From positions 1 to 64,000 of the forward strand of contig JAUZRN010000006.1 in NCBI GenBank assembly GCA_030950375.1: 64,000 nt of DNA. The letters run 5' to 3'. The translations under genes were made by a program, and so were the position numbers. Positions 1 through 64,000 of this stretch are shown in pieces. The notes under the pieces are model-generated. The model saw nothing but the letters and a program-made list of their open reading frames with translations. It did not search any database and had not been told where the DNA came from. Positions within the stretch are counted from its first letter, which is position 1, and each line of letters opens with the position of its first letter. The stretch is from Rhodothermus sp. (GTDB taxonomy: Bacteria; Bacteroidota; Rhodothermia; Rhodothermales; Rhodothermaceae).

Positions 1-571
1 GGTGCTCCAGCACATGGCGCACGCGTGCCGAATCCTGCACATTCAACTTTAGCGTTACACGGAAGCGGCTTTCCGAAGCATCCATCGGTTGGACCAGCAA
101 TGCCCGCACCCGCGTATCGCACTGCTCCACACAGTAGAGCAGGTTAGAAAGAGCATAGTCCCGAGCGTCGAGCTCCAGCTCCAGAATGGCGCCAGGTTCG
201 TGCAGCGAAAGCATTCGGATAAGCTGTTCCAGCAAATGCTGGCCAGACACTGCACCACGATAGTGGTGGTTCGACTCTGCAACCGGCAACACAGTCAGGC
301 CGTGTTGCAGCATGACCCGGGCTGCGTCGAACACGTGCAGATCGGGCGTTACGCTAAGGGGAACACCGTGCACCAGCGTTGCGACCGGCCGGTCCGGGTC
401 ATCTACCCGGCGAAGCTGCTCGTCCGAAACCACTCCCAGCAAGGTGCCCGCCTCGTTGACCACGGGTAGGTGACGCACCCCCTGTGCTGCCATCTGCGCC
501 CGTACGTGATGTATGGGCACATCAGGTTTCAGGGGCTGTAACCCTTCCTGTATCAGTTGTACGATCCGCAT
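1..571 (-). CDS. CBS-domain protein, 3' end outside window
   Basis: The ATG at 571 is preceded by an AGGTGGT ribosome site. About 190 residues are visible before the left edge cuts the gene. The N-terminus reads as two CBS repeats: HVRAQMAAQGVRHLPVVNEA (about residues 22-41), then VFDAARVMLQHGLTVLPVAE (about 86-105). They are followed by an ACT-like segment with an LELDARDYALSNL stretch. Paired CBS modules bind adenosyl ligands and usually regulate a partner enzyme or channel; that is family knowledge. The gene lies about 227 bases downstream of hflX on the same strand, so it may be the last gene of that run. No catalytic domain is visible in the part seen. Confidence 0.75.
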   Translation of the reverse strand, partial: MRIVQLIQEGLQPLKPDVPIHHVRAQMAAQGVRHLPVVNEAGTLLGVVSDEQLRRVDDPDRPVATLVHGVPLSVTPDLHVFDAARVMLQHGLTVLPVAESNHHYRGAVSGQHLLEQLIRMLSLHEPGAILELELDARDYALSNLLYCVEQCDTRVRALLVQPMDASESRFRVTLKLNVQDSARVRHVLEH

Positions 572-798
572 GACAAACCACCTCACGTCATAGCACCCGG
601 CCCTACAGGAGATACCGGGCAAGCCCTGTACCGTTTCCCTTCGTAGCTTTCCTTCTCAACAGATCACCAAATTGTTGCGGCCCCAGCACCACCGTGAGAC
701 CGCCGCAATTTTTACCATAGATTTACTTCAGGCATCGTCCGGATGCAAGGGATTTTTTAGTCCCCCGCTCCTCTATTTCTGGCGCATAGAGCCTGCGT

Positions 799-2193
799 TT
801 ATGGCGCTTCGTCGGACAAGGGTTGTAGCGTGCGAAAACGTGCCAGGAGCCGCTCCACGTTGGCCTGTCGATGCACGGGGACGCGCAGGCGCAACCGGGC
901 AACCGGTAACGGTGTCTCGTCGTGGCTGTTGCGTGCATACAGATAGGATTCTTCCAGCACGTCAGCCACTTGATAGAGATAGGCAAGCGTTCGTCCTTCG
1001 GTCAGCGGGACGCAAACATCCAGTTCCAGGGCCTCGGCCTCAATGCGTTCCTGAAGGCGCCGCTTGAGTTCTTCCAGTCCAATGCCGCGTAAAGCCGAAA
1101 CGAAAACTGCCTCCGGGTATTCTGCTCGCAGGGTCTGTAGCAATTCCAGACTGGCCAGTCTGTCTATTTTGTTGAACACCAACAGCATCGGTTTGTCAGC
1201 CGCCTCCAGTTCGGCCAGCGTTTCGTGGACCACCTGGATGTGATTCTCGAAGCGTGGGTGCGTCGCATCCACCAGGTGCAGGAGCACATCGCTTTCGCGC
1301 ACTTCGTCGAGCGTGCTTTTAAAGCTTTCGATGAGACGATGGGGCAGCTTACGAATGAAACCGACGGTGTCAGAAAGCAAGACGGGTTTGCCAGGCTCCA
1401 GATAAACCAGCCGTGTGGTCGCATCCAGCGTGGCGAAAAGCCGGTCTTCAGCCAGCACACGCGTCCCGGCCAGCACATTCATTAGCGTTGACTTACCTGC
1501 ATTCGTATAGCCGACAAGCGACACGCGGGTGTAGCGTTGTCGCCTTTTACGTTGCGTGGTTCGCTGTCGGTCGATCCGCTCCAGGCGCTCGCGGAGCACA
1601 GCGATGCGTCGAGCGATCAGGCGCCGGTCTGTCTCGATCTGGGTTTCGCCTGGTCCCTTTGTGCCAATGCCACCTTTCTGGCGAGACAGGTGCGTCCACT
1701 GGCGCGTCAGACGCGTGCGCATGTATTCCAGTTGCGCCAGTTCAACCTGCGTTTTGGCCACAGCCGTGCGAGCGCGTCGCGCAAAAATATCCAGAATCAG
1801 GCCGGTCCGGTCAAGCAACTTGCAACCCAGCGCACGTTCCAGATTTCGCATCTGGACAGGTGAGAGATCATCGTCGAAGATGACCAGATCACTTTTGCGC
1901 ACTGCTACCAGGCGCCTGAGTTCTTCGACCTTGCCCCGGCCGATATACGTGGCGGCATGGATGCGCCGGAGTACTTGCAGGACCCGATCGGTTACCTTTG
2001 CACCTGCCGTGTGGGCCAGCTGTGCCAGCTCCTCCAGCGAATCTTCCACATCCCCGCGCGTCGTTCCAGGCGTCACAACGCCTACCAGAATCGCAGTCTC
2101 TGGACGAGGTGATGTGGCCGTATACAACGCTGTTCGCTGCTTCGATTTTATGCCTGTTTTCCTTCTACTTCCTGCAGCTTCAACGTCCGCCAA
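799..2193 (-). CDS. hflX: GTPase HflX, ribosome-associated
   Basis: HflX is a GTPase that binds the 50S subunit and splits stalled or heat-damaged ribosomes. The 464-residue protein has the HflX N-terminal domain with the signature [14 protein letters not shown] at 174-187. It also has all the G motifs: GYTNAGKST (228-236), DTVGF (275-279) and NKID (341-344). The longest reading frame begins with TTG at 2193 and no good upstream ribosome site is seen, so the first 20-30 basic residues are uncertain. It starts 16 bases after the upstream membrane-protein gene and is probably cotranscribed with it. The identification itself is secure. Confidence 0.95.
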
Positions 2194-2209
2194 TGCACAA
2201 AGTGCCAGC

Positions 2210-2779
2210 CTATCCTTCCAACGTCTTTCCGTAGCACTGTTGCAGCGTCAGCTCAAAACGGGCATCCAGATAATGGACCAGCAGCCGCCGGAAAGCCGGC
2301 TGGCGTACACGCGGAACCACCAGATTAAGGCGGCGCCGCCTGCCCCGAATGTCGGCAAACAGGAATGCAAAGCCGCGCACCTGCCCTTCAGGATCCTGCC
2401 AGGGAAAGTAGTCCAAAATCTGTCCCCACCCTACATATCGATCGGCCCGGTTCAAGCCGTCGATAATCCCGCAATCCGTGATGAGCACCTGCTCCGACAC
2501 AATAGCCGCCCCCAGCCAACACAGGCCGCCGGCAAGATACAGACCTAACCGAAAAACCGGTACCGGCTGTCCATCAAGTACAGCATACGCTCCCAGCGCA
2601 ATAACCAACAGTAAAAAACCGGTGGGTAGGAGCGGCCAGCGCCGAAGCCAACGCAGATGTACCTGCTTGATCTGGTGATAGTGAAACAGCGTAACCCCCA
2701 GAAAAAGCAGCGTTACCCCGAAAAAGCAGACCGGCAAAACGCCGTGTAGCGTGCGCAGAAGTTCAGCCGTTACATTCAT
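2210..2779 (-). CDS. Three-TM membrane protein, unknown function
   Basis: This 189-residue protein starts at an ATG (2779). It has hydrophobic segments near residues 15-33, 50-68 and 75-95, followed by a soluble C-terminal half containing [19 protein letters not shown]. The C-terminal half resembles the PH-like, DUF5673-type region of small membrane proteins, but I do not recognise a family with confidence. It lies 37 bases after the BatA-like gene and 16 bases before hflX, so it is probably in the same transcript. No catalytic motif is visible. Confidence 0.7.
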
Positions 2780-2816
2780 GGTGCTGCCACGTCGGGGAAC
2801 GCGTAGATGGGGAAAG

Positions 2817-4949
2817 CTACGCGTTGCCGGCCGTTACGGTTTCGACGCGGATACGGAGTGCGACCAGCATCTCCAGGACCAGAAAGCCCAACGCCAGCCC
2901 CAAAAAGACGTTCCAGAGTTCCATGCCCACCTGAGTCCGCTGAAGGGCCTCGGCGACGACCTGAGACGAAGCCTCGGGAATCTCCAACAGGGTGACCGTC
3001 AGGCCAGTCTGTTTCTGCAGTCGGCGGACGGCTTCTTCGGCGGTGGCCGGACGCAGATCCGATTCCTCAACAGCCGGATTGACGGCTATATGCCGCATCG
3101 TCTGCTCTCCGGCCCGCAGCGCATAGATGCCGGGTTGAGCCGGTCCGGGTTCGAAGCGTGCCCAGCGCGTTCCTCCCTGACGTTCAGGCTCGGCCCGGTA
3201 GATCTGGCCTTCGGGCCCCACCAGCTCCGGCACGGCTTCTACCGGAAAATCCCACAGACGTACACGGGCTGGGCGACCGGCTTCCAGCGTCTGCGGCATT
3301 TCCGTATCCCTACCTGATAGATAAAACACGGCGCGGTAGAGCAGCGGGACAAAAAGTCCCCGCAGCGGGAACTCGCTCCAGGCCGGGTCAGGCGCGACCA
3401 TCCAGAGCAGCACACGCCCTTGGCCATGTCGCACCTCCTGTAGCAATGGCAATCCGTTGCTGAGTCGAATCAGGGTCTGCTCGTCGCCTGTACCCGGAGC
3501 ATAGTTCAGGGCAAAAAAGACGGCCGGACGCTCCGCCCGTACCTCCCGCTGACCGGCCAGCTGGACGAACACTCCCTCAAACAGCGGATGCGCCAGATCC
3601 ATTCGATCGAACGTGGCGATCGGGATTGTGCCGTTCCAGGTGCCAACCAATCCCTGCACATATCCGGCTCCCAGCCGCTCCAGCAGGTGCTGGTAGTCTT
3701 CCAGACGACTGTCGGCTCCGGGGAAAAGTAGCAGGCCTCCCCCCTCAGCCACGTAACGCGCCAGCATTGCTATCTCGCCACTCGAAAGGTCATGCAGGCC
3801 TACCAGCATCACCGCGTCGTAATTCTCCAGGCTGGTCGCCGGCAATGCTGGCTCTTCGATGCGAGCAATCTCAAAGCGCACACGCTCCTGCCGAATCTCC
3901 GGGGAGAGGGCCAACTCCAGATAGTCAGTCCTGGCCTGCTCGCCGACTACCAATAGCAACCGCCTAACCTCAGGCACATGCAGCACCAAATAACGCGCAT
4001 TATCTTCGAGCAGAGCATCAGGCTGCAGCAATGCTACAACACCCGGTATCCATCCGCGCCGCATTGGGGTGGTCGAAAACGTAACGCGAACTCTACCCCC
4101 GGGAGGTAAATCAGCAGACGCCTGCGCCACCCGCTGCGCATCAAGCGTAAGGGTTGCCACCACCCCTTTGATGGCAGCCGTTCCGAAATTGGCCAACGTG
4201 GCTTCGATCTGCACTGGCTGCCCCTGCTCAATGATACGACTGACAATCCGCACATCGGTAATGGCCAGGTTGGCCGGCGTCTGTCCGCCCACAGGAATAA
4301 GTAGCGTAGGTAGCGGTGCGGGAACAGCTTGAACCAACGAATCGACCAGCATCGAGGCCTGCAGGTCACTGATAGCATAGAGGACCGCCGGGGCCTGCAT
4401 TTGCTGCACGCAGGTGTATGCTTCTTGCAGGGCGGCTGCAAGTGTTCGGGCACCGTGTCGTACCGTAAGCATGGACAGTTGCTCTTCGGCCACGCTACGT
4501 GGCACCGGCTCTGGCGTCCCCAAGGGACCGGCGACCGGTACCACACAGATGCGGGCATCCGCATCGAGCTGCGCCAGAATTCCGGCAGCTATGGCCCGCG
4601 CTTGCGTCCAGTAAGCCCCTTCCGCATCACGTACGGCCATCGATAGGGAATTGTCCACCACCAATCCCACCACCGCAATCTGCCCGCCTCCGACCCAGGA
4701 GGCCAGCGGTCCCCGAAACACCGGACGCGCAAAAGCCAGCACAAGACAGATCAGCGCCAGCGTGCGTAGTAGTAGCAACAGCCATTGCCGAATGCGGAGT
4801 CGCTGCAGGGCCGTCTGCTGCAATTCCTTTAGAAAGATCAGCGAACTGAACGCTACCTGCTGCGGCCGCCGAAAATGAAACAGGTGCACCAGAATCGGGA
4901 TAGCCGCCGCTGCAAGGGCCAGCAATGCCAGCGGATTTAAAAACGTCAT
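2817..4949 (-). CDS. BatA-like membrane protein with VWA domain
   Basis: I chose the ATG at 4949 because it begins the canonical BatA N-terminus, MTFLNPLALLALAAAAIPIL, with a membrane segment and then LVHLFHFRR. An upstream in-frame extension would add 50 unlike residues. The 710-residue protein has TM segments near 2-24 and 56-75. A VWA domain follows, with an incomplete-looking MIDAS (DNSLS, 99-103), then a long extracytoplasmic region with a glutamine-amidotransferase-like fold (EGGGLLLFPGADSRL), and a C-terminal TM near 680-702. BatA-type proteins are known from Bacteroidetes aerotolerance operons. The usual batB-batE and MoxR partners are absent here, so the role is unresolved. Confidence 0.85.
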   Translation of the reverse strand: MTFLNPLALLALAAAAIPILVHLFHFRRPQQVAFSSLIFLKELQQTALQRLRIRQWLLLLLRTLALICLVLAFARPVFRGPLASWVGGGQIAVVGLVVDNSLSMAVRDAEGAYWTQARAIAAGILAQLDADARICVVPVAGPLGTPEPVPRSVAEEQLSMLTVRHGARTLAAALQEAYTCVQQMQAPAVLYAISDLQASMLVDSLVQAVPAPLPTLLIPVGGQTPANLAITDVRIVSRIIEQGQPVQIEATLANFGTAAIKGVVATLTLDAQRVAQASADLPPGGRVRVTFSTTPMRRGWIPGVVALLQPDALLEDNARYLVLHVPEVRRLLLVVGEQARTDYLELALSPEIRQERVRFEIARIEEPALPATSLENYDAVMLVGLHDLSSGEIAMLARYVAEGGGLLLFPGADSRLEDYQHLLERLGAGYVQGLVGTWNGTIPIATFDRMDLAHPLFEGVFVQLAGQREVRAERPAVFFALNYAPGTGDEQTLIRLSNGLPLLQEVRHGQGRVLLWMVAPDPAWSEFPLRGLFVPLLYRAVFYLSGRDTEMPQTLEAGRPARVRLWDFPVEAVPELVGPEGQIYRAEPERQGGTRWARFEPGPAQPGIYALRAGEQTMRHIAVNPAVEESDLRPATAEEAVRRLQKQTGLTVTLLEIPEASSQVVAEALQRTQVGMELWNVFLGLALGFLVLEMLVALRIRVETVTAGNA

Positions 4950-5010
4950 GAGCAGCCTGCCACCATCATTCCTCCAAGCACCGAACCCCAGCCGCTCTGT
5001 TCCGTTCCAC

Positions 5011-5814
5011 CTATTCCCAGGCAAAATATACCTCGGCCCCTCGCTCGCCAGGCATAAAACGAAGCCGAAAACGATCGCCTGCCCGTGGGGTCCACACATA
5101 GGGCCAGTTTTCGCAACGTCCGGCCTGGCAGATCAGTCGGTCTCCGTGGTAGATCTGTAAGCCCAGATACAACAGATCCCCCTTGCGTCCGCTCAGATCA
5201 CACATGACCTCACGTTCGGCTTTTCCGAACCTCCAGCGAGCCACCGGAAACTGCAAGGGCAATGCGCCTTCGTCAAAGAGTCCGGACACCAGCGCCCCTT
5301 TGAGCTGGCGCACAACAGCTGGCGTGACCGTCTCATCGGCCACCGCTTCGGTCCAGGTCAGCCCTCCCATCAGCACAGCTCGATCTGGTAGCACAAGCCG
5401 TGGCCGGAAACGCAGCGCTTCAAGCACATGCACGTCTTCGTCGTACAGCAAAGGGCCAAAAAATTCATGCACCAGCACGTCCACCGACTCTTCTGGCTCG
5501 AAATCCTGAATGGGCTGATGCACGCACACCACCTCCGGATAGGCTGCCAGTCGTTCTGCTGCCAGCGCATACAGATACGGATTGGCCTCGACGGCATAGA
5601 CGCGCCGAGCTCCCAGCCGAACCATTACTTCGGCAAAGTATCCCATGCCGCAACCGGCATCTACGCATACAGCCCCAGCGATAGCTTGGCGATGCGCTCG
5701 CAGCAGTCGCAGATAGGCCTGCGTGCGCGCCCGGTCATCATAAATGCTCACGAAGGTCAGCAAATCATCCAGCGCTGCAAACGTGGCTTCAGGCAGGACG
5801 TTGAGAATGTCCAT
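5011..5814 (-). CDS. PRMT-like SAM-dependent methyltransferase
   Basis: The 267-residue protein starts at ATG 5814; a TTG four codons earlier is possible. Motif I is VDAGCGMGYF (51-60) and the ribose-binding acidic residue sits in VYAVEANPY (E76). HEFFGPLLYDED (116-127) looks like the double-E loop that defines protein arginine methyltransferases. The C-terminal half resembles a PRMT beta-barrel (LYLGLQIYHGDRLICQ). A THW loop is not obvious, so substrate and activity are open. It lies between an HDOD gene and the BatA-like gene, with gaps of 54 and 61 bases, and is probably in the same operon. A different small-molecule or protein methyltransferase remains possible. Confidence 0.75.
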   Translation of the reverse strand: MDILNVLPEATFAALDDLLTFVSIYDDRARTQAYLRLLRAHRQAIAGAVCVDAGCGMGYFAEVMVRLGARRVYAVEANPYLYALAAERLAAYPEVVCVHQPIQDFEPEESVDVLVHEFFGPLLYDEDVHVLEALRFRPRLVLPDRAVLMGGLTWTEAVADETVTPAVVRQLKGALVSGLFDEGALPLQFPVARWRFGKAEREVMCDLSGRKGDLLYLGLQIYHGDRLICQAGRCENWPYVWTPRAGDRFRLRFMPGERGAEVYFAWE

Positions 5815-5868
5815 AGGATCAACCAAAAACTTTCTTCAAAGCCGGAAGATACGGTGCGGTCGATACGC

Positions 5869-6762
5869 TCAGAAATGCGCGTCCACGTAGGTATGTAGCA
5901 TTTCGCGGTTTTGCTCAAGGGTTTGCCAGACCGCTTCGGCGGATGGATAGCTAAAGAGCTGAGCCGTCAGCTCCCAATCGGCCTCCAGCGGTGCCTCTTC
6001 ATCGCGAGATGGTTCGTCGAAACCGTAGTCCAGCCACGTTGCTCCCATGCTGGCCACCCGTAGCAGGGCGCCAGGTGTTGCCGCTACACCGTCGCCCTGC
6101 CCTTCACCATAGAGATCCATCAGGGCCCGAAATAATGGCTCCGGCAACTTCATGTGCAATGCCAGAGCCTGCGTAATGGTCTGCAGACTGTAGCCGAAGA
6201 CGACTTCTTCCTCTTCGGGCGTGCGCAGCCCGGCACCGAGCTGAAAGGCCGCCAGCGCTACCTCAGGCTTGTTGTAGAGCAACAAGAGCTTACCAAAATC
6301 GTGCAGTAGTCCGGCTACATAGGCAGACTCCAGACGCCAGTCACCGGCTTCCGGTGCCTGCTGAATAAGCAGACGCGCCAGGTAGGCCGTGGCTACACAG
6401 TGACGCACCAGGTTTAAAAACGGTGCAGCCGTCCGGGCATCAAAAGCACTTTTCATCGACAGCACCCCCATGCTCATAACCATGCCGACAACGGCCGGCG
6501 GCCCCAGCACAACGATAGCGTGGCGTACGTCACCGACTCGTCCGCGAAGTCCGTAATAGGCCGAATTGACTACACGGAGCAGACGTGCCACGGCGGCCGG
6601 ATCGTGTCGCAGCATGGCTTCCACCTCATCCGGGTCAGGAGGCTCTGGCCGCTCCATCAGCTGGATAGCTTCCAGAAGCGTCTGCGGAAGCGGTGGACAC
6701 TCCAGCTCCAGATCCGTCAACGTCAGAATATGCTCAGAAGGGTTGAGGAAATCCGAGGTCAT
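5869..6762 (-). CDS. HDOD-domain signalling protein
   Basis: The 297-residue protein carries an HDOD domain over most of its length. Visible elements are ECPPLPQTLLEAIQLMERPE (about 21-40), RLLRVVNSAYYGLRG (about 60-74), IVVLGPPAVVGMVMSMG and the degenerate HD element GLLHDFGKLLLLY. HDOD proteins are non-catalytic relatives of HD phosphohydrolases, used in signalling, often with cyclic-di-GMP or motility circuits (family knowledge). No GGDEF, EAL or receiver domain is attached. It is the first gene of the minus-strand run that continues to hflX, so its promoter should lie in the 421-base gap upstream. Confidence 0.85.
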   Translation of the reverse strand: MTSDFLNPSEHILTLTDLELECPPLPQTLLEAIQLMERPEPPDPDEVEAMLRHDPAAVARLLRVVNSAYYGLRGRVGDVRHAIVVLGPPAVVGMVMSMGVLSMKSAFDARTAAPFLNLVRHCVATAYLARLLIQQAPEAGDWRLESAYVAGLLHDFGKLLLLYNKPEVALAAFQLGAGLRTPEEEEVVFGYSLQTITQALALHMKLPEPLFRALMDLYGEGQGDGVAATPGALLRVASMGATWLDYGFDEPSRDEEAPLEADWELTAQLFSYPSAEAVWQTLEQNREMLHTYVDAHF

Positions 6763-7183
6763 GAACGCGCTGCGCTGGTACTACTACACGGTCTGTAATT
6801 ATCGCCCCAAACCACCCGTTCTTAAACAATTTTTTAAAATGTGTAAGTCCCATGGACGCACAGGTATCCAGACAGCTGTCCAATTTTCCAATTTTGTGCG
6901 CCTGTACTTACGGCGCATATACTTAACCAACTTGCTGTCCCGTTGCTTCATGTTTTCTATGGTGCCCATTGCCTCCGACCGACTGAATTCTGGAACGCAC
7001 TCTAATTCAGGGCCTGCGCGCTCGTGAACTCCATGAGCGCACTGCTTGCCTCCTGCACAAGAGGGAAACCTGGAAATTCGTCGGCCAGCCGACGATTCTC
7101 GCCATACTGAGCTGACTGTGCTGCGCCAGCAACCATCGGAGTAGCCCCTGCGTTAAGCGTTCATCGCCAGCCTTCCGAACGCC
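6763..7183. other. Divergent intergenic region, no gene seen
   Basis: These 421 bases separate the minus-strand HDOD gene from the plus-strand EEP gene. The stretch near 6820-6850 is AT-rich relative to its surroundings and is a reasonable place for the HDOD promoter. No convincing -35/-10 pair, terminator or RNA gene was found, and the short open frames lack ribosome sites. Confidence 0.4.
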
Positions 7184-8044
7184 ATGCTGTCTCTACTGCT
7201 CAGCCTGGGCATGCTCATAAGTATGCCTACCGTCCCCGACACCTTCCTGCTACGCGTGATCAGCTACAACCTGCGCTTCGACAATCCAGCCGACGGCCCC
7301 AATGCCTGGCCGCATCGCATCGACCGCATTGCCGCCTTTGTGCGCTTTTTCGAACCAGATGTGCTTGGTGTGCAGGAAGCGCTACGCTCCATGCTCGACA
7401 GCCTGCAGGTCCGACTGCCAGACTATCGATGGGTCGGTGTAGGACGCACCGACGGCCGTAATGGTGGCGAATTCAGCGCTATCTTTTACCGAACAAACCG
7501 CCTTGAGCTCCTCGAAAGCGACACGTTCTGGCTCTCGCCTACTCCAGAAGTACCTGGCAGCAAAGGATGGGATGCTGCACACGAACGCATCTGCACCTGG
7601 GCCTACTTTCGTGATCGCCGAAGTGGCCAGACGTTTTTCGTCTTCAACACCCACTTCGACCATGAAGGAAGTCAGGCCCGCCTCGAAAGTGCCCGTCTGT
7701 TACATCGTGTGATTGCCGAACGCGCCCGCACGGCCCCGGTCTTGCTCACCGGGGACTTCAACACCACCGAAAATACCCCACCCTATCAGACGCTCACCTC
7801 CGGTGGCCTGCTGCATGATGCACTTTACCGCGCCGAAAACGGACACTATGGCCCCCGTACGACCTGGAATGGCTTCAAGCGACTCATACCCGACCAGCGC
7901 ATCGACTTTATTTTCGTGAGTGCTAACGTACGCGTACTACACCACGCCATCCTGGTCGACCTGGACGAACAGGGCCGCTTTGCTTCCGATCACCTGCCCG
8001 TCGTAGCCGATGTGCTACTGTCTGGCAGACACAGTCGCTACTGA
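7184..8044 (+). CDS. Endonuclease/exonuclease/phosphatase family protein, secreted
   Basis: The 286-residue protein starts with a short hydrophobic leader (residues 1-14), suggesting export. It then shows the EEP catalytic elements in order: SYNLRFD (N29), VQEAL (E65), the NTHFDHEG histidine, TGDFN and the terminal SDHLP. EEP proteins are metal-dependent phosphodiesterases acting on nucleic acids, phospholipids or inositol phosphates. The short single-domain form with a leader resembles the extracellular group often annotated as endonuclease/phosphatase. The substrate cannot be told from sequence. Its last 30 bases overlap the convergent lipoprotein gene. Confidence 0.88.
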   Translation: MLSLLLSLGMLISMPTVPDTFLLRVISYNLRFDNPADGPNAWPHRIDRIAAFVRFFEPDVLGVQEALRSMLDSLQVRLPDYRWVGVGRTDGRNGGEFSAIFYRTNRLELLESDTFWLSPTPEVPGSKGWDAAHERICTWAYFRDRRSGQTFFVFNTHFDHEGSQARLESARLLHRVIAERARTAPVLLTGDFNTTENTPPYQTLTSGGLLHDALYRAENGHYGPRTTWNGFKRLIPDQRIDFIFVSANVRVLHHAILVDLDEQGRFASDHLPVVADVLLSGRHSRY

Positions 8045-8395
8045 ACTGTTCCCGGGAACCCAGATCTGCTGTCGGTACCACCGCTCCTGTTGAAACCTTG
8101 CCCAGAAAACTACCAGGTCAACACCCGCTTCATCTTCGGGCACGTGAACGGAAAAGACCTTTGTCTGGTCAATCCCTACGTTGGGATCCAGACAGAGAGA
8201 AAATCCGATATCCGCCACGATCAGGGTCTTTAAATCAATCATCCACACACAGATCGGTACATCAGTTTGGTTGCGCACAATGACCTGTGCAGGTCTGGCC
8301 TCCAGCAGGACTATACCCTCTTTCGGCCCCACAAGCTGACAGCTACCCATCAACACCACCAGCCCCAGGATTAGCCCGTCTTTGAGTTTCAGCAT
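8015..8395 (-). CDS. Small predicted lipoprotein, unknown function
   Basis: The 126-residue protein begins MLKLKDGLILGLVVLMGSC. This is a signal peptide ending in a lipobox (LMGSC, Cys19), so it should be lipid-anchored after export. The rest is a compact beta-rich sequence (AQVIVRNQTDVPICVWMIDL) with no family I recognise. It is divergent from the DoxX gene and overlaps the 3' end of the EEP gene by 30 bases tail to tail. Confidence 0.65.
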   Translation of the reverse strand: MLKLKDGLILGLVVLMGSCQLVGPKEGIVLLEARPAQVIVRNQTDVPICVWMIDLKTLIVADIGFSLCLDPNVGIDQTKVFSVHVPEDEAGVDLVVFWARFQQERWYRQQIWVPGNSSVATVSARQ

Positions 8396-8426
8396 GCACT
8401 GTTGCTGCCTTTAATTTCACCAACTC

Positions 8427-8455
8427 TTGATTTAAAGAATCAACGAATTTATGTT
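8427..8455 (+). promoter_or_regulatory. Candidate promoter and operator for the DoxX gene
   Basis: TTGATT (8427-8432) and TATGTT (8450-8455) are spaced by 17 bases and fit a sigma70-like promoter reading into the DoxX gene at 8497. TTGATT is also the left arm of an inverted repeat, TTGATT-N5-AATCAA (8427-8443), which could be an operator. The promoter is inferred. Confidence 0.4.
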
Positions 8456-8496
8456 TAAACAGTTCGTAACCTCCCCCACCAAACCATTTAAGCGCC

Positions 8497-8880
8497 ATGA
8501 AATTCTCCACGCTTAAAGTCGGCCGGATTCTCTATGGACTTACGTTCATCATTTTCGGGGTAACCCACTTTATCAATGCCTCCATGCTGAGCGGCATGGT
8601 GCCGATTCCCGGTGGGGTGTTCTGGGTATATCTAACAGGCCTGGCGATGCTGGCCGCGGCTGTAGCCATCCTGACCGGAAAACAGGCTCGCCTGGCCTGC
8701 CAGCTACTGGGAATTATGCTGTTCATCTTTGTGCTGACCATCCACCTGCCCACTATGATCAATCAGGGCATCATGGCCGGGCTGCAAAGCTTCCTGAAAG
8801 ACACGGCGCTGGGCGGTGCAGCCTGGGTCATTGCCGAAACCTATGCTGAACAGCCCAAACAGGCGGAAACGGCCAGTTGA
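8497..8880 (+). CDS. DoxX-like four-TM membrane protein
   Basis: The 127-residue protein has four predicted membrane helices. They include ILYGLTFIIFGVTHFINA (about 11-28), VFWVYLTGLAMLAAAVAIL (about 41-59) and QLLGIMLFIFVLTIHLP. The pattern, the conserved HF pair after helix one and the short length fit the DoxX/DoxD-like family. Its role is poorly known; some members link to thiosulfate or quinone metabolism. A strong terminator follows immediately, and the gene appears monocistronic. Confidence 0.8.
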   Translation: MKFSTLKVGRILYGLTFIIFGVTHFINASMLSGMVPIPGGVFWVYLTGLAMLAAAVAILTGKQARLACQLLGIMLFIFVLTIHLPTMINQGIMAGLQSFLKDTALGGAAWVIAETYAEQPKQAETAS

Positions 8881-8906
8881 CCTCGTCCAGTTACCTGTTT
8901 TGAAAG

Positions 8907-8935
8907 GGCCAGCTCTTGACGAGCTGGCCTTTTTT
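8907..8935 (+). terminator. Rho-independent terminator after DoxX gene
   Basis: The nine-base-pair stem GGCCAGCTC/GAGCTGGCC (8907-8915 and 8921-8929) has a five-base loop and is followed by six T residues (8930-8935). It begins 27 bases after the DoxX stop codon. Confidence 0.9.
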
Positions 8936-9182
8936 ATGGCCACCAATCCTGACACGACGGACTGAATACATTCGCTTCGCGCCCTTCGACTTCATGGGGA
9001 ATACGAGCAGGAGTACAAACCACATGATCGATCTTCAGCACCACCTCATGTACTGGATTTTCAGCAAGAAAAATCCATAGACGCCGGGAGTATACAGGTA
9101 ACCTTCTCTCACCAGAGATGGGACTTCCTGCTCTCTCGTAGGCTACAGCCCATTCCACAGGTACCCGCTCCCCGCGGTCCAC
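8934..9182 (-). pseudogene. Possible small gene or decayed remnant
   Basis: An 82-codon frame runs from a GTG at 9182 to a TAA within the DoxX terminator. It has no ribosome site. Upstream of the GTG the frame stays open to a TGA about 16 codons earlier and encodes GFYGRRQTPDVYLPV without any ATG. A second frame, starting at 9393, ends at the same place, so a frameshifted remnant of a longer gene is possible. I recognise no family. It could also be a chance open frame in GC-rich DNA. Confidence 0.25.
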
Positions 9183-9448
9183 AGGCAGGTAGACATCAGG
9201 TGTCTGCCTGCGTCCATAGAACCCGGCTCAATTCCAACCAGGCTGACATGGCCGGATCGCCACGCAGCCCCCGACAGGTCGTGCCGAGAGGAGGCACTGC
9301 TATTGGCAACGCCCTCCGCTGAATGTTGTCCAGCCTCATTCTCCTGCTTCTTTCAGGCCCAGGAGCGGCCGCCTTGCCACCGGTGCAACGCATCCATTGA
9401 GCTGGCTACGCGTTAACGGAAAACGCACTGTAACTGTGCTAAAGGACT
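9183..9448. other. Region upstream of uvrA, no secure gene
   Basis: This 266-base stretch should contain the uvrA promoter. A minus-strand open frame (9196-9393) lacks a ribosome site and looks compositional. No LexA-type operator was recognised. Confidence 0.4.
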
Positions 9449-12337
9449 ATGGAGCTTTCGACACCGGTAGCTGCACTGGCTGCATCTGACGAGCTACGCA
9501 GGAAGGCACGTACCCACATTGTGTTGCGGGGCGTGCGCCAGCACAATCTGAAAAACATCGATCTGGACCTGCCCAAGCGTAAGCTGATTGTTTTCACCGG
9601 GCCGAGTGGCTCGGGCAAGTCGAGCCTGGCGTTCGACACGATTTATGCCGAAGGCCAGCGGCGCTATGTGGAGAGTCTCTCGGCCTATGCCCGCCAGTTT
9701 CTGGAGCGCATGAGTCGGCCAGACGCCGATCTGATCACCGGACTGGCACCGGCTATCGCGATCGAACAAAAGACCGGCAACCGCAATCCCCGTTCAACGG
9801 TGGCCACCCAGACCGAAATCTACGACTACCTGCGATTGCTCTATGCCCGTATCGGCCGCACCTATTCCCCCATCAGTGGCGAAGAGGTGCGGCGCGACAC
9901 GCCTGCCACCGTCGCTCAGACGCTGCACGAACGGCTTCCGGACGGCACGCGCTGTTATCTGTGCTTTCCCTGTCCCTCACATAAAAACCGTACGCTAACG
10001 GACGAATTGACGGCCCTGCGCCAGCGTGGCTTTTCACGGCTTGTAGTACTTCCCACGAAGAAACAGGCTGCCAGTGGTGCCGTCCCTGAAGTACTGGACC
10101 TGAGCACACGCAATTCGACCTCGGTGCGTGTGGCACGAGACCGGCTGCTGGTCCTGGTCGATCGCCTGGTAGTACGTCCGGGTGAAGCGACCAACCGCTC
10201 CCGTATCGCCGACTCGGTGGAGCAAGCGTTCCGCGAAGGCGGCGGCCGCTGCGTGGTCGTGCGCGTGCCGCGTGGTAGCGCGCGTTTCGACCCTGAAGCC
10301 GACCTGCTTTTCTTCAGCGAGCACTTTGAGCGCGACGGAATGGTTTTCGAAGAGCCCTCGCCTTTGCTGTTTTCGTTCAACAGTCCTGTCGGCGCCTGTC
10401 CCACCTGTCAGGGATTTGGCCGCGTACCTGGTCTGGATCCGGATCTGATCATTCCGAATCCTGACCTGTCGATTCGCCAGGGGGCTATCGCCCCCTTTCG
10501 CACGGAGAAATGGAGTCAGCACTACCGACAACTGCTGCGGCTTGCCCTCGAAGAAGGTATCGACATCGACAAGCCCTATCGGTTGCTCTCTGAGCGCGAA
10601 AAGCGTTTGATCTGGGAGGGCAAAGGGGACTACATCGGGATCTATGGCTTTTTCCGCTTTTTGGAAAAACACAGTTATAAACCCCATTACCGGATCTTTC
10701 ACGCTCGCTTTCGGGGCTACACGCGGTGTCCGGACTGCGACGGCTATCGACTCCGCAAGGAAGCGCTCTACGTGAAAGTAAGCGGCCTGCACATCGGCGA
10801 AGTGTGTGAGCTGACAATCCGGGCCGCCCGGGAATTTTTCGATGCACTGGAACTGACGCCCTTCGAGCAGCAGGTAGCCGGTGAATTGCTGGAAGAGATT
10901 CGGCGTCGGTTGCGCTACCTGGATGAGATCGGACTCGACTACCTGACGCTCGACCGCCTCAGCCATACGCTTTCAGGCGGCGAAGCTCAACGCATCCACC
11001 TGGCTACTTCACTAGGCTCAGCGCTGGTGGGCGCCCTCTACGTGCTGGACGAACCCTCAATCGGATTACATCCGCGCGATACGGACCGGCTGATTCGTAT
11101 TCTGGAACACCTGCGCGATCTGGGGAACACCGTGATCGTAGTCGAACATGACGCAGAGACGATCCGTCGCGCCGATCATGTTGTGGACCTTGGGCCGAGT
11201 AGCGGCCAGCACGGCGGTGAAGTCGTCTTTCAGGGTACCTATGAGGAGTTACTTCGAGATGAACGTTCGCTGACGGGTGCCTACCTGAGCGGTCGACGAC
11301 GTATCGAGGTCCCTCGTCGTCGCCGCCCTATCAACGAAGACGACATGATTGTAGTGGAAAACGCTCGCCAGCATAACCTGAAGTGGCTGACCGTACGCTT
11401 TCCGCTGGGTGTGTTCGTGTGCGTGACAGGCGTTTCCGGTTCAGGCAAATCGACCCTCGTCCATAACACGCTGTATCTGGGGCTGGCCCGTCTCAAGGGT
11501 TCCTACGATGGTGAAGCAAAAGTAGGCGTACACGATGCTATCCGCGGCCATCACCTGATCGATCGGGTGGAGATGGTCGATCAGAGCCCGATCGGCCGCT
11601 CCCCCCGTTCCAACCCGGCTACCTACACCAAAGCCTTTGACCCGATCCGCGATTTGCTGGCCAGCACCCCTCAGGCACGCGTGCGCGGGCTGAAACCTGG
11701 CTACTTCTCCTTCAACGTACCCGGTGGCCGCTGCGAAGTCTGTCAGGGTGAAGGGTTCGTACGTGTGGAAATGCAGTTTCTGGCCGACCTGTACCTGGAG
11801 TGCGAGGCCTGCCATGGCACACGCTACAAACAGGACGTGCTGGAGATCCGCTATCGAGGCAAAAACGTGCACGAGATCCTAAACATGACAGTGGATGAGG
11901 CACTGGAATTCTTTGCAGACGTACCCGCCATCGTCGAGAAGCTACGGGTGCTGCACGAAATCGGTCTGGGCTACCTGAAGCTGGGCCAGCCATCCACCAC
12001 ACTCTCAGGAGGTGAGGCGCAACGCATCAAGCTGGCGGCCCACCTGAGCGGCAACAACCGCGAACGCGTGCTCTACATCCTGGATGAACCCACCACCGGG
12101 CTGCACTTCGACGATATACGCAAGCTCATCGACGCACTCAACCGGCTGGTCGATGCTGGCCACTCGGTAATCGTTATTGAACACAACTTAGACGTGATTA
12201 AGTGCGCCGACTGGGTAATCGACCTCGGACCTGAAGGCGGCCACCGAGGCGGCTTTATTGTAGCTGAAGGTACGCCTGAACAAATCGCCACCCATCCCGA
12301 AAGCCACACGGGGCGCTTCCTGCGCACAGTGCTATGA
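9449..12337 (+). CDS. uvrA: UvrABC excision repair ATPase subunit A
   Basis: UvrA scans DNA for lesions with UvrB in nucleotide excision repair. The 962-residue protein is full length and has two ABC modules. The first Walker A is GPSGSGKSS (about 51-59) and the second is GVSGSGKST. Both have LSGGEAQRI signatures followed by LDEPSIGLHPRD and LDEPTTGLHFDD. Zinc-finger pairs GACPTCQGFGR, then CEVCQGEGF with CEACHGTRY, are present. The ATG at 9449 has an AAAGGA site. There is no obvious operon partner; the next gene is convergent. Confidence 0.98.
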   Translation: MELSTPVAALAASDELRRKARTHIVLRGVRQHNLKNIDLDLPKRKLIVFTGPSGSGKSSLAFDTIYAEGQRRYVESLSAYARQFLERMSRPDADLITGLAPAIAIEQKTGNRNPRSTVATQTEIYDYLRLLYARIGRTYSPISGEEVRRDTPATVAQTLHERLPDGTRCYLCFPCPSHKNRTLTDELTALRQRGFSRLVVLPTKKQAASGAVPEVLDLSTRNSTSVRVARDRLLVLVDRLVVRPGEATNRSRIADSVEQAFREGGGRCVVVRVPRGSARFDPEADLLFFSEHFERDGMVFEEPSPLLFSFNSPVGACPTCQGFGRVPGLDPDLIIPNPDLSIRQGAIAPFRTEKWSQHYRQLLRLALEEGIDIDKPYRLLSEREKRLIWEGKGDYIGIYGFFRFLEKHSYKPHYRIFHARFRGYTRCPDCDGYRLRKEALYVKVSGLHIGEVCELTIRAAREFFDALELTPFEQQVAGELLEEIRRRLRYLDEIGLDYLTLDRLSHTLSGGEAQRIHLATSLGSALVGALYVLDEPSIGLHPRDTDRLIRILEHLRDLGNTVIVVEHDAETIRRADHVVDLGPSSGQHGGEVVFQGTYEELLRDERSLTGAYLSGRRRIEVPRRRRPINEDDMIVVENARQHNLKWLTVRFPLGVFVCVTGVSGSGKSTLVHNTLYLGLARLKGSYDGEAKVGVHDAIRGHHLIDRVEMVDQSPIGRSPRSNPATYTKAFDPIRDLLASTPQARVRGLKPGYFSFNVPGGRCEVCQGEGFVRVEMQFLADLYLECEACHGTRYKQDVLEIRYRGKNVHEILNMTVDEALEFFADVPAIVEKLRVLHEIGLGYLKLGQPSTTLSGGEAQRIKLAAHLSGNNRERVLYILDEPTTGLHFDDIRKLIDALNRLVDAGHSVIVIEHNLDVIKCADWVIDLGPEGGHRGGFIVAEGTPEQIATHPESHTGRFLRTVL

Positions 12338-12363
12338 AATGCCTCTGCTTATTATATCAGGGA

Positions 12364-12936
12364 TTATCCCTGCAGCAGCCGGAAAAACAGGGCAAACAGC
12401 GCCACAAGCACACCGATCTGCCCTGCCCAGAAAATAAACATCCACCGAATCAGATCGGCCCTGACCTGCGCCAACCGCACCTCGAATTTCGCCCCCACCT
12501 CTACAATCTGTTTCTCCAACGTCCTCTCCACCTCCGAGATCTGCTTCTCCCGTTTTCTCTCTACCTCCAAAATCCGATCCCCTAACCGTCCCTCTACCGC
12601 CCGAAGCTGCTCCTCCACCTCCAAAATCCGACCCTCCAACTTCCCCTCTACCTCCGAAATCTGCTTCTCCAGCTTTCCCTCTATCTCCAAAATCCGATCC
12701 CCCAACCGTCCCTCCACCTCCCGAAGCTGCTCCTCCAATGCAAATTTTACCTCCGAAATGTAAGCTTTCAGACGTGCAGATTCCTCGCTTACACGACGAG
12801 CAAATCGTTCTTCGACAAGCCCTAACAGGTTGCTTCGCTCCTGATGTCCTACGGTATTGAGCAACTCAACGAGGGCCTCAGCACCCTCTTCTCCCAGTTT
12901 TTCTCGAAGCACGCGCGGAATAGTAAGAATAGCCAT
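12364..12936 (-). CDS. Hendecad coiled-coil protein with C-terminal TM (LA_3696/DUF1640-like)
   Basis: The 190-residue protein starts at ATG 12936 with an AGAAGG site. The N-terminus (LTIPRVLREKLGEEGAEALV, 4-23) resembles the LA_3696-type cap found before coiled coils. Residues about 65-160 are an uninterrupted 11-residue coiled-coil repeat of the form LEKQISEVEGK / LGDRILEIEGK. A single membrane helix follows near the C-terminus (MFIFWAGQIGVLVALFALFF). This layout parallels DUF1640/CCDC90 proteins, whose bacterial role is unknown. It would be anchored by its tail with the coiled coil in the cytoplasm (inferred). It is convergent with uvrA. Confidence 0.75.
   Translation of the reverse strand: MAILTIPRVLREKLGEEGAEALVELLNTVGHQERSNLLGLVEERFARRVSEESARLKAYISEVKFALEEQLREVEGRLGDRILEIEGKLEKQISEVEGKLEGRILEVEEQLRAVEGRLGDRILEVERKREKQISEVERTLEKQIVEVGAKFEVRLAQVRADLIRWMFIFWAGQIGVLVALFALFFRLLQG
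12533..12740. repeat. 120-bp tandem repeat inside coiled-coil gene
   Basis: Identical landmarks recur at exactly 120 bases: CTGCTTCTCC at 12541 and 12661, and CCGAAGCTGCTCCTCCA at 12601 and again about 120 bases later. Each unit encodes about 40 residues of the coiled coil. The repeat suggests internal duplication, and the strand is strongly pyrimidine-biased. Confidence 0.8.
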
Positions 12937-13012
12937 CAGTTAACCTTCTCGAAGTATCGGCCTTGAAGATAAGAGGCTTTTACGCTCTTATGGCTTTCTG
13001 ATGTCAGAGAGA

Positions 13013-13594
13013 TTATGCTGCTGTCGGAAAGTCGTTCCAGGGCCATCGGCGGGCTTCGGGACTGTCCGGGTAGCGGCGATGCAGGGCGGCCAGGTCTTTC
13101 CGGAGCTGTTGGCTATCACCGCCGGACTTCAGGTAGCGGGCCATCGCCCACCAGAGCATTACCTGGGCCGCCATCGGATGCTCTGGAAACAATCCCAGCG
13201 CTTCTTCCAGCACTGCGATGGCCTCGGCATACTGTCCACGCGGTACCAACTCCTTGGCGTACCCTAAACGCCACACCAGACGCAAATCTTCGGGTGGCAG
13301 GTAGCCCAGCTCAACATGGTGGGCCATACCGCGTGCATCAAGTACGTAAAAAGCAGGTGTCCAGATTGCTGCGTAGCGTACGCGCACCAGCCGGTCACGT
13401 CGGATGTCCTGGCGTAACAGCACGAAGGTCTCGCTCAACTCAGCCTGCACCTTCGGATCGCGATAGGTGATCGCTTCCATTTTGGCACATCCAACACACG
13501 CCTCCCGCTCAAACATCAACCAAACCGGCCGACGACTTCGCCGCGCTTCGGCAAGCGCCTCTTCCCAATCTTGCAACCAGATGAGGGCAGCCAT
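13013..13594 (-). CDS. Thioredoxin-like protein with TPR-like tail
   Basis: The 193-residue protein starts at ATG 13594 with a GGAGAAG site. Residues 1-110 form a thioredoxin-like fold with the redox pair in EACVGCAKM (C33, C36), and a cis-proline region in IWTPAFYVLDARG. The C-terminal half (about 115-185) is helical with TPR-like spacing, LVPRGQYAEAIAVLEEALGL. No signal peptide is visible, so it probably acts in the cytoplasm. It is divergent from msrA across only 75 bases, which suggests shared redox control, but no regulator site was recognised. Confidence 0.8.
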   Translation of the reverse strand: MAALIWLQDWEEALAEARRSRRPVWLMFEREACVGCAKMEAITYRDPKVQAELSETFVLLRQDIRRDRLVRVRYAAIWTPAFYVLDARGMAHHVELGYLPPEDLRLVWRLGYAKELVPRGQYAEAIAVLEEALGLFPEHPMAAQVMLWWAMARYLKSGGDSQQLRKDLAALHRRYPDSPEARRWPWNDFPTAA

Positions 13595-13669
13595 GATTCT
13601 TCTCCAGGTGATGGAGCGGCCAGGCTAAATTTGAGTATGAGTATAAGGTTTACTTTTTTTGAGGAAGAT

Positions 13670-14221
13670 ATGACACACCAACGAGAAAAAGCGACCCTGG
13701 GAGGCGGGTGCTTCTGGTGTCTGGAAGCAGCCTTTCTGGAACTGCGCGGTGTGACCGACGTCGTGCCTGGCTATGCCGGTGGGCAGGTGCCTCATCCCAC
13801 TTATGAGCAAGTCTGCACGGGCACAACCGGCCATGCTGAAGTGGTCCAGGTTACCTTCAATCCCACTGAGCTTTCTTATCGGCATCTGTTGACTGTCTTT
13901 TTTGCCCTCCATGATCCGACGACGCCTAACCGTCAGGGTAATGACATCGGCCCTCAGTATCGTTCAATTATTCTCTATCACGATGAAGGACAACGCCAGA
14001 CGGCCGAAGCGGTTATCCGTGAGCTGGAGAGCTCTGGCATGTACAAAGCGCCTATCGTGACAGAAGTGGTTCCTCTGGATGTCTTTTATCCGGCCGAACC
14101 CTACCATCATCGCTACTACCAGCGTCATCCCTGGCAACCCTACTGCCAGGTGGTCATTGCGCCGAAGCTGGCCAAGCTGCGCAAGCAATTCCGTGATTGG
14201 CTGGTTACTCCTAAGCCTTAA
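13670..14221 (+). CDS. msrA: Peptide methionine-S-sulfoxide reductase MsrA
   Basis: MsrA repairs oxidised methionine residues. I chose the ATG at 13670 because it has a GAGGAAG ribosome site and gives the usual short lead to the active site GGGCFWCLE (C14). The protein is 183 residues. Further family elements are GYAGG, the TGTTGHAEVVQV stretch and HDPTTPNRQGNDIGPQYRS. The C-terminal YYQRHPWQPYCQVVI segment carries a candidate resolving Cys. No fused MsrB domain is present. It is divergent from the thioredoxin-like gene. Confidence 0.95.
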   Translation: MTHQREKATLGGGCFWCLEAAFLELRGVTDVVPGYAGGQVPHPTYEQVCTGTTGHAEVVQVTFNPTELSYRHLLTVFFALHDPTTPNRQGNDIGPQYRSIILYHDEGQRQTAEAVIRELESSGMYKAPIVTEVVPLDVFYPAEPYHHRYYQRHPWQPYCQVVIAPKLAKLRKQFRDWLVTPKP

Positions 14222-14420
14222 AAAGCTCCTGTTACTTTTCGTTCGACAGCCGCGGCTTTTTACAGGCCGGAGGGACTCAGCGCCCATGATGTTCCGGTGA
14301 ATTTCTGGAGTTTTCTGGTACGGAATGCCTTCGCGGGCGAATCCAAGTACTGGACGGCTCCGTTTGTGCCGACGTTGTGCGATCCGTCCTGGCTTCGAGG
14401 CACCCGAAAAACAAAGCCGG

Positions 14421-15695
14421 ATGCCCGGCATGCATCCTTCTCGACTGGCCACTATAGCAACCATCAATCAAAAAGAGGCGGCCGTCGCGACGCCCCGCCT
14501 TACCCCGCGTGTTGCGCTGTTTACTGGAGCATACAACCACATCGCTGATGGCGTTTCCCGCACGCTGAATCGACTGGTTGGCTATCTGGAGCGTCAGGGG
14601 GTATCGGTGCTTGTGTTTGCGCCCACCATTTCGAACCCGCCTGTCCAACACGAAGGCACGCTGGTATCAGTCCCCTCCATTCCGGTACCTGGCCGTCCGG
14701 AATACCGCATCAGCCTTGGGCTTACCCCGCGTCATCGCCGACTGCTGGCTGCCTTCAAGCCGGACTTGATCCACATTGCCACACCGGACTTGCTGGGACT
14801 GCAGGCACTTCGTCTGGCACGGCGCCGAGGTATTCCTGTAGTGGCCTCTTATCACACGCATTTCAGCGCCTACCTGAAGTACTACCACCTGCAGTGGTCG
14901 GAGCGTATCCTCTGGGCTTATCTGCGCTGGTTTTACCGGCAGTGCCGGCAGGTCTATGTCCCTTCCACCTCTATGATTGAGATCTTACAGGCGCACGGTA
15001 TCGACCATAATCTTCACCTCTGGGAACGAGGTGTTGATACCACCCTGTTTAATCCGGCTCAACGTTCTATGTCCTGGCGTCGCAACGTCCTGGGGGCGGC
15101 TGACGATGAGGTTGTCGTTGCGTATGTGGGTCGCCTGGTCTGGGAAAAAGGGCTGGATGTGCTGGCCGCTACGATCGACCGGCTTCAACAAGACCAGGTG
15201 CCACACCGTTGCCTGATCGTCGGCGAAGGCCCGGCCCGGCGCGAGCTGGAAGAACGCCTGCCCAATGCCATCTTTACCGGCTATCTGGAAGGGCGTGAGC
15301 TGGCCCGTGCGTATGCTTCGGCCGATGTATTCTTTTTCCCCAGCGAAACGGAAACCTTTGGTAATGTTACGCTTGAGGCAATGGCCTCGGGGCTGCCGGC
15401 TGTCTGTGCTGATGCGCCTGGCAGCAATATGTTGATCGAGCATGGCCGTACGGGCTTTCTGGCAACACCGGGCCGTTTCGAAGACTTTGCTGGTTACCTC
15501 CGGCAACTGATCCTCGACACCGACCTGCGCCGTACCATGGGCCATCATGCGCGGGAGCGGGCCCAACACTTCGACTGGGAAGCCGTACTGAACCGCCTCT
15601 ACGGCTATTACCTGGAGGTGCTTGCCCCGATATGGCACCCGACAGGGGATGGTGCCGTTACGGAGCTGCCTCATCTGACGGCCACAGCTGCCTGA
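14421..15695 (+). CDS. GT4-family glycosyltransferase (MgtA/SQD2-like)
   Basis: The 424-residue protein has a GT-B fold. The N-terminal element is VALFTGAYNHIADGVSRTL, and the acceptor domain contains SYHTHFSAYLKYY, as in the MgtA/SQD2 group that uses nucleotide-mannose or UDP-sulfoquinovose donors. The C-terminal nucleotide-sugar domain has AYVGRLVWEKGLDVL, FFPSETETFGNVTLEAMASG and GLPAVCADAPGSN. The start at 14421 is chosen for length; no strong ribosome site is seen. It is followed after 9 bases by a second GT4 gene, so the pair probably acts in one glycan or glycolipid pathway. Donor and acceptor are not determined. Confidence 0.88.
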   Translation: MPGMHPSRLATIATINQKEAAVATPRLTPRVALFTGAYNHIADGVSRTLNRLVGYLERQGVSVLVFAPTISNPPVQHEGTLVSVPSIPVPGRPEYRISLGLTPRHRRLLAAFKPDLIHIATPDLLGLQALRLARRRGIPVVASYHTHFSAYLKYYHLQWSERILWAYLRWFYRQCRQVYVPSTSMIEILQAHGIDHNLHLWERGVDTTLFNPAQRSMSWRRNVLGAADDEVVVAYVGRLVWEKGLDVLAATIDRLQQDQVPHRCLIVGEGPARRELEERLPNAIFTGYLEGRELARAYASADVFFFPSETETFGNVTLEAMASGLPAVCADAPGSNMLIEHGRTGFLATPGRFEDFAGYLRQLILDTDLRRTMGHHARERAQHFDWEAVLNRLYGYYLEVLAPIWHPTGDGAVTELPHLTATAA

Positions 15696-15704
15696 TCTGA
15701 CGGT

Positions 15705-16895
15705 ATGGCCGCACCGCTCCGCATTCTGTTCGTTTCCCATTCGTTTCCGCCTCCTGATCATCCGCTGGCTAATATAGGCGGTATGCAACGCGTCGCTACT
15801 GAACTTGACGCGGCGCTGGCTCACCATCCAGATGTGGCCTACCATCATCTGGTACTACGCACCTCCTGGCGCTGGACGCACGTGCGCGTGATTCCCTTTC
15901 TCTGTCAACTCCTGCTACAGATTCCCCGCCATGTCGCACGCCATGACACCAACGTGGTGTTGTTTTCCTCCATGGTGACGGCTTCGCTGGCAATTCTCCT
16001 ACGCCGCCAACTACATACACGAGGGATACGTCTGGTGGCTATCGCGCACGGCCGTGATGTGACCCTCCCGGTTATGCCTTACCAGCGTCTGTTACCTCAT
16101 GTGTTTGAGCACCTGGATGCGGTGCTTGCTGTCAGTCGGGCCACGGGTGCAGCCTGCCAGGCTCGGGGCCTTCCTTCGGAACGCCTGTACGTAATCCCGA
16201 ACGGTATCGATCCAAGCCGTTTTGCCCGTCCGATCGATCGACAGATCGCTCGCCACGAGCTGTGCCAGACGCTCGGATTGTCTTTGCCTGATCAGGCGCT
16301 CCTGCTCTGCAGCGTAGGCCGGCAGGTCCCACGCAAAGGCTTTGCCTGGTTTGTTGACACCGTCATGCCCCGACTGCCTACCCATATTCACTACTGGCTG
16401 GCCGGAGATGGTCCCGACGCTGCTGCAATCGAAAAAGCTATCGCCCGCCATCACCTCCAACAGCGCGTGCACCGGCTGGGCCGCGTACCTGACGACATGC
16501 TACATCGGCTCTATCGGGCTGCCGATCTGTTCATCATGCCCAACCGCCCCGTACCCGGCGACATGGAAGGCTTCGGTGTGGTTATGCTCGAAGCAGCACT
16601 CTGCGGCACACCAGTACTGGCCGCCCGGCTGGAAGGTATTCAGGATGTAGTAACGGAAGATAAAAACGGACACCTTATCGAAAGCGGCAATGCTACCGGT
16701 TTTGTGCGCTGGATTTTACACTACGACCAGGACCGAAGCGCCCTGCAGCAGCTCTCGGAACAGGCGGCCACCTATGTACGCACTCACTTCAGCTGGGACG
16801 TAATAGCCGATCGCTACGTGCAAACGTTACGAGCTATTTGCTCAACGGTGCCGTCGGCTCCGGCCACTTTTCCCGATCCTCGAACCACTGGATGA
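15705..16895 (+). CDS. GT4-family glycosyltransferase
   Basis: The 396-residue protein has a GT-B fold with the N-terminal element ILFVSHSFPPPDHPLANIGG. The C-terminal donor domain has CSVGRQVPRKGFAWFVDT, IMPNRPVPGDMEGFGVVMLE and CGTPVLAARLEGI. The E-x7-E type motif lies in the GFGVVMLEAALCG region. It is directly downstream of another GT4 and probably cotranscribed with it. Its last 62 bases overlap the convergent MMPL gene, so the C-terminal tail reads through antisense sequence. Substrate unknown. Confidence 0.88.
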   Translation: MAAPLRILFVSHSFPPPDHPLANIGGMQRVATELDAALAHHPDVAYHHLVLRTSWRWTHVRVIPFLCQLLLQIPRHVARHDTNVVLFSSMVTASLAILLRRQLHTRGIRLVAIAHGRDVTLPVMPYQRLLPHVFEHLDAVLAVSRATGAACQARGLPSERLYVIPNGIDPSRFARPIDRQIARHELCQTLGLSLPDQALLLCSVGRQVPRKGFAWFVDTVMPRLPTHIHYWLAGDGPDAAAIEKAIARHHLQQRVHRLGRVPDDMLHRLYRAADLFIMPNRPVPGDMEGFGVVMLEAALCGTPVLAARLEGIQDVVTEDKNGHLIESGNATGFVRWILHYDQDRSALQQLSEQAATYVRTHFSWDVIADRYVQTLRAICSTVPSAPATFPDPRTTG

Positions 16896-19350
16896 GGGCC
16901 GGCAGAAAGATCAGAGCGGCCAGCAGCGTGGTACCAATTCCCACAACCGCCAGCTCGCCGATTGAACGCAATCCTGGATGAAAACTGAGCAAAAGACCTG
17001 CAAAGCCCATCATCGTGGTCAGCGAAGCCATTGTTACATGTTCACCGGTCGAGCGCAACACCTGCAAGATGCTTCCTCGTCCTCGTTCCCGATAGCGATG
17101 CACCAGATGCGCTCCCGCATCATTGCCGATACCCAGCACGGCCGGCAACACCACCATGTTGTAAAAGTTGAGCTTCATACCGAGCAGCTCCATCATCAAC
17201 AACATCCAGAGCACACCCACCACGAGTGGCAGCAGGGCCAGCAGTGTCCACCGAAACGTGCGAAAGTTCAGCCACATAATCAGCGTAACGGCCACGAAGG
17301 TCAGCAGCACCATCCAGGGAGCTTCCCTGAGCATGAGTCGGAGCATGTCGGCTGCCACAAGCGATGTCGAACCCGCATAGTACACCTTGCCGTTCACCTC
17401 CACCCGCCCAACATCCTCGGCAAACGCCATTGAATTGCGTCCATCGGCCAGTCGTACCGCTGGATAGATCAGCACGAAATTGCCAATCTCACCGGTTTTC
17501 GAGGTGAAACGGGCTTTGAGAAAGTCCGGCACTTCATCCAGCGAGATGGGCCGCTGCGTCTGTGCTGCCTCACGCAGACGCTGAATCCAGATCGACGTAT
17601 CGGCCTGCAGAAATGGATCGTTGAGCAATTCCCGGATACGGGCAATCCGTGCCAGCCTGGCCCGCTGCGCCTCCGAAGTCATTGGAAAACGATCCTGCAG
17701 GCTTTCGACATCCAGAATCGTAGGCGAAAGCGTGTCCTGTGCAGCCCGCTCCTTTAAAGCGGCCACAACCGCCGGCACCTCCGACGGATCGTCTACCACA
17801 ATGTAGGCTGGATTTCGACGACCGTGCGTCTGATAAACACGCTCCACGTAGTCCTGACGGGCCTCGTAGTCTTCATAGCGGGGTTCCAGCTTACCGAAGT
17901 CCCACTCGAACGATACGCGCGGCAGAAACACAAGCGCCAGCACGACAGCCGCCACACTGCCCAGCACCACACCGCGAGCCGCAGGAAAACGTCTACGGCC
18001 TGCCCGGTACACAGGTACCGGATGGCGGGCTTCCAGGTTTAGCAGCCGGAAGCGCTCAGCCAGCGAAAGCAGTGCCGGCATGACTACGAGCATGGCCACC
18101 AGGGCAAACAGAATCCCGCTACCTGCAATGAAACCGAACTCGCTGAAGCCTTTGAAATCCGCGAGCATCAGCACATAGAGCGATACAGCCGTGGTCAGCG
18201 CGCCGATGGTTATAGCCTGGCCTGTGCTCAGAAATGTGATCTCAGCCGCTTCGGCCACGTCATACCCCTCGGCCCGTTCCTCAGCATACCGAGCGTAGAA
18301 GTGAATACCATAGTCGATGCCCAGCCCAAACAGGACCAGTCCGAGCGTTGAAGTCATCAGATTCAGCGTCTCGAAGGCTACATACGCCAGCCCGAACGAC
18401 CACGACAGGCTCATCAGCAGGGGTACACCGATGAGCACAGCCATCACGGGCATGCGTCCAAGCACCGCCAGCAACGCGCGACGATCCAAACGGCCTCCGG
18501 CCCGGGCCCGGTACGACTTGTACGTGAAGTAAACCACCACCAGCAGCAGTACGGCCGTCACCCCTGCCCCGAATGAACTGAACACGTCGTCGGTGATGGC
18601 CCGTACCTCGACGAGCTGACGCAATAGCCGGCCCGCCAGCACCACCTGCATTTCCGGATGATAGCGGGCCGGCTGCATCTCATCGACCAGGTGCTGCAGA
18701 TCGCGGTACAGGTCCTCAATGTAGCCAATATTCGTCTGCGAATTGGTCGGATAAAAGCGCACAACCAGCGTGGTGCTATCGTCCGAAACCGGATACTCCT
18801 TGCCGATCAGCTCTTCATAAACAACCTGAAGGGCTTTGACGGTGGTATCCTCCGCGGTTTCCTCTTCTTCCAGCTCAAAGAAGAACGGATTGGCCTTTAG
18901 CCGCGCTTCCTCAATCTTTTCCAGCAGGAATTGCTCCAGCTCGTCCAATTCGTCTTCTGTAGCAAAATAGAGTGCATTCTTTCGCAGAAAGTCTGTCTCG
19001 CGTCGATACTCGACACGGCCCAGATAGGGCTCGTCGTAACCCGTTCCTTTGAGCGCGAGCGCTTTCGGGATCAGCGCTTCCGCAAAGCGCCGGTTGGCCT
19101 CGAACGACGGACTGACAATGGCCACATCAACCGTACTCTCGCCCCCGACCATCTCACGCAACCGCTCAAGCGCCTGCACACTCGGGTAGGACTTCGGAAT
19201 GAGCTTGGAAAAATCTGTATCGATGCGCAGCCGCATCGACAGCGACACGCCAAGCACCGAGAGCCCCAGCGCCAGCATCAGTACCCATCCAGGTCGACGA
19301 ACGACCCAGCGAATGACCGGACGCAACCGTTGAAACACCTGCGCTATCAT
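16834..19350 (-). CDS. RND/MMPL-family exporter (HpnN-like)
   Basis: The 838-residue protein has the two-fold RND layout: one TM helix near residues 18-38, a large extracytoplasmic loop, a six-TM block, a second loop and a second six-TM block. Family motifs are GLGIDYGIHFYARYAEE in the first block and GIGNDAGAHLVHRYRERG in the second. This arrangement fits MMPL and HpnN proteins that move lipids or hopanoids to the outer membrane (family knowledge). DUF3047 starts 3 bases upstream and a membrane protein precedes that, suggesting a lipid-trafficking operon. No hopanoid genes are present in the window. Confidence 0.9.
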   Translation of the reverse strand: MIAQVFQRLRPVIRWVVRRPGWVLMLALGLSVLGVSLSMRLRIDTDFSKLIPKSYPSVQALERLREMVGGESTVDVAIVSPSFEANRRFAEALIPKALALKGTGYDEPYLGRVEYRRETDFLRKNALYFATEDELDELEQFLLEKIEEARLKANPFFFELEEEETAEDTTVKALQVVYEELIGKEYPVSDDSTTLVVRFYPTNSQTNIGYIEDLYRDLQHLVDEMQPARYHPEMQVVLAGRLLRQLVEVRAITDDVFSSFGAGVTAVLLLVVVYFTYKSYRARAGGRLDRRALLAVLGRMPVMAVLIGVPLLMSLSWSFGLAYVAFETLNLMTSTLGLVLFGLGIDYGIHFYARYAEERAEGYDVAEAAEITFLSTGQAITIGALTTAVSLYVLMLADFKGFSEFGFIAGSGILFALVAMLVVMPALLSLAERFRLLNLEARHPVPVYRAGRRRFPAARGVVLGSVAAVVLALVFLPRVSFEWDFGKLEPRYEDYEARQDYVERVYQTHGRRNPAYIVVDDPSEVPAVVAALKERAAQDTLSPTILDVESLQDRFPMTSEAQRARLARIARIRELLNDPFLQADTSIWIQRLREAAQTQRPISLDEVPDFLKARFTSKTGEIGNFVLIYPAVRLADGRNSMAFAEDVGRVEVNGKVYYAGSTSLVAADMLRLMLREAPWMVLLTFVAVTLIMWLNFRTFRWTLLALLPLVVGVLWMLLMMELLGMKLNFYNMVVLPAVLGIGNDAGAHLVHRYRERGRGSILQVLRSTGEHVTMASLTTMMGFAGLLLSFHPGLRSIGELAVVGIGTTLLAALIFLPALIQWFEDREKWPEPTAPLSK

Positions 19351-19353
19351 AGG

Positions 19354-20082
19354 CTATTGCACCCCAGCAGTGGCGGGCAACAATTCAAAGTCGTCAAAAT
19401 CAACCACAGCGTAATCTTTCGTATTATCGGAGTCGCTCCAGATCGTAATGGAAAATGGACGAACCGGCGGCTCCTTGCCAAAGACGCGTCGGTAGTCGGC
19501 TACCACGTCACGCGTGACCGTAACCCAGTGTCCAAAACCTTCGCGTCCGGACGATGCCACAATGACTTTCAACGGTCCAAAGTCAACCACGGTCTCGCGG
19601 GGTAGTAATGAGCTATAGGTATACTTGATGCTGATGGGTCGTCCCAGCCAGTCGGCACCGAACGTCACGTATAGCGCTCCCCCACTATCGTTCCAGCGAC
19701 GATTGTCCTCACGGGCACCAGCCGGCAGATGAATGGCACGCCAGCGCCAGCGCAATCGGGGATGTGTGCGCAGATCCCAGTCCATGCCAAAATCCTCCCG
19801 ATTGGCCAGAGTGATACGCTGCGCTTCGGCCTGTGTGATGCAGCGCAGAAACCGATTGCCGGCTTCAGCCTGTACCCGGCACTCTTCCCGCTCATTCATA
19901 AACTCCTCAAGCGGCCGAAACTCCCGCTTGCTGGTAAGAAATTTCCAGCGAGACGGATAGCCCCCTACTGGATAGCCCTCAAAGTCCTCCAGACGGATGC
20001 GCTGTGGGTCTGGCGCCGAACGCGGTGCCAGACCCTGCAACAGCAGGCCCATTCCCAGTAGCAGGATCAGGCGATACAGCAT
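19354..20082 (-). CDS. DUF3047 family exported protein
   Basis: The 242-residue protein has an N-terminal signal segment (LILLLGMGLLLQGLA). It carries a DUF3047-type body with RLRWRWRAIHLPAGAREDNR, DSGGALYVTFGADWLGRP and a terminal DYAVVDFDDFELLP. DUF3047 proteins are found next to exporters, but the activity is unknown. It is tightly linked: 1 base after the upstream membrane gene and 3 bases before the MMPL gene. It therefore probably acts with the transporter in the periplasm (inferred). Confidence 0.8.
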   Translation of the reverse strand: MLYRLILLLGMGLLLQGLAPRSAPDPQRIRLEDFEGYPVGGYPSRWKFLTSKREFRPLEEFMNEREECRVQAEAGNRFLRCITQAEAQRITLANREDFGMDWDLRTHPRLRWRWRAIHLPAGAREDNRRWNDSGGALYVTFGADWLGRPISIKYTYSSLLPRETVVDFGPLKVIVASSGREGFGHWVTVTRDVVADYRRVFGKEPPVRPFSITIWSDSDNTKDYAVVDFDDFELLPATAGVQ

Positions 20083-20083
20083 A

Positions 20084-21076
20084 TCATTCAGTTGGTGTTG
20101 GCAGAGGCTGTCCGGCTTCGACAGAAGGGATGGGAGTCGACGGTGGAACAGGCCACCGTCGCTCCAGCCAGCTGGTCAGCACAAAAAGCACGGCATTGGC
20201 CATGCGATCCAGCACGCTTCGGACAACAAGCATACCAGCCAGCACAGCGGCCGAGGCTTCCAGCAGGTGCGTCATCTCCAGCACAGCGCCCAGAGCCAGC
20301 AGATCGGTGGCCGGCAAAAACGGAATCCGATTAGTGACCGTGCCTATTACCAGAATCGTGGCCCACACCCGCAGGGACGCTTCAGGCAACACCACCCACC
20401 ACTGCAATACCTGAAGCGCATACATCGCAAAAAATCGGAGCACATGCACGCCCAGTAGTACTGCTGCGATACGTCCTGATACATAAAAAATGGCTTTCCG
20501 GAAACGTATGGCCAGCATACCCAGCATGCCCAGCAGGGCGCTGCCGGCTACAATGTATGCTGGATCGGCCGACCGTCCCAGCAGATCCACCAGCGCAAAC
20601 TGACCACCAAGCACCGCACCCGCCACCAGCAGCACCACAGCCACCGTCGAGGCCACCGACGACAGGATGGTATTGTCCTTGATCGTGCGCAGCAGGTGCC
20701 CATCCGGGCGATCAGTGTAACGTCGTGCCCACAGGTACAGATATACTTCGCCGGAATAGCCCAGCACGTCGGTATTCAGCACGCGTTTCCGCACCAGCAC
20801 CGGGAATACACGCCGCCAGCGGATCTTCCAAAGTGCCCGGTAGATGAAAGCTTCGGTAGCTGGCAGCAGCAAATACAACCCCAGCCAGAGCACGTAGAAC
20901 CAGGGTGTACGCGGCAGTCCTTCATAGACTTCGCGCCAGCCAATCTGCGTCAGGCGATACAGCAACCACCCCACAACGCCAGCTACAAACAGCACCCGGC
21001 CATAGCGCTGCAGCCGTTGTCCAAGAGGCTTCTGCAACCACCCTCGTACCTGGTGTATCCGTGTTTTGAGCGACAT
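20084..21076 (-). CDS. Multi-pass membrane protein, flippase-like
   Basis: I use the ATG at 21076 (MSLKTRIHQVRGWLQ), giving 330 residues; an in-frame start at 21145 would add 23. About seven hydrophobic segments follow a basic N-terminus. They include FVAGVVGWLLYRLTQIG, FYVLWLGLYLLLPATEAF, VASTVAVVLLVAGAVLG and ATILVIGTVTNRIPFLPATD. The overall pattern resembles the LPG-synthase/AglD membrane domain (UPF0104), but the match is not certain. The proline-rich C-terminal tail is probably cytoplasmic. It heads the MMPL cluster, and wzi lies just upstream. Confidence 0.65.
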   Translation of the reverse strand: MSLKTRIHQVRGWLQKPLGQRLQRYGRVLFVAGVVGWLLYRLTQIGWREVYEGLPRTPWFYVLWLGLYLLLPATEAFIYRALWKIRWRRVFPVLVRKRVLNTDVLGYSGEVYLYLWARRYTDRPDGHLLRTIKDNTILSSVASTVAVVLLVAGAVLGGQFALVDLLGRSADPAYIVAGSALLGMLGMLAIRFRKAIFYVSGRIAAVLLGVHVLRFFAMYALQVLQWWVVLPEASLRVWATILVIGTVTNRIPFLPATDLLALGAVLEMTHLLEASAAVLAGMLVVRSVLDRMANAVLFVLTSWLERRWPVPPSTPIPSVEAGQPLPTPTE

Positions 21077-21169
21077 GCCGCACGGGCGCTGGCTCTTGGG
21101 ATCGCACGTGCTAACGGCTGCAACCCGGCTCATGTTGCCGGACATCCTGCGAACTTTTTGCCGAAGTCC

Positions 21170-22618
21170 TTACCATATTGGCCGATAGTGCACGCCCAGG
21201 GCTATGCCCAGATTATCGGGATAGAGCTGACCGACGTCCCCTGCGAGCGCCATCTGCACAGCCAGTGGTCGTCCTTCGGGCTGCCAGTCGAACGCTACCA
21301 GCAACGAAAGCTGTTCGGGCGGTGGCTCAAAGCGGTAGGTTGCTCCCGGCTGCTGCAATACGTCCCGTCCGTTATAGGTGCCATAGTTGCGGGAGTAAGT
21401 TGCCAACAACCGATAACGCAGGACGGACGTCAGGCGGCCAGCCAGACCCAGATGATGTGCGACCACGCGATTGTTCTCCACGCCTCGCGTTAAGCGCTGC
21501 GCGCGATCTTCAAAGGCAAACATCAACGGCGACCCGACCGTGCGGCCGTAATGGGTCCACCCCGTACGGTAAAGGTAATGGTTGTAGTAGTTATCGCGTC
21601 CCCCGGGACCACCACGCCCCGGGCCGGGCGGCATAGGTCCACTCTGCCGCTTCGTGTAGAGAAATTCGTAAACGACGCGTTCAATTACCCTACCTTCCCG
21701 ATCCCGAAGCGATAGCCCCAGCAATCCATCCTGCGGATTTTTGAACTTGAGCCCATCCCGGTCTTCGTAGAAGAAATGTCGATATACAAGCAACTCGAAC
21801 CGCCGGCCATGTAGCGAGAAGCCAAAGTCGTATGTTCCAAAATGATCGCCCTGGATGTAAATCTGCTCTCCCAGCGGCGCATCCTTACCCGCATTTAGCG
21901 CAAAAACGGTCCGCAAATAGTCATCAAGGCCTTGTGGTAGCCGCCCAATCCGGGGATCCCGGGACGTACCGCCCCAGAAGGCCTGATGTACCAGACCCGC
22001 ATACACGCGCCAGCTCCCCGGTCCAAAACGCAGGTAGAGGTATTTCTGGTGGAGATAGGCCCCTTTGACCTGCCGTACGTCGCGCATCCAACCATGGGCC
22101 CAGTAGCCGTGAAACTGCACCCAGCCTCTCGTACCGGGCATCGTGGTATAACCCGGCGTACGCACCACGATTTTAGGGATAGGTGTGGCATTCGGACTGA
22201 CATTCGGTGAACCGGAAGACAATAGCGTATCGACCGTACCGACAATCTCGCGCCGACGTCCGAGATACGCTTCCAGGAAACCTATCCGTAGCCGCCCATA
22301 AGCTTCTACAAAATGCGCAGATGGATCCTGTGCCTGGCGAGCCAGCAGCACCCCCCCCAGCTCATAGGCCAGCCAAGAGCGTGGCCGCCGTCCCCAGCGT
22401 CCCTGTAGCGACAGATAGCCGTTGGCCGACTTCGGATCGAATTGGCCCCACTGGTTGGCCGCCAGCCAGAAAGGAAGCCGCCCTGCCGTCGCCGCCCGAA
22501 TCCCCAGTTCGCCCTCCAACATCAGCGGTCTGGTCTGCGCCCATGTGCTGGTTGTCCATGCCAGCCCCAGCAGCAAAAGCATAAGAACTTGCTGCACACT
22601 CATCGTGTTGATGCCCAT
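21170..22618 (-). CDS. Capsule assembly protein Wzi family
   Basis: The 482-residue protein starts with a signal peptide ending near TSTWAQ. Starts at 22639 or 22603 are also possible. The body is a predicted outer-membrane beta-barrel of the Wzi/CapsAss type, with GELGIRAATAGRLPFWLAAN near the N-terminus and YYNHYLYRTGWTHYGRTVG near residue 350. Wzi binds capsule polysaccharide at the cell surface. The glycine-proline-rich stretch PPGPGRGGPGG lies in an extracellular loop. It is surrounded by glycosyltransferases and divergent from one only 20 bases away, so it probably belongs to the same exopolysaccharide system. Confidence 0.85.
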   Translation of the reverse strand: MGINTMSVQQVLMLLLLGLAWTTSTWAQTRPLMLEGELGIRAATAGRLPFWLAANQWGQFDPKSANGYLSLQGRWGRRPRSWLAYELGGVLLARQAQDPSAHFVEAYGRLRIGFLEAYLGRRREIVGTVDTLLSSGSPNVSPNATPIPKIVVRTPGYTTMPGTRGWVQFHGYWAHGWMRDVRQVKGAYLHQKYLYLRFGPGSWRVYAGLVHQAFWGGTSRDPRIGRLPQGLDDYLRTVFALNAGKDAPLGEQIYIQGDHFGTYDFGFSLHGRRFELLVYRHFFYEDRDGLKFKNPQDGLLGLSLRDREGRVIERVVYEFLYTKRQSGPMPPGPGRGGPGGRDNYYNHYLYRTGWTHYGRTVGSPLMFAFEDRAQRLTRGVENNRVVAHHLGLAGRLTSVLRYRLLATYSRNYGTYNGRDVLQQPGATYRFEPPPEQLSLLVAFDWQPEGRPLAVQMALAGDVGQLYPDNLGIALGVHYRPIW

Positions 22619-22637
22619 ACGAAAGGTGGTCGAATGC

Positions 22638-23768
22638 ATGAATTATCGTCGGGAAAAGATACACATGCGGCCGATTGTGTTGCATTTCAAATCGGTCTAT
22701 CTCAACCTTTCCGAAACCTTCATTGATCGGCTGGTGCGCCACCACGAGCGCTATGCACCGGTGATCGGCACCCTCCAGCCCCGTCACTATCTGGACGGAC
22801 TGCTGATCTATGCACCAAGCGGCCCAGCAGCCTGGCGTGATCGGCTGCTGCAACAGCTCAACCGCACGCCTTGGTTTCTGTATAGAGTCTGTCGGCAAGA
22901 ACGGCCGGCTGTACTGCACGCTCATTTCGGCCTCGACGGCTACCGACTGCTGGGGCTGGCCCACCACACTCGCCTGCCACTTGTGGTCAGCTTCTACGGG
23001 CATGACGTATCACGCCTGCCGGACGAACCGGGTTGGCGCCGTCGCTATCGACGCCTGGCCCGTCAGGGTACTCGGTTCATTGCTGCTACCGACTTTATGA
23101 AGCGGCAACTGTCCCGGCTGGGCTTTCCCGAAGAAAAGATCAAGGTCGTGCGCTTCGGACTCGACCTAAACGCCTTTCCATTTCGACTACGCACCCGGGC
23201 CGGTCCGCGTTTGCTGTTGATTGGCCGTCTGGTGGAAAAAAAAGGACACTGCACGGCGCTTGAAGCTGTGGCTCACCTACGAGCCAAAGGCTATCCTGTC
23301 GAATTACACTGCTATGGTGATGGGCCGTTGCGCGAGACGCTTCGGACTGAAGCCCACCGGCTGGGCATTGCGCCCTATGTAGCATTTCACGGGGCCGTTA
23401 CAAACGAGGTAGTCCGACAGACGTACTACGCGCACGACGTGTTGCTCGTCCCCAGCCAGACAGCAACCGACGGCGACCGGGAGGGACTTCCTAATGTGAT
23501 CATCGAAGGGCTGGCTACCGGAATTCCGGTGGTGGCTACCCGGCATGCAGGCATTCCGGAATTGATCATTCACGAACAGACTGGCCTGCTAATTCCGGAG
23601 CGAAACGCTCACGCACTGGTTGCTGCCGTAACCAAGCTGATTGAAACACCGGCGCTGGTAGAGCAACTCAGCAAGGCGGGACGGGCAGCCGTCGAAGCGC
23701 AGCATAGCCTGATACGCATGGTGCGTGACACCGAGGCGGTCTACGACACAGCCCGCCATTCCATATGA
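22638..23768 (+). CDS. GT4-family glycosyltransferase
   Basis: The 376-residue protein starts at ATG 22638 with an AAAGGTGG site; an ATG at 22665 with GGAAAAG is the alternative. It has a GT-B fold with VSFYGHDVSRLPDEPGW in the N-terminal domain. The donor domain contains LLIGRLVEKKGHCTALEAV, SQTATDGDREGLPNVIIEGL and TGIPVVATRHAGIPELI. The early stretch, FKSVYLNLSETFIDRLVRHH, fits colanic-acid or amylovoran-type transferases. The stop overlaps the next start (ATGA), so translation of the four-gene run is coupled. Substrate unknown. Confidence 0.88.
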   Translation: MNYRREKIHMRPIVLHFKSVYLNLSETFIDRLVRHHERYAPVIGTLQPRHYLDGLLIYAPSGPAAWRDRLLQQLNRTPWFLYRVCRQERPAVLHAHFGLDGYRLLGLAHHTRLPLVVSFYGHDVSRLPDEPGWRRRYRRLARQGTRFIAATDFMKRQLSRLGFPEEKIKVVRFGLDLNAFPFRLRTRAGPRLLLIGRLVEKKGHCTALEAVAHLRAKGYPVELHCYGDGPLRETLRTEAHRLGIAPYVAFHGAVTNEVVRQTYYAHDVLLVPSQTATDGDREGLPNVIIEGLATGIPVVATRHAGIPELIIHEQTGLLIPERNAHALVAAVTKLIETPALVEQLSKAGRAAVEAQHSLIRMVRDTEAVYDTARHSI

Positions 23769-24253
23769 GTCGGCTTCATATTCGTCGACTATTCTGGGTG
23801 CTGGCCGTACTGCTTCCGCTGCAGTACGCGCTCGTAGGCCTGGTACAGCTCCAGGGAGGGGCAGAACCCTGGCCGCTCCTGGTGATGCCCGGCTTTAAGG
23901 CGACCTGGCACGAAGGAATGCCCCTGTTGGCCCACCAGGTAACCTTTGTCGTGCATCAGCCGGAGGGGACGATTCAGCGTCTGCCGGCCGACGCTGTGCT
24001 GGCCCGGTTGCCTTACTCTCACCATCGCGCCATGCTCGAAGCCTTCTTCCGTCCTGCCTCCCTCAGTGGCCTGCCAACCACCGAGCGCATCCGCCAACGG
24101 GACGCCACGCGCTGGCTATGGAACCGCCTACAGACGCTGACAGGAAGCGCCCCCGCGCGTGTAGATATCGTCTGGGCCCAGCTACGCATCATTCCGGACA
24201 CCGACTCCCTGCAGGTACTACCTCTCGATACGCTTACCCTGCAACAGCCATGA
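23765..24253 (+). CDS. Membrane-anchored protein of unknown function
   Basis: The 162-residue protein begins with one hydrophobic segment (LFWVLAVLLPLQYALVGLVQL, about 9-29). A soluble extracytoplasmic domain follows with no motif I recognise. The start and the stop each form an ATGA overlap with the flanking genes. This tight coupling to the GT4 and the HTTM pair suggests an accessory subunit. Similar small proteins next to HTTM genes are known in Bacteroidetes, but I cannot name a family. Confidence 0.7.
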   Translation: MSRLHIRRLFWVLAVLLPLQYALVGLVQLQGGAEPWPLLVMPGFKATWHEGMPLLAHQVTFVVHQPEGTIQRLPADAVLARLPYSHHRAMLEAFFRPASLSGLPTTERIRQRDATRWLWNRLQTLTGSAPARVDIVWAQLRIIPDTDSLQVLPLDTLTLQQP

Positions 24254-25812
24254 ACGCTGATCGCCTGGACGGCTGGCTTTTTGACGCGTTCCGCCCGACA
24301 GCTCGCGGGCTGGCTGCCTATCGGATGGCCTATGCGCTTTTCGTGCTGCTTATTCTTGACCCGGGACACAGCCCATACTTCAATTTTCATCCGCTCAGCG
24401 AACTGCCCGACAGCTTCTTTTTACCTCCACCCGGGCCAATGCAACTGTTCACAGGCTTTCCACCCCGCGGGTTCTTCGTCGGACTGCATCTGCTGCTCGA
24501 TCTGAGCCTGGTAGCCCTGCTTTTCGGGTACCGCACCCGGTTGGCCTCCTGGCTGACCGGCTTGCTGTTTCTGGTAGGCTTCGGCTTTCTATTTTCGGCC
24601 GGCAAAATCAACCATGTGCTTCTGTTTGTAATCCTGCCCTGGGTGATGAGCTTCGCCAACTGGGGAGCTGCCTGGTCGCTGGATGCCCGACAGGGACGCA
24701 CACGCCCTGTTGTGGAAGGTTGGCCTTTGGCGCTTCTTGCGCTATTGATCGGCTTTGCCATGTTCACTGCCGGCTTTACCAAGCTGCTCGGGGGCTGGCT
24801 TGATCCCTCCACACAGGCTACGCGGGGCCACTGGCTTAAACAGTACTATGTGGTAGGTCGCCAGGACCTGCTGGCCGATCTCGTCACCGCTCCCCTGCCG
24901 GCCGGTCTCTGGGAGCTGATGGACTGGGGCACTATTGTGCTGGAGATCGGCTTTCTGCCGGCAGTGTTCGTGCCCCACCTGTTTCGGTGGTTTCTTGGCC
25001 TGATGGTGCTTTTTCACCTGGGCACCGCCCTGCTCTTCAACATTACGTTTGTCCAGAACCTTATCGTCTATGCCGCTTTTCTGAACTGGAATCGGATAGC
25101 CGCTTACGTCCCATCTTTGCGTCTATCGTCCCGTCTGTCGGCACTACTGATTCCTCTGCTGGCTGTAGCATTTTACGAATGGGGATCTCCGGTGCGCCGA
25201 CTGGATACCCTGGTGGCTTTCTCATCCGATCTATCCCTGACCGAACTGGTAGCGAACATCGCGGCTGCGCTGATCGTGCTTGGAACTGGGATAACCGGCC
25301 TTCGAAGTTTGCTGCGTCCGTCTTTTTCTCGTACGCCGATCGCCGCCGGGGCCTACCATCGCGTGCGCCGGACATTGGGAGGGGTACTGGGGCTCTACAT
25401 GGTACTGGTGGCTACCCACGCCGGTGAATTCTGGCCCATGAGCGTATTTCCCATGTTTTCGCAGGCCGGACAGCCCTGGATGCGGGCAGTGGTACGCGAA
25501 CTCGACACTGCCGATCCGGTACAATGGGACACGCTACAGGCGCCGGCAGCACTCCCTGGTCATCCGCTCCCTCTGGAAACCACTCCCCTGGATCCCGTTG
25601 ATCTAATCAGCTTCGTTACTCGACCGGATCCCTGGGATGCCCAAAGGCGACAAACCCTGCAACACCTGTTCAGCCCGGTCCTGGAAAACCGTCGGCTACT
25701 TATCCTACAGGTACGGGGTGAACGAATCAAGTCCGGTGTGCAGCTTCGCTATATACCCCTGCTGGTTCTGACCGCTGATACCGTCCTCGTCCATCCCCAG
25801 CACCAGCCATGA
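24250..25812 (+). CDS. HTTM/VKGC-like membrane protein
   Basis: The 520-residue protein begins at ATG 24250, overlapping the previous stop. It has at least six TM helices in the HTTM pattern: RMAYALFVLLILD (about 24-36), GLHLLLDLSLVALLFGYR, LTGLLFLVGFGFLFSAGKIN and LLALLIGFAMFTAGFTKLLGG. The SAGKINH segment and the TKLLGGW-type lysine region match the vitamin K-dependent gamma-carboxylase-like fold. Catalysis is unproven in bacterial HTTM proteins. The C-terminal 120 residues are soluble. It is followed by another HTTM-like gene through an ATGA overlap. Confidence 0.78.
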   Translation: MNADRLDGWLFDAFRPTARGLAAYRMAYALFVLLILDPGHSPYFNFHPLSELPDSFFLPPPGPMQLFTGFPPRGFFVGLHLLLDLSLVALLFGYRTRLASWLTGLLFLVGFGFLFSAGKINHVLLFVILPWVMSFANWGAAWSLDARQGRTRPVVEGWPLALLALLIGFAMFTAGFTKLLGGWLDPSTQATRGHWLKQYYVVGRQDLLADLVTAPLPAGLWELMDWGTIVLEIGFLPAVFVPHLFRWFLGLMVLFHLGTALLFNITFVQNLIVYAAFLNWNRIAAYVPSLRLSSRLSALLIPLLAVAFYEWGSPVRRLDTLVAFSSDLSLTELVANIAAALIVLGTGITGLRSLLRPSFSRTPIAAGAYHRVRRTLGGVLGLYMVLVATHAGEFWPMSVFPMFSQAGQPWMRAVVRELDTADPVQWDTLQAPAALPGHPLPLETTPLDPVDLISFVTRPDPWDAQRRQTLQHLFSPVLENRRLLILQVRGERIKSGVQLRYIPLLVLTADTVLVHPQHQP

Positions 25813-26714
25813 AATCTCCGCTTCGGGATCTGTTCGACTTTGAACGCCCGGATACCCCGGGTGAACGGCTGTTTTTCTGGCTATTCGAGCTGTTCGTCGT
25901 ACTCACCTTGAGCTGGCATGCCTGGAAGTGGGCGGTCTATCTGGGTCGGATAGCAGCGCCTCTGTATCCGAGTGGGCTGGCACGCTACCTGGACGTGTCG
26001 TTGCTCATGCATCCTGGCACAGCGCTGGGCCTTGCGGCTGTCGTCACCCTGTTGCTCCTGCTGGGACTGACACGCCGATGGCCTCCCGCCTATTTACTGG
26101 CCCTGCTGGGGTTGCATCTGCTGTATGTGAGCCGATTCTCTCTGGGCAAAACCCCACACGGTTCCCATCTGCTTGGTCTGACCCTGTTGAGCCTGGCGCT
26201 GGGTGCCCTGCTGTTTCAGCGGCCTTTTTACCGTCGTCGCACAGCGCTGGGCTTCACGTATTTTTTCGTAGGGTTGAGCTATACCCTCGCTGCCTGCAGC
26301 AAGCTGGTGGCTACAGGGCCGGGATGGGCTGACGGAACGCACCTGGCGCTCTGGATACTGGAAAAAGGCGTAGATGTCACCGCTCGTGCCGGCAGCTGGG
26401 AGCCTACTCCCTGGCAACAGCTGTTGCTGATGCATCCGACACTAAGCACCGTCCTGCTGACCGGTGTCTTACTTCTCGAGTTGCTTGCTTTCACGGTCTG
26501 GTGGCGGCCGTTTCGACAGCCCATACTTCTCGGGTTAATCTGTATGCACATTGGCATCTATGTGACGCTGCAGATCTCGTTTCACTTTGCAGTTCTGGAG
26601 TTGCTCTTACTGGCTTTGCCCTGGAGCCAGTGGTTCGACGTTCTCCTGAGAAAACACCAGATGGCTCAGATATTTCGTCCGCTGGTTCGTCTGGCTCACT
26701 GGCGCATGGCCTGA
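25809..26714 (+). CDS. Second HTTM-like membrane protein
   Basis: The 301-residue protein has about eight hydrophobic segments, including LFFWLFELFVVLTLSWHAW (about 21-39) and LGLAAVVTLLLLLGLTRRW. FVGLSYTLAACSKLVATGPG matches the lysine-containing helix seen in the preceding protein. It is shorter and lacks the soluble C-terminus. It begins in an ATGA overlap with that gene, so the two may form a heteromeric membrane complex (inferred). Its 3' end overlaps the convergent GT2 gene by 19 bases. Confidence 0.72.
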   Translation: MKSPLRDLFDFERPDTPGERLFFWLFELFVVLTLSWHAWKWAVYLGRIAAPLYPSGLARYLDVSLLMHPGTALGLAAVVTLLLLLGLTRRWPPAYLLALLGLHLLYVSRFSLGKTPHGSHLLGLTLLSLALGALLFQRPFYRRRTALGFTYFFVGLSYTLAACSKLVATGPGWADGTHLALWILEKGVDVTARAGSWEPTPWQQLLLMHPTLSTVLLTGVLLLELLAFTVWWRPFRQPILLGLICMHIGIYVTLQISFHFAVLELLLLALPWSQWFDVLLRKHQMAQIFRPLVRLAHWRMA

Positions 26715-27529
26715 AGCTGTTCGGCTTCGAAAACGCCAGTTTCGATCGAGTCATGCAGATAGCGTTCAAAGGCTTCCTGCATGGCTGGTGTTAGTCGAAA
26801 TCGTGGATGCGCAAACTCATTGCCGCGTATGTATCGGTACCAGAGATAGGCCAGCAGGTCACGTGGGGTGTTGCGCATGCGCCGCAGAAAGTGCTCCTGC
26901 TCCCAGAGATTACCCCCGTGGAAATAGCGCAGGTACAGATAGGATTCGGAAGGAGGCAGGATCACATAGCGGCCGGTGCGTCGCCAGGCTTCGAGGTAAT
27001 GCGTATCACTGGTGCGCCGCAGATCAGGATAGCGGATGGTTGCATGACGACGATGCACGATGGTGGGGGGCACTCCGTTCCGAAGCAATCCAATGAACGG
27101 ATGGAAAAAGTAAGTTGGATGGTTGACATGCATGAGCGTGCCGGCCAGCGTGCAGGCATCGTAGTTACCTTCGAGCAGCACCTGCATCTGACGTTTCAGG
27201 CGATCGGGATGTGACCAGTCATCGTCGTCCCACTGAGGTGCAATGTAGTCCCCACGCGCCAGCTCCAGCGCCTGATTACGCAGCGTACCAATTACCAGGC
27301 CGGGCCGGGGCTCCACCCACGCATAAACCAGCTCATTCGCCGGGATCTCAGCCAGCAACGTTTCGTCGAGCGGCTGCCGTCCGTTATCCAGCACAACCAG
27401 CTCCCGATGGGGATAAGTCTGCTGCAGATACGAACGAATGGCTCGCCGCACCAGGTGCGGCCGATCGGCCGTCACCATCAAGCAGCTAACCTTCGGCCAC
27501 TGCTGGCCTTTTTGCAATTCCTGTGTCAT
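26696..27529 (-). CDS. GT2-family glycosyltransferase
   Basis: The 277-residue protein has a GT-A fold. The N-terminus reads VSCLMVTADRPHLVRRAIRS, and the metal-binding acidic motif is in APQWDDDDWSHPDRL (about 97-111), preceded by GTLRNQALELARGDYI. It has no C-terminal TM and is probably soluble or peripheral. It is transcribed towards the HTTM cluster, overlapping its last gene by 19 bases. It may serve the same surface-glycan pathway as the nearby GT4 enzymes, but this is inferred from proximity only. Confidence 0.85.
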   Translation of the reverse strand: MTQELQKGQQWPKVSCLMVTADRPHLVRRAIRSYLQQTYPHRELVVLDNGRQPLDETLLAEIPANELVYAWVEPRPGLVIGTLRNQALELARGDYIAPQWDDDDWSHPDRLKRQMQVLLEGNYDACTLAGTLMHVNHPTYFFHPFIGLLRNGVPPTIVHRRHATIRYPDLRRTSDTHYLEAWRRTGRYVILPPSESYLYLRYFHGGNLWEQEHFLRRMRNTPRDLLAYLWYRYIRGNEFAHPRFRLTPAMQEAFERYLHDSIETGVFEAEQLQAMRQ

Positions 27530-27678
27530 TGCAACCTTTGTTTCGGCATCCCACGCTGCGCCCTGCCTCCACGTTCCTTGCGAAAAGAATGAAACAGCAA
27601 CAGGGCATTTCGTTTTTGGCTGTAGCTTTGTTAATTCAAATGCACTGCCCCTCCAAGAAATAAGCTCGGTTACACACT

Positions 27679-28101
27679 ATGTACACCTACGAGACCCTGC
27701 AGGTGGGCGATCGTTTTACGGCCACACGCCGCATTACAGCTGAAGACGTACGCCAGTTTGCCAAGCTGACCGGCGACGACAACCCCATCCATCTCGATCC
27801 GGAGTATGCCCGCAAGACACGCTTCGGCCGCCCGGTCGTGCACGGCGTGCTGTTGCTGGGTATCATCTCCAAGGTACTGGGCCGAGACTTCCCAGGTCAT
27901 GGGAGCATCGCCGTGGCACTATCCTGTCGCTTTCTGCGGCCGGTACCCGTCGACTCAGAAATAACCGTCGAGGTAAAAATCGCTGAAAAGATTGAAAAAC
28001 ACCGGCACATTCGGGCAAAGGTTTATATCTATCTGGACGGCAAAATCGCCGTGGGAGGCGAAGCTACCCTGATCCCGCCGTCCCCAGAAACGACATCATA
28101 A
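27679..28101 (+). CDS. MaoC-family (R)-hydratase
   Basis: The 140-residue protein is a single hot-dog domain with the hydratase-2 motif. LTGDDNPIHLDPEYARKTRF (about 31-50) supplies the catalytic Asp and His, followed by RPVVHGVLLLGI. Single-domain MaoC enzymes hydrate 2-enoyl-CoA in beta-oxidation or acyl-chain supply. The gene is monocistronic, and the gene at its 3' end is convergent. The physiological acyl substrate is not clear from context. Confidence 0.88.
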   Translation: MYTYETLQVGDRFTATRRITAEDVRQFAKLTGDDNPIHLDPEYARKTRFGRPVVHGVLLLGIISKVLGRDFPGHGSIAVALSCRFLRPVPVDSEITVEVKIAEKIEKHRHIRAKVYIYLDGKIAVGGEATLIPPSPETTS

Positions 28102-28108
28102 GTGGTAG

Positions 28109-29593
28109 CTATCGGGACGGTAGCTTTAGCAGAGTCCCGGCCGATACAACCGTCTCCAGCGCTACCTGATTCATGATAGCCACTGTCTCCGGAGAAAACG
28201 GCTCGGGCAGGGTGGAGAGAAACACTCGGAAGGGAGCCGTACGCTCAGCTGGACGAACAATCAGCCGGACGGGTTGCTTGTGCAACCGGTCTGGATCCCG
28301 TAGCGGAGCAAACCCGCGCATAACCTGCAAAAAGACTGGCCGATAGCGTGCATATTGAGTGGCCGGTGCGTAGCCAGCCAGGCTGTAAATACGCCCTTCA
28401 TGTTCGATGAAGTACCGGAGCACGCGTATGGTCTGACCATTAGAGGTCTGCCCCTCAGCGATCACATAGACGGCAGGTAGGCCATTGATACGCTCACGCC
28501 CCCGATCCAACACGGTCAGTCCCTCCTGCGCCGTCCAGGCCTCGGCCGCCTCAACGGCCGAAGCTTGCGCAGCCAGCGTGAGCACAAGCACAGCCTGTTG
28601 TGTTTCTTCCACCAGCAGTACCTGACTTGGCTGATTGATCACCTGATAACCTGCGGGTATTGGAAACCAGAATCGGAGTGTAGGATGATAGAAGGCATTG
28701 TCGGCTACGTAGCCCTGGCGTGGATCTTCGCCCAGCACGATTCCTTCAATACGAGCATAGTAGGCTGCCCGGTTTACCCGCAAAGCTGTGCCCACTTGCT
28801 GCTGCCAGCGCCTCGCTAATGCTCGAATGGTCTGCTCGCGTTCGCCCGGGTCGGGATGCGTCGAGAGAAACGAAGGAAGGCTTGCTCCGTGCCGCTCGCC
28901 GAGGCGCTTCAGGGAACGGAAAAACATGGCGGCCTCGGCGGCGTCGTAGCCGGCCCGTACGGCATATTCGACACCCAGGCGATCCGACTCTCGCTCATCG
29001 TCCCGGCTGTATTTCAAAAACAGGAGCTGAGCCACTATGCTCCCCAGCTGCAACACGTCACCACCAGGCAGACCCAGCACCTCCTGCCCCAGTACCGCAC
29101 CCCCCAACAGGGCTACCTGTCCGAGACGTAGCTCGAAAGCTCGCTGGGAAGCGTGGCGGGCGGCCACATGAGCGATTTCATGGCCCAGTACAACAGCCAG
29201 CTGCGCCTCGTTATTGAGATGGGCCAGTAGGCCCCGGGTGACATAAACGTAACCTCCAGGCAACGCAAACGCATTGACAACCGGGCTGTCCAGCACCCGA
29301 AAGACAAAGGGCGTCTCCCGAAATGCTTTCGGCGTATTCGGGCGGCGCAGATGGCTATGTGCCAGGATAAGCTGTCCCAGGCTGTCCACGTACGCTGCCA
29401 GCTCCGGGTCGTCATAGAGCCCATACTGGTGCACGATCTGTCGATCGGCCGCCTGACCGATACGCCGTTCTTCAGCCCAGGAGTAACCGTACAGCCGTTG
29501 GCGGCCACTGACTGGATTGATCGATACGGCACACCCCTCGACATAGGATACGACAAACAAAATAATTACAATATGATAAACCCTCATCCTCAT
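28109..29593 (-). CDS. M48-family metalloprotease, lipoprotein
   Basis: The 494-residue protein has a signal peptide with lipobox VEGC (Cys21), so it should be lipid-anchored in the periplasm. The zinc motif is HEIAH (138-142), followed by a third ligand in the ERESDRLGVEYAVRAGYD region. This matches BepA/LoiP-like outer-membrane quality-control proteases. The C-terminal part (about 300-494) is a separate domain containing LFLKYSR-distal sequence and a basic LysM-like end, AVLVLTLAAQASAVEAAEA; its identity is uncertain. It starts 15 bases after recF and is probably cotranscribed with it. Confidence 0.88.
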   Translation of the reverse strand: MRMRVYHIVIILFVVSYVEGCAVSINPVSGRQRLYGYSWAEERRIGQAADRQIVHQYGLYDDPELAAYVDSLGQLILAHSHLRRPNTPKAFRETPFVFRVLDSPVVNAFALPGGYVYVTRGLLAHLNNEAQLAVVLGHEIAHVAARHASQRAFELRLGQVALLGGAVLGQEVLGLPGGDVLQLGSIVAQLLFLKYSRDDERESDRLGVEYAVRAGYDAAEAAMFFRSLKRLGERHGASLPSFLSTHPDPGEREQTIRALARRWQQQVGTALRVNRAAYYARIEGIVLGEDPRQGYVADNAFYHPTLRFWFPIPAGYQVINQPSQVLLVEETQQAVLVLTLAAQASAVEAAEAWTAQEGLTVLDRGRERINGLPAVYVIAEGQTSNGQTIRVLRYFIEHEGRIYSLAGYAPATQYARYRPVFLQVMRGFAPLRDPDRLHKQPVRLIVRPAERTAPFRVFLSTLPEPFSPETVAIMNQVALETVVSAGTLLKLPSR

Positions 29594-29608
29594 CCCCTGT
29601 TCTGGTAG

Positions 29609-30772
29609 CTACGATAAGGATAATGAAGGATAGGACTCACGTACCTGCCCCGCTTCCACCCAGAAGATATGATTTTCGGATGTATTCAAGCGTTGTAGCT
29701 CCTCCAGCAGATCCAGCCGAGCCGAGGTTACAAAGCTCTGCTGAATCTCCTCGGCATGCTGCAGCAGATCCAAGATGCGTTGAGTACGGTAACGATCCAG
29801 CCCGTCGAATACGTCGTCAAGCAGTAACAGCGGTGTCTCCTCCCTACGGGCGCGTAGATAGAAGAACTTGGCCAACTTGAGGGCCAACCCCATAATGCGA
29901 TGCTGTCCCTGAGAGGCATAGCGTCGCACCTCAAGGCCATTCAGGCGGAGTACGAGTTGATCGCGATGAGGGCCTGCGAGCGTCCGTCCCCGTTCCCGCT
30001 CTTGTGGAGCCAACTGGTAGAGCCGCTCCCGGTACGCTGCCACGATCGTTTCCAACTCGGCTTCCGGGTCGAGCGGTGCCACCGAGACATACTCGATACG
30101 AGGGATTTCCGCAGAGAGTCCGAGATAGGTGTGGGCTTCCATCAAGAAGTTGGCGAACTCCTGCACGAAGCGTAGCCGGCGGTAGATCAGGCGGCTACCC
30201 AGTACGACGAGTTCTTCCTGCCAGGATTCCAGGAGGGAAGGTTGAACAGAAGCCGGATGCCGCCGCAGATGGGCCAGCAGTTCGTTGCGTTGCCGCAACG
30301 CACGTCGATACTGCAACAGATCCTGAAGATAGGCCGGATAGGCCTGACTGAGCAGATTGTCGAGAAAGCGCCGTCGTTCTTCGGGCGGACCGCCCGTCAA
30401 CGCCTGGTCAGCTGGCGAAAGCACCACCACCGGCACAGTGCCAACCAGATCGGCCAAGCGCTCCAATGGGGCCCCATTGAGAAAGACGCGTTTGCCCTCA
30501 CCCGGCACATAGACCAGTCGAACTACCAGCTTGGCCCGGTGCGTTCCAGAGAATATGCCTTCCAGTTCAAAAAACGGCGCCTTCTGCCGCAGGGCATACA
30601 CATCCTGTGTCGCCAGAAAGCTCTTGGAAAGGCACAGGTAATGGATGGCCTCCAGCAGATTCGTCTTACCAGCGCCGTTGGGTCCCCCGATCAGATTGAC
30701 CCGAGGAGCACACGTAACCCGCGTATCTTCGTGCGCACGAAAGTTACGCAGCCGAAGCGATTGCAACAGCAT
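29609..30772 (-). CDS. recF: DNA replication and repair protein RecF
   Basis: The 387-residue protein has SMC-like ATPase elements. Walker A is GGPNGAGKT (29-37). FLDNLLSQAYPAYLQDL and the signature region LAGPHRDQLVLRLNGLEVRR follow, with ASQGQHRIMGLALKLA after them. Walker B is LLLLDDVFDGLDRYR. RecF loads RecA at gaps together with RecO and RecR. In many genomes recF lies close to dnaA/dnaN; neither is seen here. The M48 gene follows within 15 bases. Confidence 0.97.
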   Translation of the reverse strand: MLLQSLRLRNFRAHEDTRVTCAPRVNLIGGPNGAGKTNLLEAIHYLCLSKSFLATQDVYALRQKAPFFELEGIFSGTHRAKLVVRLVYVPGEGKRVFLNGAPLERLADLVGTVPVVVLSPADQALTGGPPEERRRFLDNLLSQAYPAYLQDLLQYRRALRQRNELLAHLRRHPASVQPSLLESWQEELVVLGSRLIYRRLRFVQEFANFLMEAHTYLGLSAEIPRIEYVSVAPLDPEAELETIVAAYRERLYQLAPQERERGRTLAGPHRDQLVLRLNGLEVRRYASQGQHRIMGLALKLAKFFYLRARREETPLLLLDDVFDGLDRYRTQRILDLLQHAEEIQQSFVTSARLDLLEELQRLNTSENHIFWVEAGQVRESYPSLSLS

Positions 30773-31103
30773 ACACGTACAGGCCTTCTCTATGCATTGC
30801 CTGTACGCCTGCGAAGGCGGTTCGTTCTTCTTTACTGTGGTTGCGAGCTCTCCGATGCATCCGGATCGTCCGGATGGGTTGGCTCATTGGTACTTCCTCC
30901 TCCCGTTCCTCCGCCGCTGCCTCCCGGAGGGTCCTGTTCCTGCATTGGCATCCAGCGCCGGACAAGCTTCCACCATGCCATCATAGCTGACCGCGTTTTT
31001 GATGAAACGAACCTGAGCAGGAATTTACAAAGCGTACTTGCATTTTCCAACGGTTGTACTACATTCATTAGGTAGTTTCCTGAGTGCCCCACCGAGAACA
31101 TAG
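30773..31103. other. Divergent region between recF and the CHAT gene
   Basis: These 331 bases contain one plausible small gene (30832-30984, minus) and otherwise no secure feature. Promoters for recF and for the CHAT-domain gene should lie here. No strong -35/-10 pair was identified. Confidence 0.4.
30832..30984 (-). CDS. Possible 50-residue peptide, Gly-rich acidic tail
   Basis: The frame starts at tandem ATG codons (30984 and 30981) and encodes MMAWWKLVRRWMP, then a PPGGSGGGTGGGS linker and an acidic, Pro/Asp/Ser-rich end. The amphipathic Trp/Arg N-terminus looks membrane-associating. It is 60 bases upstream of recF on the same strand. A clear ribosome site is missing, so it may be spurious. 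Confidence 0.35.
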   Translation of the reverse strand: MMAWWKLVRRWMPMQEQDPPGGSGGGTGGGSTNEPTHPDDPDASESSQPQ

Positions 31104-33782
31104 ATGTGGACGTTTTTACTGGGATTCTGGCTGGGTCTGTCCCTACAGGTCAATCCTTCCTGTGACTCGCTGCGCCAGATCGTAGTGCAGTTTCCTCGGG
31201 ATGCCCGGGAAATGCCGGAAGCACGTCTATCCCATGCGGTACAGTCCCTGCGGCAATACCGGCAATGTCCGGGCCTGAAGACGTCGGAGCTCATGCAGCT
31301 TTACCGCATGGAGGCCAGTTACCTCCACGCGCTCCACCGATATACCGAGGTGCTGGCGCTGGTCGACACTTTCCTGACCCGATTTGCCCACCAGCCCGAT
31401 TCGTTTATGTTCTATCGGATGTACCGTTGGCAAGGATATGAGTACTACCTTCTTGGCGATCTACCAGCTGCCGCCGTGGCCTATAATCACGCCCTGCGCT
31501 ATTTACCCGTTCAGGCCATCCGGGCACGGGTCAGTCGGTTGGCCGATCTGGGCGCCATCTATGCCCGCATGCGTGACTACACAACAGCCTACCGATATTT
31601 CCATCAGGCCCAACAGCTATGGCATCAGATTCCACCTGATGATTCGCTCCGTCTGTGGGCCCGCGTAGACATGCTGCATGGACTGGCTGATCTACTGGTA
31701 ACGCATCCGACTGTTGCGGGACGTTCTCGAGAAGCCGGGCTTGCAGAAGCTGCCCGACACATTGCCGAAGCGGAAGATCTGCTGACGCAAGCGCTCTACC
31801 TTCCTTATCGGCTGCTGCTACGTCAACGTCTGGAACTGAAACTGACAAAAGCACGACTGGCCTATATGGCAGGTCGTCCGGAAGAAGCGGTTCAGGTTCT
31901 AACAGCGCTGTTCTCTTTAAGTCAACAGCTTAACGAGCCGCACTGGTATTTTCAAGTCCTTCTCCAGCGCGGCATAGCCTTACGACATGCGGGCCGTCTT
32001 CAAGAAGCAGAACGGGCATTTTTGCAGGCGCTATCCCATGCGCGTGAAGCTCTACACGACGACGCCCGTCGACAAGCACTCATTCAGCTTGCCCAATTGT
32101 ATGAAGATCAGGGCCGTTTGCAACAAGCCCAACGCTTTTTCCAGGAGGCCATTCCCTATACGGAAACTTATTTGAGGCATCTGCAGACGACGCGATGGGC
32201 TGCATTGCCAACGGCTGACTGGCATGCCTCCTATCGTGGGCTGGTCCGCGTCCTGTTGCGGCAGGGCCGTTATCAAGAAGCCCTTCAATGGCTCGAGCGT
32301 GGTCGGGCTCAGAATCTTCAGGCCTATCGATTCTACCATGCCTGGACGCGCCAGCAGCCGTTTGCGTTGCAACAGCGCCGCGACAGTCTGGTCTATATGC
32401 TGAATCAGCTTCGTGCGCGCCTGAGCGATCCCAACCAGCCTGCTGAAGAAGCATTGGCGTTGCAAATCCAGGAAGCAGCACTCGAACTCCGTCTACGTAA
32501 CCTTCTGAGATTGTCTCCCAATCAGCCACCCCTTTCGTTAACCCAGCTCCAGCAACAGCTGGCATCTGCCCGGGCGGTTGCATTGATCTACTTTATCGAT
32601 AAGATAAGTGGGATATTTTTGCTAACCGCAGATACACTACGCTTTTTTCCGCTGGCGCTTACTCCCAATAGCCTTGAGCTCTTGCTGCAGCAAGTCAGTC
32701 CGGTCTTCAATCCAGCAGGCACGAACGCCACTCGTGGCGCGCGACATTTCAATCTCCGACGACTACATGAGCTCTTCAAGTTGCTCGTGGCTCCGGCGTT
32801 GCCGTATTTACCGCCTCATAGCCCGCTGTTCATTGTGCCTGATGGCCCGCTTTTTCGCCTACCATTTGCTGCGCTGGTGCTTGATCTGGAGACGGCCTAT
32901 GCATATGACCGTGCTACTTACCTGACTGAACGCCACCCCACCAGCATTCTGCCGGCGTTGAAGCTATTGATGGACAGCCTGCAGACCGTCTCCGCTGCTA
33001 TTGATGTTATTGGTCTGGGACGCTCACGTTTTTCCGGGGACCCGCAGCTGCAGAGGGCGCTGCCTGTCGTGTTGCGCCGACGAGGGTTACCCGACTTGCC
33101 CGGAGTGCACGAAGAGCTGGAACGGGTAACGCAACACTTTGCGCGCACGCAACGCTGGGAAAACCAGTGGGCTACCGAGCCTCGCTTTCGCCAGGCGATC
33201 CAGCAAAGTCGTGTACTTCATCTGGCCTCACACGTTTTGCTCCATCCTACCAGCTCGGCCTATCATGCCATCTTGCTCTCGCCTTCACCCGGCGATGATG
33301 GGGTGCTCTTTCTGCACGAATTGCTTCGCGCACCGCTTTCGGCTGAGCTGGTGGTACTCAGTGGCTGCAATACGGCTGCGGGTGAGGTGCTTCCGGGCGA
33401 AGGACTCGAAGGCCTGCAGTATGCCATCCTGGCGGCCGGCGCACGCGGCGTGGTGGCTACCCGATGGCTGGTAGAAGACCGCACCATGGCTGAACTGATG
33501 GACCGGTTCTATGGCCATCTGGCTGCTGGCCTACCGGTGGATCGGGCCCTTCAACAGGCCCGGCTGGATTTTCTGCAAAACGCGCCGCCTGAGCTCCAGA
33601 GTCCTTTCTACTGGGCGGCTCCCGCCCTTTTTGGGGCGCCTCGCGTCCTGGCGCTAACCCCTCGTACACTGCCCGTCTGGACCGGGGGGCGGATCCTGTT
33701 ACTCCTGCTCGGGGTTGGCATAGGCATTCTGCTGTGGTACATGTATCGCCGTCGCACCCATGGATCGTCCTTCCCTGTTTGA
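31104..33782 (+). CDS. Membrane-anchored TPR-CHAT protease-like protein
   Basis: The 892-residue protein begins with a signal-like hydrophobic stretch (MWTFLLGFWLGLSLQV). A long TPR array spans about residues 60-400, with units such as GRYQEALQWLERGRAQNLQ. A C-terminal CHAT domain (about 560-850) follows. The CHAT dyad is visible: H710 in VLHLASHVLL and C755 in VVLSGCNTAAGEV, followed by LQYAILAAGARGVVATRW. A terminal TM (GGRILLLLLGVGIGILLWYM) and a basic tail close the protein. CHAT proteins are caspase-like peptidases used in defence, motility and development. The predicted exposure would be extracytoplasmic. The stop overlaps murQ by 23 bases. Confidence 0.88.
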   Translation: MWTFLLGFWLGLSLQVNPSCDSLRQIVVQFPRDAREMPEARLSHAVQSLRQYRQCPGLKTSELMQLYRMEASYLHALHRYTEVLALVDTFLTRFAHQPDSFMFYRMYRWQGYEYYLLGDLPAAAVAYNHALRYLPVQAIRARVSRLADLGAIYARMRDYTTAYRYFHQAQQLWHQIPPDDSLRLWARVDMLHGLADLLVTHPTVAGRSREAGLAEAARHIAEAEDLLTQALYLPYRLLLRQRLELKLTKARLAYMAGRPEEAVQVLTALFSLSQQLNEPHWYFQVLLQRGIALRHAGRLQEAERAFLQALSHAREALHDDARRQALIQLAQLYEDQGRLQQAQRFFQEAIPYTETYLRHLQTTRWAALPTADWHASYRGLVRVLLRQGRYQEALQWLERGRAQNLQAYRFYHAWTRQQPFALQQRRDSLVYMLNQLRARLSDPNQPAEEALALQIQEAALELRLRNLLRLSPNQPPLSLTQLQQQLASARAVALIYFIDKISGIFLLTADTLRFFPLALTPNSLELLLQQVSPVFNPAGTNATRGARHFNLRRLHELFKLLVAPALPYLPPHSPLFIVPDGPLFRLPFAALVLDLETAYAYDRATYLTERHPTSILPALKLLMDSLQTVSAAIDVIGLGRSRFSGDPQLQRALPVVLRRRGLPDLPGVHEELERVTQHFARTQRWENQWATEPRFRQAIQQSRVLHLASHVLLHPTSSAYHAILLSPSPGDDGVLFLHELLRAPLSAELVVLSGCNTAAGEVLPGEGLEGLQYAILAAGARGVVATRWLVEDRTMAELMDRFYGHLAAGLPVDRALQQARLDFLQNAPPELQSPFYWAAPALFGAPRVLALTPRTLPVWTGGRILLLLLGVGIGILLWYMYRRRTHGSSFPV

Positions 33783-34692
33783 AGAACTCAAAGCCCTGGC
33801 TACCGAGCAGCGAAATCCGCATTCCATGCACATCGATACGGCGCCCGTACGAGAAATCCTGGAGATCATTAACACGGAAGACCATCTGGTACCTGTAGCG
33901 GTGCGCCGTGAGATCCCGTACATTGAGCAGGCCGTGCATCTGGTCGTGGAGGCCTTCAAGCAGGGCGGCCGGCTTTTCTATGTGGGGGCTGGCACCAGTG
34001 GACGGCTGGGCATTCTGGACGCGGCCGAATGTCCTCCGACCTTCGGCACGCCACCAGAACTGGTACAGGGGCTGATTGCCGGAGGGCCAGAGGCTGTCTT
34101 TCGAGCACAGGAAGGTGCTGAAGATCGTGAAGAAGACGGCGCACGTGATCTCCAGCAAGCTGGCGTCACGCCGCGCGATGTGGTCTGCGGCCTGGCTGCC
34201 AGCCGTCGTACGCCTTACGTAGTGGGTGCCATTCGATATGCCCGACAGCTCGGCTGCCGCACGATCTTCATCACCTGCACCCCCCGCGAAGAATTTCCAC
34301 TGGAGGTGGACGTGGCGATCTGTCCGGTGGTAGGCCCGGAAGTAATCATGGGCTCCACCCGCATGAAAAGTGGTACCGCCCAGAAACTGGTGCTCAACAT
34401 GATCTCGACGGCTGCCATGATCCGGCTCGGAAAGGTCTATGAGAATATGATGGTAGACCTGCAGATGACCAACCAGAAGTTACGGGAGCGGGCCAAGCGC
34501 ACCGTGATGATTGTGACCGGGCTGGACTATGCAGCCGCCTCACGCCTGCTCGAAGAAGCCGGTGGACACGTCAAAACAGCGATCGTAATGGCTCTGGCCG
34601 GTGTTTCAGCTGATGAGGCACGGCAACGTCTGCTGCAGGCCGACGGATTCGTCCGGGCGGCTATCGCAAACGAAGGCCCTCCCCCAGCCTGA
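33760..34692 (+). CDS. murQ: N-acetylmuramic acid 6-phosphate etherase
   Basis: MurQ cleaves the lactyl ether of MurNAc-6-phosphate in peptidoglycan recycling. The 310-residue protein shows the SIS-domain motifs LFYVGAGTSGRLGILDAAEC (about 70-89), GPEVIMGSTRMKSGTAQKL and VYENMMVDLQMTNQKLRERA. It is full length. The start overlaps the CHAT gene by 23 bases, so the two are probably translated together, although no functional link is known. The first parS site lies 2 bases after its stop codon. Confidence 0.95.
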   Translation: MDRPSLFEELKALATEQRNPHSMHIDTAPVREILEIINTEDHLVPVAVRREIPYIEQAVHLVVEAFKQGGRLFYVGAGTSGRLGILDAAECPPTFGTPPELVQGLIAGGPEAVFRAQEGAEDREEDGARDLQQAGVTPRDVVCGLAASRRTPYVVGAIRYARQLGCRTIFITCTPREEFPLEVDVAICPVVGPEVIMGSTRMKSGTAQKLVLNMISTAAMIRLGKVYENMMVDLQMTNQKLRERAKRTVMIVTGLDYAAASRLLEEAGGHVKTAIVMALAGVSADEARQRLLQADGFVRAAIANEGPPPA

Positions 34693-34693
34693 A

Positions 34694-34709
34694 TGTTTCA
34701 CGTGAAACA
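34694..34709. promoter_or_regulatory. parS site 1 (ParB binding)
   Basis: TGTTTCACGTGAAACA is the perfect consensus palindrome bound by chromosomal ParB/Spo0J. It sits in the murQ-mfd gap. Confidence 0.95.
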
Positions 34710-34741
34710 TTGAGACAACCTGAGGCGCCTGACAGGTCCGG

Positions 34742-34757
34742 TGTTTCACGTGAAACA
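34742..34757. promoter_or_regulatory. parS site 2 (ParB binding)
   Basis: This is a second perfect TGTTTCACGTGAAACA, 48 bases after the first site, in the same murQ-mfd gap. Confidence 0.95.
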
Positions 34758-34788
34758 TACCCCGATGCCGACCGCCAATGCCACCAAA

Positions 34789-34804
34789 CGTTTCACGTGA
34801 AACA
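34789..34804. promoter_or_regulatory. parS site 3 (ParB binding)
   Basis: CGTTTCACGTGAAACA differs from consensus only in the first base. It is 47 bases after site 2 and about 24 bases before the earliest mfd start. Confidence 0.9.
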
Positions 34805-34827
34805 CGCCATGCGAACTCAATGCGTAC

Positions 34828-37800
34828 TTGCTCGTTCTACCGCGCGCAACCCTATGGTATCTGCTCCAAGGCACCCTCCTGCTTTCCGTGAAACTGACGG
34901 ATCTGTATCACCGGCTGGCCAATGCGGCCTTTTTTGAGCCGCTCCATGACCATCTGGACCACCTGACGCCATCTACCCGCCTGCACCTGCGGGGGCTGGC
35001 AGGCTCTCTGCCTGCCTTTGTACTTTATGACCTGCATCGTCATCTCCGCCGTCCTATACTCTGCCTGACCCCTGACGAAGAACAGGCCGCCTACCTTGTC
35101 AGTGATCTGGAACAGCTACTGGGCGTTTCCGAACGCCTGCTACGCTTTCCAGCAACCGGCCAGAAACCTTACGATCTGGAACAGATTCCTGACACCACCT
35201 CACTCATCGAACGCACCGACGTGCTACGCCGCCTGGCCGAAGGATTCGATGGCCTGCTTGTAACCAGTGCCCCCGCCGTCACTGAACGCGTCCCTTCGCC
35301 GGATCAGGTACGTCAGGAAACACTTGTGCTCAGCCCTGGCATGACCGTCGATCCTGGCCAACTGCTGGCTCGCCTTATTGCCCAAGGTTTTGAGCGCGTG
35401 GAATTCGTCGAGGCACCTGGTGAAGTCGCACTCCGCGGCGGCATTCTCGACGTGTACCCCTTCACCGGAACGCATCCGCTGCGTCTGGAATTTTTCGGAG
35501 ACGAAATTGATACGATCCGCGCATTTGATCCACGCACACAGCGCTCCGTCAGCCGTCTGACCACCGCCCATATCGTCCCCAACCTCGCAGCGACATCTTC
35601 AAAAGCGACAGCCCACGCCCTCTTTGAACACTTACCTGCCGAAACGCTGATCGTGCTCTTCGAAGAGGGTGCTCTCTTTGATAGCGTCCAGACGCACTTC
35701 ACCGAAGCCGAACAGGCATATTCTCGGCTGGCCTCGCCTGCGGAACACCCCCCTCCGGTCGCACGCTATCTGCCACCTGCCGAACTGATCACTCACCTGA
35801 ACCATTACCCGGTTCTGCTCTTTGGCACGCTGTCCGAAGCCGAAAACACACTTGGGTGGGACACCCATCCACAACCGGCCTTCCATGGCAACCTGAACCT
35901 GCTCCGCGAGCGCCTCCAGAAAAACGCACGGCAAGGCTGGCAAACCGTTATCCTCTGCGATAGCCGAAGCCAAGAAGCCCGCCTGCATGACCTGCTGCAG
36001 GAAGAAATCGAAGCAGGCTACGTGCGCCTGCGGGTCGAGTCGCTCCACGAAGGATTCGAAGTACCTGCTGCCCAGCTGGCTGTCTATACAGACCATCAGA
36101 TCTTCGGACGGTATCATCGTCCCACGACCCGACGCCGCCGACGATTGCTGGGGGGCCTTTCGCTTCGGGCTCTCCAAAATCTCCAGCCCGGCGACTATGT
36201 GGTCCACGTGGACTTCGGTATCGGTCAGTTTGCCGGCCTGCAACGCATCACCATCCGAGGCAAACAGCAGGAAGTGGTGCGCCTCCACTACGCCGGCGGC
36301 GATGTGCTCTACGTGAGCGTCAACGCATTGCACAAACTGCATCGTTACACCGGCAAAGAAGGCCATCAACCCCGCCTGACCAAACTGGGCTCCGGCCAGT
36401 GGGAAAAAATCAAGACCCGCACGAAAAAACGCGTCAAAGACATTGCCCGTGATCTGATTCGACTCTATGCCAAACGGAAAGCCTCGCGTGGCTTTGCCTT
36501 CTCGCCCGATACGGTCTGGCAGCGCGAAATGGAAGCGGCCTTTGAATACGAGGATACTCCCGATCAAGCCGCTGCGGCCGAGGCCGTCAAGCGCGACATG
36601 GAGCAACCGGTCCCCATGGACCGGTTGGTGTGCGGCGAAGTAGGCTTTGGCAAAACCGAAATTGCTATCCGCGCTGCCTTTAAAGCTGTACAGGATGGCA
36701 AGCAGGTGGCCGTGCTGGTGCCCACCACCATCTTAGCCGACCAGCACTACGAAACGTTCACGCGCCGACTGGCCCCCTATCCGGTTCGGATCGAGGTGCT
36801 CTCCCGTTTTCGCTCACCCGCCCAACAACGGGCCATTCTGCGCGACCTGGCCGCGGGCAAAGTGGACATCCTTATCGGTACCCATCGACTGCTCTCGAAG
36901 GACGTGCAGTTCAAAGACCTGGGGCTGCTCATCATCGACGAAGAGCAGCGCTTTGGGGTGGCTGCCAAAGAACGGCTGCGCCAGCTCCGCGTCGAGGTGG
37001 ACACACTCACGCTGACGGCCACGCCCATTCCCCGCACCCTCCAGTTTGCCCTGATGGGCGCTCGGGATCTGTCGATCATCTCGACCCCCCCTCCAAACCG
37101 TCAGCCTATTGTTACCGAAATCCACACTTTTGACGAAACACTCATCCGTGATGCCATCCGCTACGAGATAAGCCGGGGGGGCCAGGTGTTCTTTATCCAT
37201 AACCGCGTACAGTCCATCTATGAAATGGCCGCCCGCCTGCAGGCGATCGTGCCGGATGTGCGCATTGCTGTAGCCCATGGTCAGATGAAGCCCCGGGAGT
37301 TGGAGCGGGTCATGCACGACTTCATGGCTCGAAAGTACGACGTGCTCGTCTCGACCAACATCATTGAAAGCGGCCTGGACATCCCCAACGCAAATACTAT
37401 CCTCATCAATCATGCTGAGCAATTCGGACTGGCCGATCTGCATCAGCTCCGCGGCCGTGTTGGCCGCTCCGACCGCAAAGCCTTCTGCTATCTGCTGGTC
37501 CCCTCCATTCACGGACTGACACGCGAAGCCCGCCAGCGCCTGCAGGCCATTGAAGAATTCAGTGAACTGGGTAGTGGCTTTTCAATCGCCCTGCGCGATC
37601 TGGACATTCGCGGTGCAGGTAACCTGCTGGGAGCCGAGCAGAGTGGCTTTATCGAAGAAATCGGCTTCGAAACCTATCAGCAGATCCTGGACGAAGCAAT
37701 CCGTGAGCTGCGGGAAGAAGAATTTGCGGACGTGCTGGGCATGCCGCCTCCTAAACCGACCGAGACCAGCGTGGACGTCGAAGCCGACGCCTTTATTCCA

Positions 37801-38226
37801 GAGTCTTACGTCAGCAGTCATGTAGAACGCCTCAACCTGTATCGGCGGCTGAGCGAAGCGACTGACGAAGCATCCATTGAGGCCTTTCGAGACGAACTGG
37901 CCGATCGCTTCGGTCCGGTCCCGTCCGAAGTGGACAACCTGCTCTGGGCTGCCCGCCTCAAGCTGCTGGGACAGGCGCTACGTCTACCCAAAGTCTCGTT
38001 CAAAAACCGACGGCTTTTTCTGGAATTTCCTCTCCAGGACGAAGACCCGCATTTCTACACGCACTGCTTCATGCCCCTCCTGGAACGTCTGAGTCAGCTC
38101 GACCGGCGCTATGTGCTGAAAGAGCAGCATCGGAAGCTGCGTGCCATTGTGCAGGACGTGCCGGATCTGGAAACGGCTTACCAAGTACTTCAGCAACTTC
38201 AGCCGGTCGAGGCACCGGTCTCCTGA
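34828..38226 (+). CDS. mfd: Transcription-repair coupling factor Mfd
   Basis: Mfd releases RNA polymerase stalled at lesions and recruits UvrA. Up to 1132 residues are encoded. The longest start is TTG 34828; a GTG at 34888 gives a more usual N-terminus, and neither has a strong ribosome site. Domains in order are a UvrB-like N-terminal region, the RNAP-interacting domain (GDYVVHVDFGIGQFAGLQRI), and a helicase core. The core has Walker A GEVGFGKTEIAIRAAF, DEEQRF and TLTATPIPRTL, followed by a TRG motif region and the C-terminal D7 domain. The gene lies between two parS clusters. It ends in a 28-base overlap with the WYL regulator. Confidence 0.96.
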   Translation: MLVLPRATLWYLLQGTLLLSVKLTDLYHRLANAAFFEPLHDHLDHLTPSTRLHLRGLAGSLPAFVLYDLHRHLRRPILCLTPDEEQAAYLVSDLEQLLGVSERLLRFPATGQKPYDLEQIPDTTSLIERTDVLRRLAEGFDGLLVTSAPAVTERVPSPDQVRQETLVLSPGMTVDPGQLLARLIAQGFERVEFVEAPGEVALRGGILDVYPFTGTHPLRLEFFGDEIDTIRAFDPRTQRSVSRLTTAHIVPNLAATSSKATAHALFEHLPAETLIVLFEEGALFDSVQTHFTEAEQAYSRLASPAEHPPPVARYLPPAELITHLNHYPVLLFGTLSEAENTLGWDTHPQPAFHGNLNLLRERLQKNARQGWQTVILCDSRSQEARLHDLLQEEIEAGYVRLRVESLHEGFEVPAAQLAVYTDHQIFGRYHRPTTRRRRRLLGGLSLRALQNLQPGDYVVHVDFGIGQFAGLQRITIRGKQQEVVRLHYAGGDVLYVSVNALHKLHRYTGKEGHQPRLTKLGSGQWEKIKTRTKKRVKDIARDLIRLYAKRKASRGFAFSPDTVWQREMEAAFEYEDTPDQAAAAEAVKRDMEQPVPMDRLVCGEVGFGKTEIAIRAAFKAVQDGKQVAVLVPTTILADQHYETFTRRLAPYPVRIEVLSRFRSPAQQRAILRDLAAGKVDILIGTHRLLSKDVQFKDLGLLIIDEEQRFGVAAKERLRQLRVEVDTLTLTATPIPRTLQFALMGARDLSIISTPPPNRQPIVTEIHTFDETLIRDAIRYEISRGGQVFFIHNRVQSIYEMAARLQAIVPDVRIAVAHGQMKPRELERVMHDFMARKYDVLVSTNIIESGLDIPNANTILINHAEQFGLADLHQLRGRVGRSDRKAFCYLLVPSIHGLTREARQRLQAIEEFSELGSGFSIALRDLDIRGAGNLLGAEQSGFIEEIGFETYQQILDEAIRELREEEFADVLGMPPPKPTETSVDVEADAFIPESYVSSHVERLNLYRRLSEATDEASIEAFRDELADRFGPVPSEVDNLLWAARLKLLGQALRLPKVSFKNRRLFLEFPLQDEDPHFYTHCFMPLLERLSQLDRRYVLKEQHRKLRAIVQDVPDLETAYQVLQQLQPVEAPVS

Positions 38227-39206
38227 GCCGCCGCCTCATAGCGGGTCAGTATGGCCCGTGCCTGTGCCCGGAGTTGTGCCCGCAATGCCTCGGGCTCCAG
38301 CACTTCCACCTCCGTCCCGTAGCGCAACAGCCACCGTGCCAGGTACGTCAGGTTTTCAAAAGCGAACGTCACCTCGACCCCTTCAGGCGTTTCCTGCTCT
38401 GATTCGATACGGGCTGGAATGCTGCGCCGTGCCCAGCGATAGGTAGGCCGCGCAAAACGCAGGCGAATGCGGTGCGCCTCTCTCGGGGCCCCCTGCGCCT
38501 CCAGATAGGCATTCAGGTCAAAGTCACGTGGTGGCACGAACCGCTCACGCAGCACGGTCAGACGCTGGATACGATCCAGCCGGAAGTTCCGGATGTCCTT
38601 TCGGAGATGATCGTAGGCGATCAGGTTCCAGTGGTCCGTATAGTAAACCAGCCCCAGGGGGTCCACCTTGCGTCGCGTCAGCTCATCCCGGCTGGGCACA
38701 TAGTATTCCAGGTGGACGGACTGCTGATGAGCAATGGCCTCGCTGAGTTCGTACCAGTAGCCGGCCTCTTCATCCGATCCCTGCATGGTCTGCAACCAGT
38801 AGGGATCGATTACGATGCGCTCCTGCAGCCGTTCGATATATTCTCGGATGGATTGCGGCAATACGGAACGGATCTTAAGCGCCACGGCATCGGCGTCGGC
38901 CCGGAGCGAAGCATCCGGCTGGCGTTTCATGAAAGCGGTGCCGATCAGGAGCGTAGCCGCTTCGCGGGCGGTAAACATGAGTGGTGGTAGCTGATAGCCT
39001 TCAAGGATCTCGTAGCCGCCTCCTTCGGCATAGGTCAGCGGCACGTTTGCCTCGCTGAGCGCCCGCAGGTCCCGGAAGATGGTGCGGCGGCTCACGCCGA
39101 AGTGTTCGGCCAGCTGCCGGGCGGTAAGGCCGGGTCGCGTCTGCAACAGCAGGATCAGTGCGAAGAGGCGTTCCGTACGGTTGCGGGTGCGTTCGGCCAG
39201 CTTCAT
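38199..39206 (-). CDS. WYL-domain transcriptional regulator (YafY type)
   Basis: I use the ATG at 39206 (MKLAERTRNRTERLFALILL), giving 335 residues. An HTH_11 winged helix occupies about 10-65 (LTARQLAEHFGVSRRTIFRD), followed by a helical linker. A WYL domain spans about 145-220 (VHLEYYVPSRDELTRRKVDP, GLVYYTDHWNLIAYD), and a WCX C-terminal extension completes the protein. WYL regulators sense nucleic-acid or nucleotide signals and often control DNA-damage or defence genes (family knowledge). Its target is unknown. It is convergent with mfd, and rsmG is 41 bases upstream on the same strand. Confidence 0.9.
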   Translation of the reverse strand: MKLAERTRNRTERLFALILLLQTRPGLTARQLAEHFGVSRRTIFRDLRALSEANVPLTYAEGGGYEILEGYQLPPLMFTAREAATLLIGTAFMKRQPDASLRADADAVALKIRSVLPQSIREYIERLQERIVIDPYWLQTMQGSDEEAGYWYELSEAIAHQQSVHLEYYVPSRDELTRRKVDPLGLVYYTDHWNLIAYDHLRKDIRNFRLDRIQRLTVLRERFVPPRDFDLNAYLEAQGAPREAHRIRLRFARPTYRWARRSIPARIESEQETPEGVEVTFAFENLTYLARWLLRYGTEVEVLEPEALRAQLRAQARAILTRYEAAAQETGASTG

Positions 39207-39247
39207 GGCAAATGGCCGTTGGCAGTTCAATGCTGACCTGCTTGCTG

Positions 39248-39934
39248 TTAGCGAACCGAAGCGGGGGATTCCGGTTCCGGTGCGACGTGTATCAGGTATT
39301 TCGCCGCAAAGAGTGGATCGCCCAGCAGTTGATCCAGGGGCCAGAGTGTTACGTGCAGGTGGGGTTCCAGCTGCTCAAGCGCGGCCAGTTCTTCGGAGAG
39401 GTCACCGCCTTTGAGCGTCAGCAGGCCGGGCGGCCAGGCATCCGGAGGAGTTACCAGCGGTCGGGCTACCCGGCGATGCCAGGTCCAGAGCGTGGCGAGC
39501 GGTGCCGTAGCGCGCGCCACGCTGTAATGCGTTTCCCCTTTCCACTGTTCGGCCCGTGCATGGTGCGACTGTAGATTGGTCAGGCCCAATCGCCGGGCCA
39601 TGGTGCGCACGGCCAGCACCTTTTTCTGTACGGCATCTACAGCATGCACGGTGATCTCGGGAAAGGCGATGGCCAGCGGAATGGCCGGCAGTCCCCCACC
39701 GGTGCCCCAGTCCACCACGATACTACCCGGAGGGAAGGGCCGCCACGTCAGGGCCAGGCAGTGCAGCAGATGGCGGCGCGGCAGCTCGGCCAGCGTTTCA
39801 CGTGAAACAAGGTTATGCCGTCGATTCAGCGCTTCCAACAGCCGTGCATAGCATGAGAGCTGCTCCTGCTGCTCCCGCGTAAGCCGTTTCCAGGGATTCC
39901 ACTCCGACGATAGTGTTTCACGTGAAACACGCAT
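39248..39934 (-). CDS. rsmG: 16S rRNA (guanine527-N7)-methyltransferase RsmG
   Basis: RsmG (GidB) methylates G527 of 16S rRNA. The 228-residue protein carries the SAM motif VVDWGTGGGLPAIPLAIAFP (about 72-91), then VHAVDAVQKKVLAVRTMARR and the conserved RATAPL. Two parS sites are embedded in its coding sequence and each specifies the peptide VSRET: once at residues 3-7, right after the start codon, and once near residues 43-47. It lies downstream of mnmG with a third parS between the two. The gene order mnmG-rsmG is the common origin-proximal pair. Confidence 0.95.
   Translation of the reverse strand: MRVSRETLSSEWNPWKRLTREQQEQLSCYARLLEALNRRHNLVSRETLAELPRRHLLHCLALTWRPFPPGSIVVDWGTGGGLPAIPLAIAFPEITVHAVDAVQKKVLAVRTMARRLGLTNLQSHHARAEQWKGETHYSVARATAPLATLWTWHRRVARPLVTPPDAWPPGLLTLKGGDLSEELAALEQLEPHLHVTLWPLDQLLGDPLFAAKYLIHVAPEPESPASVR
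39794..39809. promoter_or_regulatory. parS site 4, inside rsmG
   Basis: CGTTTCACGTGAAACA has one mismatch at the first base. It is inside rsmG and encodes VSRET in NLVSRETL. Confidence 0.9.
39914..39929. promoter_or_regulatory. parS site 5, inside rsmG start
   Basis: A perfect TGTTTCACGTGAAACA covers codons 2-7 of rsmG and encodes VSRET right after the start codon region. Confidence 0.95.
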
Positions 39935-39951
39935 GTGTCAGATGGCTGAAA

Positions 39952-39967
39952 TGTTTCACGTGAAACA
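39952..39967. promoter_or_regulatory. parS site 6, mnmG-rsmG gap
   Basis: A perfect TGTTTCACGTGAAACA ends 2 bases before the mnmG stop codon (on the minus strand). Confidence 0.95.
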
Positions 39968-39969
39968 TT

Positions 39970-41871
39970 TCATACCGGCTGCGGACGGCGATGGCGTCGC
40001 AACAACACCATGAGTACAGCAATATCGGCCGGCCGTACCCCACTGATTCGTGAAGCCTGCCCCAGATTCTCCGGCCGAATCTTGCTGAGCTTTTCGCGGG
40101 CTTCTTTGGAGATGGTCTCTACTGCCTCGTAGTCAAAGTCCGGAGGAATGCGCCAGTCCTCCAGCTCACGCATCTTCTCGACCAGCTCCCGCTCCCGATC
40201 CATATATCCTTCGTACTTCAGCTCGATTTCCACCAGAAGCTCCACCGGCTCCATACCCGGAGCCGGCACAACCACCTGCTCCCGCAGACCAGTGGCGTCC
40301 AACAGCTCGCGCAGATTAACCTGAGGCCGCAGCGCCAACCGCACCAGCCGCTCAGGACGGTCAATGGGCGAAGTCCCTACCCGCTCCAGGTAGCCGTTCA
40401 CCTGCTCCGGACGCACGGTCGTCTCCTCCAATGCCCGGCGCGTCCGGGCAATCGCCTCCCGCTTCTGCAGCATCCGCTCGTAGCGCTCGCGCGTGGCCAG
40501 GCCCAACCGATAACCCAGCTCGGTCAACCGTAGATCTGCATTGTCCTGCCGGAGGAGAATCCGATGCTCAGCCCGTGACGTAAACATGCGGTAAGGCTCA
40601 TCCGTCCCCTTCGCCACCAGATCATCAATCAGCACGCCGATATAAGCCTCCGAGCGACGCAATACCACCGGTTCTGCTCCCCGCAGTTTCTGCACCGCAT
40701 TGATGCCGGCTATGAGACCCTGCGCCGCCGCCTCCTCGTAACCCGTCGTGCCGTTGATCTGTCCGGCAAAAAACAGCCCCTCCACATATTTGGTCTCCAG
40801 ACTGTAGCGAATCTGATAGGGCGGAAAATAGTCGTACTCAATCGCATAACCCGGACGCAACACGTGCACACGCTCCAACCCGGGAATCCTGCGCAGAGCA
40901 GCCACCTGCACTTCCTCAGGCAGACTGGTCGAAAAACCATTCACATAGACCTCGTAGGTGTCCCACCCCTCCGGCTCCAGAAAGATGGGATGACGATCGC
41001 GCTCTGCAAAGCGCTCAATCTTATCCTCAATGGATGGACAATAGCGCGGCCCCCGTCCCCTGATCCGACCCGTAAACATGGGACTACGGTCAAAGCCCGT
41101 CCGCAAAATGGCATGCACCTCGGGGGTAGTGTAGGTAAGCCAGCAACTGAGCTGCCGCTCCGGCAACCGATCTGTCATGTAGGAGAAAGGCAACGGCTCT
41201 GAATCGCCCGGCTGCTCCTGCAGCTGACGATAATCAATGGTGCGACCGTCAATGCGAGGCGGCGTACCCGTCTTGAGCCGACCACTCTCGAAACCCAGCT
41301 GCTCCAGGCAAGCCGTCAGTCCGGTGGCCGCCCGCTCGCCCATACGCCCCCCTCCAAGCTGACGTTCGCCCACGTGAATCACCCCGTTCAGAAAGGTGCC
41401 GTTCGTCAGAATCACACAGGGCGCCAGAAAGACCTTGCCCAGCTGCGTACGTACCCCCTTCACCCGTCGACCTTCAACAAGCACCTCAGCCACCGTATCA
41501 GCTCGCATCCACAGGTTCGGGATTGACTCCAGCTCGCGCCGCACCGCCTCAGCATAGCGCTTGCGGTCACACTGCGCCCGGGGTCCCCAGACGGCCGGCC
41601 CCTTGCTACGGTTGAGCATCCGAAACTGAATGCCCGTCTGGTCGGCCATGCGTCCCATAATCCCACCCAACGCGTCGATCTCCCGGACCAGATGCCCTTT
41701 GCCAATCCCGCCAATAGCCGGATTGCATGACATACGACCAATCGCTTCCAGACTCATTGTAACAAGTAGCGTACGCGCTCCCATCCGAGCCGCCGCAGCT
41801 GCCGCCTCAGCACCGGCATGCCCGCCTCCAACCACAATCACGTCGTACCGCTCTTCCAGAAAAAGCTCCAT
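39970..41871 (-). CDS. mnmG: tRNA U34 carboxymethylaminomethyltransferase subunit MnmG
   Basis: MnmG (GidA) with MnmE modifies U34 of several tRNAs, using FAD and 5,10-methylene-THF. I chose the ATG at 41871 ([20 protein letters not shown]), which gives 633 residues, the family's usual length; upstream starts would add 21 residues. Motifs are the dinucleotide-binding [51 protein letters not shown] and [19 protein letters not shown]. rsmG follows. Its partner mnmE lies about 5 kb away in the window, separated by two histidine kinases. Confidence 0.97.
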
Positions 41872-41974
41872 AGCTGTTCTTTCAAGTTCGTTACCATCTC
41901 CATTTATAACCATGGAATACCTTTTGTCGTCCATTTGTTTAAGGCTCAGTTCCAGTTACCATATATTCCACATT

Positions 41975-44548
41975 ATGCATTTGGACATCCTTTATCAAGG
42001 AATCCTTCATCCCGACATCCCGATCCCATCTTCACTAACCGATCGGCTGCCTCCCGCAGCGCAAGCCTGGATAGATAATTTACGGCAATCCCCTCCCGAT
42101 ACCCCTCAGACTTACGAAATCGAAACCTCATCCGGTCCTCTTTGCCTGCTGGTGTTCCCTTATCCTGCCAGTCCTCCGCTCTTGCTTGTAGTTCGCTTGG
42201 CGCGCACAGTTTTTCCTGAATCTGACACGTTTTTCCGCACGCTGGTCCATAGCCTGCGGGCGGTGCTCTGGGAAGCTGACGCCCACACCCTCCGCTTCAC
42301 CTACGTCAGCCCTCAAGCTGAAGACCTGCTGGGCTATCCCGTAGCTCAATGGTTGGAAGAGCCAGACTTCTGGGCTACCCGTATCCATCCAGAAGATCGA
42401 GAACAGGCCCTGACCTACTGTCAACAGGCAACCAGGCGAGGCGAAAACCACGATTTTACGTACCGGATGATCCGGGCCGACGGTCGCATAATCTGGATAC
42501 GTGACATTGTCACCGTGGTGCCAGACGCCCAGGGCCACCCACATCGCCTGCGTGGCCTGTTGCTGGATGTTACCGGAGAACAGGAAACCCGTCAGGAGCT
42601 GGAGCTGACCCGCCGACGCTACGAAGACCTGGTCACCAACAATCCGGTTGCTACAGGCGTCTACTGCAACGGCCAGGTCGTCTATGCCAATCCAGCCGCA
42701 GCCCGACTTTTCGGCGCCCGCCGACCGGAGGATCTGCTGGGCAGAACTGCTGCCGACCTGATCCATCCCAGCAATTTAGAGGCCGCATTGAAGAATGTTC
42801 ACCGTATCATAACCCAACGTGAACAGGTCTCCTATGGCCGCGGGCGCATCCAACGGCTGAACGGCCGCACCACCATCGTGGACTTCCGGGGCGTACCTAT
42901 CACCTGGGAAGGCGCACCGGCCGTGCTGTTCTTCATGTGGGACGTGGGCGAGCAGCTCCGCACAGCCCGACGCCTGGCCGAACGCGAAGCACACTACCAG
43001 GCTATCTTTGAAAACGCCCCCATTCCTATCTATGTACAACGCGGTCAGCAATTTTTACTGGTCAATCCGGCTTTTGCTCGCCTGACCGGCTACACGGCCG
43101 AAGAACTGACCACGCCCGACTTCGATGTACTGCAACTGGTGGCTCCTCAGAGCCTTCCCGTAGTGCAGGAACGCCTGGCCCGTCGTGCCCAGGGCCTCCC
43201 GGTCCCCCCTCGCTACGAACTCTGGATCCGACGTAAAGACGGAAGCGAAATTCTTGTCGAAGCCACTTCGATCAGCATCCGTTGGGAAGGCGCCCCGGCT
43301 GTGCTGAGCTTCCTTCGCGACCTCAATGCTCAACGCCTGATGGAAGCCTACCTTCGACTGGCGCGTCAGAAAGCCGAGGAGGCCAGCCAGCTCAAGAGTA
43401 AGTTCCTGGAACTGATCACGCACGAAATCCGCACACCGCTCAGCACTATTCTGGGCTACACGGAGCTGCTTCGCGATGAACTCTCCGAACAGATCGCACC
43501 AGAACTACTGGATTTCCTTCATATTATTCACAAAAATGGACAACGCCTGCTGCGCCTGCTTTCTGACATCCTGGACTTAAGTCTGCTCGAAACGAAACGA
43601 TATCACCTCCAGACAGAAACTGTGGTTCTTGACGAGCTGATACAACGCCTGCAGGACGCGTTTGCCCCGATGGCGCGGGACAAAGGACTGGCGCTGCAGG
43701 TAGAACCCGCTGCTACCCCTGTGCGCGTGGTGGCCGACCGCGAAGCTCTCTACCGAGCGCTCGCCAACATCGTACATAATGCTATCAAATTCACCGAAAC
43801 CGGCCATGTGCGTTTGCGGATCGGACAGAATGATCGGGAAGGCTGGGTGCAGGTGATCGATACCGGCCCCGGCATGGATCCAGCATTTGCCCGAACAGGT
43901 CTGTTTGAGCCCTTCCGACAGGAATCAGAAGGATTGCGTCGGCGCCACGAAGGTTCCGGGCTGGGTATGACCGTCGCCCGCCGTTTTATTGAAAGCTTAC
44001 GGGGGCGCATTGCCGTAGACACCACGCCCGGACAGGGAACCACAGTGACCGTATATCTGCCACTCGTGGAACGGGAGCGGTTGTCTTTGCCTTCCGCCCT
44101 GCATCCAGAAGCTTCCGAGCTCCATCGTCTCCAGCAATGCCTCAGAAGGTACCATCCCCGCATCCTGATCGTGGAAGACAATCCAGAAGTCGCCCGTTTT
44201 CTGGAACTGGCTCTGCAGGACATAGCCGAGGTAACCTTTGCCACCGAGGCTCAGCAGGCCCTGGAGATGATCAAGGCCAGCCTGCGGAAGCATCAAACCT
44301 TCGATATAGTGCTGCTGGACCTGAATCTGCCGGGTGACTTCAATGGCCAGGCTCTCCTGCACGAAATACGCCGGCATTCGGCCTACCACCACATACCCAT
44401 TGTGGCGCAGACTGCCTACGCCGAACCCTTTCAGGCGAAGGACTTCTTGGCCGAAGGTTTCGACGGGATTCTGACCAAACCTATTGACCGACTGACCCTC
44501 TATCGCGAATTGAACCGCCTGCTTACACAGCATCCGGCCCCCTCATGA
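41975..44548 (+). CDS. Hybrid histidine kinase with three PAS domains and receiver
   Basis: I start at ATG 41975, giving 857 residues. The first ~85 residues are unassigned. PAS domains follow at about 87-205, 210-325 and 340-455. The dimerisation domain has the phospho-acceptor H483 in ITHEIRTPLSTILGY. The HATPase domain (about 585-697) has HNAIKFTETG, DTGPGMD and GSGLGMTVARR. A receiver domain sits at about 729-850 with phosphorylation site D782 in LLDLNLPG. No TM helix is seen, so it is cytoplasmic. TTGTTT-N16-TACCAT at 41935-41962 is a weak promoter candidate. The stop overlaps the next kinase (ATGA). Confidence 0.9.
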   Translation: MHLDILYQGILHPDIPIPSSLTDRLPPAAQAWIDNLRQSPPDTPQTYEIETSSGPLCLLVFPYPASPPLLLVVRLARTVFPESDTFFRTLVHSLRAVLWEADAHTLRFTYVSPQAEDLLGYPVAQWLEEPDFWATRIHPEDREQALTYCQQATRRGENHDFTYRMIRADGRIIWIRDIVTVVPDAQGHPHRLRGLLLDVTGEQETRQELELTRRRYEDLVTNNPVATGVYCNGQVVYANPAAARLFGARRPEDLLGRTAADLIHPSNLEAALKNVHRIITQREQVSYGRGRIQRLNGRTTIVDFRGVPITWEGAPAVLFFMWDVGEQLRTARRLAEREAHYQAIFENAPIPIYVQRGQQFLLVNPAFARLTGYTAEELTTPDFDVLQLVAPQSLPVVQERLARRAQGLPVPPRYELWIRRKDGSEILVEATSISIRWEGAPAVLSFLRDLNAQRLMEAYLRLARQKAEEASQLKSKFLELITHEIRTPLSTILGYTELLRDELSEQIAPELLDFLHIIHKNGQRLLRLLSDILDLSLLETKRYHLQTETVVLDELIQRLQDAFAPMARDKGLALQVEPAATPVRVVADREALYRALANIVHNAIKFTETGHVRLRIGQNDREGWVQVIDTGPGMDPAFARTGLFEPFRQESEGLRRRHEGSGLGMTVARRFIESLRGRIAVDTTPGQGTTVTVYLPLVERERLSLPSALHPEASELHRLQQCLRRYHPRILIVEDNPEVARFLELALQDIAEVTFATEAQQALEMIKASLRKHQTFDIVLLDLNLPGDFNGQALLHEIRRHSAYHHIPIVAQTAYAEPFQAKDFLAEGFDGILTKPIDRLTLYRELNRLLTQHPAPS

Positions 44549-46899
44549 GCTTTCCCACCGAAAAGTACCCGGAGCTTTACCATGTGCTTTTTGAGGCGGC
44601 CAACGATGCGATCTTTCTGGCGGACGTCGAAACTGGCCGCCTCCTGGACGCCAATCCACGCGCCTGCGAACTGATCGGTTACCCTCGCGAAGTTATCCGG
44701 GGCATGCATCACCTCGAACTGCATCCCCCGGAGGATCGGACACGCTACCGTTCCATCTTCCAGCGCCATGCCCAGGCCGGCCAGGCCATTGAAAACGTTG
44801 AGGTGATCCACCGCGACGGCACCCGCATTCCTGTCGAAATCAGTGCCTCCCGCATCCTGCTTGACGGCCGTCCCGTACTGGTCGGCATCTTTCGCGATTT
44901 ACGCCCTCGGCGGAAGCTGGAACGAATGCTTCAGGAAACGGAAAGCCATTACCGTATCCTGGCTGAGCAGGAATTGATCGGCGTTTATCTGATCCAGAAC
45001 GACCGATTTGCTTTTGTCAATCGGTATATTGCTGATTCTATTGGGTATAAACCAGAAGAGTTGGTCGGTCGCGCGCTCTCAGCTCTGGTACACCCTGAAG
45101 ATCTACCACACATTGAGGCACAAATCCGCCATTGCTTTTCAGGGGAAGCAAAAGCCCTCCATTGCACGCTGCGGATCTTTCATCGACAGGGCCATGTGGT
45201 TGACGTCGAGGTCATCGGCTCAGCCACAACCTACCGGGGACATCCGGCCATCCTGGGGGTTATGCTACCTACGGGCAGGGCCCGACGTCAGGCCCGCTTC
45301 TACCAGACCGAAAGCCACATTTTGCAGGATCTACTTCAGGGAGCTTCTCAGGAAGCATTGCTTGACGCGCTGTGCACCGCGATTGAGACGTATCTGTCTG
45401 ATGGGATCTGCACCATTTTACTACATCGCGACGGTCGGCTCTACCGCGGCGCCTCCCACATGCCCCCTGCATACGATGCCGCCATTGAGGGGTTAGCCAT
45501 TGGTCCTGAAGTCGGCTCCTGTGGCACGGCCGCCTTTACCCGCACACCGGTCTGGGTAGTCGACGTGCAGACGGATCCCAAATGGGTCGCTTATCGAGAG
45601 CTGGCCACGCAGTACAACTTTCGCGCCTGCTGGTCCTATCCCATTTTGAACGCTCACGACGAAGTACTGGGTACCTTTGCTGTCTATTTTCCTACCATTC
45701 GAACTCCAGAGCCGGCCGAAAAAGAGGTGCTGGAGCGAGGGGCAGCCCTGGCCGCGCTCATTCTGGAAACCCGTCGCATCCAGGCCGAAAACGCCCGGCT
45801 GGCCGAAGTGGCGCGTCAGACTTCCTCTGGCATTCTCATTACAGATGCTGAACGACGTGTGCAATGGCTCAACGAAGGCTTCACGCGTCTGACCGGCTAC
45901 ACGCTGAAGGACGTCTATGGGCGCCAACCTTCCGAGTTTCTCGTCGGCCCTCAGACAGATCGAAGCACCCTGGAAACAATCAGGCAACAACTACAAAAAG
46001 GCCATTCCATTCACACAAAAATCTACTTCTACCGAAAAGATGGCACGGGCTTCTGGGATGAGCTGCGCATCGAACCCCTTCGGGATGAGCAAGGGGGTCT
46101 GATCGGATTTATCGGGCTCAACCACGACATTACTGCGCTGGTCGAATACGAGCAGGCGCTCCAACGGGCCCGCGCCGAAGCCGAAACGGCCACCCGCCTG
46201 AAGGCTGCCTTTCTGGCCACTACAAGCCACGAAATCCGCACCCCTCTCAACAGCATTCTGGGCTTTGCCGAATTGCTTGATGAACAACTTGCGGCCCATG
46301 GCCTGGAGTCGCTACGAGAGTTTACGGGCATTATTCAGCGCTCAGGCCGTCGGTTGCTTCGCCTGATTAACGACATCCTGGAACTGAGTCGCCTGGAGGC
46401 CGACCGGCTGGTACTGAAAAGCGAACCCTGCCTCCTGCACACGATCGTCGAGGAAGCGGTGGCCGAGCTGCAGCCTCAGGCCCGTCAGAAAGGGCTGGAC
46501 CTTATCGTTCATGCCCAGTCGAGTCCACCCGTCCTGGGCGACCCTCAGCGTTTACACCAGGTCGTAACCAATCTGGTCGCCAATGCCATCAAGTACACCG
46601 AACAGGGCGAAGTGCGCGTCGCGGTGCAAACCGAAACCTGCCCCCAGGGCCAACAGGTGGTGTTACGTGTGACAGACACGGGCCCGGGCATCGACCCAGA
46701 CTTTCTGCCACGCCTGTTCGAGCCGTTTCAGCAAGCCCCCTCTGAACGGGAACAGCAAGAAGGCAGTGGACTCGGGCTGGCCATTACGAAACGCTTGGTC
46801 GAACAGATGCATGGCCAGATCACGGTGGATGCTGCTCCGGGCCGGGGTACCACCTTCACCGTTACTTTTCCAGCGCTACTTTCCAATGCAGAAACGTGA
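44545..46899 (+). CDS. Sensor histidine kinase, PAS-PAS-GAF-PAS
   Basis: The 784-residue protein begins in the ATGA overlap of the preceding kinase. Domains in order are PAS (about 8-125), PAS (about 130-250), GAF (about 265-410; WSYPILNAHDEVLGTFAVYF) and PAS (about 415-540). The HisKA domain carries TSHEIRTPLNSILGFAE and the HATPase has NAIKYTEQG, DTGPGID and GSGLGLAITKRLV. There is no receiver and no TM segment. It may phosphorylate the hybrid kinase's receiver or an unlinked regulator. The last 24 bases overlap mnmE tail to tail. Confidence 0.9.
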   Translation: MSFPTEKYPELYHVLFEAANDAIFLADVETGRLLDANPRACELIGYPREVIRGMHHLELHPPEDRTRYRSIFQRHAQAGQAIENVEVIHRDGTRIPVEISASRILLDGRPVLVGIFRDLRPRRKLERMLQETESHYRILAEQELIGVYLIQNDRFAFVNRYIADSIGYKPEELVGRALSALVHPEDLPHIEAQIRHCFSGEAKALHCTLRIFHRQGHVVDVEVIGSATTYRGHPAILGVMLPTGRARRQARFYQTESHILQDLLQGASQEALLDALCTAIETYLSDGICTILLHRDGRLYRGASHMPPAYDAAIEGLAIGPEVGSCGTAAFTRTPVWVVDVQTDPKWVAYRELATQYNFRACWSYPILNAHDEVLGTFAVYFPTIRTPEPAEKEVLERGAALAALILETRRIQAENARLAEVARQTSSGILITDAERRVQWLNEGFTRLTGYTLKDVYGRQPSEFLVGPQTDRSTLETIRQQLQKGHSIHTKIYFYRKDGTGFWDELRIEPLRDEQGGLIGFIGLNHDITALVEYEQALQRARAEAETATRLKAAFLATTSHEIRTPLNSILGFAELLDEQLAAHGLESLREFTGIIQRSGRRLLRLINDILELSRLEADRLVLKSEPCLLHTIVEEAVAELQPQARQKGLDLIVHAQSSPPVLGDPQRLHQVVTNLVANAIKYTEQGEVRVAVQTETCPQGQQVVLRVTDTGPGIDPDFLPRLFEPFQQAPSEREQQEGSGLGLAITKRLVEQMHGQITVDAAPGRGTTFTVTFPALLSNAET

Positions 46900-48264
46900 G
46901 AAGATCTGATCCAGCACGTCCTCCGTGGTTATCTCACCGGTAATGGCCCCCAGTTCGTGAAGGGCCCGCCGGAGCTCAAGTGCCAGCAGATCGCCACCGG
47001 CACCCTCTGCCAACGCCACACGTGCAGCTTGCACCGCTTCGCGGGCGTGGGCCAGGTGCTGACGATGCCGCTGGTTCATCACGACGGCGGAATCGTCCAT
47101 GGTTCCCAGATCGGCCGTTACAACCGTTACCAGCGTCCGAATGAGGGGTTGCAGCTCGACGCCGGTAGCACGCGCCCGGCGGGCAGAAAGGGCAAGCACG
47201 GGAACGTCCAGTTCAGGCAGTACTGGCGTTCCTTCGATCAGATCCCGCTTATTGCCCACCACGATCATTGCAAGCGCTGGCTGGTCCGCTCGCAACCGCT
47301 GCAGATAGGCCCGTTCTTCCGGATCCAGCCCTGCTGTCAGATCGAACACGTACAAAAGCACGTCCGCTGCAGCCATAGCCTGCTGTGCCCGGCGCACCCC
47401 CTCGGCTTCGATCTGGTCAGCCGTTATGCGCAGACCGGCCGTGTCCACAAACCGGAAACGCAGCCCTTCGATCTCGGCCTCGGCCTCGATCTGGTCACGC
47501 GTAGTGCCTGGGACAGGACTGACAATGGCACGATCCTGCCCCAGCAGCGCATTGAGTAACGTCGATTTGCCAGCATTGGGCCGTCCGCCGATCACTACCC
47601 GAACGCCATCGCGGAGCAGTTCGCCCAGTCGATAGGAGCGCAACAGCTCATCCAGCAGGCCTTCGATGCGGTCCAGCAGGGCTTCAAGCTGCGCCCGATC
47701 GGCGAACTCCACGTCTTCATCCGAAAAGTCCAGCTCCAGCTCCACATAGGCACACAGCTCCAGCAAGTCGCTGCGCAGCCGTTGCAGCTGCTCAGAGTAG
47801 CGACCCTGTAGATGCGCCAGCGATACGCGATGGGCCCGGGTCGAGCCCGCGTGAATCAGGTCGGCTACAGCCTCGGCCTGCGCCAGGTCGAGTTTGCCGT
47901 TCAGAAAAGCGCGCAGCGTGAATTCACCCGGCTCAGCCAGACGCGCCCCGTGATGGAGGAGTGTCTCCAGGATGAGCTGAGGCGCCAGGTCCCCCCCATG
48001 ACAGGTCAGCTCCACGACGTCTTCGCCCGTATAGGAGCGGGGCGCCCGGAAGACAGTCGCCACTACCTGATCAATGGGGTCGCCTTTTGGACTCAGTACG
48101 TAGCCGAAATGGGCTGTATGGGAAGGAACCGTCTGGAGATCCACTCCTTGAAAACAGGCTGCTGCAATCCGACAGGCATCCGGCCCGGACAGACGCACGA
48201 TGGCCAGCGCTGCCCGTCCACGGGCTGTAGCAATCGCCGCAATGGTGTCGCCCCGCCGCATCAT
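46876..48264 (-). CDS. mnmE: tRNA uridine-5-carboxymethylaminomethyl GTPase MnmE
   Basis: MnmE partners MnmG in U34 tRNA modification. I use the ATG at 48264, preceded by GGAGGG; a TTG at 48279 is a weaker start. The 462-residue protein has the N-terminal formyl-THF-binding domain (YTGEDVVELTCHGGDLAPQL) and a G domain with GRPNAGKSTLLN, DTAGLR and NKRDL. It ends in the conserved FCIGK motif. It starts 17 bases after yidC, and both follow rnpA and rpmH in the usual origin-proximal order. Its end overlaps the second histidine kinase by 24 bases. Confidence 0.97.
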   Translation of the reverse strand: MMRRGDTIAAIATARGRAALAIVRLSGPDACRIAAACFQGVDLQTVPSHTAHFGYVLSPKGDPIDQVVATVFRAPRSYTGEDVVELTCHGGDLAPQLILETLLHHGARLAEPGEFTLRAFLNGKLDLAQAEAVADLIHAGSTRAHRVSLAHLQGRYSEQLQRLRSDLLELCAYVELELDFSDEDVEFADRAQLEALLDRIEGLLDELLRSYRLGELLRDGVRVVIGGRPNAGKSTLLNALLGQDRAIVSPVPGTTRDQIEAEAEIEGLRFRFVDTAGLRITADQIEAEGVRRAQQAMAAADVLLYVFDLTAGLDPEERAYLQRLRADQPALAMIVVGNKRDLIEGTPVLPELDVPVLALSARRARATGVELQPLIRTLVTVVTADLGTMDDSAVVMNQRHRQHLAHAREAVQAARVALAEGAGGDLLALELRRALHELGAITGEITTEDVLDQIFSRFCIGK

Positions 48265-48281
48265 CAGCCCTCCACGCAACG

Positions 48282-50105
48282 CTATCGACGGACACGTGCC
48301 TTTTTTTTGCGTCCTCGCTTTTTCTTCTGCGTAGCTTTCTGCGTGGCTTGCCGAACAGTCCGGCGATCACCCCGTCCATCTGCCGCTGCCTGTGCCTTTT
48401 CCTTCTCCAGCGAACGGTTGATCCAGAATTGCTGAATGGCCGAGAAAATATTGTAACAGAGATAATAGAGATTCAGAGCCGACGACAGCCGGTTAAAAAT
48501 AGCGAAGATGAAGATCGGGAAAACGTAGGTCAGGATCTTCGTCTGGGGATTTGAAGGCGTCGAAGCGGATTGGATGTGCATCTGAATGATCATGGAAAGC
48601 CCCATCAGCAGCGTAAAGCCTGCCACAAAGTCGCCATAGAGCGGAATCGTAAAGGGCAGGTGGAGAATGGGATCCGGCGCCGAGAGATCTTCGGCCCAGA
48701 GGAAGGCCTGCTGGCGTACGATAAGCGACTGCTGGAAGTACTGCCAGAGAGCAATCAGCACGGGCCATTGCAGCAGCATCGGGAGACATCCACCCAATGG
48801 ATTGATCTTTTTCTCCCGATACAGCTTCATCATGGCTTCCTGTTGCTTCTGCGGATTGTCCGCATACTTTTCGCGGATGGCTTCCAGCTCGGGTTGGAGC
48901 TCCCGCATACGGGCCATATTGCGGAACGACGCCCGCGTGAGCGGATAGAGCGCGATCTTGACGAGCAGGGCAAAGACAATGATGGCCAGTCCGTAGTTAC
49001 CCAGCAGACGCCCCAGCAACGTAAAGAGCGGGATAAAGATAAACTTGGCCAGTGGTCGGGTCATCCATTCGAAGGCATCCCAGCCGTAATCCACCATATC
49101 ATAGAGCCCCAGGTCATAGCGGGCCAGGCGAAAATATTCCATAGGCCCCAGATAGAGCCGGAACTCATCTACCTGGCCGTCTTCAGGCCGGGGCATCAGC
49201 AGACGAGCCGCATAATCTTCCCAGTAGGACGGATCCTCGGGTTCTCCCAGGCGCTCACCGACCAGCTCGGCTCCGCGTGTCTCACCGGAAGGAATCACCA
49301 CAGCCGCAAAAAACTTGTTCTTGACAGCCACCCAGTCGACCTGGCCGGCCAGTCGTTTTTCCTCGGTGCGGTTTCGGTCGAGCGTGATTTTCTCCAGTTC
49401 GCCTCCGCTACGTGCAAAGGCGCCACTATGGCGTGCCTCGTCATCGCGATCCCGCTCAGCAAACGGCACACCGCCATTCCAGACCAGCTCGTACCCTTCA
49501 AGGGTACTGAAACTCGCCGCCCCTTCCTGCTCAATGCGTAGTTTTACTTCATAGTCATCCGGCGCAAAAGTATAGATCTGACGAATGCGGCCAGTACCGA
49601 TAGGCACCTCAAAGACTACATCTACTGGACCGTCCGTGACACGCAATGTGTCGGTCGATACGGTGGTCTGAAAATACAGGGCCCGCGTATCGATCAGGTG
49701 GCTGGCCGGCGTGGTAAAGACCAGACTCAACGCCCCCGGCTTGGTCGTGTCAACAAGTTGAACAGGCGTTTCAAAATCGTACGTCCTGTATTTTTTGAGC
49801 CTCAGCGAAACCAGCGTGGCCCCTCGGGTAGAAAGCTGTGCCTGGTAGAGATTGGTTTCGACCGTAATGAGACGGGCCTGGCCATGCTGTGCGGCGGCCA
49901 GCAGCGTATCGGTCAACGGCCCCAGCAGGTCTTCGCTAATGGCTTGCGTCTCTGCGGGAGCCAACACTTCCTCCGGGGCTGCCTCCGCGTGCAGCGTGTC
50001 GCGCACAGCAGGTGTCGGCGGTGGTGGCGGTGGCGCCAGCCACCACAGCCAGACAAACATGATCAGAGCGGTCAGAATCGTCGCAATGACAACGTTACGG
50101 TCCAC
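48282..50105 (-). CDS. yidC: Membrane protein insertase YidC
   Basis: YidC inserts proteins into the cytoplasmic membrane, alone or with SecYEG. I chose GTG 50105 because it gives the family-typical DRNVVIATILTALIMF and has TGGAGC upstream. The 607-residue protein has TM1, then a proline run (WLAPPPPPPTP) and a large periplasmic P1 domain. The conserved insertase core (RASFRNMARMRELQPELEAI, LGGCLPMLLQWPVLIALWQY, STPSNPQTK) follows, with a lysine/arginine-rich tail (KKKRGRKKKARVRR) that probably contacts ribosomes. No yidD gene lies between it and rnpA. Confidence 0.97.
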   Translation of the reverse strand: MDRNVVIATILTALIMFVWLWWLAPPPPPPTPAVRDTLHAEAAPEEVLAPAETQAISEDLLGPLTDTLLAAAQHGQARLITVETNLYQAQLSTRGATLVSLRLKKYRTYDFETPVQLVDTTKPGALSLVFTTPASHLIDTRALYFQTTVSTDTLRVTDGPVDVVFEVPIGTGRIRQIYTFAPDDYEVKLRIEQEGAASFSTLEGYELVWNGGVPFAERDRDDEARHSGAFARSGGELEKITLDRNRTEEKRLAGQVDWVAVKNKFFAAVVIPSGETRGAELVGERLGEPEDPSYWEDYAARLLMPRPEDGQVDEFRLYLGPMEYFRLARYDLGLYDMVDYGWDAFEWMTRPLAKFIFIPLFTLLGRLLGNYGLAIIVFALLVKIALYPLTRASFRNMARMRELQPELEAIREKYADNPQKQQEAMMKLYREKKINPLGGCLPMLLQWPVLIALWQYFQQSLIVRQQAFLWAEDLSAPDPILHLPFTIPLYGDFVAGFTLLMGLSMIIQMHIQSASTPSNPQTKILTYVFPIFIFAIFNRLSSALNLYYLCYNIFSAIQQFWINRSLEKEKAQAAADGRGDRRTVRQATQKATQKKKRGRKKKARVRR

Positions 50106-50177
50106 GGTCGAGCTCCAGCTAATCCAGGCCAAAACGGGGCAGGATACGGACCGAGCAGCGCGCTGTTCCGTCTCTGC

Positions 50178-50639
50178 TCAGCCTTCAAGTAGCTTCTTTC
50201 TAAGCTGTTCCGTCAGGCGCTTCAGCGCCTCAGGTAGATCGCGTCGAATGCATTCACGTGCCCGGGCTGGATCAGCCCGGTAGAGAATCATCAGCGTGAG
50301 GGTATCCGGCCGATCTCGAAACAACGCCACCAGGGGGTGTTGATGCAGACGATAGGTTTCACGCAGCAGACGCCGGATGCGGTTGCGCACCACAGAACGC
50401 CGGGCCTGCCGTCCCGCCGTAAAACCTACCTGCACGGGCACATCCTCTCCCACTTCGTCGCGCAGCACCACCCGATAGAGCAGCCGCACACACCCTTTAG
50501 CGACCGTACCCACATCGGTTCGGGAGCGGTCGAATAGCGGCCGGATCAGACGCTGACGCCGCAGCCGAAACGCCCGGGGCAGGCGGTTGGTCCCTCGTGG
50601 CCCGCCCTCACTCGTTCCGTGCCTCTGCGGCGCCTCCAC
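50178..50639 (-). CDS. rnpA: Ribonuclease P protein component
   Basis: RnpA assists RNase P RNA in maturing tRNA 5' ends. The 153-residue basic protein has the hallmark RRSVVRNRIRRLLRETYRL (about 90-108) and the N-terminal LRRQRLIRPLFDRSRTDVG. It is longer than the roughly 120-residue norm because of an extra N-terminal 25 residues; a later start at an internal codon is possible. It lies 12 bases after rpmH and 72 bases before yidC. Confidence 0.93.
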   Translation of the reverse strand: MEAPQRHGTSEGGPRGTNRLPRAFRLRRQRLIRPLFDRSRTDVGTVAKGCVRLLYRVVLRDEVGEDVPVQVGFTAGRQARRSVVRNRIRRLLRETYRLHQHPLVALFRDRPDTLTLMILYRADPARARECIRRDLPEALKRLTEQLRKKLLEG

Positions 50640-50651
50640 TTTGCCGTCGAC

Positions 50652-50810
50652 TCACTTACCCGACATCCGATCGCTGACGGTCAGACTCTTACGTCCTTTT
50701 TTGCGACGACGTGCCAGGATCGCGCGACCGCTCTTCGTCTTCATGCGGGCTCGGAATCCATGCGTATTCCGACGTTTACGACGGCTGGGCTGATACGTAC
50801 GTTTGGGCAT
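50652..50810 (-). CDS. rpmH: 50S ribosomal protein L34
   Basis: The 52-codon gene encodes [19 protein letters not shown], then [20 protein letters not shown] and a short [11 protein letters not shown] tail. This is the whole L34 family sequence; the C-terminus is a few residues longer than usual. It heads the rpmH-rnpA-yidC-mnmE run that commonly lies near dnaA and oriC in bacteria. Confidence 0.97.
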
Positions 50811-50954
50811 CGCTCGTTATGGTCTGATGAAGGCATTTGCATACAGAAACGGCTGCTGAAACGCCGGCTCGCCGATCAGGTTGCGTGGAACCTGAAAGCG
50901 GTCTTGCGCGATAGAAGGAGCGAAAAAGAGCCAGAGCCGCTGGCACGGGCCCTC

Positions 50955-50984
50955 TTGACATTTACCGAAACCCTGTGTTAAAAT
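50955..50984 (+). promoter_or_regulatory. Sigma70-type promoter for the tRNA genes
   Basis: TTGACA (50955-50960) and TAAAAT (50979-50984) are separated by 18 bases. The promoter lies about 40 bases before tRNA-Gly and reads towards both tRNAs. Confidence 0.8.
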
Positions 50985-51024
50985 AGAGGTTGCCCGTGTG
51001 TAGAAAGGGCTCGGTAATAAACGA

Positions 51025-51097
51025 GCGGAAGTAGCTCAGTTGGTAGAGCATCAGCTTCCCAAGCTGAGGGTCGCGGGTTCGAGTCCCGTCTTCCGCT
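51025..51097 (+). tRNA. tRNA-Gly (anticodon CCC)
   Basis: A 73-base cloverleaf is visible: acceptor GCGGAAG/CTTCCGC with discriminator T, D-arm GCTC/GAGC, anticodon stem TCAGC/GCTGA with loop TTCCCAA, and T-arm GCGGG/CCCGT around TTCGAGT. CCA is not encoded. Confidence 0.97.
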
Positions 51098-51110
51098 CAG
51101 CCAGATAGTG

Positions 51111-51151
51111 GCGATTGCCACGCGAAAGCGGGGCGCGGCAATCGCTTTTTT
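51111..51151 (+). terminator. Terminator-like hairpin between the two tRNAs
   Basis: The stem GCGATTGCC/GGCAATCGC (51111-51119 and 51137-51145) is followed by six T. An overlapping alternative hairpin, GTGGC-GATT-GCCAC (51108-51121), would compete with it. Confidence 0.75.
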
Positions 51152-51162
51152 CGTGTTTGTTG

Positions 51163-51236
51163 GGGCGGTTAGCTCAGCTGGTTAGAGCGCCTGCCTTACA
51201 AGCAGGAGGTCAGTGGTTCGATTCCACTACCGCCCA
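51163..51236 (+). tRNA. tRNA-Val (anticodon TAC)
   Basis: A 74-base cloverleaf is visible: acceptor GGGCGGT/ACCGCCC with discriminator A, D-arm GCTC/GAGC, anticodon stem CCTGC/GCAGG with loop CTTACAA, and T-arm AGTGG/CCACT around TTCGATT. CCA is not encoded. It starts only 11 bases after the preceding hairpin's T run. Confidence 0.97.
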
Positions 51237-51269
51237 CCTGTTCATGGCGCCCTCTCTCTACACTCCCAT

Positions 51270-51294
51270 CCCGTGCCTCGGGCACGGGTTTTTT
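51270..51294 (+). terminator. Rho-independent terminator after tRNA-Val
   Basis: The stem CCCGTGCC/GGCACGGG (51270-51277 and 51281-51288) has a three-base loop and is followed by six T (51289-51294). Confidence 0.9.
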
Positions 51295-51312
51295 GTAAAG
51301 CGCATCTGACGC

Positions 51313-51410
51313 TTGCCTCTGGTAGGCAATCCCGTTACAGAATCGTTACAATCTGACACCACGTACCTTTCACCTGCCTGTTGCAACAGGCATAGTTCTT
51401 CGATTATTTA
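51313..51410 (+). promoter_or_regulatory. Candidate control region of the cox operon
   Basis: Four elements precede coxM. TTGCCT-N5-AGGCAA lies at 51313-51329. A direct repeat of CGTTACA at 51333 and 51344 has an 11-base period. The perfect 18-base palindrome TGCCTGTTGCAACAGGCA is at 51375-51392. A plausible promoter, TTGCAA (51381-51386)-N18-TATTTA (51405-51410), has its -35 inside that palindrome. Both inverted repeats share TGCCT/AGGCA half-sites. The regulator is unknown. Confidence 0.5.
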
Positions 51411-51456
51411 ATGTTACTTAAAGGTCGTTTCAACATTACCGATCGGGGGGAAAGCC

Positions 51457-52332
51457 ATGATCCCGCCACCCTTCACGTATGCGGCGCCCACCAGTCTGGA
51501 GGAAGCGCTTGCCCTGTTGCAACAGCATGGACCAACGGCCAAGATTCTGGCCGGCGGTCATAGCCTGCTGCCCATGATGAAGCTTCGTCTGCTGGAGCCC
51601 GAAGTGCTTATCGACCTGCGGCGTGTGCCTGGCCTCAACGATATCCGTGAAGCGAACGGGTATCTGCACATCGGGGCCATGGTCCGTGAAGTCGAACTCG
51701 AAGAGCATCCACTTATTCGGGAAAAATATCCCCTGCTTTACGAGACAACGCGCTGGATTGCCGACCCGCAGGTTCGCAACATGGGCACGGTCGGCGGCAA
51801 TCTGGCTCACGGCGATCCCGGCAACGACCATCCAGCCACCATGATGGCCTACGATGCCCAGCTCGTGGTCGTGGGCCCTCGCGGCGAGCGCGTCATTCCT
51901 GCCCGGGAGTTCTTCCTGGATTTTTATACGACCGCGCTGGAGTCCGACGAGATTCTCACTGCTATCCGGATCCCGACCCCCCCACCCCGCAGTGGTGGGG
52001 CTTATGAAAAACTGGAGCGCAAGGTCGGTGACTATGCGACGGCTGCGGTGGCCGTACAGCTTTCACTGGCCGAGGATGGCACGCTCAGCTACGTGGGCAT
52101 TGGTCTGACAAACGTGGCCCACGTGCCGCTGTTCGCTGCCCGCTCCTGCGCCCATTTGCAGGGCCAGCGTCCTACGCCGGAACGCATTGACGAAGCCGCG
52201 CAGATGGCTTCGGAAGACTGTAATCCCCGGTCGGATCTGCGCGGTTCGGCCGAATACAAGCGTGCGATGGTGCGTGAGCTGACCCGTCGCGCTTTTCGTC
52301 GAGCCCTTGAGCGAGCCCAAGGAGGTCAATAA
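51457..52332 (+). CDS. coxM: CO dehydrogenase medium (FAD) subunit
   Basis: The 291-residue protein is the FAD subunit that passes electrons from the iron-sulfur subunit to the quinone pool. The FAD motifs AGGHSLLPMMKLRL (about 31-44) and TVGGNLAHGDPGND (about 110-123) are canonical. The start at 51457 has a strong GGGGGGAAAG site. It is the first gene of a coxM-S-L-G-D-E-F-mocA run; coxS follows after 3 bases. The order M-S-L is that of form I CO dehydrogenases. Confidence 0.95.
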   Translation: MIPPPFTYAAPTSLEEALALLQQHGPTAKILAGGHSLLPMMKLRLLEPEVLIDLRRVPGLNDIREANGYLHIGAMVREVELEEHPLIREKYPLLYETTRWIADPQVRNMGTVGGNLAHGDPGNDHPATMMAYDAQLVVVGPRGERVIPAREFFLDFYTTALESDEILTAIRIPTPPPRSGGAYEKLERKVGDYATAAVAVQLSLAEDGTLSYVGIGLTNVAHVPLFAARSCAHLQGQRPTPERIDEAAQMASEDCNPRSDLRGSAEYKRAMVRELTRRAFRRALERAQGGQ

Positions 52333-52335
52333 GCC

Positions 52336-52839
52336 ATGGCTGCACAAACGGTTACGGTAACCCTCACCGTCAACGGAAAGACGCATACGGCTGAGGTTGA
52401 GCCCCGGCTTTTGCTCGTGCACTTTCTGCGGGAACACCTGAACTTAACCGGTACGCATATCGGCTGCGACACAACCCACTGTGGTGCCTGCACAGTGCTG
52501 ATGAACGGCCGGGCCATCAAGTCCTGTACGGTGCTCACCGTGCAAGCTGACGGGGCCACGATCCAAACAATCGAGGGCATGGCTGAAAATGGCCAGATGC
52601 ACCCGCTGCAGGAAGGCTTTCACGTGGAGCACGGATTGCAGTGTGGCTATTGCACGCCCGGCATGATTATGCGTGCCGCCGAACTGCTGGCCAAGAACCC
52701 TGATCCCTCTGAGGAGGAAATCCGCTGGGGTATCTCGGGCAATCTGTGCCGCTGCACTGGCTACGTTAACATTGTGAAAGCCATTCAGTACGCTGCCCGC
52801 AAACTGCGCGCGCGCGAGCAGGCCGCGGCCGATTCCTGA
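52336..52839 (+). CDS. coxS: CO dehydrogenase small (2Fe-2S) subunit
   Basis: The 167-residue protein carries two [2Fe-2S] clusters. The ferredoxin-type cluster is bound by C44, C49, C52 and C64. The four-helix-bundle cluster is bound by C103 and C106 ([10 protein letters not shown]) plus C138 and C140 (NLCRCTGY). It carries electrons from the molybdenum centre to FAD. An AGGAGGT site lies before the ATG at 52336. It sits between coxM and coxL, cotranscribed with both. Confidence 0.96.
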
Positions 52840-52876
52840 GTCTTCCCGCCAACCCCCCAAGCTACCGGAAAAAATC

Positions 52877-55243
52877 ATGGAAGCCGAAGTCCGGACACCC
52901 CCGACGATCTGCGGCATGGGGCATCGCATGAAGCGTAAGGAAGACGCCCGCTTTCTGTTTGGCAAAGGGCGCTATGTGGACGACATCAAGCTGCCCGGCA
53001 TGCTCTACATGGACATCGTCCGCAGTCCCTTTGCCCATGCCCGGATCAAAAGCATCAACACCGAACGGGCCCTGGCAATGGACGGCGTCGTAGCCGTCAT
53101 CACAGGCAAGGATCTGGAGCAATACAACCTGCACTGGATGCCCACCCTCATGGGCGACACGCAGATGGTCCTGCCTACCGACCGCGTCCTGTACCAGGCA
53201 CAGGAGGTGGCGGCCGTCATTGCCACGGATCGCTACATTGCGGCCGATGCCGTCGAAGCCATTGAGGTCGAATACGAACCACTTGAGCCCGTGGTCGATC
53301 CATTTCGGGCTCTGGAGCCCGATGCGCCGGTCCTCCGCACGGACAAGGGTAAAACGGACAATCACATCTGGCACTGGGAGGTCGGCGACCGTGAGGCGAC
53401 CGAGCGGGCCTTCCAAGAGGCTGACGTGGTCGTCAAACAGCAGATCTATATTCCCCGTATCCACGTAGCCTCTATTGAGACGTGTGGTTGCATTGCCGAC
53501 TACGATCCGGTCGAAGGCAAACTGACCGTCTATATGACCACCCAGGCCCCCCATGTAGTGCGGACAGCTCTGGCGATGGTCGCCGGTCATGTAGGCCTGT
53601 CAGAAGAAAAGATCCGCGTCATCTCGCCGGATATCGGAGGCGGCTTCGGCGGCAAGGTGCCCATCTATCCGGGCTACGTCATCGCCATTGCGGCCTCGGT
53701 ATTGCTGGGCAAGCCGGTCAAGTGGATCGAAGATCGGTCGGAAAACCTGCAGGCCGATTCGTTCGCCCGTGACTACCACATCACGGCCGAGCTGGCGGCC
53801 ACCAAGGAGGGCAAGATTACAGCGCTTCGGATTAAAACGCTGGCGGACCACGGCTACACCGATGCAGCGGCCAACCCTTCCAAGTTTCCGGCCGGTCTGT
53901 TTTCGATCTGCACCGGCTCCTACGACATCAAACACGCGTTCGTCGAAGTCGATGCCGTCTATACGAACAAACCGCCGGGCGGCGTGGCCTATCGCTGCTC
54001 GTTCCGGGTGACCGAAGCCGTGCACGCCATTGAGCGCATGGTGGATGTGCTGGCCCAGAAACTGGGCATGGATCCGGCCGAATTGCGTTTCAAGAATTTC
54101 ATTCAGCCTGACCAATTCCCCTACAAGTCGGCACTCGGCTGGGAGTACGATAGCGGAAACTACCCGGCTGCCCTGCGCAAAGCGATGGACCTGATCGGCT
54201 ACGAGGATCTGCGTCGCGAGCAGGCCGAGCGACGGGCCCGGGGTGAACTCATGGGCATCGGTATCAGCAGTTTCACGGAAATTGTCGGCGCCGGTCCTTC
54301 GCGGCATTTCGACATTCTTGGCATCAAGATGTTCGATAGCTGCGAGCTGCGCATCCATCCCACCGGCAAGGCGATCGCACGCTTCGGCACGAAATCGCAG
54401 GGCCAGGGGCATGAAACCACCTACGCCCAGATTATCGCGGAAGAGCTGGGCATTCCGGCCGAACACGTTCAGGTCGAAGAAGGCGACACCGACACAGCCC
54501 CCTATGGGCTGGGCACTTATGCCAGTCGATCCACCCCGACGGCCGGTGCCGCGGCCGCCATGGCCGCTCGTAAGGTGCGCGAGAAAGCCCGAAAAATTGC
54601 TGCCTACCTGCTCGAAGTCAGCGAAGAGGACCTGGAATGGGAACCGGGCGTCTTCCGGGTCAAAGGCGCACCGGACAAATCCGTCACCATTCAGGACATC
54701 GCCCTGGCGGCCTATACCAATCATCCGCCGGGCATGGAGGCTGGTCTGGAAGCCGTCCATTACTACGACCCACCCAACCTCACCTTCCCCTTTGGCTCGT
54801 ATATCTGCGTGGTGGACATTGACAAGGGCACCGGTCAGGTAAAAATTCGACGTTTCGTGGCGGTGGACGACTGCGGCCATGTCATTAATCCGATGATCGT
54901 AGAGGGCCAGATCCACGGCGGGTTGACCATGGGTTTTGCGCCTGCCATGATGGAAGAACTGGTTTACGACGAAGAAGGCAACATCCTGACCGGTTCGTTC
55001 ATGGACTACCTGTTGCCGACAGCCGTCGAGACACCGCGCTGGGAGACGGCCCGCACCGTCACGCCCTCGCCCCACCATCCACTGGGCGCCAAAGGCGTGG
55101 GCGAGTCGGCCACGGTGGGCGCACCAGCGGCTATCGTCAACGCCGTTGTCGATGCGCTCTCGCCTTATGGCGTGACGCACATCGACATTCCAATCACGCC
55201 GTACAAGGTCTGGAAAATCCTACACGAGAAGGGCGTAGTCTGA
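52877..55243 (+). CDS. coxL: Aerobic CO dehydrogenase large subunit, form I
   Basis: CoxL binds the Mo-Cu centre and molybdopterin cytosine dinucleotide and oxidises CO. The 788-residue protein has the form I signature AYRCSFR at 371-377, with C374 as the copper ligand, instead of the AYRGAGR of form II enzymes. Other elements are the N-terminal GKGRYVDDI, the PDIGGGFGGK loop (251-260) and the C-terminal catalytic Glu in GAKGVGESATVG. It is slightly shorter than the Afipia (Oligotropha) protein. The signature supports true CO oxidation rather than another xanthine-oxidase-family reaction. Confidence 0.95.
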   Translation: MEAEVRTPPTICGMGHRMKRKEDARFLFGKGRYVDDIKLPGMLYMDIVRSPFAHARIKSINTERALAMDGVVAVITGKDLEQYNLHWMPTLMGDTQMVLPTDRVLYQAQEVAAVIATDRYIAADAVEAIEVEYEPLEPVVDPFRALEPDAPVLRTDKGKTDNHIWHWEVGDREATERAFQEADVVVKQQIYIPRIHVASIETCGCIADYDPVEGKLTVYMTTQAPHVVRTALAMVAGHVGLSEEKIRVISPDIGGGFGGKVPIYPGYVIAIAASVLLGKPVKWIEDRSENLQADSFARDYHITAELAATKEGKITALRIKTLADHGYTDAAANPSKFPAGLFSICTGSYDIKHAFVEVDAVYTNKPPGGVAYRCSFRVTEAVHAIERMVDVLAQKLGMDPAELRFKNFIQPDQFPYKSALGWEYDSGNYPAALRKAMDLIGYEDLRREQAERRARGELMGIGISSFTEIVGAGPSRHFDILGIKMFDSCELRIHPTGKAIARFGTKSQGQGHETTYAQIIAEELGIPAEHVQVEEGDTDTAPYGLGTYASRSTPTAGAAAAMAARKVREKARKIAAYLLEVSEEDLEWEPGVFRVKGAPDKSVTIQDIALAAYTNHPPGMEAGLEAVHYYDPPNLTFPFGSYICVVDIDKGTGQVKIRRFVAVDDCGHVINPMIVEGQIHGGLTMGFAPAMMEELVYDEEGNILTGSFMDYLLPTAVETPRWETARTVTPSPHHPLGAKGVGESATVGAPAAIVNAVVDALSPYGVTHIDIPITPYKVWKILHEKGVV

Positions 55244-55264
55244 GGCGAACTTTCGGGCGGTCTG

Positions 55265-55311
55265 CCCGTCGAACGTACTCCCCACCGAAGCAAGTACGTC
55301 TGCCCGACGGG
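55265..55311 (+). promoter_or_regulatory. Intercistronic hairpin between coxL and coxG
   Basis: CCCGTCG and ACGTACT (55265-55279) pair with AGTACGT and CGACGGG (55293-55311). This gives 14 base pairs with a small internal bulge and a 13-base loop, without a T run. It could stabilise the coxMSL message or set subunit stoichiometry; this is inferred. Confidence 0.6.
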
Positions 55312-55386
55312 TTGCTCCTGTGTGCATGATCTTGAATGCATGTAATCGGGCTTTGGGAAACATCCCTGTATAAACCCGGAAAGACC

Positions 55387-55947
55387 ATGAAAACCACTAT
55401 TGAAAAAACCTTTACGGTACGTCAACCTCTGGAGAAAGTCTGGAGCTATCTGAGTGATCCGGCGAAAGTGGTGCCCTGCGTGCCCGGTGCACAGCTCACT
55501 GAACAGATCGATGCGCACCACTATCGGGGAACAGTCAGCATGAAAGTAGGACCGGTCAGCGCCAGTTATAAGGGTGAAATAACCATTAAAACGCTCGATC
55601 ACGAAACCCACACGATCGAGCTGATGGGCCGTGGACTGGATGCCCGGGGTAAGGGCAGCGCCTCGATGACCATGTGGGGACAGGCCCGAGCCGTGGATGC
55701 CAACACTACCGAAATTATCAACCGGATTGAAATCTCCGTAACCGGCATGCTGGCCCAATTCGGCTCGCGCCTGATCGAAGACGTATCCAGTCGCCTTTTC
55801 GACCAGTTCACCGAGTGCTTCGAATCGCTACTGGGCGGCGAAGCACCCGAAGACGCGGGCCAGGCGCTCAGCGCCGGTTCACTGATCAAAGAGGGAATTA
55901 AGTCGGTTGCCGGACGGTTTTTCGGGAAGAAGGAGGGAAATGAGTAA
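55387..55947 (+). CDS. coxG: CoxG, SRPBCC membrane-recruitment protein
   Basis: The 186-residue protein is a START/SRPBCC-like domain (KTTIEKTFTVRQPLEKVWSY; VSMKVGPVSASYKGEI) of the CoxG family, with a C-terminal helical tail. CoxG recruits CO dehydrogenase to the membrane and is thought to couple it to quinone reduction. The start at 55387 has GGAAAG. It lies after a 143-base gap containing a hairpin, and its stop overlaps coxD by 8 bases. Confidence 0.9.
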   Translation: MKTTIEKTFTVRQPLEKVWSYLSDPAKVVPCVPGAQLTEQIDAHHYRGTVSMKVGPVSASYKGEITIKTLDHETHTIELMGRGLDARGKGSASMTMWGQARAVDANTTEIINRIEISVTGMLAQFGSRLIEDVSSRLFDQFTECFESLLGGEAPEDAGQALSAGSLIKEGIKSVAGRFFGKKEGNE

Positions 55948-56833
55948 GGAGGTCGCCGCTCGTATCGCAGGGTTGATCGAAGGACTGGAGCAGCAGGGGT
56001 ACGTGGCGGATGAGGCACTGGCCACGGTGCTGTACCTGATGCTGACGCTACGTCGGCCGTTACTCGTTGAAGGCGACGCTGGCGTGGGCAAGACCGAGAT
56101 AGCCTATGCACTGGCCGGCTATCTTGACACTGAGCTGATCCGTTTGCAGTGCTATGAAGGGCTCGACGTCCATTCAGCCGTCTATGAGTGGAACTATCCC
56201 CGCCAGCTACTGGCTATCAAGCTCTGGGAGCAGCACGAGGTGCCGCTGGAAGAACGCGAGCGGCAACTGTTCAGTGAAACCTACCTGCTGGCGCGGCCGC
56301 TGCTGAAGGCCATTCAAGCCAGAGAACAGGCCCCTGTGTTGCTCATCGACGAGATTGATCGGGCCGATGAGGAGTTCGAGGCCTTTCTACTGGAGTTGCT
56401 ATCGGCCTTCCAGATCTCAATCCCGGAGCTGGGCACCATTCGTGCCCGCCATATCCCCTACGTTGTGCTGACATCCAATCGCACGCGCGAGCTGAGCGAC
56501 GCGCTTAAACGTCGTTGCCTGTACTACTGGCTCGACTATCCGGATGAAGCGAAAGAGTTGCGGATCATTCGTAAGCAGCTCCCGAATATCGAAGCCGATC
56601 TGGCCTACCAGGTGGTGCGCTTTGTGCAGACGCTACGGCAACAGCGCCTGCACAAAATCCCTGGTATTGCCGAGACGCTCGACTGGGCTCGTGCCCTGGT
56701 AGCGTTGGGGGTGCGTCGGATCGATGAGGCTGTGGTGGCTCGCACAGCCGGCTGCCTGCTCAAGTCGGCCGACGACCTGGAGCACCTGCGCAACCATCAA
56801 CTTGAAGACCTGCTGGCCTGCCTGACAACTTGA
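55940..56833 (+). CDS. coxD: MoxR-type AAA+ ATPase CoxD
   Basis: The 297-residue protein is a MoxR-family ATPase. It has Walker A in LVEGDAGVGKTEIAYAL and Walker B in LLIDEIDRADEEFEAF. The sensor region is LTSNRTRELSDALKRRCLYY. CoxD acts with CoxE in assembling the active-site Mo-Cu sulfur cluster (family knowledge). The start has AGGAGGG and overlaps coxG by 8 bases. CoxE follows after 3 bases. Confidence 0.93.
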   Translation: MSKEVAARIAGLIEGLEQQGYVADEALATVLYLMLTLRRPLLVEGDAGVGKTEIAYALAGYLDTELIRLQCYEGLDVHSAVYEWNYPRQLLAIKLWEQHEVPLEERERQLFSETYLLARPLLKAIQAREQAPVLLIDEIDRADEEFEAFLLELLSAFQISIPELGTIRARHIPYVVLTSNRTRELSDALKRRCLYYWLDYPDEAKELRIIRKQLPNIEADLAYQVVRFVQTLRQQRLHKIPGIAETLDWARALVALGVRRIDEAVVARTAGCLLKSADDLEHLRNHQLEDLLACLTT

Positions 56834-56836
56834 GCC

Positions 56837-57994
56837 ATGTCGGCTTCCCGCACCATATGGCCGACTTTTACAGCGACCGACTTTACGGGTGCGGTGCGTG
56901 GCTTCTGCGCCTTCCTGAGGGAACATGGTTTCACGGTGGGTATTGCGGAAACCCTCGACACCCTGCAGGTGGGCCGTAGTGAGCTGCTGCAGACACCCGA
57001 TCGCTTTCGGACGGCGTTGCGGGCGCTGCTGTGCAGCTCCCCGGACCAGTGCCGGCGCTTTGATGGGTTGTTCGACGCCTACTGGCTCGGTCGCACGGCA
57101 GACGGACAGGGGTCCCCGGCACCAACGCGACGGCGTACCCGTCCGCCTGCGACGGGACGAACCATGCCGCTACTTATGACCCTCCAACGCGCCACCACTC
57201 CCCCTGAAGAAGAAGGCAAAACGACCACCGGCGCCAGCACAGCCCATCGGCTACGTCAGGTAGATTTCGCTCGCGTGCCGGCCGCCGATCAGGAGCAGCT
57301 CGAAGCGCTGGCCGAGCAGCTTTTTCGCCAGCTACGCGTGCGTCTTTCGCGTCGCGAAAAAGCGGCCTGGCGCGGCCGCCGTATTGATCTGCGCCGCACA
57401 ATCCGGCGCAACCTTGATCGCGGCGGCGAGCTGGTTACCCTCCGCTACCGTCAGCGTCGTCCGGATCGGCCTCGCCTGGTAGCGCTGCTCGATGTAAGCG
57501 GCTCTATGGACCGCTACAGCTACTTTCTGTTGCGTTTCCTGCATGCACTGCAGCAGCACTTCCAACGCGTCGACTCGTTCGTGTTCAGCACCGAGCTGAC
57601 CTGTATCACTGAGCTGCTACGTCAGCCGACGCTCCCCGAAAGTCTACGCCGTCTGGCTGAAACGCCCACTCCCTGGTCCAGCGGAACTCGCATCGGCGCC
57701 TGCCTTGAGGCTTTTGTAGCCCATTATGGCCGCCGCCTGCTTTCACGCCGCACGCTGGTGCTCATTTTAAGTGATGGCCTCGACACAGGCGACCCAGCCC
57801 TGCTGGCCCATGCCCTGCAGGCCATTCGTACCCGCTGTCGTCGGATTATCTGGCTCAACCCGCTCATGGGCATGACGGGCTACGCACCCCTTGCCCGTGG
57901 TATGCAGGCGGCTTTGCCCTACCTCGATGTCTTTCATCCCGCCCATAACCTCGACAGCCTGCTCCGCCTGGAGCCATACCTGCGCCATGTTTGA
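56837..57994 (+). CDS. coxE: VWA-containing CoxE
   Basis: The 385-residue protein has a helical N-terminus and a C-terminal VWA domain with an intact MIDAS DVSGSM (D219, S221, S223). MoxR plus VWA pairs form chaperone-like metallo-machines, and CoxE is required with CoxD for the CO dehydrogenase copper-sulfur centre. There is an alanine/threonine-rich linker near residues 85-125. The last 8 bases overlap the next gene. Confidence 0.92.
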   Translation: MSASRTIWPTFTATDFTGAVRGFCAFLREHGFTVGIAETLDTLQVGRSELLQTPDRFRTALRALLCSSPDQCRRFDGLFDAYWLGRTADGQGSPAPTRRRTRPPATGRTMPLLMTLQRATTPPEEEGKTTTGASTAHRLRQVDFARVPAADQEQLEALAEQLFRQLRVRLSRREKAAWRGRRIDLRRTIRRNLDRGGELVTLRYRQRRPDRPRLVALLDVSGSMDRYSYFLLRFLHALQQHFQRVDSFVFSTELTCITELLRQPTLPESLRRLAETPTPWSSGTRIGACLEAFVAHYGRRLLSRRTLVLILSDGLDTGDPALLAHALQAIRTRCRRIIWLNPLMGMTGYAPLARGMQAALPYLDVFHPAHNLDSLLRLEPYLRHV

Positions 57995-59024
57995 CCCGAT
58001 TCTGGAGCGCGCCCGCGAACAGACAGCACAGGGCCGCCCCTGTGCGCTGGCCATCGTCGTTCGCTATGAAGCGCCGATCTCTGGAAAGCCCGGCGATAAA
58101 GCGCTCATTCTGCCCGACGGCACGCTGCATGGCTGGATAGGTGGAGGCTGCACACGCCCGGTCGTCGTTCGCGAGGCCCTACGCGCCATGCGCGACGGTC
58201 GTCCCCGCCTGGTGCGCATCACGCCTGAAGCAGCTGAAGTCGAAGTGGAAGGCCTTATCGCCTATTCGATGACCTGCTACAGCGGCGGCACACTCGATGT
58301 GTATATCGAACCGCTACTACCCCCCCCTCAGCTCCTGGTGCTGGGACATTCAGCTGTAGCCCAGGCCACCGTACGCCTGGGTCACGTCCTTCGCTATCGT
58401 GTGCTGGTGGCCGATCCTGAAGCATCGGCCGAGCGGTTTCCGGAAGCCGACCTGCTGCATCCTTCCTTTGCGCTGGAAACGTTGCCCCTGACACCCTGGA
58501 CATTCGCCGTAGTGGCCACCCAGGGCGAAGGCGACGAGGAAGCGCTGACATCAGTACTCGCCCATCCTTTCCCGTACGTAGCGCTGGTAGCCAGCCGTCG
58601 CAAGGCCGCCCGTCTGCGCGCGCTACTGGCTGAACGCGGCGTACCCGCCGACCGGCTGGCAGCCGTGCGCGCGCCAGCCGGGTTGAACCTCGGTGCTCGT
58701 ACACCAGAAGAAATCGCCCTGAGTATCCTGGCCGAAATCGTACAGGAGCGCCACCAGCATCCCATCCCAGTGCTTCCCGATAAACCTACCATTCCCGAAG
58801 GTTTTCTCGAAATTACGCTACACATCGAAGGCATGAGCTGTGCGCACTGCCTTCACACAGTGGAAAAAACTCTGCAGGCCCTGCCTGGCGTAATCGTACA
58901 GGCAGTGGAGCTGGGCCGGGCCGAAGTGGCTTATGATCCTGATCAGATCACGCCATCCACACTGGCCGAAGCACTTGAAGCCCGAGGTTATCATTTGCGC
59001 ACTACTCCCCTCACCGCGCCATGA
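57987..59024 (+). CDS. XdhC/CoxF-like protein fused to HMA domain
   Basis: The 345-residue protein begins at ATG 57987, overlapping coxE. Residues 1-~100 are the XdhC/CoxI head (GWIGGGCTRPVVVREALRAM). Residues about 110-265 are the Rossmann-like XdhC C-terminal domain (LLVLGHSAVAQATVR). From about 274 to 340 there is a complete heavy-metal-associated domain with the metal motif GMSCAHC (C285, C288). XdhC-type factors insert or sulfurate the Mo cofactor, and HMA domains carry Cu(I). The fusion suggests a maturase that also delivers copper to CoxL (inferred). Its stop overlaps mocA. Confidence 0.92.
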   Translation: MFDPILERAREQTAQGRPCALAIVVRYEAPISGKPGDKALILPDGTLHGWIGGGCTRPVVVREALRAMRDGRPRLVRITPEAAEVEVEGLIAYSMTCYSGGTLDVYIEPLLPPPQLLVLGHSAVAQATVRLGHVLRYRVLVADPEASAERFPEADLLHPSFALETLPLTPWTFAVVATQGEGDEEALTSVLAHPFPYVALVASRRKAARLRALLAERGVPADRLAAVRAPAGLNLGARTPEEIALSILAEIVQERHQHPIPVLPDKPTIPEGFLEITLHIEGMSCAHCLHTVEKTLQALPGVIVQAVELGRAEVAYDPDQITPSTLAEALEARGYHLRTTPLTAP

Positions 59025-59635
59025 AAGCAACTGGTCGTGTGGCCGCCATCGTGCTGGCAGCCGGTGCCTCCCGACGCATGGGTGGCCGTAACAAGCTGCT
59101 GTTGCCCTTTGGGGACCACCCCCTTGTGCGCCACGTGGTTACTACCATCCTGCACAGCCAGGCCGATCCGGTGCTCGTCGTGCTGGGCCACGAGGCTGAA
59201 GCCATCCGTGCCGCACTGGCCGACCTGCCCGTCGGCTTCACCTACAACCCGCGCCACGCCGAAGGTATGACCACCTCAATCCAAGCCGGCGTCGCAGCAA
59301 CCCCACCAGACGTGCTCGGCTACATGATCTGCCTGTCAGACCTGCCGCTGATTGAAACGGCGGAGTACAACCGGCTTCTCGAAGCATTCCGCGAAGCCCT
59401 TACCCGTGACCCGGCCTGCATCGTGGTGCCCGAATTTCAGGGCCAACGCGGTAATCCTGTCCTGTTTGCAGCACACTATCGGGCAGCTATCCTGGCCGAA
59501 GAACGACTGACCGGTTGTCGGGGCCTGGTGCGCCGCCACCCCGAACACGTCGTACGCGTAGCCATGCCCACCGACCACATTCTGCAGGATATCGACACAC
59601 CCGAGGCGTTCGCAGCCCTCACGAAGACACGTTAA
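59021..59635 (+). CDS. mocA: MocA-like molybdenum cofactor cytidylyltransferase
   Basis: The 204-residue protein is a MobA-type nucleotidyltransferase with IVLAAGASRRMGGRNKLLLP at the N-terminus and a catalytic metal site in YMICLSDLPLIE. CO dehydrogenase uses molybdopterin cytosine dinucleotide, so a CTP-using MocA is expected here. The gene starts in an ATGA overlap with the HMA fusion gene and ends the operon. Its last 17 bases overlap the convergent xdhC. The cytidine preference is inferred from context. Confidence 0.88.
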   Translation: MKATGRVAAIVLAAGASRRMGGRNKLLLPFGDHPLVRHVVTTILHSQADPVLVVLGHEAEAIRAALADLPVGFTYNPRHAEGMTTSIQAGVAATPPDVLGYMICLSDLPLIETAEYNRLLEAFREALTRDPACIVVPEFQGQRGNPVLFAAHYRAAILAEERLTGCRGLVRRHPEHVVRVAMPTDHILQDIDTPEAFAALTKTR

Positions 59636-60806
59636 GTGGACGCGGAAGCGGCGGACGCTCCCCATGAATGGGCGTATTACGTTCCCGAAGCGGACGCGCC
59701 GAACGACCATGCAATACGGCCTGGATCTCGGCCAGCGCGGCCAGTGCAATCTCTTCGGCCGTTTCCGTGCCGATGTCCAGCCCGACAGGTCCATAGATGC
59801 GAGCTCGCTCGGCCTCCAACCGCTCACCATGCGTGCGGGCCAGTTCGCTCAACATACGCTCGGTACGTTCCCTGGGCCCCAGCATCCCGATATACGGGAT
59901 GTCACTTTCAAAAAGCAACGTCGCCAGAATCTGGCGGTCACGTAGATACGTATGGTTCATGACCAGAGCGGCTGTGCGGCGATCAACGGTGACATGCTGC
60001 GTGAGCTGCTCCGGATGCATCAGGAAGCGACAGGCATCCGCTTCAGCAAAGCGCCGTGCCAGCTCTTCCGGCGATCGCCGACCGATGACCTCCACCTCCC
60101 AGCCCAATCCCCGCGCAAAGTGTACCACCGGAAACACGTCGTGTCCCTCACCAAAGACCAGCAGACGCACAGGCGGCTGGACGACCTCCAGCAGCACCTC
60201 CATCTGCATCGTTCCTTCGGAGAAGCGCCGGATCGCCCAACCCCGTTCTTCCCGCCCCGCAAGCAACTGGTCCAGCATCTGACGGGCCGCCTCGTGAATC
60301 TGCGTCCCCAAAAGACCATCTGGCAAATCGCTCTCCACAGCCTGGTCCTCACGCACCAGCAGATGGCGACCGAGCCACTCCATCCCCTCGCCGGTTGTTT
60401 CGATAACGGTAGCCAGCACCGCCTGCTGTCGCGCTTTCAGGCAACGATCCAGTAAAGTCAGCGGGCTATGGCGTCCTGCCACAGGCACCCGTTCCAATAG
60501 CACGTGGGCTACCCCGTCACACCCGGTCCCAAAGCCGTAGATCAGATCATCATCAGCCAGATCAAAGGGGAGCAGGCGGGCCGGTACCCCTTCTTCCAGC
60601 AACTGAAGCGCCTGACGGGTCACTTCACCTTCCAGACAACCACCGCTGATGGTACCCCGGTTCGTACCATCAGCCTCCACAATCATACGCGCTCCCGGGC
60701 GCCGATAAGTGGAACCCCCGATGCGGACGACTGTAGCGATCACATGAAGCGTTTTCTCCTGGACCAGCCGTCTGGCTTCCTGCAACAGCGTTCGCAGTTC
60801 TCGCAT
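59619..60806 (-). CDS. XdhC/CoxI family maturation factor
   Basis: The 395-residue protein has the XdhC_CoxI N-terminal domain (ATVVRIGGSTYRRPGARMIV; GTISGGCLEGEVTRQALQLL) and a C-terminal Rossmann-like domain (LLVFGEGHDVFPVVHFARG). It has no HMA extension. It probably handles the sulfuration or insertion of the Mo cofactor for CoxL, in parallel with the fused protein. It is transcribed towards the cox operon. The ATG at 60806 has no strong ribosome site. Confidence 0.9.
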   Translation of the reverse strand: MRELRTLLQEARRLVQEKTLHVIATVVRIGGSTYRRPGARMIVEADGTNRGTISGGCLEGEVTRQALQLLEEGVPARLLPFDLADDDLIYGFGTGCDGVAHVLLERVPVAGRHSPLTLLDRCLKARQQAVLATVIETTGEGMEWLGRHLLVREDQAVESDLPDGLLGTQIHEAARQMLDQLLAGREERGWAIRRFSEGTMQMEVLLEVVQPPVRLLVFGEGHDVFPVVHFARGLGWEVEVIGRRSPEELARRFAEADACRFLMHPEQLTQHVTVDRRTAALVMNHTYLRDRQILATLLFESDIPYIGMLGPRERTERMLSELARTHGERLEAERARIYGPVGLDIGTETAEEIALAALAEIQAVLHGRSARPLRERNTPIHGERPPLPRPLNVSS

Positions 60807-61105
60807 GACTGCCCAAAGCAGATTCCCTTACAAAGGAAGCAAAAAATTCTCGAAAAGACAAATCTATAGCGCATTCATGGGTTCCACCGCTGTACCACTC
60901 CAGGCCTTCACTCAATCGTCCCGACGCAAACGGTGCGTAGGCCACTGTCTCGAATGCTCGTCGGTTCATACTATGCAAGATAGAAGTTTTCCAGAAAGTG
61001 GATTGGTAAAGCTCCGTCCCGGGCCTACAACGAACGGCTATTCCGAGCTGAACGCCCCGGGCCCCTACACCCGGGTGCAGTAGCTTTCGTCCGGAAGTGG
61101 AACGA
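60807..61105. other. Gap between xdhC and small membrane ORF
   Basis: About 300 bases with no secure gene. The xdhC promoter should lie in the AT-rich stretch near 60830-60870. No terminator was recognised. Confidence 0.4.
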
Positions 61106-61327
61106 CTACCGGAGGCGGGGAGGAACCGGACGGCGGTCCCGACCTGAAAGCCGACGCGGCCAGGCACGACGCAGCCCCTTACGAGGGATGGCCGAACCGG
61201 GAATGCCCGGCTGCCGAAATCCATGCGCACGGACACTGGCCTGACGACTGGCATGACGCGTGCGCCAGACAGCGACAACCAGCCCTCCGGTCAGCAACAG
61301 CAAAGCCAGTCCTTCTATCCCGAGCAT
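61106..61327 (-). CDS. Small membrane protein with basic tail
   Basis: The 73-residue protein starts at ATG 61327 with a strong GGGAGG site five bases before it. The N-terminus is one membrane helix (GIEGLALLLLTGGLVVAVW), followed by a tail very rich in Arg, Gly and Pro. No family is recognised. The gene is divergent from oxyR. Confidence 0.5.
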   Translation of the reverse strand: MLGIEGLALLLLTGGLVVAVWRTRHASRQASVRAHGFRQPGIPGSAIPRKGLRRAWPRRLSGRDRRPVPPRLR

Positions 61328-61696
61328 CAGGCCTCCCGGGTTGACTCACATATGAAAAGTACAAAAAAAATTCATTCCATAAAACCCTCACTTCCTGCTC
61401 GAACGACAGACGCCCTGCTAACCGGGCTTTGGGGCAAAGTCGATACCCGGCGTCTCCATCCCTGTCAGATCAAAATTCAGTATGTCCGACGCTTTTCCTC
61501 CCTCGTCAGATCTGCTTCAAGGAAGAAAAGTATACCGATGAGCTGATGGTTTACTGCCTCGACCCCTCCTTTCTGGGGTTCGATGTCACCCAGACACACC
61601 GTCAGAATTTGCGCCAGAGGACTGGTATACGAACCTGATAATGGAAACCGAACGTGCGATCCGACCTTTGTCAGGATAAACTCAATCTGTCAAGCC
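61328..61696. other. Region upstream of oxyR
   Basis: These 369 bases must contain the oxyR promoter and probably its own operator. Only weak promoter-like elements were seen, and no gene. Confidence 0.4.
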
Positions 61697-62614
61697 ATGA
61701 CGCTGACTCAACTGGCTTACGCGGTGGCCGTCGATACATACCGACATTTTGGCAAGGCGGCCGAACACTGCCACGTATCGCAACCAACGCTGAGTATGCA
61801 GCTGCAAAAATTGGAAGAAGAGCTGGGCGTAGAGCTTTTTGATCGGAGTCGTAAACCCATTCTACCCACCCCTATCGGAGAACGTATTCTGGCGCAGGCA
61901 CGCGTAATTCTCCGCGAATGCGAGCGACTCTATGAGCTGCTGAACGAAGACTTGGAAACCATCCGGGGTGAGCTAAAGCTGGGGGTAATTCCCACGCTGT
62001 CACCGTACCTTCTCCCGCTAATAACCCGGCCATTACAGCAGCGGTATCCAGAACTCATCGTTCATGTTGAAGAGCTGACCACAGAACAGATCATCGATGC
62101 GCTGGCCACAGATCGGCTGGACGCCGGTCTAATTGCTACGAAGGAAAGCCGTCCTGGAATGCGTCAGCGCGTTCTGTTCCGAGAGCCTTTCGTGGTCTAT
62201 CTAAGTGTCGGACATCCCCTGCTAACCAGACAGCGCATTGAGCCTGCTCAGCTTCGCCTTGAAGAACTATGGCTGCTCAAGGAAGGGCACTGCCTTCGGG
62301 ATCAGGTACTCCAGATATGCAGTCGTCGCGAAGAGGCAAGTCCTGCGCCACAACTACGCTTTGAAAGCGGCAACCTGGAAATGCTTCGCTTGCTGGTCGA
62401 CCAGGTGGGAGGTGTTACGCTTCTGCCTTTACTGGCAACCCATTACCTACCTCCGGAGGCCCGGCAACGCATCCGACATTTTCGCGATCCGGCCCCTCAC
62501 CGTACGATTTATTTGATCTATGCCCGGGCCCATCTGAAGCGCATGCTGCTCAACGCCTTTGTGAACGTGCTCCAGGAGAGTGTCCATGCCATTGCAGATA
62601 GCTGCGCCGTCTAA
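61697..62614 (+). CDS. oxyR: Hydrogen peroxide sensor regulator OxyR
   Basis: The 305-residue LysR-type regulator begins at ATG 61697 with MTLTQLAYAVAVDTYRHFGK and a typical N-terminal winged helix (HCHVSQPTLSMQLQKLEEEL). The peroxide-sensing cysteines are C199 and C208 in KEGHCLRDQVLQIC. They match E. coli OxyR in number and spacing and support true OxyR function. OxyR activates catalase and peroxiredoxin genes on oxidation. The target genes are not in the window. A gap of 82 bases separates it from the redB-like gene. Confidence 0.93.
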   Translation: MTLTQLAYAVAVDTYRHFGKAAEHCHVSQPTLSMQLQKLEEELGVELFDRSRKPILPTPIGERILAQARVILRECERLYELLNEDLETIRGELKLGVIPTLSPYLLPLITRPLQQRYPELIVHVEELTTEQIIDALATDRLDAGLIATKESRPGMRQRVLFREPFVVYLSVGHPLLTRQRIEPAQLRLEELWLLKEGHCLRDQVLQICSRREEASPAPQLRFESGNLEMLRLLVDQVGGVTLLPLLATHYLPPEARQRIRHFRDPAPHRTIYLIYARAHLKRMLLNAFVNVLQESVHAIADSCAV

Positions 62615-62696
62615 ATACGTAAGGTTGCTCACTTAACAGCAGGGACTTCCATCCGATATACCAAGCGCTCTGCCCAACACAAGCGTAAACTGCGTC

Positions 62697-63311
62697 GTGC
62701 TCTTGCGTTGTCGTTGCCGCCGCTGGCTTCCGTGGCTGGGCGGTGTCCTCTGGTTAGGTTTGATCGGTATCGGGTGGATCATTATTACCGACTACAGCAG
62801 CCGTCCTGCACCCGTGGGTAAGGTGCCCGTGGCATGGCCAGCGGATGCGCCCTTTGAGCTCGACAGGACCCGCATGACCCTCCTTATGTTCGTCCATCCA
62901 CGCTGCTCCTGTAGCCGGGCCAGTTTGCGAGAGCTGGCCTATATCATGACGCGAGCACGGCATAACCTGACCGCCCACATTTTTTTCTATCAGCCTACCG
63001 ATAAACCGGCCGTCTGGGGCGAAACTGACCTCTGGCGCTATGCCCAGACCATCCCCTTTACCACCGTGCATCGCGACCCGAATGGACAGGTAGCAGCACG
63101 CTTTGGTGCTTTAGCTTCAGGACAAGTGGTGTTGTTTCGTCCCGACGGTCACCGCGTCTTTTTTGGAGGCATCACAGCCGGCCGTGGTCACGAAGGGCCC
63201 AATCCCGGACGCAACGAAGTGTTGCGCCTGGTACGCGAAGGGAGCAGCACGATCGATCACACGGCTGTATGGGGCTGTCTGATTCAGGAAACCCAAACCG
63301 TAAACCCTTAA
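62697..63311 (+). CDS. RedB-like thioredoxin-fold membrane protein
   Basis: The 204-residue protein starts at GTG 62697. It has an N-terminal membrane anchor (WLPWLGGVLWLGLIGIGWIII, about 10-30) and an extracytoplasmic thioredoxin-like domain. Where a CxxC would sit it reads HPRCSCSRAS, with C70 and C72, as in RedB-type proteins. FFGGITAGRGHEG near the C-terminus also fits that family. Its role is unknown; a periplasmic redox partner is plausible. The next gene, a histidine kinase, starts 4 bases downstream and is probably cotranscribed. Confidence 0.75.
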   Translation: MLLRCRCRRWLPWLGGVLWLGLIGIGWIIITDYSSRPAPVGKVPVAWPADAPFELDRTRMTLLMFVHPRCSCSRASLRELAYIMTRARHNLTAHIFFYQPTDKPAVWGETDLWRYAQTIPFTTVHRDPNGQVAARFGALASGQVVLFRPDGHRVFFGGITAGRGHEGPNPGRNEVLRLVREGSSTIDHTAVWGCLIQETQTVNP

Positions 63312-63315
63312 AATC

Positions 63316-64000
63316 ATGATGCACGCCCTGTTTCATTGGAGTAAACTGGACCGCGCCGAAGAACTTTCAGAACGGCCACGAGAGCTGTACCAAAAGTTTC
63401 AGCACCAGACTTACGTGCAAACGGACCGGCTCTTTGGCTGGTTGATGATCGCCCAGTACGTAGCGGGCATTGTGCTGGCCCTGATTGTCTCTCCCCGCAC
63501 GTGGATCGGCGATACCGGCAAAGTGCACCTGCATGTGTACACCGCCGTCTTCCTGGGCGCCTTGATCACGCTGGTGCCAGCCTTTCTGGCCTTCCGACGT
63601 CCTGGCCGTCCCTCTACCCGTTATGCCATCGCCATAGGCCAGATGCTTACTTCGGCCTTGCTTATTCACCTGACAGGCGGTCGCATTGAAACGCACTTTC
63701 ATGTATTCGCCTCGCTGGGCATTCTGGCTGGCTATCGCGACTGGAAGGTCTTCCTTATTGCAACGGTTGTGATCGCAGTCGACCACCTGTTTCGAGGGAT
63801 CTACTACCCACAGTCCGTCTTCGGAATTTTGACCGCTGACCTCTGGCGAGTTGCTGAGCATGCCTGGTGGGTAATTTTCATGGTCGCCTTTCTGTTGAAG
63901 AACTATGCAAACACCATTGCTGAGGTTAAACGCATGGCTCAGCAGCAAGCCGACATTGAAGCCATCAATGCCTCCAACCAGGCCCTGTTAGAACAGTCCC
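63316..64000 (+). CDS. Sensor histidine kinase, N-terminal part
   Basis: The gene runs off the right edge; about 228 residues are visible. The N-terminus is soluble (HWSKLDRAEELSERPRELYQ). It is followed by about six membrane segments, including LMIAQYVAGIVLALIVSPR and TYFDWK-like loop sequence. A coiled-coil linker begins at the edge (AEVKRMAQQQADIEAINASN). The membrane part with HLTGGRIETHFHVFASLGIL resembles the 4TM or MASE-like sensor modules of histidine kinases. The catalytic domain is outside the window, so the call is inferred. Confidence 0.7.
   Translation, partial: MMHALFHWSKLDRAEELSERPRELYQKFQHQTYVQTDRLFGWLMIAQYVAGIVLALIVSPRTWIGDTGKVHLHVYTAVFLGALITLVPAFLAFRRPGRPSTRYAIAIGQMLTSALLIHLTGGRIETHFHVFASLGILAGYRDWKVFLIATVVIAVDHLFRGIYYPQSVFGILTADLWRVAEHAWWVIFMVAFLLKNYANTIAEVKRMAQQQADIEAINASNQALLEQS

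Follow-up and report, generated by a model that had tools for sequence, protein, structure and literature searches.

What does a copper-type domain do at the C-terminal end of a maturation factor of a molybdenum enzyme? This question is raised by a gene at positions 57987-59024 of the window, that is, of the whole stretch of 64,000 nucleotides of DNA analysed here, from the heat-loving Rhodothermus sp. The original prediction had placed in it an XdhC-like maturase joined to an intact HMA domain, inside a form I cox operon, and had proposed that the fusion delivers copper to CoxL at the same step as sulfuration. Our reading is that this protein, CoxF-HMA, would serve as the copper-inserting factor of the form I (Mo-Cu) CO dehydrogenase (CODH), with a copper-loading domain of its own as an exchangeable tail (probability about 0.7).

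The cox operon and its CoxF-HMA protein

The gene order on the plus strand is coxM-coxS-coxL-coxG-coxD-coxE-coxF-mocA, and a second XdhC-type gene lies convergently on the minus strand:

51457-52332, plus strand: coxM, FAD subunit
52336-52839, plus strand: coxS, 2Fe-2S subunit
52877-55243, plus strand: coxL, form I (AYRCSFR), presumed copper acceptor
55336-55947, plus strand: coxG (PF06240)
55907-56833, plus strand: coxD, AAA ATPase
56837-57994, plus strand: coxE, VWA protein (VWA_CoxE, PF05762)
57987-59024, plus strand: coxF-HMA, XdhC-family CoxF with a C-terminal HMA domain, 345 aa (translation, Pfam, structure model, Foldseek)
59021-59635, plus strand: MocA-like nucleotidyltransferase, overlapping the coxF stop
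59619-60806, minus strand: second XdhC/CoxI-type protein without HMA, the paralogue control within the locus

The CoxL of the window is form I: it scores 1299 bits with TIGR02416, whose cut-off is 991, and carries the motif GGVAYRCSFR; together with the cox neighbours this confirms the predicted location in a form I operon. The listed coxD reading frame begins at a TTG within coxG, and its likely start is the ATG at 55940. The coxE stop and the coxF ATG overlap in ATGTTTGA, and the coxF stop and the next ATG, that of mocA, overlap in ATGA, a pattern seen in translationally coupled genes. A LysR-type (OxyR-like) regulator is encoded close to the operon, at 61583-62614 on the plus strand.

Within CoxF-HMA the following parts were distinguished:

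58026-58220, plus strand: XdhC_CoxI domain, residues 14-78, including the near-invariant C55 (Pfam E=6.5e-18)
58332-58739, plus strand: XdhC_C Rossmann domain, residues 116-251 (Pfam E=3.2e-31)
58755-58805, plus strand: linker between core and HMA, 17 residues (257-273), of lower conservation and lower model confidence
58815-58994, plus strand: HMA domain, residues 277-336 (Pfam E=1e-11)
58833-58850, plus strand: MSCAHC metal loop, with C285 at 58839-58841 and C288 at 58848-58850

All three domains exceed the curated Pfam cut-offs, the HMA domain (PF00403) with 45.5 bits against 24.8. The AlphaFold2 model has a mean pLDDT of 93.2, the linker being less certain, and its HMA part adopts the canonical beta-alpha-beta-beta-alpha-beta fold. 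In Foldseek comparisons the core matched the XdhC-like structures 2we8 and 3on5, and the tail matched copper chaperones and ATPase domains (2l3m, 3dxs, 2qif). By its score above the curated cut-off, its MxCxxC loop and its expected fold, the tail is an HMA domain; both halves of the predicted fusion and the positions of the two HMA cysteines were thus borne out. Judging from the CopZ-like matches, the tail would be expected to bind Cu(I).

The protein is a CoxF by its XdhC_CoxI and XdhC_C domains and by the adjoining form I coxL, coxD and coxE. It does not fall among the chaperones of copper-free Mo hydroxylases (XdhC/CoxI): the enzyme of its operon is the form I CODH, and the paralogue at 59619-60806 suits that chaperone role better. 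Two cysteines of the core, C55 and C97, are common to CoxF and XdhC. C97 was considered as a copper-specific site and rejected, as this cysteine is also present in paralogues. Viral contigs yielded no relative.

Distribution and selection of the HMA tail within Rhodothermales

How closely does the HMA tail follow form I CoxL within the order? We surveyed 114 genomes, scoring form I CoxL against its cut-off, which was exceeded in nine; CoxF-HMA is present in all nine. It adjoins coxL in the window and in G003, G008, G050, G321, G315, G175 and G305, and lies on a different contig (L157) from coxL in G320. The tail of L021 is the same as that of G305, which assigns L021 to this order. Some 40 further XdhC proteins from Rhodothermales carry no tail. 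Neither CoxF nor HMA was seen in the form II loci (AYRGAGR) of these genomes and of further genomes of the order, and any XdhC protein encoded next to such a locus is bare. One genome of the same genus, G151, has neither form I CoxL nor CoxF-HMA and retains the other XdhC. In the order, genes resembling coxD and coxE are retained at most form II loci; because CoxF is missing there, CoxD and CoxE are not copper-specific in themselves. Loci with this arrangement are L128 (G000:C10:101000-119500), L129 and L131.

If domain fusions are possible by chance and the HMA form is limited to one order, then we can ask: Is this a neutral fusion, carried along without function? The nine genomes that bear it span several families, and the MSCxHC loop is intact (8 of 8 HMA-type CoxF in alignment A2) even though HMA identity to the domain of the window falls to 36%. 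Within the genus the median dN/dS is lowest in the core (0.09), followed by the HMA part (0.13) and then the linker (0.26), with purifying selection acting on the HMA part. Since the same fusion occurs in eight other form I genomes and dN/dS of its HMA part is low, chance or artefact as the source of the fusion was rejected; with the full association with form I added, a fusion devoid of function is hardly credible. The HMA of CoxF usually resembles the HMA of CoxF from elsewhere in the order more closely than it does the free HMA domains encoded in its own genome, L021/L127 being the exception.

YHS tails in other phyla and the history of the tail

HMA as a general trait of form I loci was rejected, the common form being YHS, another small domain found in copper ATPases. 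Both HMA and YHS are able to bind other metals. In most phyla outside Proteobacteria, form I CoxF carries a C-terminal YHS domain in the same place as HMA. In an adenylyl cyclase from mycobacteria, the YHS domain shows a copper-specific response (PMC4626032). The YHS tails of CoxF were first noticed in plasmid and genome collections; they occur on form I CoxF not only in many bacterial phyla but also in Halobacteria (L017:7929-8939, L067, L074, L093, L230-L249 and others).

A wider survey was seeded by form I CoxL in three phyla, the adjoining CoxF was read and the tails were classed by motif; owing to this seeding the CoxF sample was not chosen by tail. YHS was present on CoxF in 18 of 19 form I loci of Actinomycetota and in all 27 of Chloroflexota. 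Among 13 form I CoxF of Pseudomonadota, ten were bare, two had Cys at the very end and one had YHS. A Pfam scan of 124 form I CoxF gave HMA in 8 and YHS in 60, the latter count being one in which TRASH-type models match too and some degenerate YHS tails miss E=0.001. In the XdhC/CoxI-type paralogues the scan gave neither domain (0/82). The association between tail and protein type has a Fisher p of ~3e-20, which is indicative only, since the rows are related. The original prediction had named, as evidence against the copper link, an equal frequency of HMA fusions at loci for form II enzymes or xanthine dehydrogenase; with none among these 82 proteins and none in form II loci of the same genomes, that link was not refuted.

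Thirteen contigs with a tailed CoxF lacked form I CoxL. For ten of the thirteen, the whole genome pointed to form I: five had an above-cut-off form I CoxL, and five more had high-scoring CoxL fragments that agree with form I, most of them truncated where a contig ends. A motif scan for separate small HMA or YHS genes adjoining tail-less CoxF found none.

The same distribution bears on another possibility, namely that the tail removes copper, scavenging excess Cu against mis-metallation of the sulfurated Mo, or aids dimerisation, with no delivery at all. HMA and YHS are indeed also found in detoxification proteins. Such a role, however, would need confinement to form I cox, and the sulfurated Mo sites served by the tail-less paralogues would need equal protection; we regard it as improbable.

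Some variants of the tail deserve mention. CoxF of L060, L061, L090, L255 and L256 have no HMA or YHS, and their ends are rich in Cys (SCCSH...HSCCGH, MKRPCC, GGGCCGHGSG, RRFCCM, NSFC); these are possibly minimal metal-binding tails. The CoxF at L227:6804-7955 (minus strand) has two tandem YHS domains, and CCGGG motifs stand in the linker directly before YHS at L019:4965-6104 and L024:7980-9011. In L216, the same locus as L067 (Nocardioides mangrovi), there are two coxL genes of form I type, AYACSFR and AYRCSFR, on one strand and a few kilobases apart.

The relationship between the two kinds of tail was evaluated on a tree built from the XdhC core without the tail; this was a quick tree with SH-aLRT support only, and its deep branching is not relied on. 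The core of the window protein groups with CoxF, in a branch of 107 rows (SH-aLRT 99), and not with the XdhC/CoxI paralogues. All eight HMA rows fall together in a single clade (SH-aLRT 96), nested in a clade (SH-aLRT 98) with five YHS proteins from Bacteroidota, Verrucomicrobiota and Acidobacteriota. Because the HMA clade lies inside YHS-bearing CoxF, a single exchange of YHS for HMA in Rhodothermales is the probable history. HMA would then be a local substitute for the far commoner YHS tail, and two unrelated copper-type domains occupy one C-terminal position on CoxF. XdhC proteins that resemble CoxF but are bare (L063, L073, L075, L080, L084, L087, L091, L092, L095) make up a sister group outside the form I clade; the genomes of these nine loci gave no CoxL match at E <= 1e-150.

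Copper insertion and comparison with known systems

In Oligotropha carboxidovorans, sulfuration needs CoxD and precedes copper insertion (PMC4240915, PMC3471820), and the CODH of coxE and coxF mutants is partly sulfurated with active-site copper absent (PMC4240915). The proposal of copper delivery at the sulfuration step therefore divides: its copper link is supported by the distribution of the tails, and its common step is not supported in view of these mutants. One could still suppose that CoxF acts in the sulfuration of CoxL as a classical XdhC, copper being added at the same step; protection or insertion of sulfurated Moco is a function of XdhC proteins (PMC2997495), and CoxF has C55 and C97 in common with them. 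The sulfurated Mo species kept by the coxE and coxF mutants and the need for CoxD (PMC4240915, PMC3471820) make this very improbable.

That CoxF is a copper donor is an already published proposal and not new; it was made for O. carboxidovorans, whose CoxF has a phytase motif and the copper motif MCPSHGTM (PMC4240915). The coxF mutant of this bacterium was also without CoxE, and thus the role of CoxF itself was not isolated (PMC4240915). In the window CoxF both RHGxRx (histidine acid phytase) and MCxSHGTM are absent, and its sequence does not fit an OM5-type mechanism with phytase. Among the 124 form I CoxF (alignment A2) the phytase motif occurs in at most three and an MCxSHGTM-type motif in one, and the core Cys of MCPSHGTM is also found in paralogues of copper-free enzymes. 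Wherever tails exist, they are a better candidate than the published motifs for the copper-holding part. In the literature covered, to which subscription journals largely do not belong, we found no paper on XdhC or CoxF joined with HMA or YHS; the HMA fusion and the wider YHS fusions are apparently undescribed there.

How, then, would CoxF-HMA work? From the sequence and the published mutants we infer which metal is bound, that it is transferred, that the proteins dock and in what order the steps follow in Rhodothermus. The HMA tail, on its short linker, would load Cu(I) through C285 and C288 from the copper pool of the cell. The XdhC core would dock on apo-CoxL, whose Mo site has already undergone CoxD-dependent sulfuration; the sulfide on Mo and the cysteine in the AYRCSFR motif of CoxL would then receive the Cu(I). 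The tail would be an exchangeable module, YHS in most lineages outside Proteobacteria, HMA in Rhodothermales and none in most Proteobacteria. It is not obligatory for copper insertion, because most Proteobacteria lack it, including O. carboxidovorans, where CoxF is essential; in these bacteria its job may fall to CoxE, to the core itself or to a chaperone encoded separately.

This dispensability over evolutionary time also agrees with a copper sensor, in which Cu on HMA or YHS would switch CoxF on, limiting CODH maturation to times of copper supply, and the copper itself would come from elsewhere, and restriction to a copper-needing enzyme fits a carrier and a sensor alike. HMA domains of the CopZ/Atx1 type, however, are transfer domains. 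Copper, moreover, enters at the genetic step of CoxF (PMC4240915), and we consider a sensor unlikely.

Returning to copper insertion, we incline slightly towards a wider view, that CoxF is a general copper-inserting metallochaperone for Mo-Cu CODH. Its ancestor would have been an XdhC Moco chaperone that acquired an exchangeable copper-loading tail, of which YHS is the form in most phyla and HMA that in Rhodothermales, with Cys-rich stubs perhaps in a few; Proteobacteria, the group in which the mechanism has been studied, are mostly without one. The published model of copper insertion rests on mutants in which CoxE and CoxF are both missing and on short motifs found here not to be conserved. 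The CoxF tail, with two unrelated folds across many phyla, offers a concrete two-cysteine target and a swappable donor domain for testing this step, and such tails could aid the making of active CODH in other hosts.

CoxF-HMA can be compared with several known systems. The two XdhC domains and the conserved cysteines of the core are features that it shares with the Moco chaperones XdhC, CoxI and PaoD, whose clients are, to our knowledge, copper-free enzymes; unlike CoxF-HMA, the XdhC/CoxI-type paralogues bear no metal tail. Its HMA shares the fold and the MxCxxC loop with CopZ/Atx1-type proteins and with the N-terminal HMA of copper ATPases, but in contrast to these it is fused to a molybdoenzyme maturation factor. 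CCS, the copper chaperone of superoxide dismutase, combines an Atx1-like domain with a target-recognising domain and brings Cu(I) to one enzyme; here the likeness is a functional analogy only, as the recognition part is not homologous and membership is not claimed. CoxF of Oligotropha (Afipia) carboxidovorans OM5, the proposed copper donor to the Mo-S site, has an orthologous XdhC core (~41% identity) and the same operon partners (coxMSL/D/E/G), but it lacks both HMA and YHS, while the window protein has HMA. The YHS-tailed CoxF of form I cox loci, for example in Thermomicrobium roseum, Natronorubrum, Arthrobacter and Nocardioides, have the same core, operon type and tail position; they differ from the window protein in the tail itself, a YHS fold with D/C...C..C ligands in place of the CxxC of HMA.
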